A stretch of DNA of 64,000 nt from a virus: positions 1 through 64,000 of IMG/VR virus record IMGVR_UViG_3300044701_002512; one strand, written 5' to 3'. Below the pieces are notes generated by a model. The model worked only from the letters and a program-made list of their open reading frames with translations. It did no database searches and was not told the DNA's origin. Position 1 is the first letter of the stretch. Every line of letters begins with the position of its first letter. Positions 1-64,000 of this stretch are shown here, piece after piece. A program made the translations under genes and the position numbers.

Positions 1-2
1 CT

Positions 3-914
3 TTCGCTGATCTTAAGCGTAAATCTCAAAACTCCTTTGCTTCTCTGACTAAGGAACTTGAGAAAGCAAACTCTACTTCCACTGGCGATGATCGCTTCTG
101 GAAACCTAGCGTTGACGCCGCTGGTAATGGTTTTGCTGTTATTCGTTTCCTCCCTGCACCTGATGGAGAGGAGATTCCTTTTGTGAAACTGTATTCACAT
201 GCCTTCCAAGGTGATGGTGGTTGGTATATCGAGAACTCTCTTACCACTCTGGGTCAGAAAGATCCTGTGGGTGAGGTGAATCGCCGCCTGTGGAACAGTG
301 GTCGTGATGCTGATAAAGAAACTGCTCGTAAGCAGAAGCGTAAACTGACTTACTATGCCAACATTTATGTGGTGAGCGACAAAGCAAACCCTGAGAATGA
401 AGGTAAAGTCTTCCTGTATAAGTTTGGTAAGAAGATCTTTGACAAGATCACTGCCGCTATGCAACCTGAGTTTGAAGATGAGTCTCCTGTGAATCCTTTC
501 GATCTGTGGGAGGGTGCCAACTTCAAACTGAAGATCACTAATGTTGCTGGTTATTGGAACTATGATAAGTCTGAGTTCGCCGCGCCCGCTGCGCTCGCAT
601 CGGATGATACTGCGCTTGAAAACATCTGGCGTAAAGCACACTCTCTCCAAGAGTTTGTTGCGCCGTCTAACTTCAAGTCATACGAAGAACTTGAAGAGCG
701 TCTGAATCTGGTTCTGGGTATCACTCAGACTCCTGCTGTTGCTCGCGCTGCTCAGGTGACTCGCGTGATGGATGAGGAAGAGGATGAAGAGTTCTCTGCT
801 CCTGCTCCTGCTGCTCGTCGTGAACCTGCACTTCCTAAGGTCGCTGCTACCGTTGGTGCTGACGATGACGATGATGCTCTCAGTTACTTCGCTCGTCTTG
901 CTGAGGAAGACTGA
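3..914 (+). CDS. 32: gp32 single-stranded DNA-binding protein (5' truncated)
   Basis: The reading frame is open from the window edge, so the first few codons are missing. It matches T4 gp32 along its length: an LKRKSQ-type N-terminal LAST motif, then AGNGFAVIRFLP, ENEGKVFLYKFGKKI and WEGANFKLKI of the OB-fold core. The C-terminus is acidic (DEEEDEEF and DDDDDALSYF), as expected for the tail that contacts other replication proteins. gp32 coats single-stranded DNA in replication, recombination and repair. The T4 zinc-binding cysteines are absent: where T4 has three Cys, this protein has only a Gly/Asn/Val-rich loop around GWYIENSLTTLG, although the His just before it (SHAFQ) is kept. Arg codons are mostly CGT/CGC, unlike the tail genes, which favour AGA. 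Transcription converges with the minus-strand gp53 gene, which starts its stop codon at the next base. Confidence 0.95.
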   Translation, partial: FADLKRKSQNSFASLTKELEKANSTSTGDDRFWKPSVDAAGNGFAVIRFLPAPDGEEIPFVKLYSHAFQGDGGWYIENSLTTLGQKDPVGEVNRRLWNSGRDADKETARKQKRKLTYYANIYVVSDKANPENEGKVFLYKFGKKIFDKITAAMQPEFEDESPVNPFDLWEGANFKLKITNVAGYWNYDKSEFAAPAALASDDTALENIWRKAHSLQEFVAPSNFKSYEELEERLNLVLGITQTPAVARAAQVTRVMDEEEDEEFSAPAPAARREPALPKVAATVGADDDDDALSYFARLAEED

Positions 915-1592
915 TTAAATACCAGATCTCTTTAGATCTGATCTAATGTATGAAGATGATCTAGAATATTTCATTCCATCTTCATACTGTCTAATAAATT
1001 CCTGAATGTATTCTGGGCGGAGAAGGTAAATCTTTCTCTTCTCATCATTCAGGAATTTTTCGTATTCATAGTTTGTTACTGGTGTTGCTGCTTGATTGCC
1101 AGGAATGAATTGCACTTCGCCGTTATCAAAATATTTGTAATTGGTTGAGTAGAAAGATTGTGATACTTTGATACCACCTTTAAGAACTATATTTCCTTGA
1201 CTGTTTTTATGTTCGACAGTTTCATAGTGATGAATTCTATCTGCAGGCATGGTTGATTCATCACCAGGAGAATCATTATAAGCAATATTTACCATTTCAT
1301 ATAGACTAGATTCAGGTGATGGTAAATCAAAATAGACATTGATTATATTATTTGTAATTGCAATGATCCAATCATATTGTGAATTGCCATATGTTTTTTC
1401 TGATAGAAGATCTAATCTATCTACATCAGTTAATGTATACTCAGTAAACAAAATTGTATAGTTAAAAGAACTTTCGCTAATTTTATATCTACGAAAGAAA
1501 TTTTTTACCAGAACATATTCTCTTTCCGAAAAAGGAAAGGTCAAAGGTTTCTGGTCGTATTCTATACTTGGTAAACGATTGAAGAATGCCAT
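915..1592 (-). CDS. 53: gp53 baseplate wedge subunit
   Basis: This 225-residue protein resembles T4 gp53 (196 residues), a late-assembling wedge protein. It begins MAFFNRLPSIEYD and carries the family's central block around YGNSQYDWIIAITN, followed by an N-D-S-P-G linker and a C-terminal RPEYIQEFIRQYE helix. It is the last gene of a leftward operon (gp4, unknown, gp48, gp53), starting two bases after gp48. T4 also places gp53 next to gp4. Its stop codon abuts the gp32 stop, so the two genes converge with no spacer. Confidence 0.88.
   Translation of the reverse strand: MAFFNRLPSIEYDQKPLTFPFSEREYVLVKNFFRRYKISESSFNYTILFTEYTLTDVDRLDLLSEKTYGNSQYDWIIAITNNIINVYFDLPSPESSLYEMVNIAYNDSPGDESTMPADRIHHYETVEHKNSQGNIVLKGGIKVSQSFYSTNYKYFDNGEVQFIPGNQAATPVTNYEYEKFLNDEKRKIYLLRPEYIQEFIRQYEDGMKYSRSSSYIRSDLKRSGI
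923..940. terminator. Hairpin between convergent gp32 and gp53
   Basis: CAGATCT, a CTTT loop, then AGATCTG form a perfect 7-bp stem. It lies just past the gp32 stop and inside the last codons of gp53 on the other strand. No long T tract follows on either strand. A role as a bidirectional transcription end or mRNA 3' stabiliser is inferred from its position. Confidence 0.45.
948..987. repeat. Perfect 11-bp inverted repeat in the gp53 3' end
   Basis: GTATGAAGATG at 948-958 is exactly complementary to CATCTTCATAC at 977-987, with 18 bases between. It lies within the coding 3' end of gp53, next to the 923-940 hairpin. It may protect the ends of the convergent transcripts, but could simply be tolerated coding sequence. 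Confidence 0.5.
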
Positions 1593-1594
1593 GG

Positions 1595-2503
1595 TTATCT
1601 GAATCCTACATCTAAATCTTCTTTGAATAGTAGTTTGAGTTCTGTAAATGCTACTGTTAATTGTATTCCTATAGGAGCACCATCGCTAAATGTTTGATAT
1701 TGACCATCCGTTACATAACTAACATCTAATGCAGTTATAGCAGAAGTTTTATATTTCGGTAGGAAAGTATTTTCTACTAGACTGCCGCCAACGGATGTCA
1801 TGAAAGATACATTGCAGACATCAGGTATCCCAATGAAATTTTTTGCAGTTGCAACACCAGCGAAACTAGTTGTATCTCCAGAATTTCTTTTTGGTAATAT
1901 AGCTTTTCTAAAAGTTTCTACAATATCTCTAATAGCAGTAGAATCTCCTGCTTCCTGTGGTATTAATTTAAAAGTATATCCATGTGTTCTTAAGGAACTT
2001 CCCCCATATAATAATTCAGTATTTGGATTTATGATAGATCCAGTTCCTAATGATAAAAGATCATTTGCTGTAAGATTTGAACCTAGACCAGGAACTTCAT
2101 TTACTTTGTTGGCAGCATATCTATAAAATTGTTCTGCAAAAAATCCTCCAGCTTTATTACCCGCGGCTTCTAATGTTTCTACCTTTATTCCTTCTGCACC
2201 AGCTTTAGATTTATCTGTTTTTTGTAAAATACCCAGAACACCACTCATAATTGTGGTGATATCTTGACCAGCCCATTTACCACCATACTTTGAACCAACG
2301 TCATTAGGCATGGGAAGATATATTGATTCCAATCCAGCAGATCCTAATTGAGATGCGCCGCTTAATGAAGCATTATATTGATTCAATGGAGTGTTTCCTC
2401 CTTGATTCCCAGATCCATATGGTGCCTGATATTTAAAAAAATCAAATTTTATTAGATCAAAAGGAGATCCTTCGCCTGCTGATACTGGATATATTAGTGC
2501 CAT
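1595..2503 (-). CDS. 48: gp48 baseplate tail-tube cap
   Basis: This 302-residue protein is read as the T4 gp48 homologue, which caps the central hub and connects it to the tail tube. It has a low-complexity Gly/Ser/Asn-rich N-terminus, a central GGSSLRTHGYTFKLIPQ segment typical of tube-like beta proteins, and a C-terminal strand-rich stretch ending ELKLLFKEDLDVGFR. T4 gp48 is 364 residues, so this version is shorter. The start overlaps the upstream gene's stop by one base (TAATG), indicating translational coupling. Identity rests on tube-like pattern and operon position. gp54 is the alternative name. Confidence 0.72.
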   Translation of the reverse strand: MALIYPVSAGEGSPFDLIKFDFFKYQAPYGSGNQGGNTPLNQYNASLSGASQLGSAGLESIYLPMPNDVGSKYGGKWAGQDITTIMSGVLGILQKTDKSKAGAEGIKVETLEAAGNKAGGFFAEQFYRYAANKVNEVPGLGSNLTANDLLSLGTGSIINPNTELLYGGSSLRTHGYTFKLIPQEAGDSTAIRDIVETFRKAILPKRNSGDTTSFAGVATAKNFIGIPDVCNVSFMTSVGGSLVENTFLPKYKTSAITALDVSYVTDGQYQTFSDGAPIGIQLTVAFTELKLLFKEDLDVGFR

Positions 2504-3183
2504 TAGTTTCTTACTACCTCTATATCTTCTGGTTTGCCATAACCTCTAATGATTCTTTTCGCTTTGATGCGATCACTATATTTTTCATTAGTCTCTTTCC
2601 AAACATCAGATGATTTGTATGGAACTAAAGTGCTACCTCTTTCTCTAACAAAATGTTCTACAGGTAAAGCGATAGCAGTATCCCATTCGTCAAGGGCAAG
2701 ATCTAAAAGAAATCCATCTACATGGTCTAGAATATATTTATGGAAACAAGCACGAGGTAAATCTATACGATCATCTTTTAATTTTTCTATCGCAATCATT
2801 CTTTTTCTTGGTTCAAGATAGTGTAGATTCGCACCAAAAAAATGATCTGCATTTGCTTTGATAACATACACTAGAGGAAATGTATCATAGTATGGTAGAT
2901 ACTTCATCTTTGCTTTGTATTCAAAAAGAAATAGTCTACCTACTCTTGCATATCTTCTTAGTTGATTTTCATCTTTTTCTTCTTGAGAGTCGGTTCTATC
3001 TCTTTTCTCATCTTTAATTGTTTTTTCTGGGTGTTGTTTATACTCCAAAGCCATTGAGCGAACAGTCTTTCTATACCACTGCCAAGACTGTTCTTCTTCT
3101 CCTGCCTTTTCTTTTACTCTTTCAAACAAAGTGTTGTAACCTTTGTTTGTTTTCTTTGATTCTTTTTTAAATCCTTGTGCCAT
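2503..3183 (-). CDS. Conserved structural-operon protein, function unknown
   Basis: This 226-residue protein has a highly charged N-terminal half (many Lys/Glu, likely helical), then a compact region with YLPYYDTFPLVYVI and ADHFFGANLHYLEPRKRM. I recognise this two-block signature from other T4-like phages but cannot name its role. Its place between gp4 and gp48 suggests a virion assembly function. A gp2-like DNA-end protector is possible, because T4 places gp2 beside gp4, but no motif proves it. It starts immediately after the gp4 stop. Confidence 0.6.
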   Translation of the reverse strand: MAQGFKKESKKTNKGYNTLFERVKEKAGEEEQSWQWYRKTVRSMALEYKQHPEKTIKDEKRDRTDSQEEKDENQLRRYARVGRLFLFEYKAKMKYLPYYDTFPLVYVIKANADHFFGANLHYLEPRKRMIAIEKLKDDRIDLPRACFHKYILDHVDGFLLDLALDEWDTAIALPVEHFVRERGSTLVPYKSSDVWKETNEKYSDRIKAKRIIRGYGKPEDIEVVRN

Positions 3184-3621
3184 TTATTTTATCCCCAAGT
3201 GATCTTCGGTGAGAATAAGGAATTCCATTTGTCTATCCTCACACCAGTCACTTGCGGCTTCCCATTTCGCTTGGTTCTTTAGAAACGTTAGCACTTTGTC
3301 TTTGTATACTTTAGTCTGTTTCTTTGCTGGAGGTGGAGGAGTTGTTTGATTCTTTGGTTTGATTTCAATGAGATACTTTTTGATTTCATTTGTTTTGGTA
3401 CGAACTTTAATATAGAAGTCAACATAGTAACGATGCACCCTACCATCTAAAGGAGAACGATATGGTATCACAACTTCTTCACTTCCCCACTCAATGACAC
3501 TCTGATTCTTGTCGCAGAATATCATGAACTTTCTTTCCCATAACGAACGGTAGATAATATTCGTTGGATTGCCTCTGTATTTTTTTGGATTGGTTGGTTT
3601 GAAAAATCCAGAGTATGCCAT
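3184..3621 (-). CDS. 4: gp4 head-completion nuclease-like protein
   Basis: This 145-residue protein opens MAYSGFFKP and has KYRGNPTNIIYRSLWE, closely matching T4 gp4 (also called 50/65, about 150 residues), which finishes DNA-filled heads before tail joining. A PD-(D/E)xK-like pattern is visible: Asp68 in YYVDFY, then Glu86 and Lys88 in YLIEIKPK, consistent with a nuclease-type fold trimming or sealing the packaged end. A Pro-rich stretch (TTPPPPAKK) follows. It is the first gene of the leftward operon, and its start codon overlaps the rightward late promoter region. Confidence 0.88.
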   Translation of the reverse strand: MAYSGFFKPTNPKKYRGNPTNIIYRSLWERKFMIFCDKNQSVIEWGSEEVVIPYRSPLDGRVHRYYVDFYIKVRTKTNEIKKYLIEIKPKNQTTPPPPAKKQTKVYKDKVLTFLKNQAKWEAASDWCEDRQMEFLILTEDHLGIK

Positions 3622-3624
3622 AAA

Positions 3625-3632
3625 TATAAATA
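3625..3632 (+). promoter_or_regulatory. Late promoter box TATAAATA (rightward)
   Basis: Perfect T4-type late box 28 bases before the next plus-strand start at 3661. A second overlapping ATAAATA begins at 3620. It lies upstream of, and points past, the leftward box at 3646-3653. Confidence 0.75.
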
Positions 3633-3645
3633 TATCTTCCCGAAA

Positions 3646-3653
3646 TATTTATG
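3646..3653 (-). promoter_or_regulatory. Late promoter box CATAAATA (leftward)
   Basis: Read on the minus strand this is CATAAATA, a common cyanophage late-box variant, 24 bases ahead of the gp4 start. With the 3625-3632 box it forms a face-to-face pair only 13 bases apart. Confidence 0.7.
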
Positions 3654-3660
3654 GGGGCAA

Positions 3661-4335
3661 ATGTCAGGCATAAACGTATTTAAATCTAAAATAGCTCAAG
3701 GTGGCGGCATGGCCACGAGCAATAATTATGCTGTGTCAATAGATGCTGCGTGTTTGTCTGGTTTGGGATATACTATGACTCCAGATAATACTGGTGTTGG
3801 TGGAAGAATCTTAATCATGTGTGATGAAGTTACTCTCCCTGGTGTTCAAGCATCTGTAGGTCAGATGCCAGGATTATATCAAGGATCTCCAGTTATAAAT
3901 TATCCAACAGGAAAGATATACACAGAGGTTCAGTTATCATTTATGTGTGATGCTGACATGGCACCACTTAAATTTTTACAAGATTGGTTTAATTTTATTT
4001 TTCAGTCTAATGAAAGAATAGTTCTAACTAGTGGAACTACTCCAACTACTCTTACGGCAGGAGTTAACACTAATAGATTAAAATATCCGAATGAATATCA
4101 AGGAACATTAAAGATTACTAAGACAGAAAGAAATGCTAATACTGATGGTGGATCTTCTTCAGTTGAATATCAATTAATGAAAGCATGGCCGTATGCAATT
4201 GATGCGATTCCCTTGTCTTATGGATCATCTCAGTTAATAAAAGTCACTGCGAATTTTTATTATAGATTTTATACTTTTACGAAATATAATAACGCTAAGA
4301 ATAGATCTGGTGGTGGAGGAACTGTAACTAACTGA
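3661..4335 (+). CDS. 54: gp54-like baseplate tail-tube initiator
   Basis: This 224-residue protein has the look of the tail-tube fold shared by T4 gp19, gp48 and gp54. It has an ILIMCDEVTLPGVQ strand, a YPTGKIYTEVQLSFMCD strand, an APLKFLQDWFNFIF helix, then strands up to ANFYYRFYTF. In T4, gp54 sits on gp48 and starts tube polymerisation. Here it heads the rightward baseplate operon opposite gp48. It is shorter than T4 gp54 (about 320 residues), so the name is by fold and position. It ends in a Gly-rich tail (RSGGGGTVTN). Confidence 0.65.
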   Translation: MSGINVFKSKIAQGGGMATSNNYAVSIDAACLSGLGYTMTPDNTGVGGRILIMCDEVTLPGVQASVGQMPGLYQGSPVINYPTGKIYTEVQLSFMCDADMAPLKFLQDWFNFIFQSNERIVLTSGTTPTTLTAGVNTNRLKYPNEYQGTLKITKTERNANTDGGSSSVEYQLMKAWPYAIDAIPLSYGSSQLIKVTANFYYRFYTFTKYNNAKNRSGGGGTVTN

Positions 4336-4341
4336 TAAATA
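4334..4341 (+). promoter_or_regulatory. Late promoter box GATAAATA
   Basis: The box overlaps the stop codon of the preceding gene and lies 35 bases before the gp26 start. Confidence 0.6.
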
Positions 4342-4375
4342 AAATCACGATCATATAATTATTTTGGGGTAAATT

Positions 4376-5098
4376 ATGCCTACATCATTACCAAAACCTC
4401 CTGTTCCAACTTATGAACTTGAGTTACCTTCTACAGGTAAAATTGTTAAATATAGACCATTTCTAGTGAAGGAAGAAAAGATTCTCCTCATGGCAATGGA
4501 ATCTGAAGATGAGAAACAAATTACTAATGCAGTTATTGACATTGTAAAGGGATGTTTGTTGACTAGAGGGATTAAGGTAGAAGAATTAGCGTCATTTGAT
4601 ATTGAATATTTGTTCCTCAATATTAGAGGCAAGTCAGTCGGTGAGGATATCAAATTAAAAATTACCTGTCAAGATGATAATGAAACTCAAGTAGATCATG
4701 TGATTAATATTGATAATATTAAGGTTCAGAAGCAACCAAATCACAGTGCTACTATTATGCTGACGGATAATAATGGAATCATTATGAAGTATCCTGGAAT
4801 GAAACAGTTCATTCAAACACAAATTATGCTGAAGTCTTTGAATGCCGAGGAAGTTTTTGATATTGTAATTGATTCTATTCATCAAATTTTTGACGGGGAG
4901 AATGTATACGATGTTAAAGATGTTGGTAAGAAAGGAGTTGAAGAATACTTAGAGTCTTTGACTTCTAAACAGTTTGAGAAAGTTCAACAGTTCTTCTCAA
5001 CTATGCCTAAACTATCTCATAGTTTTAGAGTTACCAATCCTAATACTGGAGTTGAATCAACATATACTATTGAGGGTCTTGTAAATTTTTTCGGATAA
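4376..5098 (+). CDS. 26: gp26 baseplate hub protein/assembly chaperone
   Basis: This 240-residue protein carries the gp26-family opening: a strand (YELELPSTGKIVKYRPF) followed by LVKEEKILLMAMESED. Next come an ITNAVIDIVKGCL helix and the DIEYLFLNIRGKSVG block. T4 gp26 (208 residues) is needed to build the hub. The C-terminal half is a helical region ending in a repeat of the strand motif (FRVTNPNTGVESTYTIEG). A small gene follows two bases later, as in many tail operons where this type of protein is paired with a short partner. Confidence 0.82.
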   Translation: MPTSLPKPPVPTYELELPSTGKIVKYRPFLVKEEKILLMAMESEDEKQITNAVIDIVKGCLLTRGIKVEELASFDIEYLFLNIRGKSVGEDIKLKITCQDDNETQVDHVINIDNIKVQKQPNHSATIMLTDNNGIIMKYPGMKQFIQTQIMLKSLNAEEVFDIVIDSIHQIFDGENVYDVKDVGKKGVEEYLESLTSKQFEKVQQFFSTMPKLSHSFRVTNPNTGVESTYTIEGLVNFFG

Positions 5099-5100
5099 GC

Positions 5101-5265
5101 ATGTTCCATGATTCATTATTGAATCATTATCAATCAAATTTTAACTTGATGTATCATCACAAATTTTCATTGAGTGAACTAGAGAACATGCTTCCTTGGG
5201 AAAGGGTTGTTTATATTACTATGTTAAATCAGTACATAGAAGAACAAAAACAAAAAAATAAATGA
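5101..5265 (+). CDS. Small partner of gp26 (54 aa)
   Basis: ATG at 5101 lies two bases after the gp26 stop, and the TGA at 5263 overlaps the next ATG at 5262. The protein has a His/Tyr-rich N-terminus and the motif ELENMLPWERVVY, which resembles the L-P-W-E-R motif of small tail-assembly chaperones encoded after gp26/G-type proteins. It might be the cyanophage counterpart of T4 gp51, but the resemblance is short. Tight spacing on both sides supports it being a real gene. Confidence 0.7.
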   Translation: MFHDSLLNHYQSNFNLMYHHKFSLSELENMLPWERVVYITMLNQYIEEQKQKNK

Positions 5266-8222
5266 ACCCAGACAGATTGCCACAACCACCAGAAGGAGTA
5301 TTAGATCCTCAGATACCTTGGAGTAGGATTAATCCTAACTCTAGGTTGTGGGTAACATTAAAGGCTCGTCTTACTGGAAGACCCACTGATGGAGAGCATT
5401 ATTCTTCGTATGTAAACATATCAGAAGCAGATGCTGATAGATTAATTGCAAATATGAAGAAGGATCCTCGCGGGTATCCTTCTTTAGATCAGGCTGGCGG
5501 GAATCCCGTTCAGTGGATGGAGAATCAACGTTTATATCAGGAATGGTTGGTAGAAGCGTATCTAGAAGATCCATTTAGAGAAGAAGTAGATAAAAAGATA
5601 GAAGAAGCTGCTGTAGAAAGCAGAGTTCGTGAGATACAAGAAGAAAGAAAAAAGAGAAAAGAAGAAGCGGAGAAGAAAAAGAAACCCAAGGAAGAAATAG
5701 AATCAGTAGTTGAAGATTTAGTAAACAATAAACCGATAGATGTAGAAGAAATATCTCCAGAGGTTGTTGATGTTCTTCCTTATATTGCTCCTGCTGCAGA
5801 GGAAGTAAAGATACCAGAACCTTTGCCAGTAGATGATACTTCTACACCAGAAGAAGATGCGGAAGAAACTGCACCTATTCTTTTAAATGTTGATATACAA
5901 AATATTATTAACAAGTATGCTTCTGAGTTAGAAGCGATAGCTGATACTATCAATCAGCAATCATCTCTTTTACACAAAATCAGCAGTCAAAAAAGAAGTA
6001 TACAATTTAACTTAGGATTAGTTAATTTTATTCTTGGTCAACAGATTGAAAATTATAGTGAAGCAATATCTGATTTTGCTGCTAAATCTGCTGAAGAAAA
6101 AACCCAACAAACAATCAAAGTTGGTACAAAAAAATTAAAAGAAGTTGTTGTAGAACCTCCACAAGAAGGAGATACCGAACAACCAGAAGTTGAATCACAA
6201 AAACAACCAGAACCACAAAAGCAATGGTGGGAATTTTGGAAACCAGATTCTCCCGACAAGAAAGCAGAAGGTGGAGTAGTTACTGGAGATTCGATTGTTC
6301 CTAAACGAGGAGAATACATACCTCCTGGAATATATGATAGACCAACTGTAGGTCAACTTGCTCCAGGAACAGCAGTAATTCCTTTCAATAGAAACTACGG
6401 AAAGAAATTATTAAATGTAGAGGAGCAAACTGTATCAACCAATTCTATTGGGCAAGCTATGTCAGCAGTTGCTAAGGCATACTTAGCATCTTCTGCTTCT
6501 ATTCTTGGTGATTTTATTCTGGAGTCTGGTCCTTTTGCACCTTTCTTTGGTAAGTATGTTGATGGTTCTGTAAATACTTTAGCAAGATATTTCAATCAAA
6601 GTAGATCGCAGGTTCTAAAATTATTAGGATTAGGTGACGATAGCATCAACATAGAAAGAAAAAATTTCTACAAACTATGGAAAGATGTTTTAGAAAAAAA
6701 TGATTGGATTTTTGGCGGAGGCGTTGCTGGCGGCAGAGAAGGTGATGGTGGTCTAGAGGGAGAAGTATTTAAAGACATCTTAACCATCGGTGACAAAGGT
6801 GAAGGTCTGAGAATGTTTGGCGGAACTAATGTAGGAAAGATGCCTGCGTGGATTCCATTCCCGAAATCAGAATTCAATAAACTAGAATATTCATCTGGAT
6901 TTGGATTTAGATGGTATAAACAGCACAGTGGAATGGATTTAGCTGGCGAACCAGGGATTAAAATTATTTCTCCTTTCGCTGGTAAAGTTTCCATGATGGA
7001 TAATGATACTGACGGAAGTGGTTATGGAAAATATGTTGAGATAGAACATACTCAACCTAAAATATTTACTTTCTATGGTCACATGAGAACAATTGCTAAC
7101 GGAATGACTGTTGGTTCTACTGTTCAAGCTGGTCAACTAATCGGTGAATTAGGAAATACTGGAAGATCTACAGGTCCTCACTTACACTGGGAGGTCAGAG
7201 AAAGAAGTGGAGGTGGTCAAATAGATCCTGTTCCATTCACCCACAAATTTAAACCTGGCGGCGGTCAACCACCAAAGAAAAAGTTGGAAGACTATCCAGA
7301 GTATCAATTAAATGGCGACAACGGACCTCCTGGAACTATTGTTAGATTGGGGAGAAAATTATTTAAGATGCAAGATAGAGATAGACTAGGTGATGAAGTT
7401 CCACTAGAATCTGGAGGAACTATAGGATCATTCCAATGGGGTGGCATTGTAAATAATGTATTGACTAATATTGTATCTCCTATTATAAATCGTTTTGCTA
7501 AACCTAAACCGCGAGGGTTGAAAGGAGCACAAGTAAAAAGAATTATGCATGGCACAAGAGCAGGAGTGCCTCAGTTAATTCGTGCAACAGGATTTAAAGA
7601 ACAAGCAGGAATGATAGGCACTGGTGTCTATGGAAGTGTGAAAGGTTGGGTTGCTGATACATACAGAGGAGCTGGAGCATGGAAGGGTATAGTTCCTGGT
7701 CAAGGACCTAGATTAGATCTATTAGTTCCTCAGGGTGCTCGAACACTTAGAGGTGCTACTGTTGTTTCTGCAAGACAAGCAAATAGAGGATTAAGTATTG
7801 CAGATGGTATTCTATCGGGAAGATATACAGGAGCAAAAGCTCAACAACTATTACCTTTACTCACAGAATCAACACCTTCTATGGCAAGAGCATTTGGAAC
7901 TGGTGCTGTTAAATTACTTGGTAGAGGTTTAGGAATATTGAATGCTCCTGTCATAGGTGATATGATTATGCCAGAAGGCACTTCATCCTATGATCAAATA
8001 TCAGGACCAAACGCATATTACAATGCACCTGGATACAAAGGACCTAAACCAGTTACTGCTACATCAGAAAGAAGACAACCAATAATTGTCAATGCTCCAT
8101 CTCCTGCCCCCAGTTCTGCACCTGTTGTGCAAGGATCTTCTTCCCAATCAACACCAGTTTTTATTCCTATGCCTATTCCAACTAGGCAAGTTAGAGAAGC
8201 AATACAGTTGAGGAGGTTATAA
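5262..8222 (+). CDS. Large hub/tape-measure-like protein with M23 peptidase domain
   Basis: This 986-residue protein starts with a charged coiled-coil-prone region (residues ~105-150, Lys/Glu-rich). Next come a WWEFWKP patch and an AEGGVV motif near 334, a pattern frequent in phage tape-measure proteins. Residues ~540-650 form a LytM/M23 metallopeptidase domain: HxxxD with His555 and Asp559, His607 in YGHM, and His640-x-His642 in HLHWE, so all zinc and catalytic residues are present. It probably cuts cell-wall peptide crosslinks during DNA entry. The C-terminal third is Gly/Ala-rich, ending in a Pro/Ser segment and VREAIQLRRL. It starts by ATGA overlap with the small gp26 partner. Confidence 0.82.
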   Translation: MNPDRLPQPPEGVLDPQIPWSRINPNSRLWVTLKARLTGRPTDGEHYSSYVNISEADADRLIANMKKDPRGYPSLDQAGGNPVQWMENQRLYQEWLVEAYLEDPFREEVDKKIEEAAVESRVREIQEERKKRKEEAEKKKKPKEEIESVVEDLVNNKPIDVEEISPEVVDVLPYIAPAAEEVKIPEPLPVDDTSTPEEDAEETAPILLNVDIQNIINKYASELEAIADTINQQSSLLHKISSQKRSIQFNLGLVNFILGQQIENYSEAISDFAAKSAEEKTQQTIKVGTKKLKEVVVEPPQEGDTEQPEVESQKQPEPQKQWWEFWKPDSPDKKAEGGVVTGDSIVPKRGEYIPPGIYDRPTVGQLAPGTAVIPFNRNYGKKLLNVEEQTVSTNSIGQAMSAVAKAYLASSASILGDFILESGPFAPFFGKYVDGSVNTLARYFNQSRSQVLKLLGLGDDSINIERKNFYKLWKDVLEKNDWIFGGGVAGGREGDGGLEGEVFKDILTIGDKGEGLRMFGGTNVGKMPAWIPFPKSEFNKLEYSSGFGFRWYKQHSGMDLAGEPGIKIISPFAGKVSMMDNDTDGSGYGKYVEIEHTQPKIFTFYGHMRTIANGMTVGSTVQAGQLIGELGNTGRSTGPHLHWEVRERSGGGQIDPVPFTHKFKPGGGQPPKKKLEDYPEYQLNGDNGPPGTIVRLGRKLFKMQDRDRLGDEVPLESGGTIGSFQWGGIVNNVLTNIVSPIINRFAKPKPRGLKGAQVKRIMHGTRAGVPQLIRATGFKEQAGMIGTGVYGSVKGWVADTYRGAGAWKGIVPGQGPRLDLLVPQGARTLRGATVVSARQANRGLSIADGILSGRYTGAKAQQLLPLLTESTPSMARAFGTGAVKLLGRGLGILNAPVIGDMIMPEGTSSYDQISGPNAYYNAPGYKGPKPVTATSERRQPIIVNAPSPAPSSAPVVQGSSSQSTPVFIPMPIPTRQVREAIQLRRL

Positions 8223-8224
8223 AG

Positions 8225-10285
8225 ATGGAAGGTATAGATGTAGTTTCTTTATCTGGAATCTCTTCTGGTGAACCACCACTAGGCGAACAACTTGCTTCGA
8301 TGGCATCTCAAACCAGAGATGAGGCAAAAGAAAAAGACGAACAGCAAGAGAAAAAGAAAGAACCAACCAAACTAGAGATATCTTTGGTATATAATTTTAC
8401 TCTTCTTGGCAAAAAATTTGACAAGATTAAAGATGCAATCAATCAGCAATTAGATATAGTTTCTGATTTCATAGAATCTGATAATGATATCATGTCAGAA
8501 TTATATAAAATGAAAGATAATTTTGAGGTGAGAAGTAACTTAGAAAGAGAATTGTTCTCTATTATACGTGACAAATACACACAACCTTTTGAAATACCAG
8601 AGGTAGAAAATGTAACTCCTGCTGAAAAAGTTGTTCCAGAACCTATACCAGATCCTTGGGAAGATACTCCAGAAGATAATACATCTGAAGAACCAGATAA
8701 GAAAGCAGAAGGAACTATCTCTCCCCCCACTGCAACAAAACCACAGTTTTTACCAGACAAACAAACCGATGAGAAGTTTGCAACTACGATGCAACTACCT
8801 CTTGAGTCTTCTGGTATCGGTGGATTGTCTTTGGTCTCTGAATTTTTAAAAAGTATTGGTCCTCTTGCAAGTATCTTTAATTCTTCTATAGATGTCTACG
8901 CTGACATGGGAGATAGACTAGGTATTCCTAGAGATATCTCTATGAGATTTTTACGAGGTCCTATCTTTGGATCATTTTCTGATGTTACTAACATGCAGAA
9001 AGAGTTTGGAAAAACGTGGGCAAGTATTTTAAAAAATGATGATTTGATTGACAAGTATATTGACAGAGAAGGAGATCCAAGTGATCCTAATCGCCCTCCA
9101 GGTTTTGTGCCTGCGAAGTGGGATGAAGATCCTGAATTTGTTGAAGCACTAAATGAAATGTGCTCTAGACTTGGAATTTCTGCGCCAGGTTTACTTGCTA
9201 TCATGGCTAGGGAAAGTGGAATACGACCAGATGCAGAAAACCCAGACACAGGAGCTGTTGGTTTAATACAATTAAATCCTGTATATAAAGTTCCAGAGAG
9301 TGTAGGAACTACTGCAGCTGCTCTCAAGAAAATGACCAGAAAGGAACAGTTGCCATACATTGAAAAATATCTAACGAGCAGAGGAGTGAAATCTGGAATG
9401 ACACCTGGCGATATTTACGCTATTATTTTTGTTCCAGGTTTTGCCAGAGAAACAAATCATTTGCCAATAGGATCTGCAGAGAGAGGAGAAGCTATATTAA
9501 CTGATAGTAGTCAAGAAGAATATAAAAGAAATGATAAATTAGATGATAATCAAGATGGTAAAATTACCAGAAATGATTTGACCGAACAACTTAAAAAGAC
9601 AGCAAAAGCTTTTAAGATACAAGGATTCGAGAAAGGTGGAACTAAAGGATTCGTATCAAAAGCAAATAGAAATTTAATGCCATATATTGTTACTGGTCCT
9701 GAGTCTGGATTTGATTATACTATTGTTGATGGTGCTGGGATACCACATGAGGTTGAACTTCATGGTAAAGAATTAATTGCTCCAACGTTGAGTGGATTTA
9801 AAGTTTTTCCTATTGAAAATAGAAAATATAGTCTAACAAAAAATCCAGAAAAAGTAATCAATCGTTGGGAAAAGATTTCTGGTGGATTGAACCTAGAAAA
9901 ATCATCTAAGATTAATGTGAAAACTGTAGTTCAACAACCACCTGCTCTAGAATCTCCAGTCATTTCTAATATACCACATGAAAATATTAATATAGTTAAG
10001 GATGTTGTTTCTTCCTTAGATAAGCAAGACTATTGTATAAAAGTAATCAGAGATGAGATGGTAAAGATATACGATATTCCTGAATTACCATCTATAAATT
10101 CATTTGAAACTAATTATAATTATCAGCAACCCCAACAAAAGAAAAGAACTGTTGTGGGAATTGTATCATCTCCACAACAACAGAGTATGTCTATTGCTTC
10201 TCAATCATCTGGAGCTCAAGTGCCAGTAGCAGTTCCAGTATTTGATGCTATGAAGTATAGACAAGAGCTGTCTATTGTTCGATAA
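8225..10285 (+). CDS. Hub-associated lytic transglycosylase-like protein with EF-hand-like loop
   Basis: This 686-residue virion protein has a charged N-terminus and a KKAEGT stretch resembling the preceding gene. An SLT/lysozyme-like domain lies near residues 300-430, with candidate catalytic Glu330 in MARESG and a following AVGLIQLNP block typical of transglycosylase SLT domains. Residues 440-451 (DDNQDGKITRND) fit a 12-residue EF-hand or dockerin calcium loop. A tape-measure-like segment (VELHGKELIAP) follows, then a Gln/Ser-rich C-terminus. The AGGAGGT ribosome site at 8211-8217 lies inside the end of the previous gene. Glycan cleavage during infection is inferred from the domain. Confidence 0.78.
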   Translation: MEGIDVVSLSGISSGEPPLGEQLASMASQTRDEAKEKDEQQEKKKEPTKLEISLVYNFTLLGKKFDKIKDAINQQLDIVSDFIESDNDIMSELYKMKDNFEVRSNLERELFSIIRDKYTQPFEIPEVENVTPAEKVVPEPIPDPWEDTPEDNTSEEPDKKAEGTISPPTATKPQFLPDKQTDEKFATTMQLPLESSGIGGLSLVSEFLKSIGPLASIFNSSIDVYADMGDRLGIPRDISMRFLRGPIFGSFSDVTNMQKEFGKTWASILKNDDLIDKYIDREGDPSDPNRPPGFVPAKWDEDPEFVEALNEMCSRLGISAPGLLAIMARESGIRPDAENPDTGAVGLIQLNPVYKVPESVGTTAAALKKMTRKEQLPYIEKYLTSRGVKSGMTPGDIYAIIFVPGFARETNHLPIGSAERGEAILTDSSQEEYKRNDKLDDNQDGKITRNDLTEQLKKTAKAFKIQGFEKGGTKGFVSKANRNLMPYIVTGPESGFDYTIVDGAGIPHEVELHGKELIAPTLSGFKVFPIENRKYSLTKNPEKVINRWEKISGGLNLEKSSKINVKTVVQQPPALESPVISNIPHENINIVKDVVSSLDKQDYCIKVIRDEMVKIYDIPELPSINSFETNYNYQQPQQKKRTVVGIVSSPQQQSMSIASQSSGAQVPVAVPVFDAMKYRQELSIVR

Positions 10286-10288
10286 ATA
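10281..10288 (+). promoter_or_regulatory. Late promoter box GATAAATA
   Basis: It overlaps the stop codon of the transglycosylase-like gene and lies 25 bases before the ATG at 10313. An AGGAG ribosome site follows at about 10302-10306. Confidence 0.6.
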
Positions 10289-10312
10289 TTTCTGTTAAAT
10301 AGGAGAATCTCT

Positions 10313-13171
10313 ATGTCTGCTTTTGGTTTACAGGATAGCGAGAAAGCGGGTGAAGGTAGCCTATTAAATTTTATTGTTGGCAAGGCACAGCAGTCTAGAA
10401 AAGATGCCAAGGCAGAGAAAGAGAAGCAAGAAAAAATTCTCGCAGAAGGTGGAGAAGTAGAAGAAAAAGATAGGAAGAATTTGTTTGGTAAAGCGTTGTT
10501 CCATAATTTTGGTGGCAGTGCATTTACTGGAACAAAAAATTTCTCTGAAAATTTTAGGTATAAAAGAGCAGAAAAAGAATCGGGAGGAGGTGGAGGAGGA
10601 ACTAGTGAAAGACCAAAGGTGGGTGATGGTCTCAGAAAAATATTAGTTACTGGATTTGGATCTTTACTTACAGATACTTCTCAGATTCAAGGTGGATTGG
10701 CAGCAACTAAAGAAGTATTAAATCAACAAGTCTCGATGCAGGGAATGTCTGCTGATATTCTTGGAGGAATACAAGGCATTCTATCAGATCAAACCGAAAA
10801 CCAATTACAAATTATCGAATCAATGAAAGGAGGAGTTTCTCCTGGTGTTGGTGGAGGCAATAAATCTTCTGCTTTTGGTAACGTGAATGCTCAAGGAGCT
10901 GGTGAAGGAAGTATATTTTCTTTCATTGAAGATCAAATTCAAAAACGTTTGGAGCAAGCAGGATTAATAGGTGGCGGTGGAGCTGCTGGGGGATTATTAA
11001 GTAGATTTTTATTTAATCCAGTTGGTGCATATGTTGGTTTAGCAACTCTCATTGGTGGATTAACAGTATGGGGTCAACAACAAAATAAAAAAAATGTTGC
11101 TGATATGATGGGACCAGAAAGAATTGAGGCGGCCAAAAAGAAAGTAGAAGAAGCACAAAAATCTGGTGACGTTTGGAAAATACAAGAAGCTTTGGATAAT
11201 TATAATAGGGTTTCTGGTAATGATCAATTAAATCCCGCACAGCTTAATCCAAGTTACAGTTCAGGAGGACTTTTTAAATATGCTGCAGGCAGCACCAGTA
11301 TGATAGGTGAGGCAGGCAAAGAAGCAGTAGTTGATTTGAATTCTGCTGATGCTCGCAATCAAATGAATAATAAAGGTGGAGTTGATCCATCTATGAAAGC
11401 AGTGGGTGGTTCTTTACTATCAGTAACAGATGCATTCATTAAAGCACTTGGTCCTGTAGGTGGTCCTGTTGCTCAGACTGTGGGCGGAGATATTTCAAAT
11501 CTAGCAGGAACTTTTGGAATGTCTTCTGTCTTATCAAACTTGAAAATTGGTGGTGCTAGTTTCAAAGATTCGTCAGATGCAAAAAGAAAGAGAGGAGTTT
11601 TTCTAGAAGATTTAATTTCAAAATCATTAGAATATCTTGGTGCTAAAAAGAAAGATACTAAAGAAGCAAAGACAGCACCTGCTAGTGGTCCTGGATCAAC
11701 TGGAACACCAGATCAAAAACAAAAAGAAGAAGAACGTAGGTCTGAGGCGATGGATGACATTTCGCCTAGTGGAACCACTGTAAAATATAAACCAGGCAAG
11801 GATGGTCAACTAGAATCGTATATAGAAACAAAAGATGATGTTGCATTTCGAAAAATAGGAACAGGAATTGATCCTGCTACAAACAAACCAAGAGATATCA
11901 TGGGTCCTAGTATCAATTACAGACCAGTAGAAGGAACTAATGGCACTAGGTTTTATGATTCTGATGGCGAGTTGTATGCAAGAGAAAATAATAAATTTAG
12001 AACACTAACCAAGACTGAAAAAGAAAAAGGATGGAATGGAAAACCATTCATGCGTAGCACTAACGATGGTCATGTCAGGGTAAATCCTGAAGATTGGTTC
12101 TTGGGACAAGGAAATCTTCAACGCCCACCTGCTAATGGGGAATATAGTTATAAATGGGGTAAAGTTTGGAGACTTAATCCAGATGGTAAAATTAATACTC
12201 CAGAGGGAAAAGGAGACTGGCAAGACGTTGATGTTCCTGGTAGTTATGGGGGTAATTATTCCCTGCCTCCAACAGGCAGCATGAGATATGAGAAGGGTGG
12301 AAGTTATGCTGGTGGTGGTATGTTTGATAAACTGAGAAGATTTATAACTCAAGGAACTGGAAGAGTAATGGCTCCTAACGGAGGGGAGTTAGGATATCAA
12401 AATAAGTTTCTTGGGTGGAACGTTGGTGATTATCAAAGACTACCATTAAATAAAACTTATACTGACAAGGCTGCTGCAAGATACAATACTTTAAAAGCAA
12501 ACACCAATCAACCAGATAGACTTGAAAAAGATATGTTTGGTAGACATTTTACTTATGTAGATCCTAGATTAGTAAGAACTCCATCCGCACAAGTAAAACC
12601 TGCCCAACCTTCATTGAATACACAAGCACAAGGTTTGAATAACAGGCTTTCAAATCAATCCAGAACAAAAGTTGATGTGGTAAATGAAATATTGGGTCAC
12701 GAAGCTGGAAAATTAACTACCTGGGGTGAGTCTCAGAAAATGATAGGCGATCAATATGGATGGAGCACTAGAGCAGAACAAACAAAAAAATTAAAAGACG
12801 AAGGTTATGCTGAAGGTGGTGAGAAAACTTCCATGTTTGGTTTGTCTGGCATGGATGATAACATAACCGTTAAAACTAGTAGACAGTTAAAGTCTCTGGA
12901 AAACAAACTAGATGCGTTGAAGTATATGATTATTAGTTTGAATAATTCTATGCCAAAAGTTTCTAGTGCTTCTCCAAAAGTATCTGCTACTTCTGATGAA
13001 GACACTAATTATGCTCCAGTCTTAATAAATATGCAATCATCTTCTGGTGGTATACAAATGCCTATGACTGTTCCAGAAACACCACCAGAAACAATGTCAA
13101 CCTATAGAAGAATGCCAGAACCAGGAGGATTGGCGATGCTAACATCTCATTCAGGAACGGGAGTATTATAA
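10313..13171 (+). CDS. Large tape-measure-like hub protein, no enzyme domain seen
   Basis: This 952-residue protein has a Lys/Glu-rich N-terminus, a poly-Gly linker (near residue 90), a membrane-like Gly/Ala segment (LIGGGGAAGGLLSRFLF, near 220) and the motif MIGEAGKEAVVDL near residue 325. That motif is characteristic of phage tape-measure C-termini. A later GGSYAGGGMFDKL repeats the pattern. Together with the two preceding genes it makes a trio of proteins sharing these Gly-rich motifs, probably central hub or tape components. T4 gp29 is the functional candidate, but sequence similarity to it is not evident. It overlaps the next gene by one base (TAATG). Confidence 0.68.
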   Translation: MSAFGLQDSEKAGEGSLLNFIVGKAQQSRKDAKAEKEKQEKILAEGGEVEEKDRKNLFGKALFHNFGGSAFTGTKNFSENFRYKRAEKESGGGGGGTSERPKVGDGLRKILVTGFGSLLTDTSQIQGGLAATKEVLNQQVSMQGMSADILGGIQGILSDQTENQLQIIESMKGGVSPGVGGGNKSSAFGNVNAQGAGEGSIFSFIEDQIQKRLEQAGLIGGGGAAGGLLSRFLFNPVGAYVGLATLIGGLTVWGQQQNKKNVADMMGPERIEAAKKKVEEAQKSGDVWKIQEALDNYNRVSGNDQLNPAQLNPSYSSGGLFKYAAGSTSMIGEAGKEAVVDLNSADARNQMNNKGGVDPSMKAVGGSLLSVTDAFIKALGPVGGPVAQTVGGDISNLAGTFGMSSVLSNLKIGGASFKDSSDAKRKRGVFLEDLISKSLEYLGAKKKDTKEAKTAPASGPGSTGTPDQKQKEEERRSEAMDDISPSGTTVKYKPGKDGQLESYIETKDDVAFRKIGTGIDPATNKPRDIMGPSINYRPVEGTNGTRFYDSDGELYARENNKFRTLTKTEKEKGWNGKPFMRSTNDGHVRVNPEDWFLGQGNLQRPPANGEYSYKWGKVWRLNPDGKINTPEGKGDWQDVDVPGSYGGNYSLPPTGSMRYEKGGSYAGGGMFDKLRRFITQGTGRVMAPNGGELGYQNKFLGWNVGDYQRLPLNKTYTDKAAARYNTLKANTNQPDRLEKDMFGRHFTYVDPRLVRTPSAQVKPAQPSLNTQAQGLNNRLSNQSRTKVDVVNEILGHEAGKLTTWGESQKMIGDQYGWSTRAEQTKKLKDEGYAEGGEKTSMFGLSGMDDNITVKTSRQLKSLENKLDALKYMIISLNNSMPKVSSASPKVSATSDEDTNYAPVLINMQSSSGGIQMPMTVPETPPETMSTYRRMPEPGGLAMLTSHSGTGVL

Positions 13172-14589
13172 TGTCAGTAACTAATGCAGATGTAGTAGAA
13201 GTAATCCTCACAGACCTCAGTGGAAAAGATCATTACTTAACCAGTTCAAACTCATCTAAGTCTCCAGAAGCACAAATAGATTACATAAACATTTACGAAA
13301 GTATAGAAAGAAATAGTATTCTTGCTGAAATGAAAGTGATTGATACTATCACTAACTTAATTTCAACAGCACCTATCGTCGGAACTGAGGAAGTTACTAT
13401 AAAAGTAAAGACACCAGCAACAGATAGTAATACCTACACATATAAGTTTGTTGTCTATGCTATAAGAAATCGTGCCGTCAGTTTAAATTACCAAGAATAT
13501 ATTCTAGATCTTTTCACTCCCGAAGCATTAATAAATGAAACAATTCGTGTAGGAAAAGTCTTACAGGGTCAAGCAAATAGCTTGGTTAAAAAAGATTTGA
13601 TTCAAGGATTTTTAGGATCCAATAAAGATGTTGACGATGAAGCAACAAAATTTCCTATTAAAGTAATACCTTCATTGAAAAGACCATTCGATATTATCTC
13701 GCAATTAGCACCAGGATGTGTATCAAGCAACTTCAATCCTATACCTGAACCTTTACCATCAGCTACTAATCCTGGGTCTGGATCAAAGAAAGAAGGTCAG
13801 ACATCTGGAGTAACATCTAAGACTGCAGATGGAGTTATTTCTGGTAGTGCTGGATATTTTTTCTATGAGACTTACAAAGGATATACTTTTAAATCTATAG
13901 ATACTATCATCACTGGAGACAGCCCACACCCAGAGTATACATACACAACTCAACAAGATGGAGCAGTAGGATCAGCAGAGAATCCATATGTAATTTTAGA
14001 TTATTCTTTCTTAAGTCAAGAAAATATTCTTAAGAAGATGAGACATGGAACTTATAGTTCTATGATTTCATTCTTCAATCCTGCTACTCTAGACTATGAA
14101 GAATACTTTTTTGACTTGAGCAAAGAATATCCTAACATGAAACATCTGGGAACGGAAGAAAGTATTCCAGAATCAATCAAAGCATTATCCGAATATCCAA
14201 GCAGAGTGATGTTACAATTCTATGACCATGAAACTTATTATACAGGTGCAGATATTGCTGATCCTAATAGTGCTAATGGAGGAACTTCTTATCCAGATTA
14301 TAGAAAACAATGGTTGGCACAATCTATAAGTAGAAATACTTTATTGAATAATCAGTCACTAAATATTGTAGTTCCTTGCAACTTAAAACTCAGGGCGGGT
14401 GATAAATTAAAAATTTCTTTGCCGAATCAATCAGTTCAATCTCTCAGAAGTGGTGGTAATTCCGTTGATGTAAACAACAGCGGAGTTTATTTAATAAAAT
14501 CTATATCATATGAAATTAGAAGAGACGCAAAGAAAGCAGTCGTTGCGGTTTCTAACATTGTATTAATCAGAGATAATTTAGGGAGTTAA
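13171..14589 (+). CDS. 27: gp27-like baseplate hub protein
   Basis: This 472-residue protein resembles gp27/gpD-type hub proteins, which form the trimeric ring at the bottom of the tail. It has an N-terminal beta region (DVVEVILTDLSGKDHYL, then YESIERNSILAEMKVID), a YKFVVYAIRNRAVS strand, and the diagnostic GYFFYETYKGYTFKSID block near residue 225. A C-terminal barrel-like part has LRAGDKLKISLP. T4 gp27 is 391 residues; the extra length is a Gly/Ser linker near residue 200. It lies directly upstream of a gp5-like gene, as in T4, except that a CP12-like gene is inserted between them. Confidence 0.78.
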   Translation: MSVTNADVVEVILTDLSGKDHYLTSSNSSKSPEAQIDYINIYESIERNSILAEMKVIDTITNLISTAPIVGTEEVTIKVKTPATDSNTYTYKFVVYAIRNRAVSLNYQEYILDLFTPEALINETIRVGKVLQGQANSLVKKDLIQGFLGSNKDVDDEATKFPIKVIPSLKRPFDIISQLAPGCVSSNFNPIPEPLPSATNPGSGSKKEGQTSGVTSKTADGVISGSAGYFFYETYKGYTFKSIDTIITGDSPHPEYTYTTQQDGAVGSAENPYVILDYSFLSQENILKKMRHGTYSSMISFFNPATLDYEEYFFDLSKEYPNMKHLGTEESIPESIKALSEYPSRVMLQFYDHETYYTGADIADPNSANGGTSYPDYRKQWLAQSISRNTLLNNQSLNIVVPCNLKLRAGDKLKISLPNQSVQSLRSGGNSVDVNNSGVYLIKSISYEIRRDAKKAVVAVSNIVLIRDNLGS

Positions 14590-14591
14590 AA

Positions 14592-14804
14592 ATGGAAAAT
14601 ATACATAAACATATGGAGCATGATAAAAAAATTGTGGATGATGCTATGGCATCCTCTCAGTCAAGAAGACATGCAGAGGAAGAATTAGAATCTTTAGAGA
14701 GGTATCATTCTAGACACCCAGAGGATGAGCATGATCCAACTCCATTAGAGTTATATTGTGATGATAATCCAGATGCAATCGAATGTAAAATTTTTGACGT
14801 ATGA
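14592..14804 (+). CDS. cp12: CP12-like protein (Calvin-cycle inhibitor homologue)
   Basis: This 70-residue acidic protein ends LELYCDDNPDAIECKIFDV, which matches the C-terminal redox loop of cyanobacterial CP12: two Cys eight residues apart (Cys56, Cys65), Asn-Pro between them, then Glu-Cys and a terminal Asp motif. A HAEEELESLERYHS helix precedes it, at the place of the CP12 core helix. The N-terminal Cys pair of host CP12 is missing. CP12 binds GAPDH through the C-terminal loop and then PRK, shutting down the Calvin cycle. Cyanophages are known to carry cp12 as an auxiliary metabolic gene. The gene starts two bases after the gp27-like stop and overlaps the next start by ATGA, so it is cotranslated with late tail genes. 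Confidence 0.8.
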   Translation: MENIHKHMEHDKKIVDDAMASSQSRRHAEEELESLERYHSRHPEDEHDPTPLELYCDDNPDAIECKIFDV

Positions 14805-17695
14805 TTCCCGAACTTAACATACCCATTAGTTTCGCAGGAAGAGACGGTTTTTATTGGTGGATTGGTCAAGTAGAACCATACACTGATCCTAAGGAAGGAT
14901 CTATTAAAAATCGTTATAAGGTTAGAATCGTTGGTCAACATGTAAAGAGTTGCGACGCAATCAAACCTCAGGATTTACCATGGGCGCAAGTATTGATGCC
15001 TGTAACACATCCAATCAATGAGGGTAATGATAACTATACACCTATAAAATTAAGAGAAGGTGATTGGGTAATAGGTTTCTTTCTGGATGGAGAAGAAGGT
15101 CAACATCCAGTTATCATAGGTCAGTTACCAAAGACAACTAATTCTTCAGAAACAAAAGGAGTAACTACAAACGTTGCTGATTCTTGTTTAGCATTTGAGA
15201 GAAGAGTTTCTGTTTCAAATCCAAATAGAAGTATTGTAACACCAGCAGGAACATCAGGACCTAAGGCACCAGATACCAATCAATCTGACAAGGGAACTAC
15301 AACTGCTACGGGAGGAGCTACTGCATTAGCGCAAGCAGGAAATGCAGTGAACAGTGAAAATAATCAGGCAGGTAGAGATATCTGTGTTCAAGTTGCTTCG
15401 GTTCCTTGTAAGACAAACAACGGCACTGAACAATCTAGATTCGAAGTATTCCTCAGTGAGATGCTGTATAACATCCAGAGCAGCGGTGGTAGCTTTGGAG
15501 AGAAAATTTTGAGCCCTTACAGCGGGCAGCTTCTAGACTATGCCGCAGCAGGTCAGGCATATGTTTCTAAATTATTTGGTGTTGCTAGAGCATACATTAA
15601 TGGAGCAAAAGGTGCTGCACTTGGATTCATAAAACAAGGAGTAGCACAACTACTCCAATGGATGTTAGGATTCCAAGTTGATCCAGTGACAGGAAAGAAA
15701 ACAAAGATTGGAATCTTTGGGCAGGTGACACAATATTTGAATGAACAATTAGGTTTGATCAATTGCACATTTGCAGATTTAGAAAAGAAAATATTTGATT
15801 TTCTTTTTAATTTAATTACTGATTTACTTTTAACAGCAGTCAGTGCAGCAACTTGTAAGATCGAATCTATTATTAATGATGTCTTAAATGAATTACTATC
15901 CTTCTTAGACAATTCTTTGCTTGCTATACTCGGACCATTACAAAGTTTACTTTCTATTATAGAAAGCCCTCTCAATATTTTAGGAGCTGCACTTTCTTTC
16001 TTATTAGATCTTCTAGGAATTGAGTGTAGCGGACCAGGAGACTGTAAGGATGCATCGACATCAAAATTCTGCACAGGTAAAGCACAGAAGAAACCACTAG
16101 AAAGTGAGTTAAATGCATTAGATGATTTGATTGCAGCAGCTGAAGGATTGCCATTTGATCCTGTTGGATTACAAACTTCCTGCACAGACTACTTGTATCT
16201 TGATTGTCCAGCAGCAACTGCTGCAGCAGTAACTGGAGGAACACCAGATCCAGATGGGTTTACTGGAGAAGATGACGAACTACCTGAAGATGATACTGAT
16301 GACTTTATGAATCAATTCATAGCAGGATTTATTTTAGGAACTCCAACTTCAGCAACAACTGAAAGTGGCGGAACTTCTACGTTTACTGTTAGATTAAGAA
16401 CACAACCTACTGCATCAGTTACTGCAACTATAACTAGTCAGTCAACTAGTGAAGGAACTGTGTCTCCTTCTACTTTAACATTCACCACATCTAACTGGTC
16501 AACTGAACAAACAGTTACTGTCACTGGAGTTGACGACACATTTTTTGATGGAGATGTTCAATATACCATACGAGTTACAGGAACATCAACAGACAACAAC
16601 TATAATAATATAATTGATTTCTTAGAAATTATTAACAGAGATAATGAGGTTCAGATTGTAAATAATTCGTTTGTTGTTCTTTCAGAAGATGATATAGCAA
16701 TAACTGGAACATCTACAGTTGTTAAAAATTTTCCAACGAATCAATTTATTATTTCTTCATCGACTTCTGCTTCTTTAAATGCTAGTTCGACATATAATTT
16801 TATTCCAACTGTTACTACCGAAACTTTAAATACAGATTACACATTAACCGCAGATAAAACAACGGTAAATGAGGGAGGAAGTATTACATTTACGTTAACT
16901 GCATTAAACAATGATGTGCCAGATGGAACCGAATTTAATTATTTGATGTTTGGATTTATACAAGTCAGTGATTTTGAAGATAACACAACCATAGGCACAA
17001 TGAAAATGTTTAATAATGTTGCCACTAAAACTATTAAAATATCTAAAGAGACGAGTGTTGTTTCTACCACTGACGTTACCTTTAATGTTGCTATAGCAAA
17101 TAGATCTAAATTATTTACTATTGTTAATTTAAATCCAACACCAACAACACCAACCCCTACTCCTACTTTTAAACCACCTGTGCTAGGTGATCCTGAAGTA
17201 GATGATGACGGAAAGGTAATTGATATTCCTATTTTAGAACCAGGAGATCCTTACATTTTACCACCACTGATTAAAGTATATGGGGAAGGGGTTGGAGCAG
17301 TAGCAATTGCTGAATTAGATATTACTGGAAGTCTCAAAAAGATTAAAGTATTGAGACCTGGGAGAGGATACGTTCCGAACAGAAGAAGAGGTAATTGTGT
17401 CATTGATGGATACAATTTAATTAAACCTGGATATGGTTATACATACGAACCTAAAGTCTACATAGATGGTGACGCTAATGTTGCTAGAGCAATAGTAAAG
17501 AATGGTAGTGTAATTGGTCTAGATATTATTGATAAAACGAAAACGTTTGCAAAGGTTCCTAGAGTTCAGATTGTTGGTGATGGTGCTGGTGCCATTATTA
17601 TACCAACATTTACCTGTCTTGACAAGCCTGGATACCAGGAGTATGTATCTAATATTGCTCCTTCTGGAACTGATTCTGTAATTGATTGCCCATAG
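14801..17695 (+). CDS. gp5-like OB-fold baseplate protein with Calx-beta-like insert
   Basis: This 964-residue protein has a gp5/VgrG-type OB domain in residues 1-110 (WWIGQVEPYTDP, NRYKVRIVGQH, REGDWVIGFFLDGEEGQHP, VIIGQLP), which in T4 seats the spike on gp27. No lysozyme domain follows. A hydrophobic Leu/Ile-rich segment (~residues 320-410) comes next, then an Ig/Calx-beta-like unit around residues 510-610 (GGTSTFTVRLRTQPTASVT, TVTGVDD). A second domain (TVNEGGSITFTLTA) and Thr-Pro repeats follow. The end has GRGYVPN and GYGYTYEPKVYIDGD repeats. This is an unusual fusion for a spike-base protein. It begins by ATGA overlap with the CP12-like gene. Confidence 0.75.
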   Translation: MIPELNIPISFAGRDGFYWWIGQVEPYTDPKEGSIKNRYKVRIVGQHVKSCDAIKPQDLPWAQVLMPVTHPINEGNDNYTPIKLREGDWVIGFFLDGEEGQHPVIIGQLPKTTNSSETKGVTTNVADSCLAFERRVSVSNPNRSIVTPAGTSGPKAPDTNQSDKGTTTATGGATALAQAGNAVNSENNQAGRDICVQVASVPCKTNNGTEQSRFEVFLSEMLYNIQSSGGSFGEKILSPYSGQLLDYAAAGQAYVSKLFGVARAYINGAKGAALGFIKQGVAQLLQWMLGFQVDPVTGKKTKIGIFGQVTQYLNEQLGLINCTFADLEKKIFDFLFNLITDLLLTAVSAATCKIESIINDVLNELLSFLDNSLLAILGPLQSLLSIIESPLNILGAALSFLLDLLGIECSGPGDCKDASTSKFCTGKAQKKPLESELNALDDLIAAAEGLPFDPVGLQTSCTDYLYLDCPAATAAAVTGGTPDPDGFTGEDDELPEDDTDDFMNQFIAGFILGTPTSATTESGGTSTFTVRLRTQPTASVTATITSQSTSEGTVSPSTLTFTTSNWSTEQTVTVTGVDDTFFDGDVQYTIRVTGTSTDNNYNNIIDFLEIINRDNEVQIVNNSFVVLSEDDIAITGTSTVVKNFPTNQFIISSSTSASLNASSTYNFIPTVTTETLNTDYTLTADKTTVNEGGSITFTLTALNNDVPDGTEFNYLMFGFIQVSDFEDNTTIGTMKMFNNVATKTIKISKETSVVSTTDVTFNVAIANRSKLFTIVNLNPTPTTPTPTPTFKPPVLGDPEVDDDGKVIDIPILEPGDPYILPPLIKVYGEGVGAVAIAELDITGSLKKIKVLRPGRGYVPNRRRGNCVIDGYNLIKPGYGYTYEPKVYIDGDANVARAIVKNGSVIGLDIIDKTKTFAKVPRVQIVGDGAGAIIIPTFTCLDKPGYQEYVSNIAPSGTDSVIDCP

Positions 17696-17705
17696 GAGAT
17701 AAGAG

Positions 17706-19313
17706 ATGGCTACAAGTTGGTTAGAATTAAGACAGTCACTCATTGATGGAACTGCGTCGTTTGTAAATCCAGAACCAAGTTCTTCTTGTGGCACTGAAAC
17801 GACCACATTTGATTCGGGTATTTCTGGATCATTAGATTTTGATTTTGAAAATCCATTAGAAGGAATTGAAGATGCCATCAACAATTTTGGTGATGACATC
17901 ATGCAAGTGCTCAATGACATTGGAGCATGGATACCACCAGAGCTAGCAGGTCAAGGGTCTGGTTCAGAGGGGTATAATTACTTAATTAACAAACCAACCC
18001 CAGTAGATGACGTTGAAGCAGATCAAACTCAGGCTTCATCTAACAATACAGGTGATTATACAACTGTTGAAGGTAAAGGAAACGAAGGTCAGAGCACTTG
18101 GCAAAGAACATGGGGAGATGAATCTCATTGGGCAAAGACTGCTGACGGTTCATTTCATTTTAGCGCAGCAAAATCACCAAAAGAAAATCACTACGGTGGA
18201 ATGTTCAAAGTTAGATCTGCTGGCGCAACTATAGTTAAGGTAGGCGAGTGTCTGTTTATTGAAGTTGAGAATAAGAATAGTATAAATGCGGGAGAAAAAC
18301 CCGTAGATGATAAAGCAAAAGGGCAAGCATTTTCTATCTACATATCTGGTTCAGCTGCTATACATTCTACTGAAGATCTATCTATTAGTAGTAGTGGAAA
18401 CATTACTCTAGATGCTGGTGATCGTATTCGTTTAGATGCAAAGGCAGGTATTGATCTTTTAGCAGGTGCTCCTGCTACAGATACTGATGATAAGAATTCT
18501 GAATATGGTGGTGATGTTGTTCTGAAGGCAGCAAAATTTTCTCAAACAGTATCTACCACCCAAAAAACGGTAGACAACAAATATGATTCTGTCAATGGTG
18601 AGTCAAGCACTATTGTCGGAAATGCTAACGCAGCTTATGGCATACGAGCAACTGATTTTGAGATCAACCTCAGTGGTGACATGTATGAGAAGATTGGTGG
18701 TAGAAAAAAGACCGAAGTTAATTTACCTACTGCTTCTGTTCAAATTCCTGGAACCTCTCTACTAGCAGGTCAAAAATCTGGATATATTATTACTTCGACT
18801 ACACCCAAACCACCTTCAACAGGTGTAGGCACACCATCCAAGTCAGACGTTGCAGCAATTGAACCACCTGTTTTATCAGTAGAAGGAACAGTTGGTGGTA
18901 TGACAGTTAGATTTGAGAAAGGAGATATTGACTTCCTTACTAAAGCAGGAAACGTAGTGATTGCCAATGAGTCTGGAGGAATGGCATCAGTATTAACTAC
19001 GTTAGCAAAAGATAGTGCAAAAGTTTTTGCTACTTCAAAACCAGGAACGTTTGTTGGTGATAGTAAATCATCACTCGGTCTATTTGGTCCTACTAGAATT
19101 GTAGCAAGTCTAGCAGGATCGCCACCATTTGAATTTTCTACAACTCCATCTCTTAACATCGGACCAGAAGAAGTTAGTTTGGTTCAGACATCAGCGAACA
19201 AAATTGGTATCAATGCCAAAGAACTTTCTATTGTCTATGGTCCTACTTCTACGATTAAAGTTGGTCCTGAATCTATTAAGATTGATAACAAAGCAGGAAT
19301 TTATCTAAACTAA
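17706..19313 (+). CDS. Tail-spike-like beta protein (gp5 C-terminal/VgrG-like)
   Basis: This 535-residue protein has a central region (residues ~210-260) of short alternating strands such as EDLSISSSGNITLDAGDRI and RLDAKAGIDLL, typical of VgrG and gp5 spike beta-helices. A later series of strands (LNIGPEEVSLVQ, KIGINAKELSIVYGP, IKVGPESIKID) repeats a similar I-x-I-x pattern to the C-terminus. An AGGAGA ribosome site precedes the ATG. It most likely provides the trimeric membrane-piercing needle that T4 carries in the gp5 C-terminus. Here the OB part and the needle are on separate genes. Confidence 0.7.
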   Translation: MATSWLELRQSLIDGTASFVNPEPSSSCGTETTTFDSGISGSLDFDFENPLEGIEDAINNFGDDIMQVLNDIGAWIPPELAGQGSGSEGYNYLINKPTPVDDVEADQTQASSNNTGDYTTVEGKGNEGQSTWQRTWGDESHWAKTADGSFHFSAAKSPKENHYGGMFKVRSAGATIVKVGECLFIEVENKNSINAGEKPVDDKAKGQAFSIYISGSAAIHSTEDLSISSSGNITLDAGDRIRLDAKAGIDLLAGAPATDTDDKNSEYGGDVVLKAAKFSQTVSTTQKTVDNKYDSVNGESSTIVGNANAAYGIRATDFEINLSGDMYEKIGGRKKTEVNLPTASVQIPGTSLLAGQKSGYIITSTTPKPPSTGVGTPSKSDVAAIEPPVLSVEGTVGGMTVRFEKGDIDFLTKAGNVVIANESGGMASVLTTLAKDSAKVFATSKPGTFVGDSKSSLGLFGPTRIVASLAGSPPFEFSTTPSLNIGPEEVSLVQTSANKIGINAKELSIVYGPTSTIKVGPESIKIDNKAGIYLN

Positions 19314-19320
19314 TAGCGAT

Positions 19321-19390
19321 TTCAAAATTGACCTTCAATTACCAAAAGGTCGCAAAAAAAATCTCGGCAAATTTTTGGTCAAAAAAGTCG
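19321..19390. promoter_or_regulatory. Phased A/T tracts upstream of early promoter
   Basis: Runs of A or T near 19344, 19357, 19370 and 19383 are spaced roughly one helical turn apart and end just before the -35 box at 19394. Such phasing predicts intrinsic bending or an UP-element-like effect. The segment also holds a 6-bp hairpin (GACCTT/AAGGTC) with no downstream T tract. Confidence 0.4.
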
Positions 19391-19393
19391 AGC

Positions 19394-19422
19394 TTGACAG
19401 AACCTCTAAATACCGCTATACT
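19394..19422 (+). promoter_or_regulatory. Sigma70-type promoter for tRNA cluster
   Basis: TTGACA at 19394-19399, a 17-base spacer and TATACT at 19417-19422 nearly match the bacterial housekeeping consensus. It would drive the 62-residue gene and the first tRNAs early in infection. Confidence 0.8.
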
Positions 19423-19452
19423 AGCAATGTGGCGCTTTGAGGTCTGGGTCTT

Positions 19453-19641
19453 ATGAATCTTAAAAATCCTTCTGAGCAAGCTCTTGACAGGATCACCATA
19501 GACCTCTATAATAAGAAGGTAATCATCAGAGGTGAAAATGGAACCATGCTTACCTTTCGATGTGCTACGATCAACGAGTTGGTTGAACTAAAGGAAAAAT
19601 GTGGTAAACTGTTAAAAACAGACAACTTCATTTATCGCTGA
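19453..19641 (+). CDS. Small hypothetical protein (62 aa)
   Basis: I do not recognise this protein. It has two predicted strands (ITIDLYNKKVIIRGENG) followed by a helix (CATINELVELKEKCGKLLK). It is the first gene after the strong promoter, and its stop codon is immediately followed by the first tRNA base, so gene and tRNA are on one transcript. Confidence 0.6.
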   Translation: MNLKNPSEQALDRITIDLYNKKVIIRGENGTMLTFRCATINELVELKEKCGKLLKTDNFIYR

Positions 19642-19714
19642 GCTCCTTTAGCAATCTGGCGAATGCACCGAACTCATAATTCGGCTAAGGTGGGTTCGAT
19701 CCCCTCAAGGAGCA
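19642..19714 (+). tRNA. tRNA with CAT anticodon (Met or Ile2)
   Basis: GCTCCTT/AAGGAGC form a perfect acceptor stem. The anticodon arm is CCGAA-CTCATAA-TTCGG, giving anticodon CAT. The T arm contains GGTTCGATCCC with one T-T mismatch in the stem. Whether it reads Met, or reads Ile AUA after lysidine modification, cannot be settled here. Confidence 0.85.
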
Positions 19715-19718
19715 CTGT

Positions 19719-19791
19719 GGGTCTGTAACTCAGTTGGTAGAGTAGCGGGCTTTTAACCTGTAAGTCGTCGGTTCGAGCCCGACCAGACCCA
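19719..19791 (+). tRNA. tRNA-Lys (TTT)
   Basis: The acceptor GGGTCTG pairs with CAGACCC. The anticodon loop CTTTTAA gives TTT. The D arm (AACTCAGTTGGTAGAGT) and T arm (GTCGGTTCGAGCCCGAC) are regular. It would help decode AAA, which is frequent in the AT-rich late genes. Confidence 0.9.
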
Positions 19792-19820
19792 TTGACAATC
19801 TGAGCAAGACCTGCTATGAT
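19792..19820 (+). promoter_or_regulatory. Sigma70-type promoter inside the tRNA cluster
   Basis: TTGACA at 19792-19797, a 17-base spacer and TATGAT at 19815-19820 lie between tRNA-Lys and tRNA-Leu. It begins on the base after tRNA-Lys and would transcribe tRNA-Leu onward separately. Confidence 0.75.
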
Positions 19821-19833
19821 TGTCTCATCACCT

Positions 19834-19917
19834 GGGGAGGTGGTGGAATCGGTAGACACACCAGACTTAAAATCTGTTGGGCATTTGCCCGTGGGGGTTC
19901 AAGTCCCCCTCTCCCTA
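19834..19917 (+). tRNA. tRNA-Leu (TAA)
   Basis: This is a type II tRNA of 84 bases with a long variable arm (TTGGGCATTTGCCCGT region). The acceptor GGGGAGG pairs with TCTCCCT (two G-T pairs), with discriminator A. The anticodon loop CTTAAAA gives TAA, reading UUA, a common Leu codon in this DNA. Confidence 0.9.
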
Positions 19918-19944
19918 TTTCCACTAAATATAATGTAGTGGAAA
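19918..19944 (+). repeat. Perfect 8-bp inverted repeat after tRNA-Leu
   Basis: TTTCCACT and AGTGGAAA flank an 11-base AT-rich loop, directly after tRNA-Leu. It may mark 3' processing of the tRNA transcript. It lacks a terminal T tract, so it is not a standard terminator. Confidence 0.45.
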
Positions 19945-19948
19945 TGTT

Positions 19949-20215
19949 ATGAAATACACATTATCACAAGCATATTGCTTTTATATGGGGCAAGTTGTTC
20001 GTATGTATTTTATACAAAATCTTCCATATACTTTTGATGAATTACCACAACTAATTCAAGATCATCCCTCAGTTCAAACTGAAGCATTATCTCATAGAGA
20101 TTATGATGATGAAGATATGTGGAGAACATCAAATTACTTAATAATGGAAGAAATGCATCCTTTGATGTTTGATCTTCAAATTGAAAATCCAGAATTACTT
20201 CCAAAGGATGATTAA
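19949..20215 (+). CDS. Small hypothetical protein (88 aa) among tRNAs
   Basis: I do not recognise this protein. It is rich in aromatic and acidic residues (YCFYMGQVVRMYF; DYDDEDMW) and ends NPELLPKDD. It sits between tRNA-Leu and tRNA-Thr, with its stop ending one base before the tRNA-Thr acceptor stem. Confidence 0.6.
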   Translation: MKYTLSQAYCFYMGQVVRMYFIQNLPYTFDELPQLIQDHPSVQTEALSHRDYDDEDMWRTSNYLIMEEMHPLMFDLQIENPELLPKDD

Positions 20216-20216
20216 T

Positions 20217-20288
20217 GCCCTTGTAGCTCAGTGGTAGAGCAGCGGTTTTGTAAACCGCTGGTCGTCTGTTCGAATCAGATCGGGGGCT
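20217..20288 (+). tRNA. tRNA-Thr (TGT)
   Basis: The acceptor GCCCTTG pairs with CGGGGGC (two G-T pairs), with discriminator T. The anticodon arm GCGGT-TTTGTAA-ACCGC gives TGT, reading ACA. The D and T arms are regular (GTAGCTCAGTGGTAGAGC; GTCTGTTCGAATCAGAT). Confidence 0.9.
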
Positions 20289-20310
20289 CTCCGTGTGAAG
20301 GAAGTCACTT

Positions 20311-20337
20311 AACCTCAGGTAATCCTGAGGTTTTTTT
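20311..20337 (+). terminator. Rho-independent terminator after tRNA cluster
   Basis: AACCTCAGG, a TAAT loop and CCTGAGGTT form a perfect 9-bp stem followed by a T tract. It separates the early tRNA transcripts from the late fibre operon. Confidence 0.9.
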
Positions 20338-20338
20338 G

Positions 20339-20346
20339 TATAAATA
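20339..20346 (+). promoter_or_regulatory. Late promoter box TATAAATA for fibre operon
   Basis: A perfect late box two bases past the terminator T tract and 41 bases before the giant fibre gene. The pair acts as an early-off/late-on junction. Confidence 0.8.
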
Positions 20347-20386
20347 ACTCAGAAGAAATCCACCATTAATTAGGGTAACTGAGAAG

Positions 20387-23300
20387 ATGCCATTAACAAG
20401 ACTAGATAATCTAATTTCCAGTAAATCTGGTAAATATCTATATGTATCTCCTGATGATTTTAACGCTAGTGATTCGTTAGACAACAGAGGAAATAGTCTA
20501 CTCAGACCCTTTAAAAGTATTCAGAGAGCATTCTTAGAAGCTGCTAGATTTTCATATCTACCTGATGTAGATAATGATCGTTTTGACCAGTTTTCTATTA
20601 TGCTTGCTCCTGGTGAGCACTATATTGATAACCGCCCTGGCATTGAAAATGTCGCGGATCTTCCTATTTTTCAGTATAATCAGTCAACTGGTGAGTGGGA
20701 AGCAAATGAAAATGTAAGTTTTGATCTATCTGATCCAGATAATATTCTTTACAAATTTAATGGTCGTGAGGGTGGCGCGACTATTCCTAGAGGAACTTCG
20801 CTAGTTGGTAGCGACTTAAGAAGAACTCATGTCAGACCACTCTATGTTCCAGATCCTGCAGATAAGGATATTCCTCGCACAGCTCTGTTCAACGTAACAG
20901 GTGGTTGCTACTTCTGGCAGTTTACGATTTTTGATGGTGATTTGGAGAATACTTCACCTCTATTTGATGTTGGTTCTCCTCTTGGAATTGGTAAAGTTTA
21001 TACTCAACCAAATGATAATACTAATCTAGCAATTCCTGAATTTTCTCACCACAAAATCACAAACTTTGTGTTTGCTGATAAGGAAGATTTAGGATTACTC
21101 TACAGAAAAATTGCTAGAGTATTCAGTGATTATCAACCAGCAATTGATGACGTATATGTAGAAGGTTCGAACGTTCCTGTTTCCGAATCATGGGATTCAA
21201 CAACTGCATACTCTGTTGGAGATCGAGTATTATATAATGGTAAAGCATATGTTGCTTCGCAAATTTCTACTAATGTAATTCCATCTAGCGATGAAAATAA
21301 GTGGAATTTACTTGTTATTAGAAGTAGAGAATTCGATTTCAGAGTTCAGGAAAATAGAATTGTAGGTCCTCTGCAAGATGCTATCAGACTTGACGAAATT
21401 AAAGTAGTTGATTCTACTCCACCAGGAATCGTTGAAGTAAGTGTAAGAACTAAAATCAACCATGGATTTTTCCCTGGTCAGTATGTAGCGATTGCAAATA
21501 ATGGATTAAATGTATCATTAAATGGAGTATTTAAAGTATATTCTATCAATCCTATTGATCCAAAAGAATTTACTTATCGCATTCAAACCACCGCTACTGG
21601 TCTCGGTCTAGTTAGCGGAACAACTTATACTGCTTCTTCTGCAATTGCCCTTGATCCTAATGCAACGGTTCAAGCAGAAGTTGACTCGGTAGAATCAGCA
21701 TCGCCATACGTCTTCAACGTTTCGATTCGTTCAACTTGGGGTATTTGTGGTATCTGGGCAGATGGTCGCAAAGCGACTGGTTTCAAGTCGATGGTTATCG
21801 CTCAGTATACGGGTGTTTCGCTACAGAGAGATGACCGTGCATTCATTCGCTATGATGAGTTTAGTAACACATGGAACCAAGCTCCTCTAACTGATGCATT
21901 TGCTACCACTCCTTATCACATTAAGGGTGATGCATACTGGAAAGATGATTGGAGAAACTTCCACGTTCGTGCTTCGGATGACTCCTTCATTCAGAACGTT
22001 TCGATCTTCGCTGTAGGTTTTGCTGATCACTTCCTGCTTGAGTCTGGTGGTGATATGTCTATCACTAACTCGAACTCAAACTTTGGTAACACATCGATGC
22101 ACTCGGTTGGTTACAAAGGGTTTGCCTTCAACCAAGACAAGGGCGGTTACATTACAGATATTGTTCCTCCTAAAGCTTTATCTACTCTTAAAACTATCAA
22201 AAATCAATATTATGTTTTTGATGTTCAAAAGAGTAAAGTTTCTGAAAACTTAACTAAATTGTATCTTGGATCTGATGACGCTATCTTCCCAGATGATAGA
22301 CCAGCTGCTACTATTAGTGGGTATCGTCTTGGTGCGAAGAGAGATGAAAAAATCTATGTTAAACTAGACAGCACTGGCGCTAAAGAAGCAAAACTAAAGT
22401 ATTCTGGATTTAAAAAATGGGTTTCTTCTTTAACTTCACTCAAACCAACTGGTGATGACTTTACAGTTGATTACAATCTAAAGCAAGATGCTGCTAATTT
22501 AATTGAATCAAACAAAGAGTTTATTCAAGCAGAAGCATTTGGATATATTCTAGAAAAATTTCCAGATCTTCAAAATATTTCGTATGTAAACCCAAATATT
22601 ACATCTGAAACTGGTAGATATCGTGATGCATCTAATTTAATTAGATCAAACCGCGATGAAATTATTCAGTATGCATATAGCATGATGATCGAAGCATATC
22701 CTAACTGGAATGCTAATTTGACTGGAACTGCTGCTGATGGAGAAAAGTGTAAGAGAGACCTAGGTTATTTTGTTGACGGTCTTGCTGATGATCTCTATAA
22801 TGGTGGAAATGCTGCTATTGTAGAAGTAACTAGAGCGTATTTTGATGGCGTTGGGGATTTGATTGATGATGGTTTGGTTGGTGAAATTCCTCAATCAGTT
22901 TATGCTTTCAGAAGAGCAAAAGATTGGGCAAAGAAAGCAATCTCAAACTTACTAGGTTCAACTAGTATTTTAAATACTCAAAATGATGCAATCACGAGCA
23001 GTGGTTTAGTTGCAACTGTTACTACAGTGGATCCCCATAATCTAGTAGCAGGTGATATTATCAGTATTTCTGGTGCTACTCAATCTGCATATAATGGTGA
23101 TTTTACTGTTCTTGCAACAGGATTAACTGCCAATTCATTTACAGTTAATCTCCCAGATAATCCAGGAGTTACTCAAGCTACTGGAGAATTTTATGTTTCA
23201 ACTATTCAAATTGATCCCAATAATAATGATAATCCAGCTGGTAGATACAAAGATGCTTCAGGATTAATTACTGCCAATCGTCAAGAAATTATTGATAGAG

Positions 23301-26300
23301 CGGAAGCTGCTATTGCACTTTCACATCCTGATTTTTATTATCCTGGAGATGCCCAAACAAATGCATTCTCTCGTTATAAGGATTCTTACAGACTCATTCA
23401 ATTAAACAAGCAAGAAATTATTGATAGAGCTGCAGCAGAAATTGCAATTCAGCATCCTGATTTTTATTATCCTGGAGATGCTCAAACTTTGTCATCATCT
23501 AGGTATAAAGATGCATATCGTCTAATTCAACTTAATAGACAGGAAATTATCAATGGAGCTTACGCACAAATTGCTATAAGTCATCCTGGATTTGTTAATC
23601 CTGATCCAGCAAAATGTCAGAGAGACATTGGATATTTTATTGATGCTATTTCTCTCGATATTTCACTAGAAAATAGCAATCAATATAGCAGAAAATTTAT
23701 TCAACAATACTTTAATCAGGCAGGAAATGCTTGGATTACAAACGGATTGCAGGGTGAGGAAACACAATCAAATACTGCTTTCAACAAGGCAAGAGACTTG
23801 ATGAAATTGGCTGTTGCTAATCAGTTAACTGTCAAAGATCTTACTGTAACTGCAGATCCTTTAACAGGAAGCAACACAGATCCAGCATCTTGTGCAAACG
23901 TTCAGTTAGCAATTACAACTTTAACCACAATTGTTACTTCTTCTGTTTCTGCTGGCAATTTGTCTAGTTTACCTGCAGAGAACACAGGAACTGTTCCTGA
24001 AGGAGAAGTTAAGTGTAAGAGAGATATTGGGTTCTTTATTGATGCAGTATCTTTAGATCTTTCTATTCTTGGTAATGTTTATTCTAGAAAATTTGCGTTA
24101 CAATATTTTGATGAAAACCTAGATCCTCTTTCAAATGGTTTAGTGGGAGAGGAGGCAGAATCTATCGTTGCTTTTAATAAAGCAAGAGATATGATGAAGT
24201 TAGCTGTTGCAAACCAGTTATACTCAAAAGATTTAACTTTAACAGCAGATCCTTTAACAGGAAGCAACACAGATCCAGCATCTTGTGATGATGTTCAGGC
24301 ATCTATTACTACATTAACCAATATAGTAACAACTGCAGTTTCTTCAGGAGATTCAACCGATGTAACTGATATTACTGAAACGAGAGGAACTCCTCTTGAC
24401 GGTGAAGCAAAATGCCGTAGAGATATTGGATTTATTGTTGATTCTATTGCTCAAGATTTATTCTGGGGTGGCAATGAATTTACTGTAGATGCTACTAGAG
24501 AATATTATGCCAACGCTACAACATTACTAACAAATGGTTTAGTTGATGAAGTTACTGAATCTGTAACTGCTTTTAATGCTGCTAGAGATGCAGCGAAGAA
24601 AGCAGTAACAAATCAACTTTACTCTAAGAATTTTAATTTATCTTTTGGTCCTCCAAGTTATAGTGTTGGTGGTTCAGACGTTACTTACAACGAGTCTGGA
24701 AATGCTTCTACTTGTATAGATGTTCAAGATAGTATTACTAACTTGTTTGGTATTGTTACAACAACACTAGTTGCTGGTAATTTAAACAATCTGCCAGTAG
24801 TTACTAATGGTTCCTATGATTGTGCAAATGTAAGATATACTATTGATACATTATCACATATTCTTATTACTGCTCTATCTAATGGAAATCTATCAGATCT
24901 TCCTGTTGTAAATCCTGGTCAGTGGTCACAAGTTAGTGAAGCAAGTAAGTGTAAGAGAGATATTGGATATATTGTTGAAGCGGTAGTTTCTGATCTAAGA
25001 CTAGGTGGAAATGAAAATGTAATTAATGCTGCTGAAGCATACTATACTGCAATTCCTCTTGCTAATGATACTACAGATGGCAACCAAGATGGTTTCACAT
25101 TAGATTACATCGAAAACGAGAAGACAGAAACCCTAGAAGCATGGAAGTATGTTAGAAATCTAGCGATTTCTGCAATGAGAAATCATGATACTTATATTAC
25201 TGGTGCTTCTACTGTATCTGGATCTTCAATTGTTACGGTTCCCAGCACGATTGGATTGGCAATTGGCATGAAGGTTGAATCTGTTAACACCATCCCTGCC
25301 GATCAAAACACGGTAGTTAGTCAAACATCAACCATTCCAGACAACGCATACATCAAGAAAATTGGTGATGGTCAAAATGGTCTTGCTGCTAATCAAATTC
25401 AACTTGGTGTTTATGGATCTAGATTTGATTTAGGAACAACAGTAAATGCTACTTCTACATTACCTAGCGTTAATTTGTATGTTAAACTAGAAACAGGAGT
25501 TTGGTCTACTGATTTAGAACCAACAACTGATGAAGCAGTAATTCAAGACTACAATTACACTGCTTTAGGTGATGGATCAATCTCATCCCCAGGTGGAGAA
25601 TGTGCTAGTGTTGTAGATGGTATTATTATTTACTTCAATATTATTGATACTATTTTAAATTCTGGTATCGGAACTGTTCCTCGTGTTCCTTCGGTATTAA
25701 GCACTGCTTCTCTAGCACAAAGAGCAACCCTATTCAACTTAGTAGAAAAAGATTCTCAAGGAAACAATACTACTAACCCACACGATATGGAGACTGGAAC
25801 TCCTGTCAGACTTGTTCCTAGAGCAAAGAAAGGAACAAATCCAGATAAGCGTTTGATTCGTCTTCCAAAAGGATTTGATACAAATACAACATATTATGTA
25901 ATTGCTCCAGGAAGAAAGACAGATCCATTTGATTACTCCAACAGTATTGGATTCAATGGTGATAACCAGCAAACTCTGCTTCTTGCCACTAGCGAAGAGA
26001 ACTCTTGTGCTGGAATTTATATCTATTCGCCAGAAACAGATAGCATTGATAAAGATGTTGAGATTGATGTTTATCAGTATCTTCTAGATACTAATTATGA
26101 TCTCCATCGCTATCAGACAAACTTATTGTCTGGTTCCAGCACAATTCTTGAAACAGATAGACCTCATGTATTTGATGTTCCTTCTGATAATATCACTCCA
26201 CAGAGAGTGTTTTTCAGAACTGGAGCAGATATTACAGGTTCTTCGCTACCAACTCTTGCTTCTAACTTCGGTGGAACTGTTGTAGATCCACAGACTTACT

Positions 26301-29300
26301 ACTATGCAAGATATTCAGGAACAAAAACTTTCACAATTCACCTAACATTTACAGATGCTATTGATAATATCAACCCAGTAACATTTGCTCCTGGAAGCAC
26401 TGCTCAATTCTATACTTATGCCGATAAGCGTCGTTCACCATTGAAATATGATGCCGCAGTAGGCGATGAAGGATTGTGGTATATCGAAACGTTAGAGTCA
26501 GGAAACCAGATTCTTCCTAGAATTAAGCAATCTGATTATGAAACCAGACTAAGAACTACTGATTCTTGGTATGAAAGAATCGAAGATAATAGAACACCCG
26601 AAGATCGTATTTACAGATTCCGTTATGTAATTCCTAAGAATCTTAAAACGGTTCGTGATCCTCTCAATGGTTTTGTATTTAAGATTAGAACAGATGAAAA
26701 GAGAAGACTTCTTCCACAAAAAATTGTTCTAAAGCCAACAGCAGCTGGAAATACAGTTGCTACATTTAATGCTCCTACTAGCGGAGAAAGATTAGGTTTA
26801 ACAAAGACAGAACTAGTAACGTTAGATCCTAATTTTGTTTCAACCTATGATCCATATAACTCTACTTATGCAAAGAGAATTGAAACAACATCTAAGGTTG
26901 CTTTTACTATTCAATCTGCCAAGAAAAAAGAAATTCAAGGCAAAGAATATCTCGAATTAACTGTATTTGATATTGGTGTAGATAATAATGATTATAAGAC
27001 TAAGTTATTCACTACTGTTAAGATTGATGCTCCAGAAGGAGGAGATGGTATATTTGTTAACAGCATAGCAAATTCCAATAATACCAATAAAGTTACTTGG
27101 GATGGAAATAGCAAAGGAACTGCATATGTTCACTCTTACTTTGCTTATGAAAATAATTATTACATGATTCTTAAAGATTTCAGTGGCAACTCTGAAATTA
27201 ACTATAGTCCTTTCACGGAAACTGTATTTACCCAAGGTGATGTTACAGCAACTCTATTGGAAAACCCAAATGGAGGTAGAAATGATATTAAAAATAATTT
27301 ATATGTCATTGAGGGAGCAAACACTTATACTGTAACTCCTGGTGATACTGTAAATGATGATAATGGTGTTTCTTATACCGTTGCTTCTGTTGAAGATGTT
27401 TCTGATATGGAAAGCACTTTCTATATCTTTGATATCGACGAAATTCGTAGAAGAATTCCTGGTCAACAAGATGGTGTTTACTATCTAACTTGTGTTCGTG
27501 GTGATATTTCTCCATATCCTACTGGTTCTGGTGTCGGAACTAACTTCAAGAACTTTAAGTTCTCTCAACCAATTTCTAAAATTTATCCTGAGTTCTATAA
27601 AAATGACCCAGAGTGGTATAAGGGAATTGATCCAGAATCAGAAACGTTACTTGATCCACCTGCAACAATCTCTGCAGCAGATAACTATGTTCATGGTTTA
27701 GTTACTGTCAATGATGCTAAAGGATCATTGACTAAAGAAACAATTCTAGACTTTATTGCTGACCCTGGAACTGGTTCTTATACTTATTCTGGCGAAAATG
27801 CTGTTCAGGCACAAAATGGATCTGCTTCTGCTGGATCCGAATCCAGAAAGATTCCTATTGGAGGTGACTCTGATTATCCACTCGAACAAAAAGTTTATCT
27901 TGAACTTCGTAGACCATCTATTGCTCGTTCTGGTAACCACACGTTTGAATATCTTGGTTTTGGTCCTGGTAACTACTCGACTGGTTTCCCTGCTCGCCAA
28001 GAAGTTGTTCTTACAGATACTCAAGATTTCTATGCACAAGCAAAGCGCGAAAACGCTGGTATTGTCTTCTACACGGGTCTGAACTCCAACGGTGACCTCT
28101 ATATCGGTAACCGTAAGATCAACGCTATTACAGGCGAAGAGACGTTCCTGGAATCAGCACAATTAGTCGAGTCTGCTGATGATGCCGACAATATTGGAAC
28201 ACTTGTTACTACTTTTGATTCTCCTGTAACATTTAATGATATTATCACAGTTAATGGAGTTGATGGATCTGGGGAGAGCACATTCAATTCTCCATTGATT
28301 ATTAATAATGCTACTGCATTTGGAACTACTGAAAACTATCCATCACTTAAGGTTGTAACTGGAAGTGGAACTGCAGTTGGTTATGATGCATATCTAGAAT
28401 TTAATATTTCTGGTCAAAAGACGGGTGATATTTTAATTCACCAAAATACTGTTACTTCTGCTATTTTTGATTTCAATACCAGAGGATCTCAAGATTACAC
28501 TATGCGAGTTGCTCTATCTAATAGAGCACCTGATTTTGCAAATACGTTTGGAACTACTACTAACGGTCCTACACAAACTCAGAATACTAACTTTGGATCT
28601 AAATCTCCTCTGAAGTCTGGTGATATGCAATTCAAAGGATTGCAGACTTTATTTACTGGATCTTTGGGTTGGATCTTTGCAAATGATTATGTTTCAATAA
28701 CTACAAATTCTACTTCAGAGAATCCAGATCCACAACTATTAGGTATTCAGGGTAGCGAAACAGGAACAAAGATTCGCTTAAATTATAACACTGGAGTTTC
28801 AAATAATTCCTTAGGAATTACTGCAAGTTCTCAGATTAGAATTCAAGGAGCTACTGGATCTCTAGTTAATTTGAATGGAGTCTGGTCTGTTGTTTCTGAT
28901 GAAGTAGATCCTTTTGACGGAGCAGCGGATTCAGTTGTTGTTAGAATTAATACTAATTTACCAGTATTTGATATCAATCAAAATAATGCTAACGGTTATC
29001 CAGTAAATTCAGTAGCACAACCATCAATAGAAGTTGCTTCATCTAGAACAGCATTTAAAGAATTTGGTGTAATTGGTGCTGAAGTAATCAGAACAGAAAC
29101 TTCTACATATGGAGACTTTAAGTTAGGTATTAACACAGTTGCTAGAGCTGCTCATTCTGCATATCAGACTGCATGGGTATCTGAAGAAACTGAACCAAGA
29201 GCTAACTTAGATGTTGTTGGCAATACTTACATTTCTGGTAGAAGTGTTCCTAAGTTCCTAACGGAAACAACGAATGCTAAGACTGAACTAGCAGTTCGTG

Positions 29301-32300
29301 ATGCATTTATTGTTGGTGGTAATAGTGAAACACCTGGCATTTCTTCTGCACTTAGAGTTGCTACTACATCTTTAACAATTCAATCATATAATAATACTTC
29401 TACTACATCATGCACTATCACTACTGTAGAATCACATGGATTATCTTCTGTAGACACTACATGGTTTGCTAACGTAGAATTTAAAGATGGTCCTAACTCT
29501 ACTAAGAGTGGTGTTTATAGAGTTACCGCAGTTTCAGGAACCAATACTATCACCATTACTAACCAAACTGGTTATGAATTGAGTGGGTTGACTGTAGGTA
29601 ACACTGCATATGCTACTGGAAATATTACTCTCACTAGAGGTAATCAAACTAATTCTTATACAGTAAATGAAAGTGTAACGGGTTCTCTCTATGGAAGACT
29701 AGGTGTAAATACTACACTTCCTGTATTACTAGAGCAACTAACTAAGACTGGATCTACAGTTACTGTTCTGACAAGAGTTCCCCATGGTTTCTTTGATGGA
29801 GAAAATGTAAAGATCAGTGTATCTACATCTGGTTATACTCAATTCTCTTCAAACTCAGTTACAATTACAAATTGCACTGAAGATACATTTGACTTTACGA
29901 CAACTGATACTACATCTAATTTCAATGCTACTACTGTAACTGGTTATGTATCTAATGAAGCTCTATTAGATAGAGAGTTTGTTGTTCGTGGAGATGGTAG
30001 ACTTACTGGCAACTTAGAAGTTAAGGGCAATACTACTATTTCTGGAACTAATCTAGATACCACTAACACTACTTTAAATCTTTATAATACGACTGCTACT
30101 ACAGTTAATGCTTTTGGCGATGTATTAAGTCTAGATATTGGTAACAATAGTGCTACAACAGGCACACAAACAATTGATATTGGTAACTATGCAGCAACGC
30201 AAACTTTAACAGTTGGCGATGCTGCTACTACATCAAATCTTTATATTCATAGAAATTCCAAGACTTCTGTTATTGATATCGGCACTGTATCTCAAGGAAC
30301 ACTATCTGGTGGAGTATTACACAATTCGCAAGTTACTATTGGTGGTGCTTGGAATAACACTACTGGATTCTTTAGAGTAGGAAATAGAAACTCTATTTTT
30401 GATAGCGATAGTATTGAAATTGGTGCTGGTCCTTCCATAACAAGTTCTCAGTTTGTAAGAATCTTTACTCAAGCAAATGAGTTGAGATTATTCGATACTG
30501 GTGGTGCTTCTATTGTTCAACTCTGCCGTAATGCTGGTGAACTAAGTATTGCTTCTGATGGTGGAACAACTACTATTAATAACTCGTTGCTTGTAAAAGC
30601 AAGTCAACAAGTTGATGGCAATATCATTTTAAATGGTGGTTTAAATTCTGGCACTGTTGAAGTTGTTCGTGGTGCTTGGGGAACTACTGCTGTTTCTCAT
30701 TCTGAAGGTTCTATTCAGAATAGAAATATTGACTTCTATAAATATACTATTATCAACAAAAATATTGACGCGGGAAGTTCAACATACTGGGGTGGAACTC
30801 AGTTTCAAGTTTCTGGATCTACTACAAGTGAATATTTCCTTGGATTAGATCAGATTGCTACTGCAAATGATTTCTCGGTAGGTGATTACATTTTAGTTGA
30901 TAGAGCAAGACATACTGCTCAGATTGCTTTTGTTGCTAGAAATTCTAACGTTACTACGATTACTACAACTAAAGCACATGGTTTTACTACTGGATTAAAA
31001 GTAGAAATTGATTGCTCTGATAACAACTTTGATATTGCTTTAAGTTCTAACGTAACAATTACTGTTACGGGCGACAATACATTTACTTTCTCGCAAACAG
31101 GAACAAATGTATCTCAAGCAGCAGCAACAGGAACTGTAAAACAACCAGACAATCAAGCTAAGAGTGAACTTCTCAAAGTAACTGAAATTACTAATATTTC
31201 AAACACTGCAGATCCTAATGGTTTAAGAATTAAAGTTCTTCGTGCTCAAGATGGAACTGTTTTGAGAACAGATCACCCAGATGGTGTTCTATTGAGTAAG
31301 TTTGTTAAGTTTGATAATGCTTCTTGGATTATTAATGATGGTGGTATTAATACAACTGAAGATGAAGTTACTACTGCAGAATTTGGTGGTGCTATTACAA
31401 CTAATGATTACTTGAGACTATCTGATTTAGAAATCGTCAAGGTTGCTGCACTACTTGATAATAATATTCAAGTCTTGAGACTTACTGATGGTGGCGATCC
31501 TGCAGTTACTAAGTTTGAAGTTGAGTCAACAACTGGCAGTCTCACTGCAGTTGGATCTATTGCATTTGGTTTGGGGGCAGATGCCTCGTTTGGAAATACG
31601 CTGGCAGGCAAGTTTACAGTTGCTGCTTCTAGCGGTAACACTAATATTGCAGGAACATTAACAGTAGAAAATACTTTAACATTAAATGGTAGCACTACAG
31701 TTAATACTCAATTCTTCAAGATTACTAATGGTGCGGCATCTCCTGCTATCAAGTTCCAAGTTGACACTGCAAACGGTAATACCATTATTAATGGCGGAAA
31801 CTTCAACATCTTTGCTGAAGATGGAACGACATCTAAACTATCTCTAAATAATTCATCGGGTGATATTGTAGTTGCTGGAACACTATCTGCTAATGGTAGT
31901 GGAACTAATACTTATGCTGGCAATCTATTGGTAAATGGTAGTGGAACTCAAGGAGGTAATCTAACAGTTCAACAAGACAGTGTTACTAGATTTAAAGTCA
32001 ATAATACTGGAACTATTGATCTTGGTGGAATTACCTCTTACTATGGAACCACGGGTGCTAGAAGGTGGGTATATGTTAATGCAACCGTCACAACTGCTGT
32101 TGCGAATGTCAACTACTTTGTTGCTCCTTCTGCAATCACCCTTATTAAATTGCCGACAAACCCTGTTACTGGAGATATGATAAGATTTGTTGATATTGGC
32201 GGAAATCTAACCTATAATGTATCATTGGTAATGAGAGCACCCACTGGAATAGCAGTTCAGGGAGATGTATCCAACACTGGTTCTACTATTCTTGGTGGAA

Positions 32301-32458
32301 CATTCACTTCATCTTTAAGTGGATACGATGGTGGTGAATTAGTTATTCAAACACCTAATGCTGGGTTTGGATTAATTTATGCAGGCAGCACTCTAAATGA
32401 TGGCAGTTCGTCAAGTATTCCTAATTCCGCTCAAGGTTGGTGGTTAGTGGAGATCTAA
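20387..32458 (+). CDS. Giant virion fibre/structural protein (4023 aa)
   Basis: The N-terminus (MPLTRLDNLISSKSGKYLY, then LRPFKSIQRAFLEAARFSYL) is a signature I recognise from very large structural proteins of T4-like cyanophages. Residues ~785-1605 hold at least five copies of a module beginning KCKRDIGY plus helices, and four RYKDAxxLI units. Residues ~2500-2590 contain a Gly/aromatic-rich conserved block (HTFEYLGFGPGNYSTGFPAR). The C-terminal part is strand-rich, with Thr/Asn/Ser repeats, and ends GWWLVEI. It is probably a long tail fibre or similar adsorption protein; no T4 gp34/gp37 similarity is obvious. It is read from one intact frame of 12 kb. Confidence 0.75.
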   Translation: MPLTRLDNLISSKSGKYLYVSPDDFNASDSLDNRGNSLLRPFKSIQRAFLEAARFSYLPDVDNDRFDQFSIMLAPGEHYIDNRPGIENVADLPIFQYNQSTGEWEANENVSFDLSDPDNILYKFNGREGGATIPRGTSLVGSDLRRTHVRPLYVPDPADKDIPRTALFNVTGGCYFWQFTIFDGDLENTSPLFDVGSPLGIGKVYTQPNDNTNLAIPEFSHHKITNFVFADKEDLGLLYRKIARVFSDYQPAIDDVYVEGSNVPVSESWDSTTAYSVGDRVLYNGKAYVASQISTNVIPSSDENKWNLLVIRSREFDFRVQENRIVGPLQDAIRLDEIKVVDSTPPGIVEVSVRTKINHGFFPGQYVAIANNGLNVSLNGVFKVYSINPIDPKEFTYRIQTTATGLGLVSGTTYTASSAIALDPNATVQAEVDSVESASPYVFNVSIRSTWGICGIWADGRKATGFKSMVIAQYTGVSLQRDDRAFIRYDEFSNTWNQAPLTDAFATTPYHIKGDAYWKDDWRNFHVRASDDSFIQNVSIFAVGFADHFLLESGGDMSITNSNSNFGNTSMHSVGYKGFAFNQDKGGYITDIVPPKALSTLKTIKNQYYVFDVQKSKVSENLTKLYLGSDDAIFPDDRPAATISGYRLGAKRDEKIYVKLDSTGAKEAKLKYSGFKKWVSSLTSLKPTGDDFTVDYNLKQDAANLIESNKEFIQAEAFGYILEKFPDLQNISYVNPNITSETGRYRDASNLIRSNRDEIIQYAYSMMIEAYPNWNANLTGTAADGEKCKRDLGYFVDGLADDLYNGGNAAIVEVTRAYFDGVGDLIDDGLVGEIPQSVYAFRRAKDWAKKAISNLLGSTSILNTQNDAITSSGLVATVTTVDPHNLVAGDIISISGATQSAYNGDFTVLATGLTANSFTVNLPDNPGVTQATGEFYVSTIQIDPNNNDNPAGRYKDASGLITANRQEIIDRAEAAIALSHPDFYYPGDAQTNAFSRYKDSYRLIQLNKQEIIDRAAAEIAIQHPDFYYPGDAQTLSSSRYKDAYRLIQLNRQEIINGAYAQIAISHPGFVNPDPAKCQRDIGYFIDAISLDISLENSNQYSRKFIQQYFNQAGNAWITNGLQGEETQSNTAFNKARDLMKLAVANQLTVKDLTVTADPLTGSNTDPASCANVQLAITTLTTIVTSSVSAGNLSSLPAENTGTVPEGEVKCKRDIGFFIDAVSLDLSILGNVYSRKFALQYFDENLDPLSNGLVGEEAESIVAFNKARDMMKLAVANQLYSKDLTLTADPLTGSNTDPASCDDVQASITTLTNIVTTAVSSGDSTDVTDITETRGTPLDGEAKCRRDIGFIVDSIAQDLFWGGNEFTVDATREYYANATTLLTNGLVDEVTESVTAFNAARDAAKKAVTNQLYSKNFNLSFGPPSYSVGGSDVTYNESGNASTCIDVQDSITNLFGIVTTTLVAGNLNNLPVVTNGSYDCANVRYTIDTLSHILITALSNGNLSDLPVVNPGQWSQVSEASKCKRDIGYIVEAVVSDLRLGGNENVINAAEAYYTAIPLANDTTDGNQDGFTLDYIENEKTETLEAWKYVRNLAISAMRNHDTYITGASTVSGSSIVTVPSTIGLAIGMKVESVNTIPADQNTVVSQTSTIPDNAYIKKIGDGQNGLAANQIQLGVYGSRFDLGTTVNATSTLPSVNLYVKLETGVWSTDLEPTTDEAVIQDYNYTALGDGSISSPGGECASVVDGIIIYFNIIDTILNSGIGTVPRVPSVLSTASLAQRATLFNLVEKDSQGNNTTNPHDMETGTPVRLVPRAKKGTNPDKRLIRLPKGFDTNTTYYVIAPGRKTDPFDYSNSIGFNGDNQQTLLLATSEENSCAGIYIYSPETDSIDKDVEIDVYQYLLDTNYDLHRYQTNLLSGSSTILETDRPHVFDVPSDNITPQRVFFRTGADITGSSLPTLASNFGGTVVDPQTYYYARYSGTKTFTIHLTFTDAIDNINPVTFAPGSTAQFYTYADKRRSPLKYDAAVGDEGLWYIETLESGNQILPRIKQSDYETRLRTTDSWYERIEDNRTPEDRIYRFRYVIPKNLKTVRDPLNGFVFKIRTDEKRRLLPQKIVLKPTAAGNTVATFNAPTSGERLGLTKTELVTLDPNFVSTYDPYNSTYAKRIETTSKVAFTIQSAKKKEIQGKEYLELTVFDIGVDNNDYKTKLFTTVKIDAPEGGDGIFVNSIANSNNTNKVTWDGNSKGTAYVHSYFAYENNYYMILKDFSGNSEINYSPFTETVFTQGDVTATLLENPNGGRNDIKNNLYVIEGANTYTVTPGDTVNDDNGVSYTVASVEDVSDMESTFYIFDIDEIRRRIPGQQDGVYYLTCVRGDISPYPTGSGVGTNFKNFKFSQPISKIYPEFYKNDPEWYKGIDPESETLLDPPATISAADNYVHGLVTVNDAKGSLTKETILDFIADPGTGSYTYSGENAVQAQNGSASAGSESRKIPIGGDSDYPLEQKVYLELRRPSIARSGNHTFEYLGFGPGNYSTGFPARQEVVLTDTQDFYAQAKRENAGIVFYTGLNSNGDLYIGNRKINAITGEETFLESAQLVESADDADNIGTLVTTFDSPVTFNDIITVNGVDGSGESTFNSPLIINNATAFGTTENYPSLKVVTGSGTAVGYDAYLEFNISGQKTGDILIHQNTVTSAIFDFNTRGSQDYTMRVALSNRAPDFANTFGTTTNGPTQTQNTNFGSKSPLKSGDMQFKGLQTLFTGSLGWIFANDYVSITTNSTSENPDPQLLGIQGSETGTKIRLNYNTGVSNNSLGITASSQIRIQGATGSLVNLNGVWSVVSDEVDPFDGAADSVVVRINTNLPVFDINQNNANGYPVNSVAQPSIEVASSRTAFKEFGVIGAEVIRTETSTYGDFKLGINTVARAAHSAYQTAWVSEETEPRANLDVVGNTYISGRSVPKFLTETTNAKTELAVRDAFIVGGNSETPGISSALRVATTSLTIQSYNNTSTTSCTITTVESHGLSSVDTTWFANVEFKDGPNSTKSGVYRVTAVSGTNTITITNQTGYELSGLTVGNTAYATGNITLTRGNQTNSYTVNESVTGSLYGRLGVNTTLPVLLEQLTKTGSTVTVLTRVPHGFFDGENVKISVSTSGYTQFSSNSVTITNCTEDTFDFTTTDTTSNFNATTVTGYVSNEALLDREFVVRGDGRLTGNLEVKGNTTISGTNLDTTNTTLNLYNTTATTVNAFGDVLSLDIGNNSATTGTQTIDIGNYAATQTLTVGDAATTSNLYIHRNSKTSVIDIGTVSQGTLSGGVLHNSQVTIGGAWNNTTGFFRVGNRNSIFDSDSIEIGAGPSITSSQFVRIFTQANELRLFDTGGASIVQLCRNAGELSIASDGGTTTINNSLLVKASQQVDGNIILNGGLNSGTVEVVRGAWGTTAVSHSEGSIQNRNIDFYKYTIINKNIDAGSSTYWGGTQFQVSGSTTSEYFLGLDQIATANDFSVGDYILVDRARHTAQIAFVARNSNVTTITTTKAHGFTTGLKVEIDCSDNNFDIALSSNVTITVTGDNTFTFSQTGTNVSQAAATGTVKQPDNQAKSELLKVTEITNISNTADPNGLRIKVLRAQDGTVLRTDHPDGVLLSKFVKFDNASWIINDGGINTTEDEVTTAEFGGAITTNDYLRLSDLEIVKVAALLDNNIQVLRLTDGGDPAVTKFEVESTTGSLTAVGSIAFGLGADASFGNTLAGKFTVAASSGNTNIAGTLTVENTLTLNGSTTVNTQFFKITNGAASPAIKFQVDTANGNTIINGGNFNIFAEDGTTSKLSLNNSSGDIVVAGTLSANGSGTNTYAGNLLVNGSGTQGGNLTVQQDSVTRFKVNNTGTIDLGGITSYYGTTGARRWVYVNATVTTAVANVNYFVAPSAITLIKLPTNPVTGDMIRFVDIGGNLTYNVSLVMRAPTGIAVQGDVSNTGSTILGGTFTSSLSGYDGGELVIQTPNAGFGLIYAGSTLNDGSSSSIPNSAQGWWLVEI
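23240..23610 (+). repeat. Tandem RYKDA repeats within giant gene
   Basis: Three adjacent units of about 43 codons begin near 23243, 23372 and 23501, with RYKD, QEIIDRA and HPDFYYPGDAQ motifs. The second and third share nearly identical DNA over the HPDFYYPGDAQ part. A fourth, diverged unit begins near 22614. Confidence 0.75.
23852..24287 (+). repeat. 43-bp exact direct repeat
   Basis: Bases 23852-23894 are identical to 24245-24287. They encode ADPLTGSNTDPASC in both copies. Exact identity at synonymous sites points to recent duplication or gene conversion within the giant gene. Confidence 0.8.
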
Positions 32459-32459
32459 T

Positions 32460-33719
32460 ATGGCATTTTATCAAGCAGAACGCACAATGAAATCTGCTGC
32501 CATTGGCACAATCATGCCGTGGACAGGAGATTTCGGTGCTATTCCTAGAGGTTGGTTGGTTTGTTCTGGGCAAACTATAGTTGCTAAAGAATATCCTTTG
32601 CTTGCTCAAGTTATTGGAACTCAATATGGAATATCAAGTGGATTTGGGGGAACTTTTCCTGATTATACAGGAACAATATTTTTGCCAAATTTAAATGATA
32701 AACATTTAGCAAATATTGATACAGATTATTTTGTTGCTGGTCAAACAGTAGATAATACATCTACAGATAATGCAGAAGCTTTAAACGTGGTTACTAATTA
32801 TATTGGGGAAAACGAAAATACTGGTTCTCTACCTCCTATTGTTAGTGATGCTTATACCGATATTGTATTAAATTACACAGCAGAAAATGATTTCTCAGGT
32901 CAATTTACTGGATATAGTATTATCGCTGGCGAATCGGAAAGATTGATTCACATTTCTCCCAGAAAATTAGGTAGACGCCATATCCTAGGGCATAATCATT
33001 CTGGGAAAATTGAAACTATTTCTGGAGTTTCTAATGAAAGACCAGGAAAAGGAGTTATTCCTTGGTCAAATATTACTTTTGAAGTACGAGATTATTTTTA
33101 TGCTTTTGGTCCAGAATATAATTTTACTGCAAATCCTGGTCCTAATGGATTTAGTAATGGTTTTGGAGGAACATCATTCGGTAAAATTTTAGCAAACGTC
33201 GAAAGTTCCGATAACAATAGTAATGTTGTTGCCAACAACGTTGCTAGTGCCAGCGCCCACCCAATTGCAAACTGGTTGGGGAATAGTTCAGGAAAAACTT
33301 TTTCTAATACAGTTAATTATGATGGAGTATTGAATAGATCGGAATCAATTCCTTATGGTTTTGGTGGGTCTAATGTAACAATTCCACAAAGAAATTATGA
33401 TCCAGGTGGAACAAATAGTGGAGTATCTGATTCTAATACTTCAGGTAATAAAGTTCTATATAATAAAAGTTCTATAGATTTTAATTTTAATGATACAAAT
33501 GCTACGGGTGGAGCAGATCAATATATAACACCACACACTCATGATTCTTTTGATTGTGTTTACGATCCAGCAAATTTAAAATTGCCAAATAAAACTTTAG
33601 CAAATTCAGTTACATCAAATATAACTCCTGATAATGCTGCTGGTATAGCTGCTTTGAATTTGACAGCAGTTCTGGCACAACCTAATGTAATTTGTTTGTA
33701 TTTAATCAGGGCATTCTAA
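32460..33719 (+). CDS. Tail-collar fibre protein A with two HxH motifs
   Basis: This 419-residue protein opens with a phage tail-collar domain: AIGTIMPWTGDFGAIPRGWL, then CSGQTIVAKEYPLL and FLPNLND. This domain occurs in short tail fibres and phage tail tips. Two His-x-His motifs are present, HNH at residues 178-180 and HTH at 359-361. In T4 gp12 and gp37, motifs of this kind coordinate a metal along the trimer axis. The C-terminus ends VICLYLIRAF. It starts two bases after the giant gene's stop, so it belongs to the same late operon. A role in adsorption is inferred. Confidence 0.72.
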   Translation: MAFYQAERTMKSAAIGTIMPWTGDFGAIPRGWLVCSGQTIVAKEYPLLAQVIGTQYGISSGFGGTFPDYTGTIFLPNLNDKHLANIDTDYFVAGQTVDNTSTDNAEALNVVTNYIGENENTGSLPPIVSDAYTDIVLNYTAENDFSGQFTGYSIIAGESERLIHISPRKLGRRHILGHNHSGKIETISGVSNERPGKGVIPWSNITFEVRDYFYAFGPEYNFTANPGPNGFSNGFGGTSFGKILANVESSDNNSNVVANNVASASAHPIANWLGNSSGKTFSNTVNYDGVLNRSESIPYGFGGSNVTIPQRNYDPGGTNSGVSDSNTSGNKVLYNKSSIDFNFNDTNATGGADQYITPHTHDSFDCVYDPANLKLPNKTLANSVTSNITPDNAAGIAALNLTAVLAQPNVICLYLIRAF

Positions 33720-33720
33720 G

Positions 33721-34611
33721 ATGGCAAATTATACCAGAGAAAAAGCAAAACATGGTGGTATGGTAGGAACCATACAAATGTTAACTACTTCGTTGTATGG
33801 ATACAATAGTCCTTTGGATTCTAAATTTAAAACAGTTATACCTGCTGGATATTTAAAATGCAATGGAGCAATTTTAAAAGCATCTGATTATCCTGCTTTA
33901 GCAGCAGTTTTGGGAACTGGTGCAGATTGTAAATTTTTGAAAGAATCTAAGAGAGATCAAGTAGATTCTACAAGATTTATGTTGCCAGATTTGGGATCTA
34001 AAGTGATAGTTGGTGGGAGTGGAACAGGAACTTATCAATTTGATTTTACTGATGATGGTAAATATAAAGTTGGTATTGGCGTAGAAATAACATCTAACGT
34101 TGGTAATGAAATTTCTTTTAATTATAGTGGCAACTTTGCTGTTCCTGCTGTGGATGCTAATGGATCTTCTGGGTTAGCACTTTTGGGGAATAGTAAATAT
34201 ATTATTGCTAAAGCAACGGAAACATTTGAATTAAATGAGGAAAATTTTCAAGGTCATGGTCATGGAGGGAATCAAACGGTCTTAAATTATACTGGGCCTC
34301 ATACTTCTGCTCAATCTGGAAACACTAAGAATAGTGCTACGGATGAATCTGGTGGCGATGGCGCTAATTCATCTGGTCAAAATATTTTAGAGGAAGTTGC
34401 TGAAAATAATGCACCCGCAGCAGGCGCTGGTCATACTCATAGAATAACCAGACCTACAACATATTCTCAGAATTTTAAGTATGGTTATAGTGCTTTTAAT
34501 GTTAGTCCCGAAAATATTGTCACTAATGTTTCTGTAAAAACAAAGGGAGTGGATAAATTAGATGAAGCAGTTCAACCATTCATGTTAGTAGAATACATTA
34601 TTAAGTTCTAA
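33721..34611 (+). CDS. Tail-collar fibre protein B with two HxH motifs
   Basis: This 296-residue protein has a collar-like domain (FKTVIPAGYLKCNGAILKA, SDYPALAAVLG, RFMLPDLGSKVIVGG) and two metal-type motifs, HGH at residues 179-181 and HTH at 238-240. It ends PFMLVEYIIKF, similar in character to the ends of the other collar proteins (hydrophobic, with a final basic-Phe). It follows protein A after one base and probably forms a separate short fibre or tip. Confidence 0.7.
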   Translation: MANYTREKAKHGGMVGTIQMLTTSLYGYNSPLDSKFKTVIPAGYLKCNGAILKASDYPALAAVLGTGADCKFLKESKRDQVDSTRFMLPDLGSKVIVGGSGTGTYQFDFTDDGKYKVGIGVEITSNVGNEISFNYSGNFAVPAVDANGSSGLALLGNSKYIIAKATETFELNEENFQGHGHGGNQTVLNYTGPHTSAQSGNTKNSATDESGGDGANSSGQNILEEVAENNAPAAGAGHTHRITRPTTYSQNFKYGYSAFNVSPENIVTNVSVKTKGVDKLDEAVQPFMLVEYIIKF

Positions 34612-34613
34612 AA

Positions 34614-36560
34614 ATGCCAACATTCGATACTGGATCAAACGGAGCAACATTAGCTCTTCCAACTGGCACAAAGGGATTTTCCTATACAATTTTTGGTGGA
34701 GCAGGTGGATCGGGTGGTAATGATGCAGGCGGCCCTGGTGGCGCTTCTGGTGATGGAGCAAAATTATCAGGAACTGCTGTATTAACTTCTACGGGGCAAA
34801 CATTAACTTGTTATGTTGGTGGGGGCGGTCAGGGTGGTAATAATGGATCTACTGGAACTGGCGGTGGACCTGGCGGAACTGGATCTCTTCCTGGTGGAAC
34901 TGGAGGAAATGCAGGTGGTAGTGGATCTTCAGGAGCAGGAGGAGGAGGTGGCGGCGCGTCTGCTATTCTTTGGGGCAGCACTTATATTTGTATTGCTGGT
35001 GGTGGCGGCGGCGGAGGCGGCGGTAGCTTAAACTCTGGAACTGGTGGAACTGGCACGGATGGATCTAGTAAAACTTTAAGCACAACCATAAGTGCTAGTG
35101 GTGGTGGTAATGGCACCAACAAATCTGGCGATGGATCTGGTGGTGGCGCTGGCGGCGGTGGATCGCCAGGTGGTGCTGGCGGCGGCGCTGGGCAAGATAA
35201 TTCTTTTAGTGCAGCTGGCGGTCAGGCAGGAACTTCTGCTTACAATTCTACATATCACCCATCAGCACCTACTTTATCTGATACTGATAGCGAATCATAT
35301 GGTTATAGTATAGGTGGAAGTAATTCTGATGGAACTGGGGGTAGAGTAATTATTACTTATCCTGAAATTAATTTTTATGGTATTGCTGTTGGAACTGGAA
35401 CTTCTACACAAGGGAACGTTACAGGAACAGTTGGTGAAAGTGTGGAATTAACATGGGTTACTAATACAGCAGGTAATGTTTTAATCAACGGTGTTAATCA
35501 AGGAAACGGAACAGATGGTCAAGCATACACAGCAATTTATACAGGAGTTGGCGCTGGAACAACTACCTATACTATAGTTGCCCAATATAATGGTATTGAT
35601 GGTGCTACTCTTAGTAGATCAGTAACTTTATATCAACCACCTGTAATTGATACTTTTACAGCATCACCTTCATCATATGTAACTACAAATAATTCAATAT
35701 CATTATCGTGGACAACAACAAATGCTACAAGTATTTCTTTAACTGTTAATGGAAGTTCATTAATATCAAATTCCAGCAATGTTGATAGTTCAACAACATA
35801 TACTCCAACTACAGCTGGAACTTATAGTTTTGTTTTAACTGCTGTTAACCAAGCAGGAGGCACTGCAGGAACTATTACTTCTACAGTTAATGTTGAAGCG
35901 GTTCCTCCACCAACTATTGATTCTTTTTCTGCAGATCCAAACCCAGCAGATCAAGATACGCAATTTAAATTAATATGGACTACGAGTAATGCAAATACCA
36001 TCTCAATTAATCAAGGTGTTGGATCTAATTTACCTGCAGATGGAGAATCGCAATTAACTGCTACTGCTCCTACTTCTGGTGCTGGAGCATATCCTGGAGC
36101 ACCTACATACGGAGACGGATATAGAGATTATACTCTAACTGCTACAAATCTTGCAGGAACTAGTGTCACAGATACTGAAAGAGTATATGTAAATCCTCAA
36201 CCACCAATTCCAGATTTTTCTATAACTCCATCCACAATTGATTATGGGGAAACTGTAACTATAACGTGGAGCAATGATTATACAACATCAGCATCTATAG
36301 ATCAAGGTGTTGGAACGCTTTCTCCCGCTAGTTCTGGATCTGCTACGAAAACAATTACTGGAAATATTCAAGATTTTGTAGATAATTCTTCCGTTACATT
36401 TACCATGAGTGTCGCTGGATTTGGTGGAACAGATACAGCAACATATTCAATTACTGTTAATGTCGATACAACTCCTGATACGTGGACATTTAGCAATAAA
36501 ACAGGAGCAACCATAGATACTACTTACTACGCAAGTAGTCTCGGAACTTCGCCGTTATAA
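34614..36560 (+). CDS. Glycine-rich adhesin-like protein with Ig-like repeats (paralogue 1)
   Basis: The first ~230 of 648 residues are extremely Gly-rich, with several runs of 6-9 Gly, recalling the polyglycine sandwiches of T4-type gp38 adhesins. Residues ~260-640 are Ig-like repeats of about 85 residues (PTIDSFSADPNPADQD, then W-T-T-S-N and SINQGVGS). The C-terminus ends YYASSLGTSPL, a tail shared with the next two genes. The Gly-rich part is the likely receptor-binding tip and the Ig repeats a stalk. Attachment through the common C-terminus is inferred. Confidence 0.68.
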   Translation: MPTFDTGSNGATLALPTGTKGFSYTIFGGAGGSGGNDAGGPGGASGDGAKLSGTAVLTSTGQTLTCYVGGGGQGGNNGSTGTGGGPGGTGSLPGGTGGNAGGSGSSGAGGGGGGASAILWGSTYICIAGGGGGGGGGSLNSGTGGTGTDGSSKTLSTTISASGGGNGTNKSGDGSGGGAGGGGSPGGAGGGAGQDNSFSAAGGQAGTSAYNSTYHPSAPTLSDTDSESYGYSIGGSNSDGTGGRVIITYPEINFYGIAVGTGTSTQGNVTGTVGESVELTWVTNTAGNVLINGVNQGNGTDGQAYTAIYTGVGAGTTTYTIVAQYNGIDGATLSRSVTLYQPPVIDTFTASPSSYVTTNNSISLSWTTTNATSISLTVNGSSLISNSSNVDSSTTYTPTTAGTYSFVLTAVNQAGGTAGTITSTVNVEAVPPPTIDSFSADPNPADQDTQFKLIWTTSNANTISINQGVGSNLPADGESQLTATAPTSGAGAYPGAPTYGDGYRDYTLTATNLAGTSVTDTERVYVNPQPPIPDFSITPSTIDYGETVTITWSNDYTTSASIDQGVGTLSPASSGSATKTITGNIQDFVDNSSVTFTMSVAGFGGTDTATYSITVNVDTTPDTWTFSNKTGATIDTTYYASSLGTSPL

Positions 36561-36569
36561 ATTTGAGAT

Positions 36570-38339
36570 ATGCCAACAGTTAATTTTACATCACCTGGAA
36601 CATCTACGTGGGCAATACCCTTTGCAGTAACACAAGTAACAATTACTTGTATTGGTGGAGGTGGATCTGGATTTAATGATACCGATGGAGACGGTGACGG
36701 CGGCGGCGGCGGTGGTGGTGGATTTTGTCGTGCAACTGTAAATATTACATCCAGTTCATCTCTATCTGTTAGAGTTGGTTCTGGTGGAAAAGCTCCATCA
36801 GGAGATGGTGGGGAGAATGGATCAAAATCTGAAGTAACTGGAACTGGATTTTTTGTTACTGGCGCTGGTGGTGAAAGAGGAACAGATGATTCTGGTGGTG
36901 GAACTGCTGGCGGTAATGGTGCTAGTGGAACTCCAATTATCAGTTCTGTTGGAAATAATGGGCAAAATGGAACTGATGATGATAACGGTGGATTGGGTGG
37001 TGGTGCTGGGAACCAAAATAATAATTCTGGAAGAGGTTCTGGTGGTGGAAATGGAACAACATTAAGTGGCACAAATGCAAATAATGGTGGAAATACAAAT
37101 GGGGGAAATTATGGTGGAGGTGGGAGAGGTAACCAAGGTGGACCTGCTGGCGATGGTGGAGATGGTGCTGTTCGTATAGAATATAGTTTTGCTGCACCAA
37201 CAATTGATAGTTTTACTAAATCGCCAACTAGTAATATTAACGTAGGTGATAGTGTTAATCTTGCTTGGACTACATCTTATGCTGACAATGTTTCGATAAA
37301 CAATGGGGTTGGCACAGTTGCTGTAGATGGTAATACTAATGTATCGCCTACATCTACAACAACATATACATTATCTGCTAGTGGTCCTGGCGGTGGTCCA
37401 GTAACTTCATCTCAAACTGTTACTGTTTGTCAAAATCCAGTTATTACTTCTTTCACGGTAAGTGATAGTGTTATAACCACAGGAGATACTGTCACTCTTT
37501 CTTGGACTACTACTGGAACTACTAATGGATCTAGATCTATTAATCAAGGTGTAGGTTCAGTGGCAGCTTCTGGTTCCGTCACAGTTACTCCCCCCAATGG
37601 CACAACTGTATATACTTTAACTGCTAACAATTGCGCTACTAAATCAGTTACTGCTACTGTTGAAGTAACTGCATATCCAGCTCCTACAATTGATTCGTTT
37701 TCAAATAATCCAACAATACCAGATCAAGATACTCAATTTACTTTAACGTGGTCTACAAGTAATGCTACTGGTAGCGTTTCCATCAATCAAGGAGTTGGCA
37801 GCAATTTAGCACAAGATGGATCGGCACAGATAACAGCTACAGTTCCTACTTCTGGTGCTGGTTCTTATCCTGGAGCACCTACATATGGTGATGGATATAG
37901 AGATTACACTCTAACAGCATGTAATCCAGCTGATAGTTGTGTTACAAGTACTTTGAGAGTTTATGTAAATCCACAACCACCAAATATTACTTTATTTCAG
38001 GTAGAACCACAAACAATTAATTTAGGAGAATCAGTTACTTTTTCTTATACTACTACTTATGCTCTTACTGGTAGTATTAATAATAGTGTTGGTTCGGTAA
38101 CTCCTATAGCAAGTGGAACCAAGACTTTTACCCCAACAGGAAATATACAAGATTTTGTTGAAAATAGTAGTATAAGTTATACTTTATCTGTGGAGGGATA
38201 TGGTGGAACAGAAACACAAACTACTCCAGTAACAATTTTAATAGATACAACTCCAAATCCCTGGGTTTTTACTAATAAAACTGGTGCAATTATAAACACT
38301 ACATATTACGCAAGTAGTAATACAACAACTCCATTGTAA
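36570..38339 (+). CDS. Glycine-rich adhesin-like protein with Ig-like repeats (paralogue 2)
   Basis: This 589-residue protein has a Gly-rich N-terminus (residues ~30-200) with a different sequence from paralogue 1, followed by four Ig-like repeats. The third repeat (PTIDSFSNNPTIPDQD) is nearly identical at DNA level to the matching one in paralogue 3. The C-terminus ends YYASSNTTTPL. Cys residues (CQNP, NNCATKS) occur within repeats. Probably a fibre-tip or decoration protein of the same family. Confidence 0.68.
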   Translation: MPTVNFTSPGTSTWAIPFAVTQVTITCIGGGGSGFNDTDGDGDGGGGGGGGFCRATVNITSSSSLSVRVGSGGKAPSGDGGENGSKSEVTGTGFFVTGAGGERGTDDSGGGTAGGNGASGTPIISSVGNNGQNGTDDDNGGLGGGAGNQNNNSGRGSGGGNGTTLSGTNANNGGNTNGGNYGGGGRGNQGGPAGDGGDGAVRIEYSFAAPTIDSFTKSPTSNINVGDSVNLAWTTSYADNVSINNGVGTVAVDGNTNVSPTSTTTYTLSASGPGGGPVTSSQTVTVCQNPVITSFTVSDSVITTGDTVTLSWTTTGTTNGSRSINQGVGSVAASGSVTVTPPNGTTVYTLTANNCATKSVTATVEVTAYPAPTIDSFSNNPTIPDQDTQFTLTWSTSNATGSVSINQGVGSNLAQDGSAQITATVPTSGAGSYPGAPTYGDGYRDYTLTACNPADSCVTSTLRVYVNPQPPNITLFQVEPQTINLGESVTFSYTTTYALTGSINNSVGSVTPIASGTKTFTPTGNIQDFVENSSISYTLSVEGYGGTETQTTPVTILIDTTPNPWVFTNKTGAIINTTYYASSNTTTPL

Positions 38340-39775
38340 AATAAGTATCTGTTATGGCAAATTTAAGCATTACTTACTATCCTGGAGTAAATTTTACTTT
38401 TTCTGAACTTACTGGCACAAAAATAAATGGATCGGGTGAAGGTGCTCCAGGAACTACTCAAGGAGATGATAATGGCGAAGTTGGTGGTATGGTTACACCA
38501 ACAGGTAATTCATATTTAATGATGGGAACATGGAGTAGCCCAAGAGTTTCGAATAGATCTGCTTATGGTCTTTGTAATTTAAAATATTGTGAAAGTATAA
38601 CATGTAAAGTTAGAGCTGGTAATGATTCGAATGGTCATGAAAGACCTAATAATTCTGGTGAAGATTTTTATCTAGCTGTTTCTGATGGTGGATTTAATGT
38701 ATTAGCATATTCCTGGGGTAGTTCTGGGTCAAGTGCATATGGAGGAGGAGATGGAGCAAAAGATACCTATTGGGAATCTTGGAGAGATGTTACAGTTACT
38801 GTTCCTTCTAATAAAAGACAAACTAATGGATATTTAACTTTTTCTTCAAATATCTCTTCTAGTCCTGAATTCAGTAGCACTGGTGGAGTTGGCAGTGCAA
38901 ATTTACAGAATGCTGGTGATGTGTATGCTTTAGCATCATTCACATTAAACTTACAGATTCCAACTCCAGGAGCTCAATTAACTACAAATAAACAGTATCT
39001 TACAGTTGGTATAGATTCTCCAACCCTTAGTTGGACGGTTTCTGATGCAGAATCTCAACCATCATTAACAGAATTTTCTACTTTTCCAGACAGTCAACTT
39101 GATGATCCAGCAAATAATAATATTGGATCTGGATCTGGAACTAGGGTTCCTTTATTAACAGGATTGTTATCTACTACAGGAACAAAAACATATACTTTAT
39201 CAGTAACAAATAGATTATCAACAACTACAGCTAGTGTTGATGTGACAGTAGTTGGAGTTCCAACTGCAACACTTTCTATCAATGGAGTATCATCACCAAA
39301 TCAAGCAGAAGTTAGTGTTGGTGATAGTGTAACTCTTTCTTGGACTTCTACTTGGGGAGGTGGCGGCGGTTTAGCTAGTAGAAGCATTGATAATGGTGTG
39401 GGTAGTGTTGCTGCAAGTGGAACTACTACTAAAGTTATTACAACTGCAGGATTGAATACATTTACATTTACTGTTGTAAATTCTGCAGGATATACTGTAA
39501 CAGCAGTTGCTTATGTGCAAGCATATCCATTGCCTACAATCGATTCGTTTTCAAATAATCCAACAATACCAGATCAAGATACTCAATTTACTTTAACGTG
39601 GTCTACGAGTAATGCCACAGGCAGTGTTTCTATTAATCAGGGGGTTGGCAGCAATTTAGCACAAGATGGATCAGTTCAATTAACTGCTACAGTTCCTACT
39701 TCTGGTGCTGGTTCTTATCCTGGAGCACCTACATATGGTGATGGATATCGTGATTATACGTTAACAGCATGTAAT
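37690..39775 (+). repeat. Near-identical Ig-repeat DNA in paralogues 2 and 3
   Basis: About 235 bp starting near 37692 and near 39542 are nearly identical, including exact stretches of over 60 bp. A more diverged copy lies near 35920-36150 in paralogue 1. The pattern fits recent duplication or ongoing gene conversion. Confidence 0.8.
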
Positions 39776-40189
39776 CCAGTAGATGCTTGTGTAACTGAAA
39801 CTCTAAGAGTTTATGTAAATCCACAACTACCCAATATTACTTTATTTCAGGTAGAACCTAATATAGTTGATTTTGGTGGAACAGTAACTATATCTTGGAC
39901 AACATCATATGCGTTAAGTGGTAGTATTGATCAAGGGGTTGGAACTGCAACACCAATTAGTTCTGGAACTAAAACAAAAACTATTACAGGAAATATTCAA
40001 GATTTTGTAGATAGTTCTTCGGTTACTTTTACTATGAGTGTTTCTGGATATGGTGGAACCGATAGTGCAAGTTATCCTGTAACTGTAAATATTGATTCAA
40101 CTCCAAATTCTTGGGTTTTTTCAAATAAAACTGGTGCTACAATAAACACAATTTATTATGCAAGTAGCAATACTTCCACACCCCTATAA
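38354..40189 (+). CDS. Ig-like repeat adhesin-like protein (paralogue 3)
   Basis: In this 611-residue protein the N-terminal ~200 residues differ from the other paralogues: not poly-Gly but a strand-rich domain (YLMMGTWSSPRVSNRS, CESITCKVRAG) that could be a carbohydrate-binding-type sandwich. Ig-like repeats follow, with a block almost identical to paralogue 2, and the end is YYASSNTSTPL. Different N-terminal modules on a common repeat stalk suggest module exchange. The stop codon overlaps a late promoter box. Confidence 0.68.
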   Translation: MANLSITYYPGVNFTFSELTGTKINGSGEGAPGTTQGDDNGEVGGMVTPTGNSYLMMGTWSSPRVSNRSAYGLCNLKYCESITCKVRAGNDSNGHERPNNSGEDFYLAVSDGGFNVLAYSWGSSGSSAYGGGDGAKDTYWESWRDVTVTVPSNKRQTNGYLTFSSNISSSPEFSSTGGVGSANLQNAGDVYALASFTLNLQIPTPGAQLTTNKQYLTVGIDSPTLSWTVSDAESQPSLTEFSTFPDSQLDDPANNNIGSGSGTRVPLLTGLLSTTGTKTYTLSVTNRLSTTTASVDVTVVGVPTATLSINGVSSPNQAEVSVGDSVTLSWTSTWGGGGGLASRSIDNGVGSVAASGTTTKVITTAGLNTFTFTVVNSAGYTVTAVAYVQAYPLPTIDSFSNNPTIPDQDTQFTLTWSTSNATGSVSINQGVGSNLAQDGSVQLTATVPTSGAGSYPGAPTYGDGYRDYTLTACNPVDACVTETLRVYVNPQLPNITLFQVEPNIVDFGGTVTISWTTSYALSGSIDQGVGTATPISSGTKTKTITGNIQDFVDSSSVTFTMSVSGYGGTDSASYPVTVNIDSTPNSWVFSNKTGATINTIYYASSNTSTPL

Positions 40190-40192
40190 ATA
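40185..40192 (+). promoter_or_regulatory. Late promoter box TATAAATA
   Basis: A perfect late box overlapping the stop codon of paralogue 3 and 24 bases before the next ATG. An AGAGGA ribosome site lies between. Confidence 0.75.
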
Positions 40193-40215
40193 ACTTAGAA
40201 GAGGAATAAAATAAC

Positions 40216-42864
40216 ATGGCTTATGTAACCGTAAGCGGTCTTAGTAGTGGATTATATGTTCCTATATCAGTTATAGGAACAGCATCTAATATCGCAATTA
40301 AGGTAACTCAACCAACTCCAAATACTGCTGGTATTAGTTCTACTAGTGGATATACTACTACTCTAACTGGGTGGAATGCCCAAAATGGAACGGTAATTGA
40401 TCTTAGAGCAACTTCTTCTAGTGAATACGCAACACAAGTATATGTAACTTTATCCATAGGTGGCGCTAGTTCTACTTGGTATATCACAACTCAAAATGCT
40501 CCTAATAATGCTCCTAACCCACCACCATCATTTGAAAATTTAACTGATCAACCATTAAATACTAATGTATATACTACTGAAGTATATCAAGTTGCTGGAT
40601 TATCTGCAACCGCAACTGCTAGTGTTCTGGGTAATGGTGGATCTGGAACTGGTGGAAATACTGCAAAAATTGCAAAATCTTCCACGGCAACTGTAGATGG
40701 AAATGGTGTGTTGAGTGGCGCTAGTTTTACTAGCTCATCTATTACTGTTTCTAATGGAGATTATATTCAATTAAGGCAGTTAACATCTACTGCTAATAAC
40801 ACCTCTATTACAACTACTTTAACAATTGGAACTGGTTTGCCAGTAAACTGGAGTGTATCAACTGGCAATCCTCCAGATTCTTCTATCGATACTTTTAATT
40901 TTCAAAATATAACAGGTGCCACGCCAGGTCAGCAATATTCTTCTGCGGTTAATAGTAATGGAGATTTGTATACTGTTACTGGTGTTGCTTCTGGAGTTAC
41001 TTTGAATGTAACTTTAGAATCTTCTAAATTAATTAATTCTTCTGGGGTTGAAACTACACCTCTTTCTCCTTTACCAAGAGTGCAAATTAATAATGGTTCT
41101 ATAGGAACATTCCCAGCAACAGTTCAGTTGAATGATACTGTTCGTATTTGGATGTATGCTGGATCAAATTATGGAGATCAAACATGGGCACAAATTAAAG
41201 TAGGTGATTACACTCCACAACCATGGAAAATATTTAATTCTGCTACCCCAGATACAACTCCAGATACAGTAACTTTTAAAAATAGAACAAACAGACCACC
41301 TTCAACAGCAACTAATAGCAATGCTGTTTCTATAACTGGCATTCAAACTGGAGTTCAAGTTACTACAACTAATGGCGCGTTAATTTCTAAAAACGGCGGA
41401 ACATATTCTGCATCTCCTGTTAATGTTGTAGAAGGAGACACAATTAGTTTACAACTAACCAGTAGTGCTACTTTAGGTGGTTCTGTTAGCACAACAGTTT
41501 CTATTGGTGATTTGACTGGTATAACGTGGAGTGTTGGAACTTGGGCGACGGCACCAACCACAGAATTGATGACAGGTCAGTGGTATAGTAGATTAATGGT
41601 CATTAATCAAGCTAATGATGCTCGTCAAGAAAAGAAAGAAGATGGATTGGCAATTGGAACTGTTCTGCCAATTAGTAGATTCCAGGATGATTCTTTTGAA
41701 GGAGCATCGGGAGATCTTGACGGAACTATGGAATCTAGGTATCCTGGATGGATGGAATGTGATGGTAGAGAATTGACAGTTAGTACATATTATGAATTAT
41801 GGAATGTTATTGGTAATACTTATGGTGGTAGTGGAGCTTATAGTTCATCTACAAATTCATATTCTGGCACTTTCAAATTACCTAACTATAGAAATAGAAA
41901 ATTAGTTGGCGTAGGTCCTATTGATGGAAATAATGCATCATCGCCTTCCGTCACTACATACAAAGGAGCAGATCCATCTTCGGCATCAACAGGTGATGCC
42001 AATCAAGTGGGAAGTTCGGGAGGAAACTGGATTATTGATACTGTTGACACTCAAGGAGCTAGACCACCTGAGCAAGTATATGATGGATCACCAACTGATA
42101 TTGATGGACCTTTCTATGTTTTGGGTGCTATTAGAACTACTGGATACAGTGGTGTTACTACAGATGTAGATTTTGTGATTGGTAATAATGGATATATCAG
42201 TGCAACTGTTGGGCCGCTTGATGATGTGTTCACAAAAATTGGTCAGCATACTCATTTCATGCTTACTGGTCAAGAAACAGATGAAGATATTTCATTTATT
42301 GGGTGGGGGGTTCCTTCTTATGGTGGCGCTGGCGATTCTGGATCTGGATCTGGTGTTGATGGAAGATGGATTGCCGATAGACCATCACCTGCTGACGAAT
42401 TGTATGGTGCTCCATATACATCAGATACAGTAACCTATGGTTGGTGGTGGAGATCTCCAAAATCAAATACTCCTGTATTAGATAATGCTGCTGGCGATCA
42501 TTTAGCTATGATTGATACCTCTTCGACTAATGCTACCACAGATCCTTTTGATCCTGGTGCATTTGGGGGTGCTTTAACTCATTCTCATTATATTTCTGAA
42601 ACTGCGTTTAATGATCCAAAAACACAATATGGGTGGGGAAACAACACTGGTTCAGGAACAGTTGCTGGAACATTCCCAACAACATACGGAAATACTCTCA
42701 CTGTTCAGTTCAATCAATCACAGTTGCAAATTACTTCAAATACTGCTACATTTACATTGAACTCGACCAAACAAATAGTTCCAACAGTAAATCTTTCTCC
42801 ACAGAAGAAGATTCCAATCATGAATAAATATGTCCGTGTTAAGTATTTGATTAAAGTATATTGA
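40216..42864 (+). CDS. Tail fibre with repeat domains and C-terminal tail-collar domain
   Basis: The first ~450 of 882 residues consist of beta domains of about 100 residues. Several begin with an F-x-N-x-T segment, such as FNFQNITGATPGQQYSSAV and TFKNRTNRPPSTA. Residues ~490-580 form a collar domain (AIGTVLPISRFQDDSFEG, YPGWMECDGREL, FKLPNYRNRKLVGVG). HTH at residues 678-680 and HSH at 789-791 are metal-type motifs. It ends NKYVRVKYLIKVY. It has its own late promoter. A distal fibre or tip role is inferred. Confidence 0.72.
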   Translation: MAYVTVSGLSSGLYVPISVIGTASNIAIKVTQPTPNTAGISSTSGYTTTLTGWNAQNGTVIDLRATSSSEYATQVYVTLSIGGASSTWYITTQNAPNNAPNPPPSFENLTDQPLNTNVYTTEVYQVAGLSATATASVLGNGGSGTGGNTAKIAKSSTATVDGNGVLSGASFTSSSITVSNGDYIQLRQLTSTANNTSITTTLTIGTGLPVNWSVSTGNPPDSSIDTFNFQNITGATPGQQYSSAVNSNGDLYTVTGVASGVTLNVTLESSKLINSSGVETTPLSPLPRVQINNGSIGTFPATVQLNDTVRIWMYAGSNYGDQTWAQIKVGDYTPQPWKIFNSATPDTTPDTVTFKNRTNRPPSTATNSNAVSITGIQTGVQVTTTNGALISKNGGTYSASPVNVVEGDTISLQLTSSATLGGSVSTTVSIGDLTGITWSVGTWATAPTTELMTGQWYSRLMVINQANDARQEKKEDGLAIGTVLPISRFQDDSFEGASGDLDGTMESRYPGWMECDGRELTVSTYYELWNVIGNTYGGSGAYSSSTNSYSGTFKLPNYRNRKLVGVGPIDGNNASSPSVTTYKGADPSSASTGDANQVGSSGGNWIIDTVDTQGARPPEQVYDGSPTDIDGPFYVLGAIRTTGYSGVTTDVDFVIGNNGYISATVGPLDDVFTKIGQHTHFMLTGQETDEDISFIGWGVPSYGGAGDSGSGSGVDGRWIADRPSPADELYGAPYTSDTVTYGWWWRSPKSNTPVLDNAAGDHLAMIDTSSTNATTDPFDPGAFGGALTHSHYISETAFNDPKTQYGWGNNTGSGTVAGTFPTTYGNTLTVQFNQSQLQITSNTATFTLNSTKQIVPTVNLSPQKKIPIMNKYVRVKYLIKVY

Positions 42865-42872
42865 GGTAATTT

Positions 42873-43556
42873 ATGGCAAAGATTATACCAATTCGACCCC
42901 TCGAATTGATGCGAGATGAAAACATTACAACAGCAGAATTTAATGATTTTGTCGGAGTGTGGCCAGGTTTAATGCCAAAAACTGTATGTAAAAAATTCAT
43001 TGATGTTTTTGAACTTGCATATCAGAGAGATAGTATCATCGATGAACCTATTAATGGCATTGATGATATTCCTGAACAAATTCCTGAAAATGCATACATG
43101 ACTGGTAGCACACAGTTTGAAAATGCTCAACTGGGCAGAGATGATACATCTTTGTTGTTGAATTATACAAGTGATAAATTATCATATGAATGTAATCAAT
43201 ATTTGCAAGCTTGCTTGCAGCATTATGTAAGTCAATATCCTCAGTTGATTCCTGTTAAAATGATATCTACTGATATCAAAATGCAAAAAACTAGACCTGG
43301 GGGTGGATATCATCACTTCCATTATGAATCTAGTAACTGGCAGTGTGGTCAACGAGAATTAACTTGGATCATTTATTTGAATGATCTTCCAGAGGGAGAA
43401 GGTGAGACCGAGTTTTTATATCAAAGAAGAAGAATTAGACCAACAGCAGGAACTGTAGTTATCTGGCCAGCTGGAATGACACACGTTCACAAAGGCAATA
43501 CTGTATTAACACAAGATAAATACATATTAACAGGTTGGTATATTAAATTGCCATAA
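42873..43556 (+). CDS. 2OG-Fe(II) oxygenase family protein (a)
   Basis: This 227-residue protein carries a prolyl-hydroxylase-type core. PGGGYHHFHYES supplies the proximal His and acidic iron ligands, WIIYLNDLPEGEGETEF is the following strand pair, and MTHVHKGN provides the distal His. A basic residue in DKYILTGWY is placed for 2-oxoglutarate binding. Such genes are frequent in cyanophage fibre regions. Hydroxylation of virion proteins is possible but not shown. GAGGT precedes the start. Confidence 0.78.
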   Translation: MAKIIPIRPLELMRDENITTAEFNDFVGVWPGLMPKTVCKKFIDVFELAYQRDSIIDEPINGIDDIPEQIPENAYMTGSTQFENAQLGRDDTSLLLNYTSDKLSYECNQYLQACLQHYVSQYPQLIPVKMISTDIKMQKTRPGGGYHHFHYESSNWQCGQRELTWIIYLNDLPEGEGETEFLYQRRRIRPTAGTVVIWPAGMTHVHKGNTVLTQDKYILTGWYIKLP

Positions 43557-43563
43557 TAGAAAC

Positions 43564-44517
43564 ATGGATGCTCCTATCAGAACGCCGATTATTCAGGTTA
43601 GTTTCCCCACACAGTTTATAAGTTTCAATATGTCTGATAGAAGAAGACCTATTGAAGGATTTGTGTGGGAAAAAATGGTCGAAAAGATTGATCCTTTTTG
43701 GCACTCGGATAACGACGAGATACAATATTTCTTCTACTATAATGATGATACTTATTTCTGTCAGAAGAGAAAGTTAGTGTATGATTTTGCTACAAAATCA
43801 CAATTTTGGAAAGAATATGTTTGGAAAGAACCAACTAGTGCTCAAGCAAAAGAACTAGCAGAATTTTTTACTACCTTCTCTTTCCTTCAACAAGATATTT
43901 CTACTAGAGAAATAGAGACAAAAATTAATGCTTTTAAGGAAGAAAAGTATATTCATGATAGAACTTATTATGAAAGAATTGCCGAAAGAAATAATCTATT
44001 GACAGTTAGTGATTGGAGAGTTCTTCCTGATGCTCCGCAAGCATTTGAAGGTGAAAGAGATATGTGGATTCAGTGGAGAACATATCTAAGAGAAATGATC
44101 AAAAAACCTAGTGAGTTTGAAAACAATCTTGAGTTTTTTAAATATATTATGAATCTCAAGTATCCAATCGATCCTAGACAATACTTCGAAAAGTATCCAG
44201 ACATGAGAGTTCCATTCATGGATGAAAATGATGAGGAACAATGGTCTAATGAGCAAAATAGAGTGTCTAAAGACTTCATGTATCAGAATATTCGTAATAT
44301 TGTTGGATTGATTGAAGATAATCAACAGAGACCTAAATTAATTAGCAAGCAAATCTTAGACATTGCTAAAAGATTGCAAATTGAAGAAGCATTCCCTGGA
44401 TTGGATTTATCTACATACACATTTATTGAAAAACCAATTATTGATCCTAACAAGAGATACATTAAACCAATTTATTTTCCTGAAGATTTTGCGGAACCTA
44501 TTGAAGGAGAAGAATGA
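43564..44517 (+). CDS. Probable tail-fibre assembly chaperone
   Basis: The centre of this 317-residue protein has RNNLLTVSDWRVLPDAP followed by WIQWRTYLREMIKKP. This closely follows the pattern of phage tail/fibre assembly chaperones (R-x-x-L-L-x-x-S-D-W, then L-P-D-A-P and W-x-x-Y-R-x-x-L-R). The N-terminal part has aromatic-rich strands (IQYFFYYNDDTYFCQ). Its position at the end of the fibre operon agrees with a chaperone function. The C-terminal ~130 residues are helical and unrecognised. Confidence 0.6.
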   Translation: MDAPIRTPIIQVSFPTQFISFNMSDRRRPIEGFVWEKMVEKIDPFWHSDNDEIQYFFYYNDDTYFCQKRKLVYDFATKSQFWKEYVWKEPTSAQAKELAEFFTTFSFLQQDISTREIETKINAFKEEKYIHDRTYYERIAERNNLLTVSDWRVLPDAPQAFEGERDMWIQWRTYLREMIKKPSEFENNLEFFKYIMNLKYPIDPRQYFEKYPDMRVPFMDENDEEQWSNEQNRVSKDFMYQNIRNIVGLIEDNQQRPKLISKQILDIAKRLQIEEAFPGLDLSTYTFIEKPIIDPNKRYIKPIYFPEDFAEPIEGEE

Positions 44518-44855
44518 TGAACTACGATGCAATGGAATTTTCTGAATTTATTGAATCTTATATCTCACTTGCAAAAACTCCATTAGTTTTTATTCGAGTG
44601 ACTGGTCCTCAATCATTAAATGATGCTGATAAAGCAAATGAAGTTTTTAATTTATACAAACAGATTTTAGATTTGGAGATGTATAATCTCATCTTCAATA
44701 ATGAATTTATTTTTGTTAAATTTGAAACAGTTGAGGAAGCAATTCAGTATTGTGAAGATCATTTTCCAGAAAGTCAATCGACATGCCCACCTGAGCAATT
44801 TATATATTATGCAGTGTATAATTCCGAAGGTCAGGTAATCGTTTCAAATGACTGA
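44514..44855 (+). CDS. Hypothetical protein (113 aa)
   Basis: I do not recognise this protein. It has a mixed alpha/beta pattern (TPLVFIRVTGPQS; EFIFVKFETVEEAIQYCED) compatible with a small ferredoxin-like fold. ATGATGA overlaps the chaperone stop, so the start may be 44514 or 44517. It ends in an ATGACTGA junction with the next gene. Confidence 0.6.
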   Translation: MMNYDAMEFSEFIESYISLAKTPLVFIRVTGPQSLNDADKANEVFNLYKQILDLEMYNLIFNNEFIFVKFETVEEAIQYCEDHFPESQSTCPPEQFIYYAVYNSEGQVIVSND

Positions 44856-45708
44856 AAATTACTTAGAAATTACAGACAATTATAGTTTAGTAGATAGAAA
44901 GAAAATTTCTTCTACTGGTTCAATTCCTTACGACTATTCTTGTCTGAAAGATCCATCTTTTGTGCCAATAATTCCAGAAAATATACGAGAAATTTTAAAA
45001 AGAGATACTGATTATGAAATGTTGGGTTTAAGACCCAGACATGCTGTGCAAACAATTTACACTACATTTGATGATTCTGGAGTTTTGGGATATACTGTCA
45101 GTAATCCTATATCTTTTGATTATCTTGATTGCACTCAATGGAAAAAATTATGTGATGCTTTGGGAGTTCCAGAATATTATGATTTTCATTATGAATTGAT
45201 ACGACTTACTGCAACACCAGATCCACATAATCTTATTGTTGCGGGATTGCAAGGAATACGTTATAATAATGATGGTAAAATTATGGAGTTTATTGTAAGA
45301 AATGCCACTTTTGATTTAGACATCATAAAGAATAATATACATTATGAAAATATGAAGAAAGAGTGGTCTAGACTTTCTGCAGTTGAACAATTAGTTGGCA
45401 TCAATCCATATAATGATGACGTTAGTTTAGAAACGATTAGTCTATACAGTAACTCTGCAATAGCATTTGATAATTATGGAGAAAAAGAGTATAAATTATA
45501 TCATTCTCCATATCAGATTGAGCAACAGTCAGAACTATTTTTGAAATTTATTCATTCTTTTGGAGTAATATCAGAATCTGATGTAGAATATTGTAAATCT
45601 GTTGCTCCTAAGAATAAATTAAATATGGTTTTAAAATTTGATTCTGAAGATCAAATAAAAGATATTATCCTAAAGTCTACTGTAGTAGAAAATTTTAACC
45701 GAGTTTAG
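44848..45708 (+). CDS. Hypothetical protein (286 aa)
   Basis: I do not recognise this protein. It is soluble, without signal or membrane segments. It has an alpha/beta appearance with strands AVQTIYTTFDDSGVLGY and IRLTATPDPHNLIVAG, and a helical C-terminus. It is translationally coupled at both ends within a late operon continuing from the fibre genes. A virion or assembly function is only a guess from position. Confidence 0.6.
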   Translation: MTENYLEITDNYSLVDRKKISSTGSIPYDYSCLKDPSFVPIIPENIREILKRDTDYEMLGLRPRHAVQTIYTTFDDSGVLGYTVSNPISFDYLDCTQWKKLCDALGVPEYYDFHYELIRLTATPDPHNLIVAGLQGIRYNNDGKIMEFIVRNATFDLDIIKNNIHYENMKKEWSRLSAVEQLVGINPYNDDVSLETISLYSNSAIAFDNYGEKEYKLYHSPYQIEQQSELFLKFIHSFGVISESDVEYCKSVAPKNKLNMVLKFDSEDQIKDIILKSTVVENFNRV

Positions 45709-45711
45709 ATC

Positions 45712-46404
45712 ATGAAAACAATTGAAGTTCGTTATTGCCCATCTATGGGTATGGATGGTTTTGCCTCATTAAAAAATATCAACTCGGATAACTTCATTCC
45801 AGTTAAAAAATACTCTGAGCATGAAGAGTCTAATTATTATTTTAGAGAATGCCCTGCTTGGAACGAATGGGCATCATCTACCTATGTTTACTATGCACAA
45901 GAAGATATAGAATTTAAATTTGCTAGTAAATATAATGCAATGACTAGCGACTCTATAAGTGATGATTTTGCAATGAATAGATTATCACCTGGAGAAAATT
46001 GGTTGAAAGGATCAGATCCGATTATACAATACTTTAGTATGCTATTTCTTTGGGTGGATGAACCAGGAGTGTGGGTAGAACAATTTAGTTCAGCATCTGG
46101 TATAGATAATTGTGAACTGATACCAGGAACATTTCCAATATCTTCATGGTATAGACCTCTAGTTGTCGCGTTGAAATTAAAGAAAGATAAAAATATAAAG
46201 ATACATAGGGGTATGCCTCTCTATAATATACGATTTAGAACAGAAACACCTGCTCAGATTGTATTAAAACAAAGCACACCATCAGAAGAACAACTAAAGA
46301 TGTATCATTATGATTTGACTTATAAGAAAAAGCACCCAGGCGAATCCTGGCAGTTGATTAAAAAAAGAATGAAGTGCCCTTTTGAGTTTTTATGGAATAC
46401 ATGA
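45712..46404 (+). CDS. Hypothetical protein (230 aa), possibly DUF6065-like
   Basis: Visible blocks are ECPAWNEWASSTYVYYA, LWVDEPGVWVEQF, IPGTFPISSWYRPL and IHRGMPLYNIRF. The order C-P-A, E-P-G, P-G-x-F-x-x-x-W and G-x-P-L resembles a cupin-like family of unknown function (DUF6065) as I remember it; certainty is low. It starts three bases after the preceding stop. Confidence 0.55.
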   Translation: MKTIEVRYCPSMGMDGFASLKNINSDNFIPVKKYSEHEESNYYFRECPAWNEWASSTYVYYAQEDIEFKFASKYNAMTSDSISDDFAMNRLSPGENWLKGSDPIIQYFSMLFLWVDEPGVWVEQFSSASGIDNCELIPGTFPISSWYRPLVVALKLKKDKNIKIHRGMPLYNIRFRTETPAQIVLKQSTPSEEQLKMYHYDLTYKKKHPGESWQLIKKRMKCPFEFLWNT

Positions 46405-47024
46405 TAGGTTATCAAGAGCATGATCTTGATACTTTAAAATTAACAACTTACCATAAAGTCTTTCCTGTTTTTGGAAATAGGTTGATTGCTAGATCGTATG
46501 ATCAAGATGGTAATTATGAGGGTTATCAATATGGAATGTATTCTGAAGTAAGTAAAAATAATAATCCATATGAAGGATGGGAACCAGAATTAATAACATA
46601 TCTTTTAGAACGTAGAAAAAAGATACAACTTCTTCATGTTGCTTTTGATGTTGAACATAACTTAGTCAAGAAAGATATAAGAGTTTCGTTCAAAGATCTG
46701 CCAAAACTTTCTAATTATTATGCAGACTTGGAGAAAATTGATGACGTTGATTTTCTAGTTAGAATGGGTATGTCATCGGTCGTTAATGTTCAATTTTATG
46801 TTAATAAAAATATGTCAATTGAGTTTATGGCATTGGATACTGCATTAAAAAGAAATATGTTACTGGAACATTGTGTGACATCAGAATTGTTAACGACAAA
46901 ACAGAAACATTATGTGAAAGAGGTTGCATCAGAATATTACTGTTCGGTGAAATTTGGGTGGAAAAATGGCAAACTTACCAAAAAATGTTACGTTCGGGAT
47001 ATCAATAATTGGGAGGGGGGTTGA
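46401..47024 (+). CDS. Hypothetical protein (207 aa)
   Basis: I do not recognise this protein. The ATG at 46401 gives an ATGA overlap with the preceding gene; an in-frame ATG at 46392 would add three residues. It is rich in Lys, Tyr and Asn, with strands KKIQLLHVAFDVEHNLV and SSVVNVQFYVNKNM. The stop codon lies inside the -35 box of the next promoter, so it ends the late block. Confidence 0.6.
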   Translation: MIGYQEHDLDTLKLTTYHKVFPVFGNRLIARSYDQDGNYEGYQYGMYSEVSKNNNPYEGWEPELITYLLERRKKIQLLHVAFDVEHNLVKKDIRVSFKDLPKLSNYYADLEKIDDVDFLVRMGMSSVVNVQFYVNKNMSIEFMALDTALKRNMLLEHCVTSELLTTKQKHYVKEVASEYYCSVKFGWKNGKLTKKCYVRDINNWEGG

Positions 47025-47049
47025 CAGGGGTTGCCACCCGTGCTACAGT
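47021..47049 (+). promoter_or_regulatory. Sigma70-type promoter for methyltransferase cassette
   Basis: TTGACA at 47021-47026, a 17-base spacer and TACAGT at 47044-47049. The leader ends GAGACCCATG. The surroundings are unusually G-rich for this DNA. Confidence 0.75.
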
Positions 47050-47075
47050 AGCGGAGCACTGAACCCAAGAGACCC

Positions 47076-47309
47076 ATGAAAGGCATCATCGATTACGGTG
47101 ACGATGGCGTGATTCCGATGATTGAGTCGGATGACGTTGAAAACGTTGTCGAAAGTATTCTCGAATATGTAGAAAATCGTTTTGAACTTCTCGATCAAGA
47201 AGGTGGTCGTGACGCCGACATCTTTGCTCTTTGTCAAGAGTTTCATGAATGGGGAACTGCCGAAGAAGGCGATGAAGTTTCCTATTTCACTTGCCCCTCA
47301 TTCAACTGA
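47076..47309 (+). CDS. Small acidic protein (77 aa)
   Basis: I do not recognise this protein. It is strongly acidic, with a helix VENVVESILEYVENRFELL and an EEGDE stretch. It is the first gene after the 47021 promoter and uses CGT/GAC-type codons like the following two genes. Confidence 0.6.
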   Translation: MKGIIDYGDDGVIPMIESDDVENVVESILEYVENRFELLDQEGGRDADIFALCQEFHEWGTAEEGDEVSYFTCPSFN

Positions 47310-47315
47310 TTAATC

Positions 47316-47801
47316 ATGCTCTGGAACATTGACGCTCAAAAAGTTGCTGACGGTTACGGTATTAGTCTTGATGACTTTCTGGAAACTGTAAATGGTAGCG
47401 GCACTTCTCCCATTACTGAAGCAGCAGTTGCCAACCTTTTGGGCGGAGAACGTGTAATTGGTAAGCAACTTCCGTATGATGTTGTTGCCAAAGAACGCAT
47501 CAATCAACTGATTGAAGTTCGTAACATCTGTAAGACTAAATCTGTTTTCTTCTCTCCCTCTACTGCTACTGGTAAGGGTCGCTTCTATGACGAAGACGAT
47601 TATCAAAAGAAACTGAGGTCTGTTGACTCTTATGTTTTCTGTGATCTTCGTGCTCGTTTTACTGAACCTCCAAAGTTCTATGAAATTCCAGTTGACAAAG
47701 TGATTGAGTTGACTGATAATGGAACAATCAAAGAAGGTAAAATTACCGTCAAGCAATTCTTTGATCTTTTCCCCTACGAACAATACGCTCTCAAACCCTG
47801 A
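47316..47801 (+). CDS. Unknown protein preceding DNA methyltransferase (161 aa)
   Basis: I cannot assign a family. It has an N-terminal helical part that could be DNA-binding (KVADGYGISLDDFLETV; EAAVANLLGGERV) and a C-terminal strand-rich part (SYVFCDLRARFTEPP, KFYEIPVDKVIELTDNG, KITVKQFFDLF). It ends one base before the methyltransferase start, so the two are cotranscribed. A partner of the methyltransferase is possible, but no nuclease motif is evident. Confidence 0.6.
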   Translation: MLWNIDAQKVADGYGISLDDFLETVNGSGTSPITEAAVANLLGGERVIGKQLPYDVVAKERINQLIEVRNICKTKSVFFSPSTATGKGRFYDEDDYQKKLRSVDSYVFCDLRARFTEPPKFYEIPVDKVIELTDNGTIKEGKITVKQFFDLFPYEQYALKP

Positions 47802-47802
47802 C

Positions 47803-48744
47803 ATGCAAACAAATATCATTCACGTTGGTGACAACATCACGAATCTGAAGAGTCTTCCTGATTCTTCGGTAGATCTTTGTGTGACTTCACCACCTTACTA
47901 TAACCTGCGTGACTATCAAAACGTAGGTCAGATTGGTGTGGAAAATACTGTGAGTGAGTATGTAGAGAATCTGTGTAAGGTATTTGATGAGATTTATCGT
48001 GTATTGAAACCGACTGGATCATGTTGGGTCAATATCGCTGATACTTACGACAAGAAGCGTTTGCTTCAAGTTCCTAGTCGCTTCGAGATTGCCATGTGCG
48101 ATCGGGGGTGGCAACTTCGTAATGAAATTATCTGGAACAAACCAAATCCACAACCAATCTCATCCAAAGATCGTTTCTGGTCTAATCATGAGAAGTTTTT
48201 TTGGTTTGTGAAGGATGTGAAGAAATACTATTTTGATCGTGATCCTATTCTTGTGCCGCAAGCAGAGATTAGCATTCGTCGCATGTTCTCTAAGAACAAT
48301 GTAGACAAGCGCAAAGATGCTAATGCATCTGAAAAGGAAGGATTTGCAATCTCTTCTGTCAGTCAGGATAAGCATTATGCCCGTATGCGTGAAGAGATGG
48401 GTATCACTAAAGACTTTGATTATGAAGCATTGATTGCTGCTGGCAAGTGCCCCATGCGACCAGAATTCAGCGTCTGGGAGGTCGCTAGCACAACCTACAA
48501 GGGCGCTCATTTCGCGGTCTATCCTCCCGATCTGATTGCCAAACCTGTGCTCTCTTGCTGCCCTGTAGACGGTGTTGTGGTCGATCCTTTCATGGGATCT
48601 GGAACTACGGGTGAAGTGGCAAAGGCAAACCAGCGTAAGTATATTGGATTCGAACTGAATCCAGAATATGCTAAACTGGCAGAGCAACGTATCGCATCTG
48701 TCTCGGGTGCGTCTCTCAATAAATTCCTTGACAACGCTGCTTGA
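47803..48744 (+). CDS. Beta-class DNA methyltransferase (N4-C or N6-A)
   Basis: In this 313-residue protein the catalytic motif TSPPYY at residues 28-33 comes first and the SAM-binding DPFMGSGTT begins near residue 261, the order of class beta enzymes. S-P-P-Y is most often seen in N4-cytosine enzymes, but N6-adenine cannot be excluded. The target-recognition region lies between. The ATG at 47803 directly follows the previous stop; an upstream in-frame start at 47719 would overlap that gene and is unlikely. No cognate restriction enzyme is recognised. It may protect phage DNA from host restriction. Confidence 0.88.
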   Translation: MQTNIIHVGDNITNLKSLPDSSVDLCVTSPPYYNLRDYQNVGQIGVENTVSEYVENLCKVFDEIYRVLKPTGSCWVNIADTYDKKRLLQVPSRFEIAMCDRGWQLRNEIIWNKPNPQPISSKDRFWSNHEKFFWFVKDVKKYYFDRDPILVPQAEISIRRMFSKNNVDKRKDANASEKEGFAISSVSQDKHYARMREEMGITKDFDYEALIAAGKCPMRPEFSVWEVASTTYKGAHFAVYPPDLIAKPVLSCCPVDGVVVDPFMGSGTTGEVAKANQRKYIGFELNPEYAKLAEQRIASVSGASLNKFLDNAA

Positions 48745-48756
48745 CTCCTATATAAT
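48728..48756 (+). promoter_or_regulatory. Perfect-consensus sigma70 promoter
   Basis: TTGACA at 48728-48733, a 17-base spacer and TATAAT at 48751-48756 match the bacterial consensus exactly. It overlaps the last codons of the methyltransferase and precedes a long run of small genes. Confidence 0.88.
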
Positions 48757-48776
48757 CATGGAAACGCGGCAGACCG

Positions 48777-48902
48777 ATGACCACGCCCAACTGGCAGCAC
48801 CATTCTAAGAAAGATGCTAAGCGCACCCTGAAACCTCAGGCGATGCGTCAGGCGAAGGCACGGAAGCAAGCATTAAAACGGCAATTACAATTGATTAAAT
48901 AA
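48777..48902 (+). CDS. Small basic protein (41 aa)
   Basis: The peptide is very rich in Lys, Arg, Gln and Ala (RQAKARKQALKRQLQLIK), likely one helix able to bind nucleic acid. It is first behind the perfect-consensus promoter, and its stop overlaps the next start (TAATG). It looks like a host-interaction peptide, but no function can be assigned. Confidence 0.5.
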   Translation: MTTPNWQHHSKKDAKRTLKPQAMRQAKARKQALKRQLQLIK

Positions 48903-49393
48903 TGCAAATTATTGACAACTTTTTACCGATTGATCAATTCAAACAAGTAGAATATCATTTTTTAACTGACACTGAATTGCCATGGTATTTTAATGCATCT
49001 GCTGTTCCAGAAACTTATGTAAATGAGGATGAACCATTTCAATTCGTTCATCGCCTCTACAGATGGTTTCAACCCACTAGTAAATACTATGGTCTTATGA
49101 AACCATTTTTGGATATTATTCAACCACATGGTTTAATAAGAATAAAAGCAAATTTAACTACCAGAACAGAAAATTTAGTTGTCAATGGATACCATATAGA
49201 TCATACGTTTGATCACAAAGTAGGTATTTTTTATGTAAATTCTAATAATGGTTACACATTGTTTGAATCGGGTGATAAAGTGGAAAGCGTAGCAAATCGT
49301 ATGCTTTTATTTGATGGAAATCTACGACATTCTGGAACAAATTGCACAGATCAGCAGCGTAGAGTAGTAATCAATTTTAATTATTTAAAATGA
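48902..49393 (+). CDS. 2OG-Fe(II) oxygenase family protein (b)
   Basis: This 163-residue protein has the iron ligands GYHIDHTFDHK (His-x-Asp) and LRHSGTN (distal His), with an Arg in QQRRVVINFNY placed for 2-oxoglutarate. The opening MQIIDNFLP is typical of short phage oxygenases of this type. The substrate is unknown. Confidence 0.75.
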   Translation: MQIIDNFLPIDQFKQVEYHFLTDTELPWYFNASAVPETYVNEDEPFQFVHRLYRWFQPTSKYYGLMKPFLDIIQPHGLIRIKANLTTRTENLVVNGYHIDHTFDHKVGIFYVNSNNGYTLFESGDKVESVANRMLLFDGNLRHSGTNCTDQQRRVVINFNYLK

Positions 49394-49689
49394 ACTACGA
49401 TAACGAAAAATTAAATGAGATATATAGAGACACATGGCCTAATTTAGGGTGGGCAAAGATGGATAGAATCAGAGCAGGAAATACTGTAAAGTTTCTAGGA
49501 TGCACTAAAGAGCAAGTGCAATGGGGTAACAATGATGACCCCAACGGAATGCTAATCGTAGGTGACAAATACCATGTTGAGCATGTCTATGTGCATTCAC
49601 AGCACACTAAGATAGAGCTCAGAGGAGTCAAAGGTAAATTTAACTCAGTATGTTTTGAGGTGACACATGACACACGAAGAAATGCTTGA
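49390..49689 (+). CDS. Conserved cyanophage-type protein (99 aa)
   Basis: The sequence RAGNTVKFLGCTKEQV, GDKYHVEHVYVHSQHTKI and ELRGVKGKFNSVCFE suggests a small beta-barrel (SH3/KOW-like). I recognise the pattern from other cyanophages but not its role. It overlaps its upstream neighbour by ATGA and the next gene by 23 bases. Confidence 0.65.
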   Translation: MNYDNEKLNEIYRDTWPNLGWAKMDRIRAGNTVKFLGCTKEQVQWGNNDDPNGMLIVGDKYHVEHVYVHSQHTKIELRGVKGKFNSVCFEVTHDTRRNA

Positions 49690-50023
49690 AGAAGCAGCGA
49701 AACGCGAAGAAGAGAACGAGCGACCATTCTATCGTTTCTTTGCTATTGAATACTTTGCCACTGGAGAGGGTATGTCTTTCTGGTTAAAAATATGTCGCAA
49801 CTATGACCTTCCCATGGATGGTAAAGATTATGACATGGAAAGGTTTGTTAAGTTTATTGGTGTGGGCGCTGAGCACTATATTCATGGTCTCACAATGCCC
49901 ACACAAGAAGAGTTTATGACTCAGTATGCTAATCTGATTCCACCATACATTGTGAAGATGATTGAGCGTAGAGACCAACCAGCATTAGACTGGGAAACAC
50001 ACTTTTACTTTAACTACTCATGA
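49667..50023 (+). CDS. Hypothetical protein (118 aa)
   Basis: The N-terminus is acidic and helical (THEEMLEEAAKREEENERP), followed by a possible globular part (YRFFAIEYFATGEGMSFWL; IGVGAEHYIHGLTMP). Not recognised. It ends by ATGA overlap with the next gene. Confidence 0.6.
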   Translation: MTHEEMLEEAAKREEENERPFYRFFAIEYFATGEGMSFWLKICRNYDLPMDGKDYDMERFVKFIGVGAEHYIHGLTMPTQEEFMTQYANLIPPYIVKMIERRDQPALDWETHFYFNYS

Positions 50024-50202
50024 GCAGATTTGTGAAGAATCCAGACGAGATTGTGCTGGAAGATGTTAGAATGTTTCACTACGAAACAATGGAGGAAGGT
50101 CGCTCAGTGTGGATTGGCATCTACACTAACGACGGTAAAATCTACCACATGAATATCGGTGGTGACAACCTTAGAGTATATTATTCCAATGAGACTTGTT
50201 AA
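50020..50202 (+). CDS. Small hypothetical protein (60 aa)
   Basis: Strand-rich (SVWIGIYTNDGKIYHMNI), probably a small beta fold. Not recognised. Coupled to the preceding gene by ATGA. Confidence 0.55.
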   Translation: MSRFVKNPDEIVLEDVRMFHYETMEEGRSVWIGIYTNDGKIYHMNIGGDNLRVYYSNETC

Positions 50203-50389
50203 ACAAACACAGTGGGAAGACTTCCTTGACGGATTCCACAACTTCATGTATGCTTGGGATAGTTACAACACGTCTGAGTTTTGGGAAGCATTGTGCTATG
50301 GATGGTATGATGAATACATCTATCCATACGATGACCCATTTCTTATTCACATTCCTTCACCTGAGCGTAAACTGAGGTTAGCGGAATGA
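50189..50389 (+). CDS. Small hypothetical protein (66 aa)
   Basis: The ATG at 50189 overlaps the previous gene by 14 bases; an ATG at 50159 is in frame but would overlap by 44. It is rich in Trp and Tyr (WEDFLDGFHNFMYAWDSY, FWEALCYGWYDEYIYPYDD). Not recognised. Confidence 0.5.
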   Translation: MRLVKQTQWEDFLDGFHNFMYAWDSYNTSEFWEALCYGWYDEYIYPYDDPFLIHIPSPERKLRLAE

Positions 50390-50994
50390 AACTCACTGTA
50401 GTAACAGATCCAATTCATTACATTTACATAGAAGATTTCTATACCGAAGAAGAGTTAAATCTAATTTGGTTGGAATTAGAATGTTATCTTTCTATTCCAG
50501 AAAGACTTTTGCCTCCCGAAGAAACTGGATCTGCTACAGATGAAGATGGTAATATTCGTAAGGAAAATAGAGGAGTTTGGTTAGATAATGTCTATACGCA
50601 AGATTATAGGCATATGTCTAATATTTTAAATGTAAATCAAAAACTATTTCGACCAGAGATAATTAATCAACAATCATCATGGTTTTTCAAAGATGCTCAT
50701 CTTAATACAGATGGAACATTAATATCATATTATGAAGATTGTGGTTATTATTTAAAACATAATGATGTATCATATATGACTGCTTGCACATGGTTTTTTA
50801 AGGAACCTAAGAAATTTACAGGCGGTGATTTTCATTTTTGTGATTACGATATTACAGTAGAGTGTAAAAATAATTCAACGGTGATATTTCCATCCAATCT
50901 CTATCATTCCGTCGATACTGTTTCTATACCACATGAGCATAGAAATAAAGGATATGGTAGATTCTGCATGACACAATTTGTAAAAATAGTATGA
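50386..50994 (+). CDS. 2OG-Fe(II) oxygenase family protein (c)
   Basis: This 202-residue protein has an iron-binding core GYYLKHNDVSYM (His-x-Asp) with CTWFFKEPKKFTGGDFHF and a distal His in NLYHSVDTV. An Arg follows in KGYGRFCMTQF. The C-terminal half fits the double-stranded beta-helix. It differs clearly from the other oxygenases here. The substrate is unknown. Confidence 0.78.
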   Translation: MKLTVVTDPIHYIYIEDFYTEEELNLIWLELECYLSIPERLLPPEETGSATDEDGNIRKENRGVWLDNVYTQDYRHMSNILNVNQKLFRPEIINQQSSWFFKDAHLNTDGTLISYYEDCGYYLKHNDVSYMTACTWFFKEPKKFTGGDFHFCDYDITVECKNNSTVIFPSNLYHSVDTVSIPHEHRNKGYGRFCMTQFVKIV

Positions 50995-51269
50995 AACTCT
51001 TCAACTACTACCACTACGAAGATTACGGGCACGAATGGTATTTCCAACTGCTTGGATGGTATCCACATTTCGCATTGATGGATGTTGTTATTCAGTGGGA
51101 TGATTATCCTGCTACTGAAATATTTCCAATGCTGCTGATTAGCTTCGGTAGTCGCTCACTCACAGGATTCTCATTCCGCTGGAAGTGGTTTGAGATTCGC
51201 TGTGATTTTCTGACATCTGCACCACGCAACTATAACAAATACCATCGTTATGGAGAATCATATCAATGA
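50991..51269 (+). CDS. Small hypothetical protein (92 aa)
   Basis: Strongly aromatic (HEWYFQLLGWYPHFALMD, FSFRWKWFEIRCDF) with an internal hydrophobic stretch IFPMLLISFG. It may be membrane-associated. I have a weak impression that this family recurs in phages; no function known. Confidence 0.55.
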   Translation: MKLFNYYHYEDYGHEWYFQLLGWYPHFALMDVVIQWDDYPATEIFPMLLISFGSRSLTGFSFRWKWFEIRCDFLTSAPRNYNKYHRYGESYQ

Positions 51270-51787
51270 CAAACCCACTGATTGAAAAATACGAAGAAAT
51301 CTACGGCGAGAAGAAAGAGGAGGTTGTAGAAGAAAAAAAGCCGCCTCTATCTATCAAGGAGATGAAGGAAAGATACACATCGTCTGGTCTATATGGCGGT
51401 ATGGCAGATGACATCATCACAATGGGTGGCGGCACAGATACCATCAGCTTGAATCCATATGATACTAAACCATCATTAACTATCAATGGTGGGTCAGAAA
51501 TTATGGATAGTGGTGCATTTGTAATTCCTGCTGCCACTATAAACAATGGTGCTATGAGTATGGATGGTAGCTATTTTAAACCAGCAACAATCACAAGCAC
51601 ATCAACGCCAAACACATTCATGTTGCCACAAAACACACAAATGGATAAGCATCTGTGTAAGGTGATGGATGATTTGGCAAAAGGAAAAGCAGTGTTATCT
51701 GCTATCTCAGCAGAAGTTGATCCAGCATTTACTGGATTTGGTGGGCAAATAAAATATACTATTGAGATTGTTGGCAGGTATCCATGA
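51266..51787 (+). CDS. Hypothetical protein (173 aa)
   Basis: The N-terminus is charged (LIEKYEEIYGEKKEEVVEE), the middle is Gly/Ser/Thr-rich, and the C-terminus has KHLCKVMDDLAKGKAV followed by QIKYTIEIVGRYP. Not recognised. The beta-like middle could be a short fibre-like segment. Confidence 0.55.
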   Translation: MTNPLIEKYEEIYGEKKEEVVEEKKPPLSIKEMKERYTSSGLYGGMADDIITMGGGTDTISLNPYDTKPSLTINGGSEIMDSGAFVIPAATINNGAMSMDGSYFKPATITSTSTPNTFMLPQNTQMDKHLCKVMDDLAKGKAVLSAISAEVDPAFTGFGGQIKYTIEIVGRYP

Positions 51788-51894
51788 TATACTTTCTCAT
51801 CATATCTGCTGCTGTTGCTTGGGCATGTATTGCGTTGTTCTCACCTTGGTTCAATCATTTAGATAACATCGAAAACCATGGAAAAAAGCAATAA
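51784..51894 (+). CDS. Single-span membrane peptide (36 aa)
   Basis: Starts by ATGA overlap. The hydrophobic segment YFLIISAAVAWACIALFS spans a membrane, followed by a polar tail. Too short to assign. Confidence 0.5.
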   Translation: MIYFLIISAAVAWACIALFSPWFNHLDNIENHGKKQ

Positions 51895-52018
51895 GGATAA
51901 GTTATACATCGTATTATTTTTACTAATACTCTTCCTGCTTGACATGGGTGTGGTTGCTGGTGTATTATTACATGGTAAAGCAAACTTCCCCGAACTCATC
52001 AAGCATCTGCGATCATGA
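51878..52018 (+). CDS. Single-span membrane peptide (46 aa)
   Basis: MEKSNKDK precedes a hydrophobic span (IVLFLLILFLLDMGVVAGV) and a basic tail (LIKHLRS). It overlaps both neighbours. It is the second of two adjacent membrane peptides. Confidence 0.5.
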   Translation: MEKSNKDKLYIVLFLLILFLLDMGVVAGVLLHGKANFPELIKHLRS

Positions 52019-52230
52019 GGAAAGTCACTGTAAAACCTAAGAGTAGCAAGGCAAAGAATCGTCTTACTAACACAATGGAAGGCAATCCTGTCTGTATTGT
52101 AGAGCAGGATACTGGTGGTGAGTTATTTTTAGCATCAGAGAATCGCAAATACTTTTTCTGGGTCAGCACTCGCACTGGCACAAATCGTTTTGGTGACAAA
52201 TCTGATTCACACTGGGAGGTGATTGAATGA
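52015..52230 (+). CDS. Small hypothetical protein (71 aa)
   Basis: The N-terminus is basic (RKVTVKPKSSKAKNR), then strands ELFLASENRKYFFWVST. Not recognised. ATGA overlaps at both ends. Confidence 0.5.
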   Translation: MRKVTVKPKSSKAKNRLTNTMEGNPVCIVEQDTGGELFLASENRKYFFWVSTRTGTNRFGDKSDSHWEVIE

Positions 52231-52400
52231 ACTACCTTTGTTTTGTTGATGGTGTGGTAGAATACGGCAGCACCAGTTTGAGTGACTTTGTTCACTATCA
52301 GTTGGTGTATGCCGAAGAACACCGATATGCTAATGTGGAGTATCTCACTCTCACTGATCAAGAGTATGCTAATCTGTTTCCTGTGGAGGATGAAGAATGA
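52227..52400 (+). CDS. Small acidic protein (57 aa)
   Basis: The sequence runs LCFVDGVVEYGSTSLSDF and ends FPVEDEE. It is supported by exact ATGA overlaps with both neighbours. No function recognised. Confidence 0.5.
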   Translation: MNYLCFVDGVVEYGSTSLSDFVHYQLVYAEEHRYANVEYLTLTDQEYANLFPVEDEE

Positions 52401-52579
52401 AACCTAAAACTCGTGTTATACTAGAAATGGCAATCGAAGAAGGTGTGCGTCGTGGTTGGCATCTTGCACACAAACATGTAGAGAATCCTCTGCCAAGTGC
52501 CATTATGGAGCGCATTGACGATGCTGTAATGTCTGCAATCTACGAATACTTTACCTTTGATGATGAGGATTACCAATGA
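52397..52579 (+). CDS. Small hypothetical protein (60 aa)
   Basis: Helical; IEEGVRRGWHLAHKHVENP and MERIDDAVMSAIYEYF form two amphipathic helices. The G-x-x-x-A-x-K-H pattern suggests a small helical-hairpin protein. ATGA overlaps at both ends. Confidence 0.55.
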   Translation: MKPKTRVILEMAIEEGVRRGWHLAHKHVENPLPSAIMERIDDAVMSAIYEYFTFDDEDYQ

Positions 52580-52785
52580 CTTACGACCAACTCTACGAGC
52601 ACATCGTCAACTATGTTGCGATGCCACACACAACTATCACTGAGCATGACAAACGCCGTGCTTGTTTGATTCTTGGTGCTGTCATGGAGTTTCACCTTGA
52701 TTGTCTTGATGAAGGTGTAGACCCTCGCACACTTGATTTGACTGGATTTGTGAATGAAAAACTTGATGAGTTGGAGGACAAATGA
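52576..52785 (+). CDS. Small hypothetical protein (69 aa)
   Basis: Helical and rich in Asp/Glu, with Cys29 and Cys42. Motifs: YDQLYEHIVNYVAMP and LTGFVNEKLDELEDK. Not recognised. Confidence 0.5.
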   Translation: MTYDQLYEHIVNYVAMPHTTITEHDKRRACLILGAVMEFHLDCLDEGVDPRTLDLTGFVNEKLDELEDK

Positions 52786-53078
52786 GCGGCGGACACTTTG
52801 GAGATTGTGGTTACGATTACTACAAGGTAGCACAGTTTGCTGATGAGTTGGAAGTAGAGATTGAGAATAATGGTAAGGCGAGGAATGAAGACCGCACATA
52901 TGGTGAAATGTGGTATCCCAACCACGACCCTGATGTGATTGATGTCTTACAAGAGCAAATCCCCAAACTGCGTAAGATGGCAGAGATTATGAAACACATT
53001 GATTATCTGTATAGTGGTGACATTGGTGATGATGGATTCTTGCTGCGTATGAAAGAAACGGAGGCGAAGTATGACTAA
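52782..53078 (+). CDS. Conserved phage protein, MSGGHF type (98 aa)
   Basis: The opening MSGGHFGDCGYDYYK and the C-terminal RKMAEIMKHIDYLYSGDIGDD match a family I have seen in many phages, where the C-terminus includes a D-Y-L-x-S/G-D-I-G motif. Function unknown. It ends in an ATGACTAA junction with the next gene. Confidence 0.65.
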   Translation: MSGGHFGDCGYDYYKVAQFADELEVEIENNGKARNEDRTYGEMWYPNHDPDVIDVLQEQIPKLRKMAEIMKHIDYLYSGDIGDDGFLLRMKETEAKYD

Positions 53079-53295
53079 CCAACAAAAAGCAGAAGAACTC
53101 CTAAAAGTTATTTGTAAAAGTGAAGCACACAATACTGCTTGGATGCTTCAAGAGGTTCTTCAACATCTTCGTAAGCAACTATCAGGAACTAATAAGGTTG
53201 ATTTTACTGATGAACTGGATGTGATGTTTAACGCTGGGTGGGATGAATGTCTCAAAGAGATTGATGCTATTTGTGATGAATTGGAGGCACTATGA
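53071..53295 (+). CDS. Small hypothetical protein (74 aa)
   Basis: Helical: AEELLKVICKSEAHNTAWM, then MFNAGWDECLKEIDAICD. Starts inside the previous gene's last codons. Not recognised. Confidence 0.5.
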   Translation: MTNQQKAEELLKVICKSEAHNTAWMLQEVLQHLRKQLSGTNKVDFTDELDVMFNAGWDECLKEIDAICDELEAL

Positions 53296-53492
53296 TTGAA
53301 CCAGGCATTATCATTCCTTTTATATTTGGTATTCCAACGATTGCTACTGTGATATTCTTTCTTGGTTTCAATATCGGTGGGCATAATGGTATGAGTGTAG
53401 GAAAGGACGCAGGTATTGTGTATTGTATGGAACAACCAAAGAATTGTAAGATTGCTTATGATTACTTGAAACTTCAGGGGAACCAGAAATGA
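53292..53492 (+). CDS. Small membrane protein (66 aa)
   Basis: The N-terminal hydrophobic span is IIIPFIFGIPTIATVIFFLG, followed by a soluble tail with GIVYCMEQPKNCKIAYDYLK. The paired Cys and tail resemble a small membrane protein I recall from cyanophages. Function unknown. Confidence 0.6.
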   Translation: MIEPGIIIPFIFGIPTIATVIFFLGFNIGGHNGMSVGKDAGIVYCMEQPKNCKIAYDYLKLQGNQK

Positions 53493-53671
53493 CTGAACGA
53501 GTAAAATTCAAAACTATCACACGCACAATTGATCCCAAGACACGCATTCATTACTTGGATGCGATTGATGAAAACGGGCAGCATTGGATGGCAGAAATGT
53601 CACACAAAGAAGAGCCATGGTTGTGCTTCACTGATGTTTGGAAGAAAGATGTGCAGGTGCCTTATGACTGA
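53489..53671 (+). CDS. Small hypothetical protein (60 aa)
   Basis: Beta-rich (VKFKTITRTIDPKTRIHYLD), with HWMAEMSHKEEPWLCF. Not recognised. The end YD-stop forms an ATGACTGA junction. Confidence 0.5.
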   Translation: MTERVKFKTITRTIDPKTRIHYLDAIDENGQHWMAEMSHKEEPWLCFTDVWKKDVQVPYD

Positions 53672-53831
53672 ATCACTGTGGCATGTAATGAGAGACAAAC
53701 TAGGTTTCTCTGTTGATATGAGTTATGAGATTGTAGATGCTGTTGAGGAATGGTTACCGAAAGAGCATGACACAAACTCTTACAAATGGAACGAATGTCT
53801 CAAAATGATACGAGGTAAACTGTATGACTGA
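53664..53831 (+). CDS. Small hypothetical protein (55 aa)
   Basis: Start chosen at ATG 53664 because the same ATGACTGA junction recurs here; upstream in-frame ATGs lie inside the previous gene. Helical: MSYEIVDAVEEWLPKEH and YKWNECLKMIRGKL. Confidence 0.5.
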   Translation: MTESLWHVMRDKLGFSVDMSYEIVDAVEEWLPKEHDTNSYKWNECLKMIRGKLYD

Positions 53832-53973
53832 AGACCAAATTAAAATGCTTCGTTTCTTAATTCAACAAGAAATTGAATATGCTCAAATTGATGGAATGGA
53901 GCACGGTGTATGGGGATGGGCAGAGAAACAAGCTGATGAAAACTGGAAACAATTTCAGGAGAGTTTTGAATGA
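53824..53973 (+). CDS. Small hypothetical protein (49 aa)
   Basis: Helical with many acidic residues (IKMLRFLIQQEIEYAQID; WGWAEKQADENWKQF). ATGACTGA junction at the start and ATGA overlap at the end support it. Confidence 0.5.
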   Translation: MTEDQIKMLRFLIQQEIEYAQIDGMEHGVWGWAEKQADENWKQFQESFE

Positions 53974-54275
53974 TTATCGCTGGTCTTGTGTGTGGAATCG
54001 CAACATTCTATGGCATGGGTGATGGATTTCATGGTAACATTACTGCAAATGGAGAACGATTCAATGCTTATCGCTGGACTGCTGCTCATCCTTACTTGCC
54101 TATGGGAAGTAAGATTAGGGTTACAAACCAAGACAATGGTAAACAAGTAATCGTAAGAGTCAATGACCGTGGCCCTTATTCTCATGCAGACCTTGACTTA
54201 AGTTACGCTGCATTCGCTCACATTGAATCCACCCGTAAGGGTAACGCTACTGTATGTTGGAGAGTAATCGCATGA
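53970..54275 (+). CDS. RlpA-like double-psi beta-barrel protein (101 aa)
   Basis: The protein is essentially one RlpA/expansin-like DPBB domain: GIATFYGMGDGFHGNITAN, GERFNAYRWTAAHPYLPMGS, RVTNQDNGKQVIVRVNDRG and DLDLSYAAFAHI. The conserved H-P-x-L-P and N-D-R-G-P-x with D-L-S motifs are all present. Cellular RlpA proteins cleave naked glycan strands. The short hydrophobic N-terminus (MIIAGLVCGIA) is too weak to call a signal peptide. It could be a lysis or wall-remodelling enzyme, and precedes a secreted protein and a thioredoxin-like protein. Confidence 0.78.
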   Translation: MIIAGLVCGIATFYGMGDGFHGNITANGERFNAYRWTAAHPYLPMGSKIRVTNQDNGKQVIVRVNDRGPYSHADLDLSYAAFAHIESTRKGNATVCWRVIA

Positions 54276-54643
54276 ACAAACTCATTCTCGCTGCTGCTAT
54301 TCTTTTTGCCTCTCCTGTGATGGCACAGGAAGCACAAACATATCGCCCATTTCGTTATACTACGCCTTGTGCATTAGAAACTAAAGAAGAGTTTCTTGTA
54401 GATGACTGTGTGGTGATTGAAACTCGTGAAAAGGGCGGAGCACTTCGCACCCGCAACATCTATTCTAATCGTTTTCAACTAACTATCAAAGGTCGTTTTG
54501 ATAAAGAGAAAGGATATATGACTTGGGATAGTCACAATAAATACGAATACAAGTGGGAATACAAAGTCGGTAGCGTAGACAGTCTTGGTGCTTACACATA
54601 TGTAATGCCAGGATTCCTGCTTCAAAATGTTAGCTGGGATTGA
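54272..54643 (+). CDS. Secreted hypothetical protein (123 aa)
   Basis: The start at 54272 (ATGA overlap) exposes a clear Sec signal peptide: NKLILAAAILFASPVMA followed by QEA, with an A-x-A-like cleavage site. A longer reading from 54254 would hide it. The mature part has Cys residues (TTPCALETK, DDCVVIETRE) that could form a disulfide, and strand-rich sequence. Function unknown; export to the periplasm is inferred. Confidence 0.7.
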   Translation: MNKLILAAAILFASPVMAQEAQTYRPFRYTTPCALETKEEFLVDDCVVIETREKGGALRTRNIYSNRFQLTIKGRFDKEKGYMTWDSHNKYEYKWEYKVGSVDSLGAYTYVMPGFLLQNVSWD

Positions 54644-54645
54644 AC

Positions 54646-54921
54646 ATGACAGACATTCACTTATTTGTGCAGGAAGGTTGTAGACCTTGCATGTATGCTG
54701 AAACACAACTAAAAAAAGTAGAAGGTTGGGAGAATGTGGTGACTATCACCAACGCCAAAGAGAATGGTGAATGGTCTGAGTTTGCCAAGCAATGTGGTGT
54801 TCAAGCTACACCAACGCTTGTGGCGTTGACTGATGGTAACATTGTTGCTACAATGGCAGGGTCGCAAGACATGACATCTGACTTCTGGAGGGCTACGGTA
54901 GAAAAGCATGGGAATGTTTGA
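54646..54921 (+). CDS. Thioredoxin-like protein (91 aa)
   Basis: DIHLFVQEGCRPCMYAETQL gives a C-x-x-C active site in a thioredoxin/glutaredoxin context, with the cis-Pro loop GVQATPTLVAL at the expected distance. Start set at ATG 54646 rather than TTG 54640. It lies next to the secreted Cys-containing protein. A dithiol-disulfide exchange function is likely; the partner is unknown. Confidence 0.8.
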   Translation: MTDIHLFVQEGCRPCMYAETQLKKVEGWENVVTITNAKENGEWSEFAKQCGVQATPTLVALTDGNIVATMAGSQDMTSDFWRATVEKHGNV

Positions 54922-55303
54922 TTATTTTCGCTCATCATATGATTTGGGTGAGCAGTTTACAAATGTGGTGTGCCAAACCAAAGACATTGAAGATGGTATT
55001 GGTGGCACGATGACAGACTATTGGTTAGATCCTGCTGGTCAGTTGTGGTATCCAAACTATAGTGGTGTCAGCACATTTGAGACCATTGAAGAGGATGACC
55101 CACGATACAGTGAAACCCATAAGTTTCTAAACTTTGAATGGGTGCCAACAGGTAAGCATGGTAAATACATGCCATCCATGATTACAAAATATGTTGAAGT
55201 GTATCCTGCCAACTGGAAAGGCAAATGGGAAGATTGGCCACGCTTGCGTATTCACTTCAAATATGGTAAACTACAAGATTATGAGGATGTGACAGGACGA
55301 TGA
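54908..55303 (+). CDS. Conserved phage protein, MGMFDYF type (131 aa)
   Basis: The opening MGMFDYFRSSYDLGE and the later DYWLDPAGQLWYP are a combination seen in many phage hypothetical proteins. Trp-rich C-terminus (YPANWKGKWEDWPRLRIHF). Function unknown. It overlaps the thioredoxin-like gene by 14 bases. Confidence 0.6.
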   Translation: MGMFDYFRSSYDLGEQFTNVVCQTKDIEDGIGGTMTDYWLDPAGQLWYPNYSGVSTFETIEEDDPRYSETHKFLNFEWVPTGKHGKYMPSMITKYVEVYPANWKGKWEDWPRLRIHFKYGKLQDYEDVTGR

Positions 55304-55617
55304 GCACAACAACTTTTACATACAAAAGCGATGAACTGGTCTGTATGGGTGAACGATACCCAGGCAAGACACTGACAATCTCAACAAGGTGTGATGACCT
55401 CAACGCACACGAGTTGCTTGACTTATTCAAAGATTTCATGTTAGGATGTGGTTATGCCGAAAAAAGTTTCTATGACGCCTGCTACGAAGCGATCCAAGAA
55501 AACCCCCGTTATCGCCAAAGCGGAAACGGATCAAAACTGGGCGAGTCTGGCATCGACTCGCAAAAAATCTGGCAAGGTGGATACAAAGATCCCCACCAAT
55601 ACCCAACGGGATTGTAA
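55300..55617 (+). CDS. Hypothetical protein (105 aa)
   Basis: The first half (SDELVCMGERYPGKTLTIST, LNAHELLDLFKDFMLGCGY) looks conserved and helical. The last ~54 codons share DNA with another gene in a different frame starting at 55454, and their composition (Gly, Gln, Tyr) is less protein-like. It is coupled to the upstream gene by ATGA. Confidence 0.6.
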   Translation: MSTTTFTYKSDELVCMGERYPGKTLTISTRCDDLNAHELLDLFKDFMLGCGYAEKSFYDACYEAIQENPRYRQSGNGSKLGESGIDSQKIWQGGYKDPHQYPTGL

Positions 55618-55846
55618 TCTTCAATATAGCAAAGATGATACCAAGTTTCCTTATAATGAGTTTCCTATTCGTTTAGAATATAAAGACGGTAACGATAAAA
55701 AAACCTGTTGGTTTCAATGCTACGACCATTACATTAAACATATCACGCGATATAAGGTGACTAACTATGAAGCGACGACGAATAATCTGGCGCTGGTGGG
55801 CGAAAGCACTGGGGCAAAAAGCAAGCAACAAAGACGCCGAAGCTGA
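55454..55846 (+). CDS. Hypothetical protein (130 aa), overlapping both neighbours
   Basis: The N-terminus is basic (MPKKVSMTPATKRSKKTPV), then DTKFPYNEFPIRLEYKDG and WFQCYDHYIKHITRYKV, a Cys/His-containing block that looks conserved. It overlaps the preceding gene by 164 bases and the next by 80, in different frames. The start could be GTG 55448. Confidence 0.6.
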   Translation: MPKKVSMTPATKRSKKTPVIAKAETDQNWASLASTRKKSGKVDTKIPTNTQRDCNLQYSKDDTKFPYNEFPIRLEYKDGNDKKTCWFQCYDHYIKHITRYKVTNYEATTNNLALVGESTGAKSKQQRRRS

Positions 55847-56093
55847 TAAAGTAGCACTTATTCGCACAGTTATCTTTAGCACATATCTTGTCACTAACTG
55901 TTTTATTATGGCAGGTGTGATTAGACACTGGAATGACAATCAAACTATTAACATTGAAATCTATGAAACTCCAACTTATTCAGAAGTCTTACACTCAGAA
56001 AGACGGAACAATCTGGGAATGGGAAGAGACACCCGAATTGAGGGCATATATCACTCAGCAACAGTCAAAAATCGCAATGGTAAATTTGAATGA
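55767..56093 (+). CDS. Small membrane-anchored protein (108 aa)
   Basis: The basic opening MKRRRIIWRWWAKALGQKA precedes a hydrophobic span (LIRTVIFSTYLVTNCFIMAG). The N-terminal 60 residues resemble a membrane protein recurrent in cyanophages. The C-terminal part lies over another open frame from 55963. Its stop makes an ATGA overlap with the 56090 gene, supporting this frame to the end. Confidence 0.6.
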   Translation: MKRRRIIWRWWAKALGQKASNKDAEADKVALIRTVIFSTYLVTNCFIMAGVIRHWNDNQTINIEIYETPTYSEVLHSERRNNLGMGRDTRIEGIYHSATVKNRNGKFE

Positions 56094-56115
56094 ACCTCCC
56101 AAACGAGCATCCTGA
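55963..56115 (+). CDS. Small overlapping hypothetical protein (50 aa)
   Basis: MKLQLIQKSYTQKDGTIWEW and EETPELRAYI have real-protein character, although the frame lies almost entirely within the previous gene. Either both are expressed or one is chance. Not recognised. Confidence 0.4.
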   Translation: MKLQLIQKSYTQKDGTIWEWEETPELRAYITQQQSKIAMVNLNEPPKRAS

Positions 56116-56326
56116 AATCGCAGAACATGAATGGATTGATGATACATTCCGTGTTGAAGAGACTCGCTGGAAAACTTTCAGAAGTTTTTCTAAAGAAGGT
56201 AAAGAACTCCTCACCTCACTACAGCGAGACACTTGTATTAATGCAACCAGATTTTACCTTAAAGGATGCCAAGAAGGCTGGATTGCTACCACAACATACG
56301 AAGGAACAGTAGGTGGAAAACTCTAA
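56090..56326 (+). CDS. Hypothetical protein (78 aa)
   Basis: HEWIDDTFRVEETRWKTFRS, LQRDTCINATRFYLKG and TYEGTVGGKL form a small domain that I associate with other cyanophage hypotheticals. Function unknown. The start follows an ATGA overlap. Confidence 0.6.
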   Translation: MNLPNEHPEIAEHEWIDDTFRVEETRWKTFRSFSKEGKELLTSLQRDTCINATRFYLKGCQEGWIATTTYEGTVGGKL

Positions 56327-56480
56327 AGATTACCCATACCATGAGCTAGACCCAACTACGCCATGGTATGAGTTTTTAATGTATTGTGAAATCTGTCATC
56401 AGTTGGGAGTTAAAGATCAGCCTAAATTAGGTAGGTATCACGCATATCGTAGGTATCTTAAATACATGGGAATTATATAA
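56313..56480 (+). CDS. Small hypothetical protein with GTG start (55 aa)
   Basis: GTG at 56313 overlaps the previous gene by 14 bases. The peptide is rich in Tyr and Pro (YPYHELDPTTPWYEF) with Cys-x-x-Cys (CEIC) and a basic end (GRYHAYRRYLKYMGII). No ATG start is available in frame before residue 23. Last gene before a short AT-rich gap. Confidence 0.45.
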   Translation: MENSKDYPYHELDPTTPWYEFLMYCEICHQLGVKDQPKLGRYHAYRRYLKYMGII

Positions 56481-56577
56481 TTATTACAAAGTGTGAAGTA
56501 AATAAAAATAAAGTATTAAGAAATCCCCATTTATCTTCAAACCAACATAAAATAGTATGGTAATCGCCAAACAACCC
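56481..56577. other. AT-rich spacer
   Basis: About 97 bases with no gene, no strong promoter match and no hairpin with a T tract. It separates the long overlapping run from the next small-gene group. Confidence 0.4.
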
Positions 56578-56736
56578 ATGACAGATCAAGAATGGAAACA
56601 ACTGACAGAAATGCGCGAATGTATTCGTGGCGCTGGATCAGTTACTGCATTCGATAGTAAATACATGGAATACTATAGCTATCTTCTTGCCAAATCATTG
56701 GAGGGCAAGGGTAATGGGGTGGTTCGAAATGACTGA
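56578..56736 (+). CDS. Small hypothetical protein (52 aa)
   Basis: The ATG at 56578 opens MTDQEWKQLTEMRECIRGAG, then SKYMEYYSYLLAKSLEGKGN, a helical pattern similar to small cyanophage proteins I recall. It ends in an ATGACTGA junction. Confidence 0.55.
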   Translation: MTDQEWKQLTEMRECIRGAGSVTAFDSKYMEYYSYLLAKSLEGKGNGVVRND

Positions 56737-56908
56737 CAAAGAACGCTTGACATTCTTGGAACAAAAGGTTAAAATCCTTGAGAATGAAAATGTAGAGACA
56801 ACCAACGCATTGTATGAACTGGAGAATCGTCTTCAGGCACAGATCGATGCGTTGATTAACTATACTATGATGAATAGATACTGGGAGGAGACTAATGACG
56901 TTTACTAG
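56729..56908 (+). CDS. Coiled-coil protein (59 aa)
   Basis: Start at 56729 by the ATGACTGA junction; ATG 56714 is an alternative adding five residues. FLEQKVKILENENVETTNAL and ELENRLQAQIDALI show heptad hydrophobics, so a parallel coiled coil is likely. Function unknown. Confidence 0.55.
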   Translation: MTDKERLTFLEQKVKILENENVETTNALYELENRLQAQIDALINYTMMNRYWEETNDVY

Positions 56909-57083
56909 TGAAGATTCTCTGAAAGTTACAGAGAATGATGATGGCACACTTGGTATTGAATGGGATCCAAATGACCCACGATATGCTATCTTCAATGACA
57001 TGACACAAGATGAATTACAAGAATACATCACTAGAGCACTTGAAGAGTTCATTAAACAGCATGAGGAAAATGAATCAGTATAG
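56895..57083 (+). CDS. Small acidic protein (62 aa)
   Basis: LKVTENDDGTLGIEWDPNDP is a strand pair and MTQDELQEYITRALEEFIKQ a helix. This beta-then-helix pattern recurs in cyanophage small proteins. Function unknown. Confidence 0.55.
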   Translation: MTFTSEDSLKVTENDDGTLGIEWDPNDPRYAIFNDMTQDELQEYITRALEEFIKQHEENESV

Positions 57084-57342
57084 TGATGAAACTTTGATGA
57101 AAATGGAATATGATGCCATGAAGAAAGAACGCGACTCATGGCGTCGTAACTTTGAAGAACTGAAGATTAAATACGAAGAACTTCAAAATCTATTTGTAGA
57201 GACTGATGATGAACTCAACGAATATCGTGATAAATTCGTTAATGAAGCTATTCAGCATGAGTATTTGAAGAACGATTATGAATGGTTGCAGCAGGAAATA
57301 CAACATATTAAGCAGCGTTTATCGTTTCTAGAGAATCGATAA
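57061..57342 (+). CDS. Coiled-coil protein (93 aa)
   Basis: Mostly helical with heptad repeats (WRRNFEELKIKYEELQNLF, EWLQQEIQHIKQRLSFLE). The start is ATG 57061 or 57070; both overlap the previous gene. Its stop codon lies within the conserved 15-bp upstream element of the next promoter. Confidence 0.55.
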   Translation: MRKMNQYSDETLMKMEYDAMKKERDSWRRNFEELKIKYEELQNLFVETDDELNEYRDKFVNEAIQHEYLKNDYEWLQQEIQHIKQRLSFLENR

Positions 57343-57353
57343 GCAACACTGAT
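57339..57353 (+). promoter_or_regulatory. Conserved 15-bp upstream element, copy 1
   Basis: ATAAGCAACACTGAT ends exactly 10 bases before the -35 box at 57364. It matches copies at 58375 and 60313 (ATAAGCRACRCTGAT). Confidence 0.65.
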
Positions 57354-57363
57354 CAATCAACGC

Positions 57364-57392
57364 TTGACTCCTGGGTGGATCTCCTGTATATT
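57364..57392 (+). promoter_or_regulatory. Sigma70-type promoter
   Basis: TTGACT, a 17-base spacer and TATATT. The leader contains TAGGTAATCGAGA (57396-57408), identical to that at 60370-60382, and ends CCCCGATG with no Shine-Dalgarno sequence. Confidence 0.8.
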
Positions 57393-57417
57393 ACATAGGT
57401 AATCGAGAGACGCCCCG

Positions 57418-57612
57418 ATGGTCTTCCACTACACTGCTGGTCGCGGCAAGCAAGGCACCCTGACTCTTGTTCCTTCTATGTCTGTTAGCAATCCTACTTA
57501 CGTTTGTGTTGCTCAAGTCGGAGATAATAGCATGGTTGTTTCTAATCCTCGCCCGCTGAATGAAGCACTTAACTGGGCAAAAAACTATTGTGGTTCTTTC
57601 TGTCTTCTCTGA
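57418..57612 (+). CDS. Small hypothetical protein (64 aa)
   Basis: VFHYTAGRGKQGTLTLVPS, then NPTYVCVAQVGDNSMVVSNP, strand-rich, and a C-terminal Cys-containing end (YCGSFCLL). First gene after the promoter. Not recognised. Confidence 0.6.
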   Translation: MVFHYTAGRGKQGTLTLVPSMSVSNPTYVCVAQVGDNSMVVSNPRPLNEALNWAKNYCGSFCLL

Positions 57613-57698
57613 TGGATATTGTTAATCTTTCCATCCTTGCCACCTTTATTCTTTTAGTTGGTGGCATTGTATTCTTCTTCAAAGCAATTTATCGTTAA
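57612..57698 (+). CDS. Single-span membrane peptide (28 aa)
   Basis: IVNLSILATFILLVGGIVFF spans the membrane and a basic end (FKAIYR) should face the cytoplasm. The size is like photosystem small subunits, but no specific match is seen. Starts on the stop of the previous gene (TGATG). Confidence 0.55.
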   Translation: MDIVNLSILATFILLVGGIVFFFKAIYR

Positions 57699-57700
57699 TC

Positions 57701-57829
57701 ATGACTCCTGACACTTACACTTTCACTGGCGACGCTGTTACCTATCTTGGTTTCGTTGGTGTTGTTTCGGCATTCATCATCGTTGTTACTGCTTTTCGTC
57801 GTTACTACAATTCTCCTCTTCGCAAATGA
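57701..57829 (+). CDS. Single-span membrane peptide (42 aa)
   Basis: The polar start (MTPDTYTFTGDAV) precedes a hydrophobic span (YLGFVGVVSAFIIVVTAF) and a basic end (RRYYNSPLRK). The second membrane peptide in a row. Ends by ATGA overlap. Confidence 0.55.
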   Translation: MTPDTYTFTGDAVTYLGFVGVVSAFIIVVTAFRRYYNSPLRK

Positions 57830-57966
57830 CTTACGTTGTTAAACTCTATGTTGGTGGTAAAGTGTTTGACGAAGAAGTTCAAGCAGTAAATCCACAAGAT
57901 GCGCGTGAGACTGCTCTCGCTCGCAATCCTAAAGCAAAAATTGTTGGTGTCAACGTTAAATTCTGA
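57826..57966 (+). CDS. Small hypothetical protein (46 aa)
   Basis: YVVKLYVGGKVFDEEVQAVN, then DARETALARNPKAKIVGVNV: a beta-alpha-beta unit of a type I recall from cyanobacteria and their phages. Function unknown. Confidence 0.6.
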   Translation: MTYVVKLYVGGKVFDEEVQAVNPQDARETALARNPKAKIVGVNVKF

Positions 57967-57970
57967 AATC

Positions 57971-58348
57971 ATGGCAACTCGCTCTCGCATTGGTATTGAA
58001 TTGAAGAATGGCAGCATTGTATCTGCCTATCACCACTGGGATGGTTATCCTGAATGGTTGGGTCGTATTCTCAACACTCACTACAATACTCGTGCTAAAG
58101 CAGCAGAGTTGATTGATGGTGGTGATATGAGTGTCTGCTGGAATAATGACAATCAACCCGAGTATTATGGCACTGATTGTCCTCCTCGTTTTGATGCTGA
58201 TCTTGCCGAGTATCTTGATCCTCTGAAGAGTGAAGAGTATGCCTATGTCTTCCGTAATGGTCAATGGGTATGCTACAACATGCATGAGTTTGATGATAGC
58301 AAACTGCCAGAAATTGTAGAAATTCCTTCTGGTGCTCTTGCATGTTAG
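57971..58348 (+). CDS. Conserved phage protein, HHWDGYPE type (125 aa)
   Basis: MATRSRIGIELKNGSIVSAY, then HHWDGYPEWLGRIL and RAKAAELIDGGDMS are a well-known signature of a phage protein of unknown function. Start set at ATG 57971, after the preceding stop. Confidence 0.75.
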   Translation: MATRSRIGIELKNGSIVSAYHHWDGYPEWLGRILNTHYNTRAKAAELIDGGDMSVCWNNDNQPEYYGTDCPPRFDADLAEYLDPLKSEEYAYVFRNGQWVCYNMHEFDDSKLPEIVEIPSGALAC

Positions 58349-58374
58349 TCTGATAAGTATATTTTAAGTATTTC

Positions 58375-58389
58375 ATAAGCAACGCTGAT
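58375..58389 (+). promoter_or_regulatory. Conserved 15-bp upstream element, copy 2
   Basis: ATAAGCAACGCTGAT, again ending 10 bases before the -35 box (58400). This copy is in non-coding DNA. Confidence 0.65.
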
Positions 58390-58428
58390 GGGCAGGGCAT
58401 TGACCTGCCCTGTTTTTTGCTGTATATT
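58390..58428 (+). promoter_or_regulatory. Hybrid terminator-promoter before helicase
   Basis: GGGCAGG/CCTGCCC (58390-58396, 58404-58410) form a 7-bp hairpin followed by a T tract. The loop and 3' arm contain the -35 TTGACC (58400-58405), with TATATT at 58423-58428 after 17 bases. Termination of the upstream transcript and initiation of the next share the same bases. Confidence 0.75.
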
Positions 58429-58450
58429 TGATCTGTTGAAACGACACACC

Positions 58451-59701
58451 ATGAAACTTCGCTCCCACCAACAGACTGCTCTCGATGCCATGCTGCAGGC
58501 ATCCCACGGCAGCGTTCTGGTGCCCACTGGCGGCGGCAAGACCCTGATTGCCATCATGGATCTGCAGCGCCGTCTGAGCGCCTCTCAGCGTGGTCTGACG
58601 GCGGTTGTGGTCTGCCCCCGTCTGCTGCTGGTCAACCAACTGTGTGAAGAATACCTGCAGGTGATTGACACCAAGAATGTTCACATTCTGCATGTTCACA
58701 GTGGTGATACGCATCACTTCAGCAGCACTAAATCCGATAAGATTGCACTGTTCAATAACACTGCTCGTGCTGCTGGTGAATCTTGCATTATTTTCACCAC
58801 CTATCATTCTCTCAATCGTATTGTTGATGCTGGTGTTGACATCGATGTAGCATACTTCGATGAGGCACACAATGCTACCAGCAAGCAGTTCTTTCCTAAA
58901 ACTGCCATGGTTTCGCAGATGGCAAACAACTGCTATTTCTTCACTGCTACTCCTCGTCAATCCAAGAATCCGATGGGTCGTGGCATGAACAATTCGCTCG
59001 TGTTTGGCAAGACTCTGCATACTGTTCCTGCACAGGAACTGATTGACAGTGGCAGCATCATTCCTCCTCAGATTGTTATTCATGAGCAAGATATGGTGAC
59101 TCGCACCAAGCATAATGCTGCCAACTGTGACAGCAACACTGTGCTCGACATCATCGACAATCTCGATGCTGATGCTGGTCAAAAAATCCTGGTTGCTGCA
59201 CCTTCCTCCAAAATTATCTGGGGTATGGTAGCACAAACTGCAATGCTGCAGGATCTTGCTGAGCGTGGTTACGATGTGCTGCATATTACTGCTAAGCACG
59301 GTGCCTACATCAACAAGACCAAAGTGAACCGTGAGGTATTCTTTGACACGCTGACTGCATGGGGCAAGGATTCCAACCGCAAATTTGTGGTGTTTCACTA
59401 CAGCATCCTGTCTGAGGGTATGAATGTGCCTGGTCTGACCCATTGTGTGCTGCTTCGTAACCTCAATATCGTTGAGATGGCACAAACTATTGGTCGTGTG
59501 ATCCGCATGAATGCGGATGATGCCAAGGATATTGCGGAAGGCAAGATTCAACCTGGCGATCTGGGCAACTATCGCAAACCATTTGGTTTTGTGACTGTGC
59601 CTATCTACGGCAACTACGGTGCTCAGATTCAGAAACGCCTGCAATCTGTTGTGGATGCCATCTTCGTTCAGGGAATCCCTCCCGCTAGCATCATCGCATA
59701 A
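58451..59701 (+). CDS. SF2 DNA/RNA helicase (416 aa)
   Basis: Superfamily 2 helicase motifs occur in order: a Q-like LRSHQQTALDAML start, Walker A PTGGGKT (25-31), DEAH box at 137-140 (YFDEAHN), FFTATPR, and motif VI QTIGRVIRMN near 345-354. Size and order match the DEAD/DEAH helicases of T4-like cyanophages, functionally comparable to T4 UvsW in recombination or replication restart. Start is ATG 58451; an upstream in-frame ATG at 58388 lies before the promoter. Codons are G/C-rich (CTG, CAG, CGC), more like a host gene than the tail genes. Confidence 0.88.
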   Translation: MKLRSHQQTALDAMLQASHGSVLVPTGGGKTLIAIMDLQRRLSASQRGLTAVVVCPRLLLVNQLCEEYLQVIDTKNVHILHVHSGDTHHFSSTKSDKIALFNNTARAAGESCIIFTTYHSLNRIVDAGVDIDVAYFDEAHNATSKQFFPKTAMVSQMANNCYFFTATPRQSKNPMGRGMNNSLVFGKTLHTVPAQELIDSGSIIPPQIVIHEQDMVTRTKHNAANCDSNTVLDIIDNLDADAGQKILVAAPSSKIIWGMVAQTAMLQDLAERGYDVLHITAKHGAYINKTKVNREVFFDTLTAWGKDSNRKFVVFHYSILSEGMNVPGLTHCVLLRNLNIVEMAQTIGRVIRMNADDAKDIAEGKIQPGDLGNYRKPFGFVTVPIYGNYGAQIQKRLQSVVDAIFVQGIPPASIIA

Positions 59702-59707
59702 CCGTCA

Positions 59708-59743
59708 AGGGGGTTGACAACCCTCTTTTTTTTGTGGTATTAT
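59708..59743 (+). promoter_or_regulatory. Hybrid terminator-promoter after helicase
   Basis: AGGGGGTT, a GAC loop and AACCCTCT (one G-T pair) form an 8-bp hairpin followed by a T tract. The -35 TTGACA (59714-59719) spans the loop. TATTAT follows at 59738-59743 after 18 bases. No copy of the 15-bp upstream element is seen here. Confidence 0.75.
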
Positions 59744-59771
59744 CTCAGCACACTATTATTTGACACTAATC

Positions 59772-60326
59772 ATGTCTGAATCTCGCGCTACTTCTATTGC
59801 AGAATCGAAATATCCACGATTTGCACGGTTAAACTCTGATCGGAAAACTCGATGGAGATTGATGATTGTTCCTATTGTTGAACATGCTTTACAGAACTAT
59901 ATTGAAGTGACTCTCAAACCAAACAAAGATCGTGAATCACTACCTTCTCTACGATCTAGTGTTCTATTCATGTTTCCTGAGATGGCAGGAGACACTCAAG
60001 CAATCAACGCAATATCGAAATCTATCAGTGCTGCTTGGAACATTCGTAAGAGTGACAATACCCACCATAATGCCAGGTTCAAACCATACTATGAGCACCT
60101 GCCAAAGGTTCTGTTGGCGAACAAAGCACCAAAATCCTTGGTCGGCACCAAACAGGCACCAGAGGTCATCGCTGACGTTCCCGTTGCAGAAAAATCAGAA
60201 GTTGTAACACAACACTCTGATTCCGTGCCAGTTTCTATCAACTGCGATGGTATCATAAATGTATCTGGGGATTTAACCTACGATGATTGTATGGGTATCC
60301 TTAATATCATCTATAAGCGACGCTGA
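59772..60326 (+). CDS. Hypothetical protein (184 aa)
   Basis: Start is ATG 59772; a TTG at 59760 is less likely. The N-terminal half is helical and basic (TRWRLMIVPIVEHALQNYIE; AISKSISAAWNIRKSDN). A Pro/Ala/Val linker leads to a C-terminal domain (INCDGIINVSGDLTYDD, CMGILNIIYKRR). It resembles a nucleic-acid-binding arrangement but I cannot name it. Its last codons overlap the conserved element at 60313. Confidence 0.55.
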   Translation: MSESRATSIAESKYPRFARLNSDRKTRWRLMIVPIVEHALQNYIEVTLKPNKDRESLPSLRSSVLFMFPEMAGDTQAINAISKSISAAWNIRKSDNTHHNARFKPYYEHLPKVLLANKAPKSLVGTKQAPEVIADVPVAEKSEVVTQHSDSVPVSINCDGIINVSGDLTYDDCMGILNIIYKRR

Positions 60327-60327
60327 T
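60313..60327 (+). promoter_or_regulatory. Conserved 15-bp upstream element, copy 3
   Basis: ATAAGCGACGCTGAT ends 10 bases before the -35 box at 60338. Here the same bases also encode the C-terminal YKRR-stop of the preceding gene. Confidence 0.65.
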
Positions 60328-60332
60328 CGATC

Positions 60333-60366
60333 AGGGGTTGACGCGACCCCTTATTTCCCCTATACT
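60333..60366 (+). promoter_or_regulatory. Hybrid hairpin-promoter
   Basis: AGGGGT and ACCCCT form a 6-bp hairpin with a 7-base loop holding part of the -35 TTGACG (60338-60343). After a 17-base spacer comes TATACT (60361-60366). The downstream T tract is short, so terminator strength is doubtful. The leader has TAGGTAATCGAGA at 60370-60382. Confidence 0.65.
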
Positions 60367-60389
60367 ACCTAGGTAATCGAGACACACCG

Positions 60390-60650
60390 ATGCAAACGCC
60401 ACAACTGACCAGCAAAGATGGTAACATGGTGGTTGATTATTATCCTGTGAAGACTCCCTACGGTGATATTTCTACCAACTGGGTGTTTCGCATGGTAACT
60501 TTCATGCCTCATGGTCAGGTATCTAAAAAGTTTCTGAATCGTGTTGAACTGAAACTTGATATTCGTGAGCGTATCGCACACGGTTATACTCAAACCCGCG
60601 ACAATTCTAATCTGCCCCAACTGGGCAATCCTTTCCACGGTGCTTGCTGA
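60390..60650 (+). CDS. Small hypothetical protein (86 aa)
   Basis: Strands (DGNMVVDYYPVKTPYGDIST, WVFRMVTFMPHGQVS), then a helix (LNRVELKLDIRERIAHGYTQ). Not recognised. First gene after the 60338 promoter. Confidence 0.55.
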   Translation: MQTPQLTSKDGNMVVDYYPVKTPYGDISTNWVFRMVTFMPHGQVSKKFLNRVELKLDIRERIAHGYTQTRDNSNLPQLGNPFHGAC

Positions 60651-60811
60651 TGAAATACTATCTCTTCTTCACTCTTGCCTTTGGTGCTATGCTTGGATGG
60701 AATGCATTTCTCATCCAACGTGATAATAAAATGTTTGAAAGTTACAAGAACCGTCAAGCACAAATCTGTGAACAAATGAAATCATTTCATCCTGATTGCC
60801 ACATTGAATGA
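60650..60811 (+). CDS. Small membrane protein (53 aa)
   Basis: An N-terminal membrane span (YYLFFTLAFGAMLGWNAFLI) is followed by a soluble tail with two Cys (AQICEQMKSFHPDCHIE). Coupled by a one-base overlap to the previous gene and ATGATG to the next. Confidence 0.55.
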   Translation: MKYYLFFTLAFGAMLGWNAFLIQRDNKMFESYKNRQAQICEQMKSFHPDCHIE

Positions 60812-61032
60812 TGGAAAAGTTATCACATTGCCCAGCATGTAATGCACACTGGCACACAATTCCAATTCCTGAGCATCTGCACGAGCAGTATTCGCCACCG
60901 TATTTTTATTCTCGTGTGATTGCGTTACAATCATGGGAGACTGATCGTACACATTCGTATCATTGCCCTGATTGCGGTACCGTATTCAACCTTGACGGAA
61001 CGATAAAGAACGCTAATGGCTCCTTACCTTGA
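60808..61032 (+). CDS. Zinc-ribbon protein (74 aa)
   Basis: Two C-P-x-C knuckles, HCPACNAHW near the N-terminus and YHCPDCGTVF near the C-terminus, form a classical four-Cys zinc ribbon. Start may be 60808 or 60811. Probably a small nucleic-acid- or protein-binding module. Confidence 0.7.
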   Translation: MMEKLSHCPACNAHWHTIPIPEHLHEQYSPPYFYSRVIALQSWETDRTHSYHCPDCGTVFNLDGTIKNANGSLP

Positions 61033-61057
61033 CATGTCGTGGCATCCCTGGTATGAT
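61029..61057 (+). promoter_or_regulatory. Sigma70-type promoter
   Basis: TTGACA at 61029-61034, a 17-base spacer and TATGAT at 61052-61057. A degenerate copy of the upstream element (ATAAAGAACGCTAAT, 61003-61017) lies 11 bases before it. This promoter sits inside what would be the N-terminus of a longer reading of the next gene. Confidence 0.75.
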
Positions 61058-61078
61058 ACTTGTATCGACAGCAAACCG

Positions 61079-61444
61079 ATGACCTCTGCATTTCTGACCA
61101 AAGACTTCAGCGACTTCTGTGCTCAACGTGATGCACAGAATACCATTCAACTCAATGTTGTCAAGTATGTTTGGCAACTGTGTGATGCTCTGCGTCATGC
61201 TGCTCCTGATGGTTATGATTATACCTTTGAGTCTGGCAAAAAGTATCACAAGGTCATCATGATTGACTCTAGTGGTGCTCGCTCTGTGCATTGCTTCGTT
61301 GACAAAAAGACTGGCGAAGTCTACAAGTCTGCATCATGGAAAGCACCTGCCAAGGGTGTGCGTTACGATCTGCGTCTGATCAAAGATCGTGAGTATCTGT
61401 TTCAACATGCTGATTGGGCAGGCGCTTACCTTTACATGAAGTGA
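61079..61444 (+). CDS. Hypothetical protein (121 aa)
   Basis: Start at ATG 61079 is preferred because the promoter ends at 61057; an in-frame ATG at 61016 lies upstream of it. Helix FLTKDFSDFCAQRDAQNTIQ, then YKVIMID-like strands (KKYHKVIMIDSSGARSVHCF) and DKKTGEVYKSASWKAPAKG, a D-x-x-T-G-x-x-Y-x-x-A pattern I recall from cyanophage proteins of unknown function. Confidence 0.6.
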   Translation: MTSAFLTKDFSDFCAQRDAQNTIQLNVVKYVWQLCDALRHAAPDGYDYTFESGKKYHKVIMIDSSGARSVHCFVDKKTGEVYKSASWKAPAKGVRYDLRLIKDREYLFQHADWAGAYLYMK

Positions 61445-61449
61445 TTATC

Positions 61450-61560
61450 ATGACTGACAAAATTGTTGACCTTCTCATTCTGGAGTTAAAACTCTACCTC
61501 AGTGGTCACGAATGTGCTGCTGATTCTATCTATCGTTATCGTAAAGGTATTGCAAAATGA
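61450..61560 (+). CDS. Small hypothetical protein (36 aa)
   Basis: Amphipathic helix IVDLLILELKLYLSG and a basic end (YRYRKGIAK). Supported by the ATGA overlap with the next gene. Confidence 0.45.
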   Translation: MTDKIVDLLILELKLYLSGHECAADSIYRYRKGIAK

Positions 61561-61694
61561 TTACTACTATCATGGCAGGATTTGCATTTGGTTATTGTGT
61601 GGTTGATATTGTTATGAACTATCGTGCCAACAAACGTATCGAAGAAATGGTAAATCAAATCGAAGATACATATAAAGAGAATTTTGATGATTAA
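61557..61694 (+). CDS. Small membrane peptide (45 aa)
   Basis: The N-terminal hydrophobic stretch TTIMAGFAFGYCVVDIVM could span a membrane. A charged helical tail follows (RIEEMVNQIEDTYKENFDD). Not recognised. Confidence 0.5.
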   Translation: MITTIMAGFAFGYCVVDIVMNYRANKRIEEMVNQIEDTYKENFDD

Positions 61695-61695
61695 C

Positions 61696-61899
61696 ATGAC
61701 ACATCACGACCTGTTAATTGATTCTATCATGAGTATTCTCTACGATTTCCATAAAGATGGTGAGAGTGGAGAATTGTGGAATTACGCTACTGCTGAACAG
61801 AGCGCACAAGAGATTCTAGTTTTAGTGGAAGAGTTTCAAGAGAAACGAGCAAAACTAGGTAAAAAGAAATCGTATTTACACTGGAGAGCATCTGACTGA
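61696..61899 (+). CDS. Small hypothetical protein (67 aa)
   Basis: Helical and acidic (LLIDSIMSILYDFHKDGESG; QEILVLVEEFQEKRAKLG). The start at ATG 61696 clears the previous stop; ATG 61687 is also in frame. Confidence 0.5.
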   Translation: MTHHDLLIDSIMSILYDFHKDGESGELWNYATAEQSAQEILVLVEEFQEKRAKLGKKKSYLHWRASD

Positions 61900-62105
61900 T
61901 GGCATTATCACAACAAGTAGTAGAATCGCTTGATGAAGCACAAGCAGCAATGCGTAATGCACTTGCGTTTGCAGCACGAAATGAGCGCCCGATGGTATCT
62001 AAATGTATTTCTGAGTTAATGTGTGACATTGACAAACTCAAGTCACTTGATGAACTGTTTGATACTATTGACAGGTGGAAAGATGAGTCTTCTAAAAATC
62101 AATAA
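61899..62105 (+). CDS. Small helical protein (68 aa)
   Basis: Ala-rich helices (DEAQAAMRNALAFAARNE, LKSLDELFDTIDRWKDE), likely a helical bundle. TGATG overlap with the previous gene. Confidence 0.55.
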   Translation: MALSQQVVESLDEAQAAMRNALAFAARNERPMVSKCISELMCDIDKLKSLDELFDTIDRWKDESSKNQ

Positions 62106-62307
62106 AGCATCACTCTATGATGTGCCTGTGAAAACAACTCCAGAAAATGTCAAAGAAGCAAACGAAGCATTATTCTATTGCACAATGACATTACCTGCTG
62201 CTGCTAAACACTGTGGCATGACTCATAAAGAAATGAAACTGACATTCTTTGAGTATCTGAAGTATCATCCACGAACATATGGAACGCAAGATAGTAACGA
62301 TCGTTGA
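62083..62307 (+). CDS. Small helix-turn-helix-like protein (74 aa)
   Basis: TLPAAAKHCGMTHKEMKLTF has the spacing of a helix-turn-helix, followed by EYLKYHP. I recall similar proteins in cyanophages. DNA binding is plausible but unproven. The start at ATG 62083 overlaps the previous gene by 23 bases. Confidence 0.55.
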   Translation: MSLLKINKASLYDVPVKTTPENVKEANEALFYCTMTLPAAAKHCGMTHKEMKLTFFEYLKYHPRTYGTQDSNDR

Positions 62308-63016
62308 TCATTTCTTTGGGAATGATTTACCACGAGTGCAACATCTTGCGGAAACACTTCCGTACTATGATCGTGAGATACTACACAAAGAGAGAAAACA
62401 TTGGCCAGGCGCGAGAACAGATTGCCTGAGTATTGTAGCACCAGATTTTTATGCTGAACTGTGCCCCAAGATTTTTGATGCAATCTTTGATATTACTTGC
62501 ATGAAGAAACTGGAAGCACGAATGACTGTGTATTTTCAGCGTATTGAATCATTTTCTGATGACGCTAGTGATCCTATTAATCTAGGATGGATACATCAAG
62601 ACAATACAAATTTGTCTGGTATTATTTACGTCAAAGAGCATGAACATGGCACAAACATCAATCAACCAATCATTGATGATAAACTCAAACAAGAGTTAGA
62701 AACTGGTGAATGGAAGGTAGATGATGACACCAAGTATCGATTCTTCAATCATGATGAAACGTTAGATTTAAATGACTATCGTGATGCTGTTGTGAAGCAT
62801 AATACACGATTTAAACCAGACATTCAGGTAGGAAACAACGTAGATCGTTTGTTTACATTTACAGGAGACTATTGGCACAATGCAGTAAACTATCATGGCA
62901 CAACACCACGATACACGATTGTATTCTTTCTACATGAATTGCATGTAGAAACATACCCAGCACAACAAAAAGAAATTTTTGTAAAACCACACCACATTGC
63001 TCTCTACCCCTGTTGA
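62279..63016 (+). CDS. 2OG-Fe(II) oxygenase-like protein (d)
   Basis: This 245-residue protein has LGWIHQDNTNLSGIIYVKEH, giving His-x-Asp, then DYWHNAVNYHGTTPRYTIVF with the distal His and an Arg. This His-Gln-Asp and W-H-x-A pattern fits a DUF6445-type branch of the 2OG oxygenases. The substrate is unknown. Its stop overlaps the -35 box of the next promoter. Confidence 0.7.
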   Translation: MERKIVTIVDHFFGNDLPRVQHLAETLPYYDREILHKERKHWPGARTDCLSIVAPDFYAELCPKIFDAIFDITCMKKLEARMTVYFQRIESFSDDASDPINLGWIHQDNTNLSGIIYVKEHEHGTNINQPIIDDKLKQELETGEWKVDDDTKYRFFNHDETLDLNDYRDAVVKHNTRFKPDIQVGNNVDRLFTFTGDYWHNAVNYHGTTPRYTIVFFLHELHVETYPAQQKEIFVKPHHIALYPC

Positions 63017-63041
63017 CAATGAATCGTTTCGATGTTAAAAT
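63013..63041 (+). promoter_or_regulatory. Sigma70-type promoter
   Basis: TTGACA at 63013-63018, a 17-base spacer and TAAAAT at 63036-63041. It overlaps the previous stop and the first possible codons of the next gene. Confidence 0.6.
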
Positions 63042-63273
63042 GAATCAAGTCGCAACCAACGCTATGAATTACCTGGCACTCGGTAACGAGATCTATTGGC
63101 AACAACTGGATGGTCTCTATGTGAGATCCAATGGTAAATCAGAGCGTATTACCATGGAATCAATCGAGAATGATGATGATATGGAGTTCTACGCGAATCT
63201 CGCGTATCACCTCACTCAAATCACTCTGCTCGCACAAGAGCGTCAACAACAACTCACCGCAAAAGTCAAATGA
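63019..63273 (+). CDS. Small hypothetical protein (84 aa)
   Basis: The start is uncertain: ATG 63019 is first, but the promoter would place the RNA start near 63048, favouring ATG 63064 (MNYLALGNEIYWQ). Strand-rich middle (LDGLYVRSNGKSERITM) and helical end. Not recognised. Confidence 0.5.
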   Translation: MNRFDVKMNQVATNAMNYLALGNEIYWQQLDGLYVRSNGKSERITMESIENDDDMEFYANLAYHLTQITLLAQERQQQLTAKVK

Positions 63274-63473
63274 TTACTCTCAATCCTATCAACGAAACGA
63301 CTTACAAAGTGGTCATTCAATCTGATGATCTGACTGAGGAAGATCATATTAAACTGTTACGCAAGCGTGATTTATTCCCTGCGGAATTTGTTCATCAACT
63401 CATTGATCTCATTCCACCAAATCAAACATTTGACACATATGATCATTATAGCATGACTCTATATGTCAAATGA
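63270..63473 (+). CDS. Small hypothetical protein (67 aa)
   Basis: Strand YKVVIQSDDLTEEDHI and helix FPAEFVHQLIDLIPP. Not recognised. ATGA overlap with the previous gene. Confidence 0.5.
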   Translation: MITLNPINETTYKVVIQSDDLTEEDHIKLLRKRDLFPAEFVHQLIDLIPPNQTFDTYDHYSMTLYVK

Positions 63474-63696
63474 AGAACACTACAATCACCTAATAGACTG
63501 GTCAGGTAAGCGTATTGATTACCTGCTCAGTCGTTCTCGTGCATGTAAGAATCCCAAACTTAAAACTAAACATCGACTCAATGCACAAGCATTAGAAGAA
63601 GAGTTTTTTGATTGGTTCGCTGCACGACACTCAGACTCAAAATCTAACGTTCTTTTCATACCTTATCATGGAAATTTCAAGCACCCCCAAGACTGA
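63463..63696 (+). CDS. Small basic protein (77 aa)
   Basis: Helical and Lys/Arg-rich (GKRIDYLLSRSRACKNPKLK; HRLNAQALEEEFFDWFAARH). Not recognised. Confidence 0.5.
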   Translation: MSNEEHYNHLIDWSGKRIDYLLSRSRACKNPKLKTKHRLNAQALEEEFFDWFAARHSDSKSNVLFIPYHGNFKHPQD

Positions 63697-63874
63697 TCCT
63701 CTCGTTGAAATCGTTGTAGATCGTGAAGGATTGCAAGTGATGATTGATGCTGCTAAATTAGCAATTCAATCAATCAATGAATGGAATTTAGGTGATGAAT
63801 ATGATACCAACGTCACACCCTATCACGAAATGCTCTCTCAACTACAAGAACAATACGATCGATTCTATTCATGA
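63668..63874 (+). CDS. Small hypothetical protein (68 aa)
   Basis: The start at ATG 63668 (MEISSTPKTDPLVEIVVD) overlaps the previous gene by 29 bases. Acidic, with a helix QVMIDAAKLAIQSINEW. Not recognised. Confidence 0.5.
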   Translation: MEISSTPKTDPLVEIVVDREGLQVMIDAAKLAIQSINEWNLGDEYDTNVTPYHEMLSQLQEQYDRFYS

Positions 63875-64000
63875 AACCACTGGTCGCATTTCCATATTAT
63901 TCCTATCACATTCCACCAGATGCTTACAATAAGCAGGAACTGATTGATTCTATGTTGCATAATTATCAACTAGAACCATCTAGGAATGAATGGAATCCAG
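63871..64000 (+). CDS. Partial gene at window end
   Basis: Opens by ATGA overlap with MKPLVAFPYYSYHIPPDAY and runs off the window after 43 codons. The opening resembles short oxygenase-type proteins, but too little is visible to assign it. Confidence 0.5.
   Translation, partial: MKPLVAFPYYSYHIPPDAYNKQELIDSMLHNYQLEPSRNEWNP

What the first reader, a model, noticed from the sequence alone, without database searches (positions are those of the whole stretch)
58390..60366. Hybrid terminator-promoters with the -35 box inside the hairpin
At 58390, 59708 and 60333 a G/C-rich hairpin contains the -35 TTGAC within its loop and 3' arm, and the -10 follows at 17-18 bases. The first two have T tracts. 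Upstream termination and downstream initiation therefore share the same bases, which could insulate successive small early operons in minimal space or couple them (readthrough clears the promoter).
Basis: seen in the sequence. Interest (0 to 1): 0.62.

Follow-up and report, generated by a model that had tools for sequence, protein, structure and literature searches.

The report
Phage terminators fused into promoters
In this cyanobacterial virus, and in many of its relatives, the signal that stops reading of one gene is built into the same few bases as the signal that starts the next gene, which probably keeps neighbouring genes separate and may let the enzyme that stops restart on the spot.

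Summary
At 58390-58410 and 59707-59727 a G+C-rich hairpin with a T tract contains the -35 (TTGACC, TTGACA), and a -10 follows at 17 and 18 bases. At 60333-60351 the hairpin is weaker and its T tract poor. One 64-kb window could not show this is more than chance; relatives do. In 17 cyanophage genomes plus the window, hairpin centre and -35 centre coincide (30 cases, nearly all within 1.5 nt; T4 none). Shuffled genomes give 0-3 against 31. Own arms pair far better than swapped arms. In an alignment of 11 junctions upstream of the helicase, arms change together while the -35 stays in or beside the loop. Among IMG/VR contigs, terminators with TTGAC in the loop have a -10 at 16-18 bases in 31 of 35 and 60 of 74 distinct sites. 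Best reading: a fused intrinsic terminator and sigma-70 promoter that insulates tandem transcription units; only upstream transcripts contain the hairpin. Closest known relatives are the PeSL terminator-promoter cassettes of T4-type phages, but in RB49 the terminator lies about 30-45 bp upstream of the -35. No RNA data exist here. 'Early' timing is unproven; restarting of released polymerase is untested.

The parts
58375..58389 (+). Upstream dyad element ATAAGCAACGCTGAT, ten bases before the -35
   Evidence: Exact match to ATAAGCRACRCTGAT; AAGC-AC-CTGAT with near-identical spacing to TTGAC in 51 IMG/VR stretches, most of them promoter-like
58390..58410 (+). Terminator hairpin GGGCAGG[GCATTGA]CCTGCCC
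   Evidence: conserved with covariation at the same junction in relatives
58411..58419 (+). T tract TGTTTTTTG after the hairpin
58400..58428 (+). Promoter: TTGACC, 17-bp spacer, TATATT
58451..59701 (+). Helicase gene (416 aa) downstream of hybrid 1 and upstream of hybrid 2
   Evidence: Pfam ResIII 1.1e-18, DEAD 2.7e-15, Helicase_C; tblastn matches in 418 phage records, whose organism names begin with Synechococcus, Cyanophage, Prochlorococcus or Marine
59707..59727 (+). Terminator hairpin AAGGGGGTT[GAC]AACCCTCTT, starting 5 nt after the helicase stop codon
59726..59733 (+). Run of eight T (the first two also pair in the stem)
59714..59743 (+). Promoter: TTGACA, 18-bp spacer, TATTAT
   Evidence: 11 of 12 consensus matches
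59772..60326 (+). Gene of 184 aa downstream of hybrid 2, no family known
60313..60327 (+). Upstream dyad element ATAAGCGACGCTGAT, overlapping the stop codon of the 184-aa gene
60333..60351 (+). Hairpin AGGGGT[TGACGCG]ACCCCT, followed by TATTTCCC: no proper T tract
   Evidence: z -1.15
60338..60366 (+). Promoter: TTGACG, 17-bp spacer, TATACT
60390..60650 (+). Gene of 86 aa downstream of site 3
57339..57392 (+). Fourth promoter of the cluster: same upstream element and TTGACT-17-TATATT, but no hairpin (internal control)

Best explanation
The sites at 58390 and 59707 are fused intrinsic terminators and sigma-70 promoters. RNA coming from the upstream gene folds the hairpin and, at the T tract, the host polymerase releases it. 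The same DNA carries the -35 inside or beside the loop; the T tract fills the -35/-10 spacer, and the -10 follows. Transcripts begun at the promoter start about 20 bases beyond the hairpin, so they never contain it and cannot be stopped by it. The result is insulation: each gene or small operon is set by its own promoter rather than by readthrough. Shown here by sequence: hairpin, T tract, promoter elements, exact register, conservation, covariation, position at tandem gene junctions. Inferred: actual termination and initiation, and their effect during infection. The hairpin at 60333 sits on a good promoter but probably terminates weakly or not at all.
For: TTGAC inside a terminator hairpin with a -10 at 16-18: 27 sites in 17 cyanophages plus the window, the highest of 60 letter arrangements (next CTTGA 21, which overlaps it; then 8), T4 0. 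Own arms give 22 strong stems against 2.23 +/- 1.3, maximum 6, when right arms are swapped between promoters; 17 of the 22 have at least 6 T in an 8-nt stretch of the spacer against 71 of 1007 promoters without hairpin. Hairpin and -35 centres coincide in 30 of 98 terminator-promoter pairs within 120 nt; shuffles give 0-3 against 31. Helicase junction: on an alignment of 11 sequences (8 IMG/VR contigs, the window, isolates S-CREM1 and S-H38) 89.8% of cells paired, 11 cells changed on both sides against 3.6, 0/500; 39 of 55 distinct junctions have a strong hairpin with at least 4 T in the next 8 bases. IMG/VR: -10 at 16-18 in 31 of 35 and 60 of 74 distinct sites, 27 and 52 at exactly 17. Of 96 such sites 87 follow a same-strand ORF end, 82 precede an ORF start, 2 lie inside a long ORF. 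The same cluster has a promoter with the same upstream element and no hairpin (57364), so the hairpin is not a required part of the promoter.
Against: No RNA ends were available; termination and initiation are inferred. Hairpins without a T tract are common at promoters with the ATAAGC element (GGGGGG-TTGAC-CTTCCCCCC; site 60333), which a terminator role does not explain. At the helicase junction the hairpin is missing or shifted in several phages (S-RIM44, Sf-CH3, QB2, Bellamy, L291-L294), and the -35 is absent from many that keep the hairpin. At the 59707 junction, L252 keeps the hairpin without a T tract, L255 has both, and most other close relatives have a different downstream neighbour. 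A few of the 27 sites are probably chance (CTTGAC...GTCAAG stems).
Confidence: 0.78

Rival explanations
1. The inverted repeat is a binding site (operator) for a dimeric protein that overlaps the -35; it is not read as RNA.
For: Site 3 and many relatives have the repeat without a T tract; a dyad-like element does sit just upstream.
Against: The arms differ completely between phages yet stay complementary (AGACCCCT/AGGGGTCT, AGCACCCT/AGGGTGCT, GGATCCT/AGGATCC, GGCAGG/CCTGCC to GGCGGG/CCCGCC); a protein site would keep its letters. T tracts follow specifically when the hairpin is strong.
Confidence: 0.08
2. The hairpin protects or processes the 3' end of the upstream RNA, or marks a pause, with little termination.
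For: Hairpins without T tracts exist.
Against: Enrichment of T tracts directly after the stem.
Confidence: 0.07
3. The hairpin acts as DNA: a cruciform or single-strand hairpin recognised at the promoter, as at the early promoters of phage N4.
For: The hairpin sits in the promoter at a fixed place.
Against: A DNA hairpin needs no T tract and no gene end upstream, yet both are present; the -35 and -10 are those of the ordinary host sigma factor.
Confidence: 0.03
4. Only the terminator is real; TTGAC in the loop is chance.
For: Many cyanophage terminators have no promoter within 120 nt, and at the helicase junction the hairpin is kept more often than the -35.
Against: The -10 at exactly 17 bases in 27 of 35 and 52 of 74 IMG/VR sites, with other spacings much rarer.
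Confidence: 0.04

Closest known systems
PeSLs (promoter early stem-loops) of T4-type phages RB49 and phi1 (Arbiol et al. 2010, doi 10.1093/gbe/evq006; not held here, known to me from memory)
   Same: Terminator stem-loop joined to a strong sigma-70 promoter in small cassettes between genes of a T4-type phage.
   Different: My scan of RB49 finds the two in tandem, terminator hairpin centre about 29-31 or 39-46 bp upstream of the -35 centre, and none with hairpin and -35 coinciding. Here they are superimposed.
Intrinsic (Rho-independent) terminators
   Same: G+C-rich hairpin followed by a T tract.
   Different: Loop and arms also carry the -35 of the next promoter.
Recycling of polymerase after intrinsic termination (Kang 2020, PMC6978380; Song 2024, PMC11347151)
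   Same: Terminator close to a downstream promoter; in vitro the released polymerase can restart nearby.
   Different: Those studies deal with nearby, separate promoters; here predicted 3' ends fall inside the promoter, about 5 bp before the -10.
Promoter hairpins of phage N4
   Same: A hairpin at a promoter.
   Different: N4 hairpins serve a virion polymerase as DNA structure (own knowledge); here the features are those of the host sigma factor and of RNA termination.
Same-geometry sites in bacterial genomes
   Same: 27 matches to a -10 at 16-18 among 80 sampled CCCTTGACNGGG terminators, about 6 expected from other spacings.
   Different: Much less frequent than in viral contigs (61 among 71 by the same count); so the design is not unique to phages.

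Membership tests
Intrinsic terminator | G+C-rich hairpin directly followed by a T tract | tested here: met
   Met at 58390 and 59707, not at 60333
Intrinsic terminator | RNA 3' ends in the T tract | not testable with these tools
   No RNA data
Sigma-70 promoter | -35 and -10 hexamers 16-18 bp apart | tested here: met
   10, 11 and 10 of 12 consensus matches; spacing preferred at 17 across IMG/VR
Sigma-70 promoter | RNA 5' end 6-8 nt after the -10 | not testable with these tools
   No RNA data
PeSL cassette | Terminator stem-loop and strong promoter joined between genes | tested here: met
PeSL cassette | Tandem order, terminator then promoter, as seen in RB49 | tested here: not met
   RB49 scan finds hairpins 29-46 bp upstream of the -35 and none superimposed; cyanophages peak at 0
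PeSL cassette | Near-identical repeats that recombine | tested here: inconclusive
   A 36-nt promoter segment is repeated at 57379 and 60353 (81%), but hairpin arms differ between sites
N4-type hairpin promoter | Recognition by a phage-encoded virion RNA polymerase | not tested
   No such polymerase gene was searched for in the window; ordinary -35/-10 elements are present

The most novel reading that the evidence does not exclude
A terminate-and-reload junction: polymerase that releases its RNA in the T tract is already standing on the next promoter (predicted 3' end about 5 bp before the -10), rebinds sigma and restarts there, so that output of the downstream gene follows traffic on the upstream gene without any readthrough.
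Probability: 0.2. Interest if true: 0.82.

Novelty: new variant of a known kind. Interest (0 to 1): 0.6.

Why it matters
[quoted passage not shown] It is common in sequenced cyanophages, gives annotators a way to find both signals at once, and offers a natural test bed for an open question: whether polymerase recycled after intrinsic termination restarts at the nearest promoter in living cells.

Tried and rejected
A search for relatives of the 184-aa gene in IMG/VR found none. Rfam found only tRNAs. My first regular expression for the class A upstream element was wrong and was corrected; class B rows include clear chance hits on both strands. Searches in the paper library for terminators overlapping promoters found nothing relevant. 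The transcriptome paper on phage Syn9 (Doron et al. 2016) and the PeSL paper are not held, so earlier mention there cannot be excluded. Simple genome compaction was considered as the sole cause; it would allow many offsets, whereas the register is exact.

Full report
WHAT IS THERE. The window is part of a 65,051-bp IMG/VR virus record; helicase similarity and gene order place it with T4-like cyanophages (Kyanoviridae). Three tandem junctions around a helicase gene were read again. At 58390-58410 the hairpin GGGCAGG[GCATTGA]CCTGCCC is followed by TGTTTTTTG; TTGACC starts at 58400 and TATATT at 58423. At 59707-59727 the hairpin AAGGGGGTT[GAC]AACCCTCTT runs into eight T; TTGACA starts at 59714 and TATTAT at 59738. 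At 60333-60351 AGGGGT[TGACGCG]ACCCCT is followed by TATTTCCC; TTGACG starts at 60338 and TATACT at 60361. By folding alone the hairpins stand out only moderately (z -2.78, -2.20, -1.15), and local counts of promoters and terminators are near chance.

IS IT MORE THAN CHANCE. I fetched 16 Kyanoviridae or related cyanophage genomes, Syn9 and T4 in pieces. Counting terminators (stem of at least 5, T tract) that contain TTGAC and have a -10 at 16-18 gives 27 sites in the cyanophages plus the window, and none in T4. Of 60 arrangements of the same letters, only CTTGA (21; it overlaps TTGAC, so these are probably largely the same sites) comes near; the next has 8. Combining the left arm of one promoter with the right arm of another drops strong stems over the -35 from 22 to 2.23 +/- 1.3 (maximum 6 in 100 trials), which shows that the arms are matched to each other; 17 of the 22 have a T-rich spacer, against 71 of 1007 promoters with no hairpin. 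The distance between hairpin centre and -35 centre peaks sharply at zero: 30 of 98 pairs, nearly all within 1.5 nt. Dinucleotide shuffles of the same genomes give 0-3 such hybrids against 31, although the shuffles also contain far fewer terminators (60-105 against 424).

THE SAME JUNCTION IN RELATIVES. The gene downstream of hybrid 1 is a helicase found in 418 phage records, so the junction can be compared. Isolates show the same design with other letters: AGACCCCT[tgac]AGGGGTCT in S-CAM22, AGCACCCT[tgac]AGGGTGCT in Syn2, AGACCCC[ttgacg]GGGGTCT in ACG-2014d, TGGACCCC[ttgact]GGGGTCCA in ACG-2014b; S-ShM2 has GGATCCT[tgac]AGGATCC there. Contigs of 81-93% protein identity keep the hairpin with wobble and double changes, for example GGCAGG/CCTGCC against GGCGGG/CCCGCC. 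On an alignment of 11 sequences (eight contigs, the window, and isolates S-CREM1 and S-H38; some fit the register imperfectly) the stem has 89.8% of cells paired, 11 cells changed on both sides against 3.6 in shuffles (0 of 500), and every slid register does worse. Of 55 distinct helicase junctions 49 have a strong hairpin somewhere in the stretch and 39 of these have at least 4 T in the next eight bases; many of those lack TTGAC, so the hairpin is kept more often than the -35. The 59707 junction is conserved in L255 with its T tract and in L252 without it; most other relatives have a different neighbour there.

HOW WIDESPREAD. Two exact patterns with TTGAC in the loop were run over IMG/VR. 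GGGTTGACAACCCNNTTTTT gave 35 distinct sites, 31 with a -10 at 16-18, 27 at exactly 17. Of 96 sites with a -10, 87 follow a same-strand ORF that ends within 200 nt (median gap 20 nt), 82 precede an ORF start within 150 nt, and 2 lie inside a long ORF. Upstream genes include what reads like the translational repressor RegA in two loci (my reading of the sequence, not searched). In bacterial genomes the second pattern also prefers a -10 at 16-18 but much less often (27 matches among 80 sites, about 6 expected). The design is therefore not exclusive to phages.

HOW IT PROBABLY WORKS. Upstream RNA folds the hairpin and is released at the T tract; the next promoter starts about 20 bases further on, so its own RNA never contains the hairpin. 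That gives insulation at no cost to the downstream gene. The internal control at 57339-57392, with the same upstream element and promoter but no hairpin, shows that the hairpin is not a required part of the promoter. Because the predicted 3' ends fall about 5 bp before the -10, the stopping polymerase must stand on the promoter; this could block it for a moment or let the released enzyme restart. In vitro work shows that polymerase often stays on DNA after intrinsic termination and can restart nearby (PMC6978380, PMC11347151). Which applies here is unknown. For 60333 I claim a promoter with a hairpin of unknown use.

COMPARISON WITH WHAT IS KNOWN. T4-type phages have terminator-promoter cassettes called PeSLs (from memory; the paper is not held). 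I scanned RB49, where they were described: hairpin centres lie about 29-31 or 39-46 bp upstream of the -35, in tandem, and none is superimposed. The cyanophage sites are thus a merged variant. Sullivan et al. 2010 predicted promoters and terminators in cyanophages, and the passages I read do not mention overlap. Paper searches found no description of this geometry, with the reservation that key papers could not be read.

LIMITS. Everything rests on sequence. The expression class is not known, so 'early' should not be repeated as fact. Hairpins without T tracts remain unexplained.

Noticed in passing
window 57339-57353, 58375-58389, 60313-60327: Element ATAAGCRACRCTGAT, roughly a dyad (ATAAGC-N3-GCTGAT), ten bases upstream of three -35s; found at ten or eleven bases from TTGAC in many IMG/VR contigs and in S-CREM1 and S-H38. 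Possibly the site of an unknown activator.
   Followed up: partly
S-CAM22, ACG-2014f, S-RIM2 and other marine isolates: A second element, TGTG(A/C)CAGT-N5/6-ACTG(G/T)CACA, at about the same distance from promoters whose -10 is often extended (TGC-NATACT) and whose -35 is often missing; looks like an activator-dependent promoter class. The list contains chance hits.
   Followed up: partly
for example S-RIM8 163139, Syn2 103855, Bellamy 185056, Syn9 168317: A second fixed register: the terminator hairpin begins 0-3 nt after the -10, so the start site falls inside the 5' arm, and the T tract often runs into the start codon. About a dozen cyanophage sites; transcripts of that promoter would lack the full hairpin.
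   Followed up: partly
window 57379-57414 and 60353-60388: A 36-nt segment from the spacer past the -10 (TAGGTAATCGAGA...) repeated at 81% identity, also seen in IMG/VR contigs such as L007 and L040; may be a mobile promoter cassette.
   Followed up: no
L510, L511 and other bacterial contigs: Hybrid-like sites also occur in bacterial genomes, some near-identical between two contigs (CCCCTTGACAGGGG...TTTTTTGCGCTATAAT), perhaps on mobile elements.
   Followed up: no
RB49 3191 and 112362: Two RB49 terminators have the -10 rather than the -35 in or near the hairpin loop.
   Followed up: no
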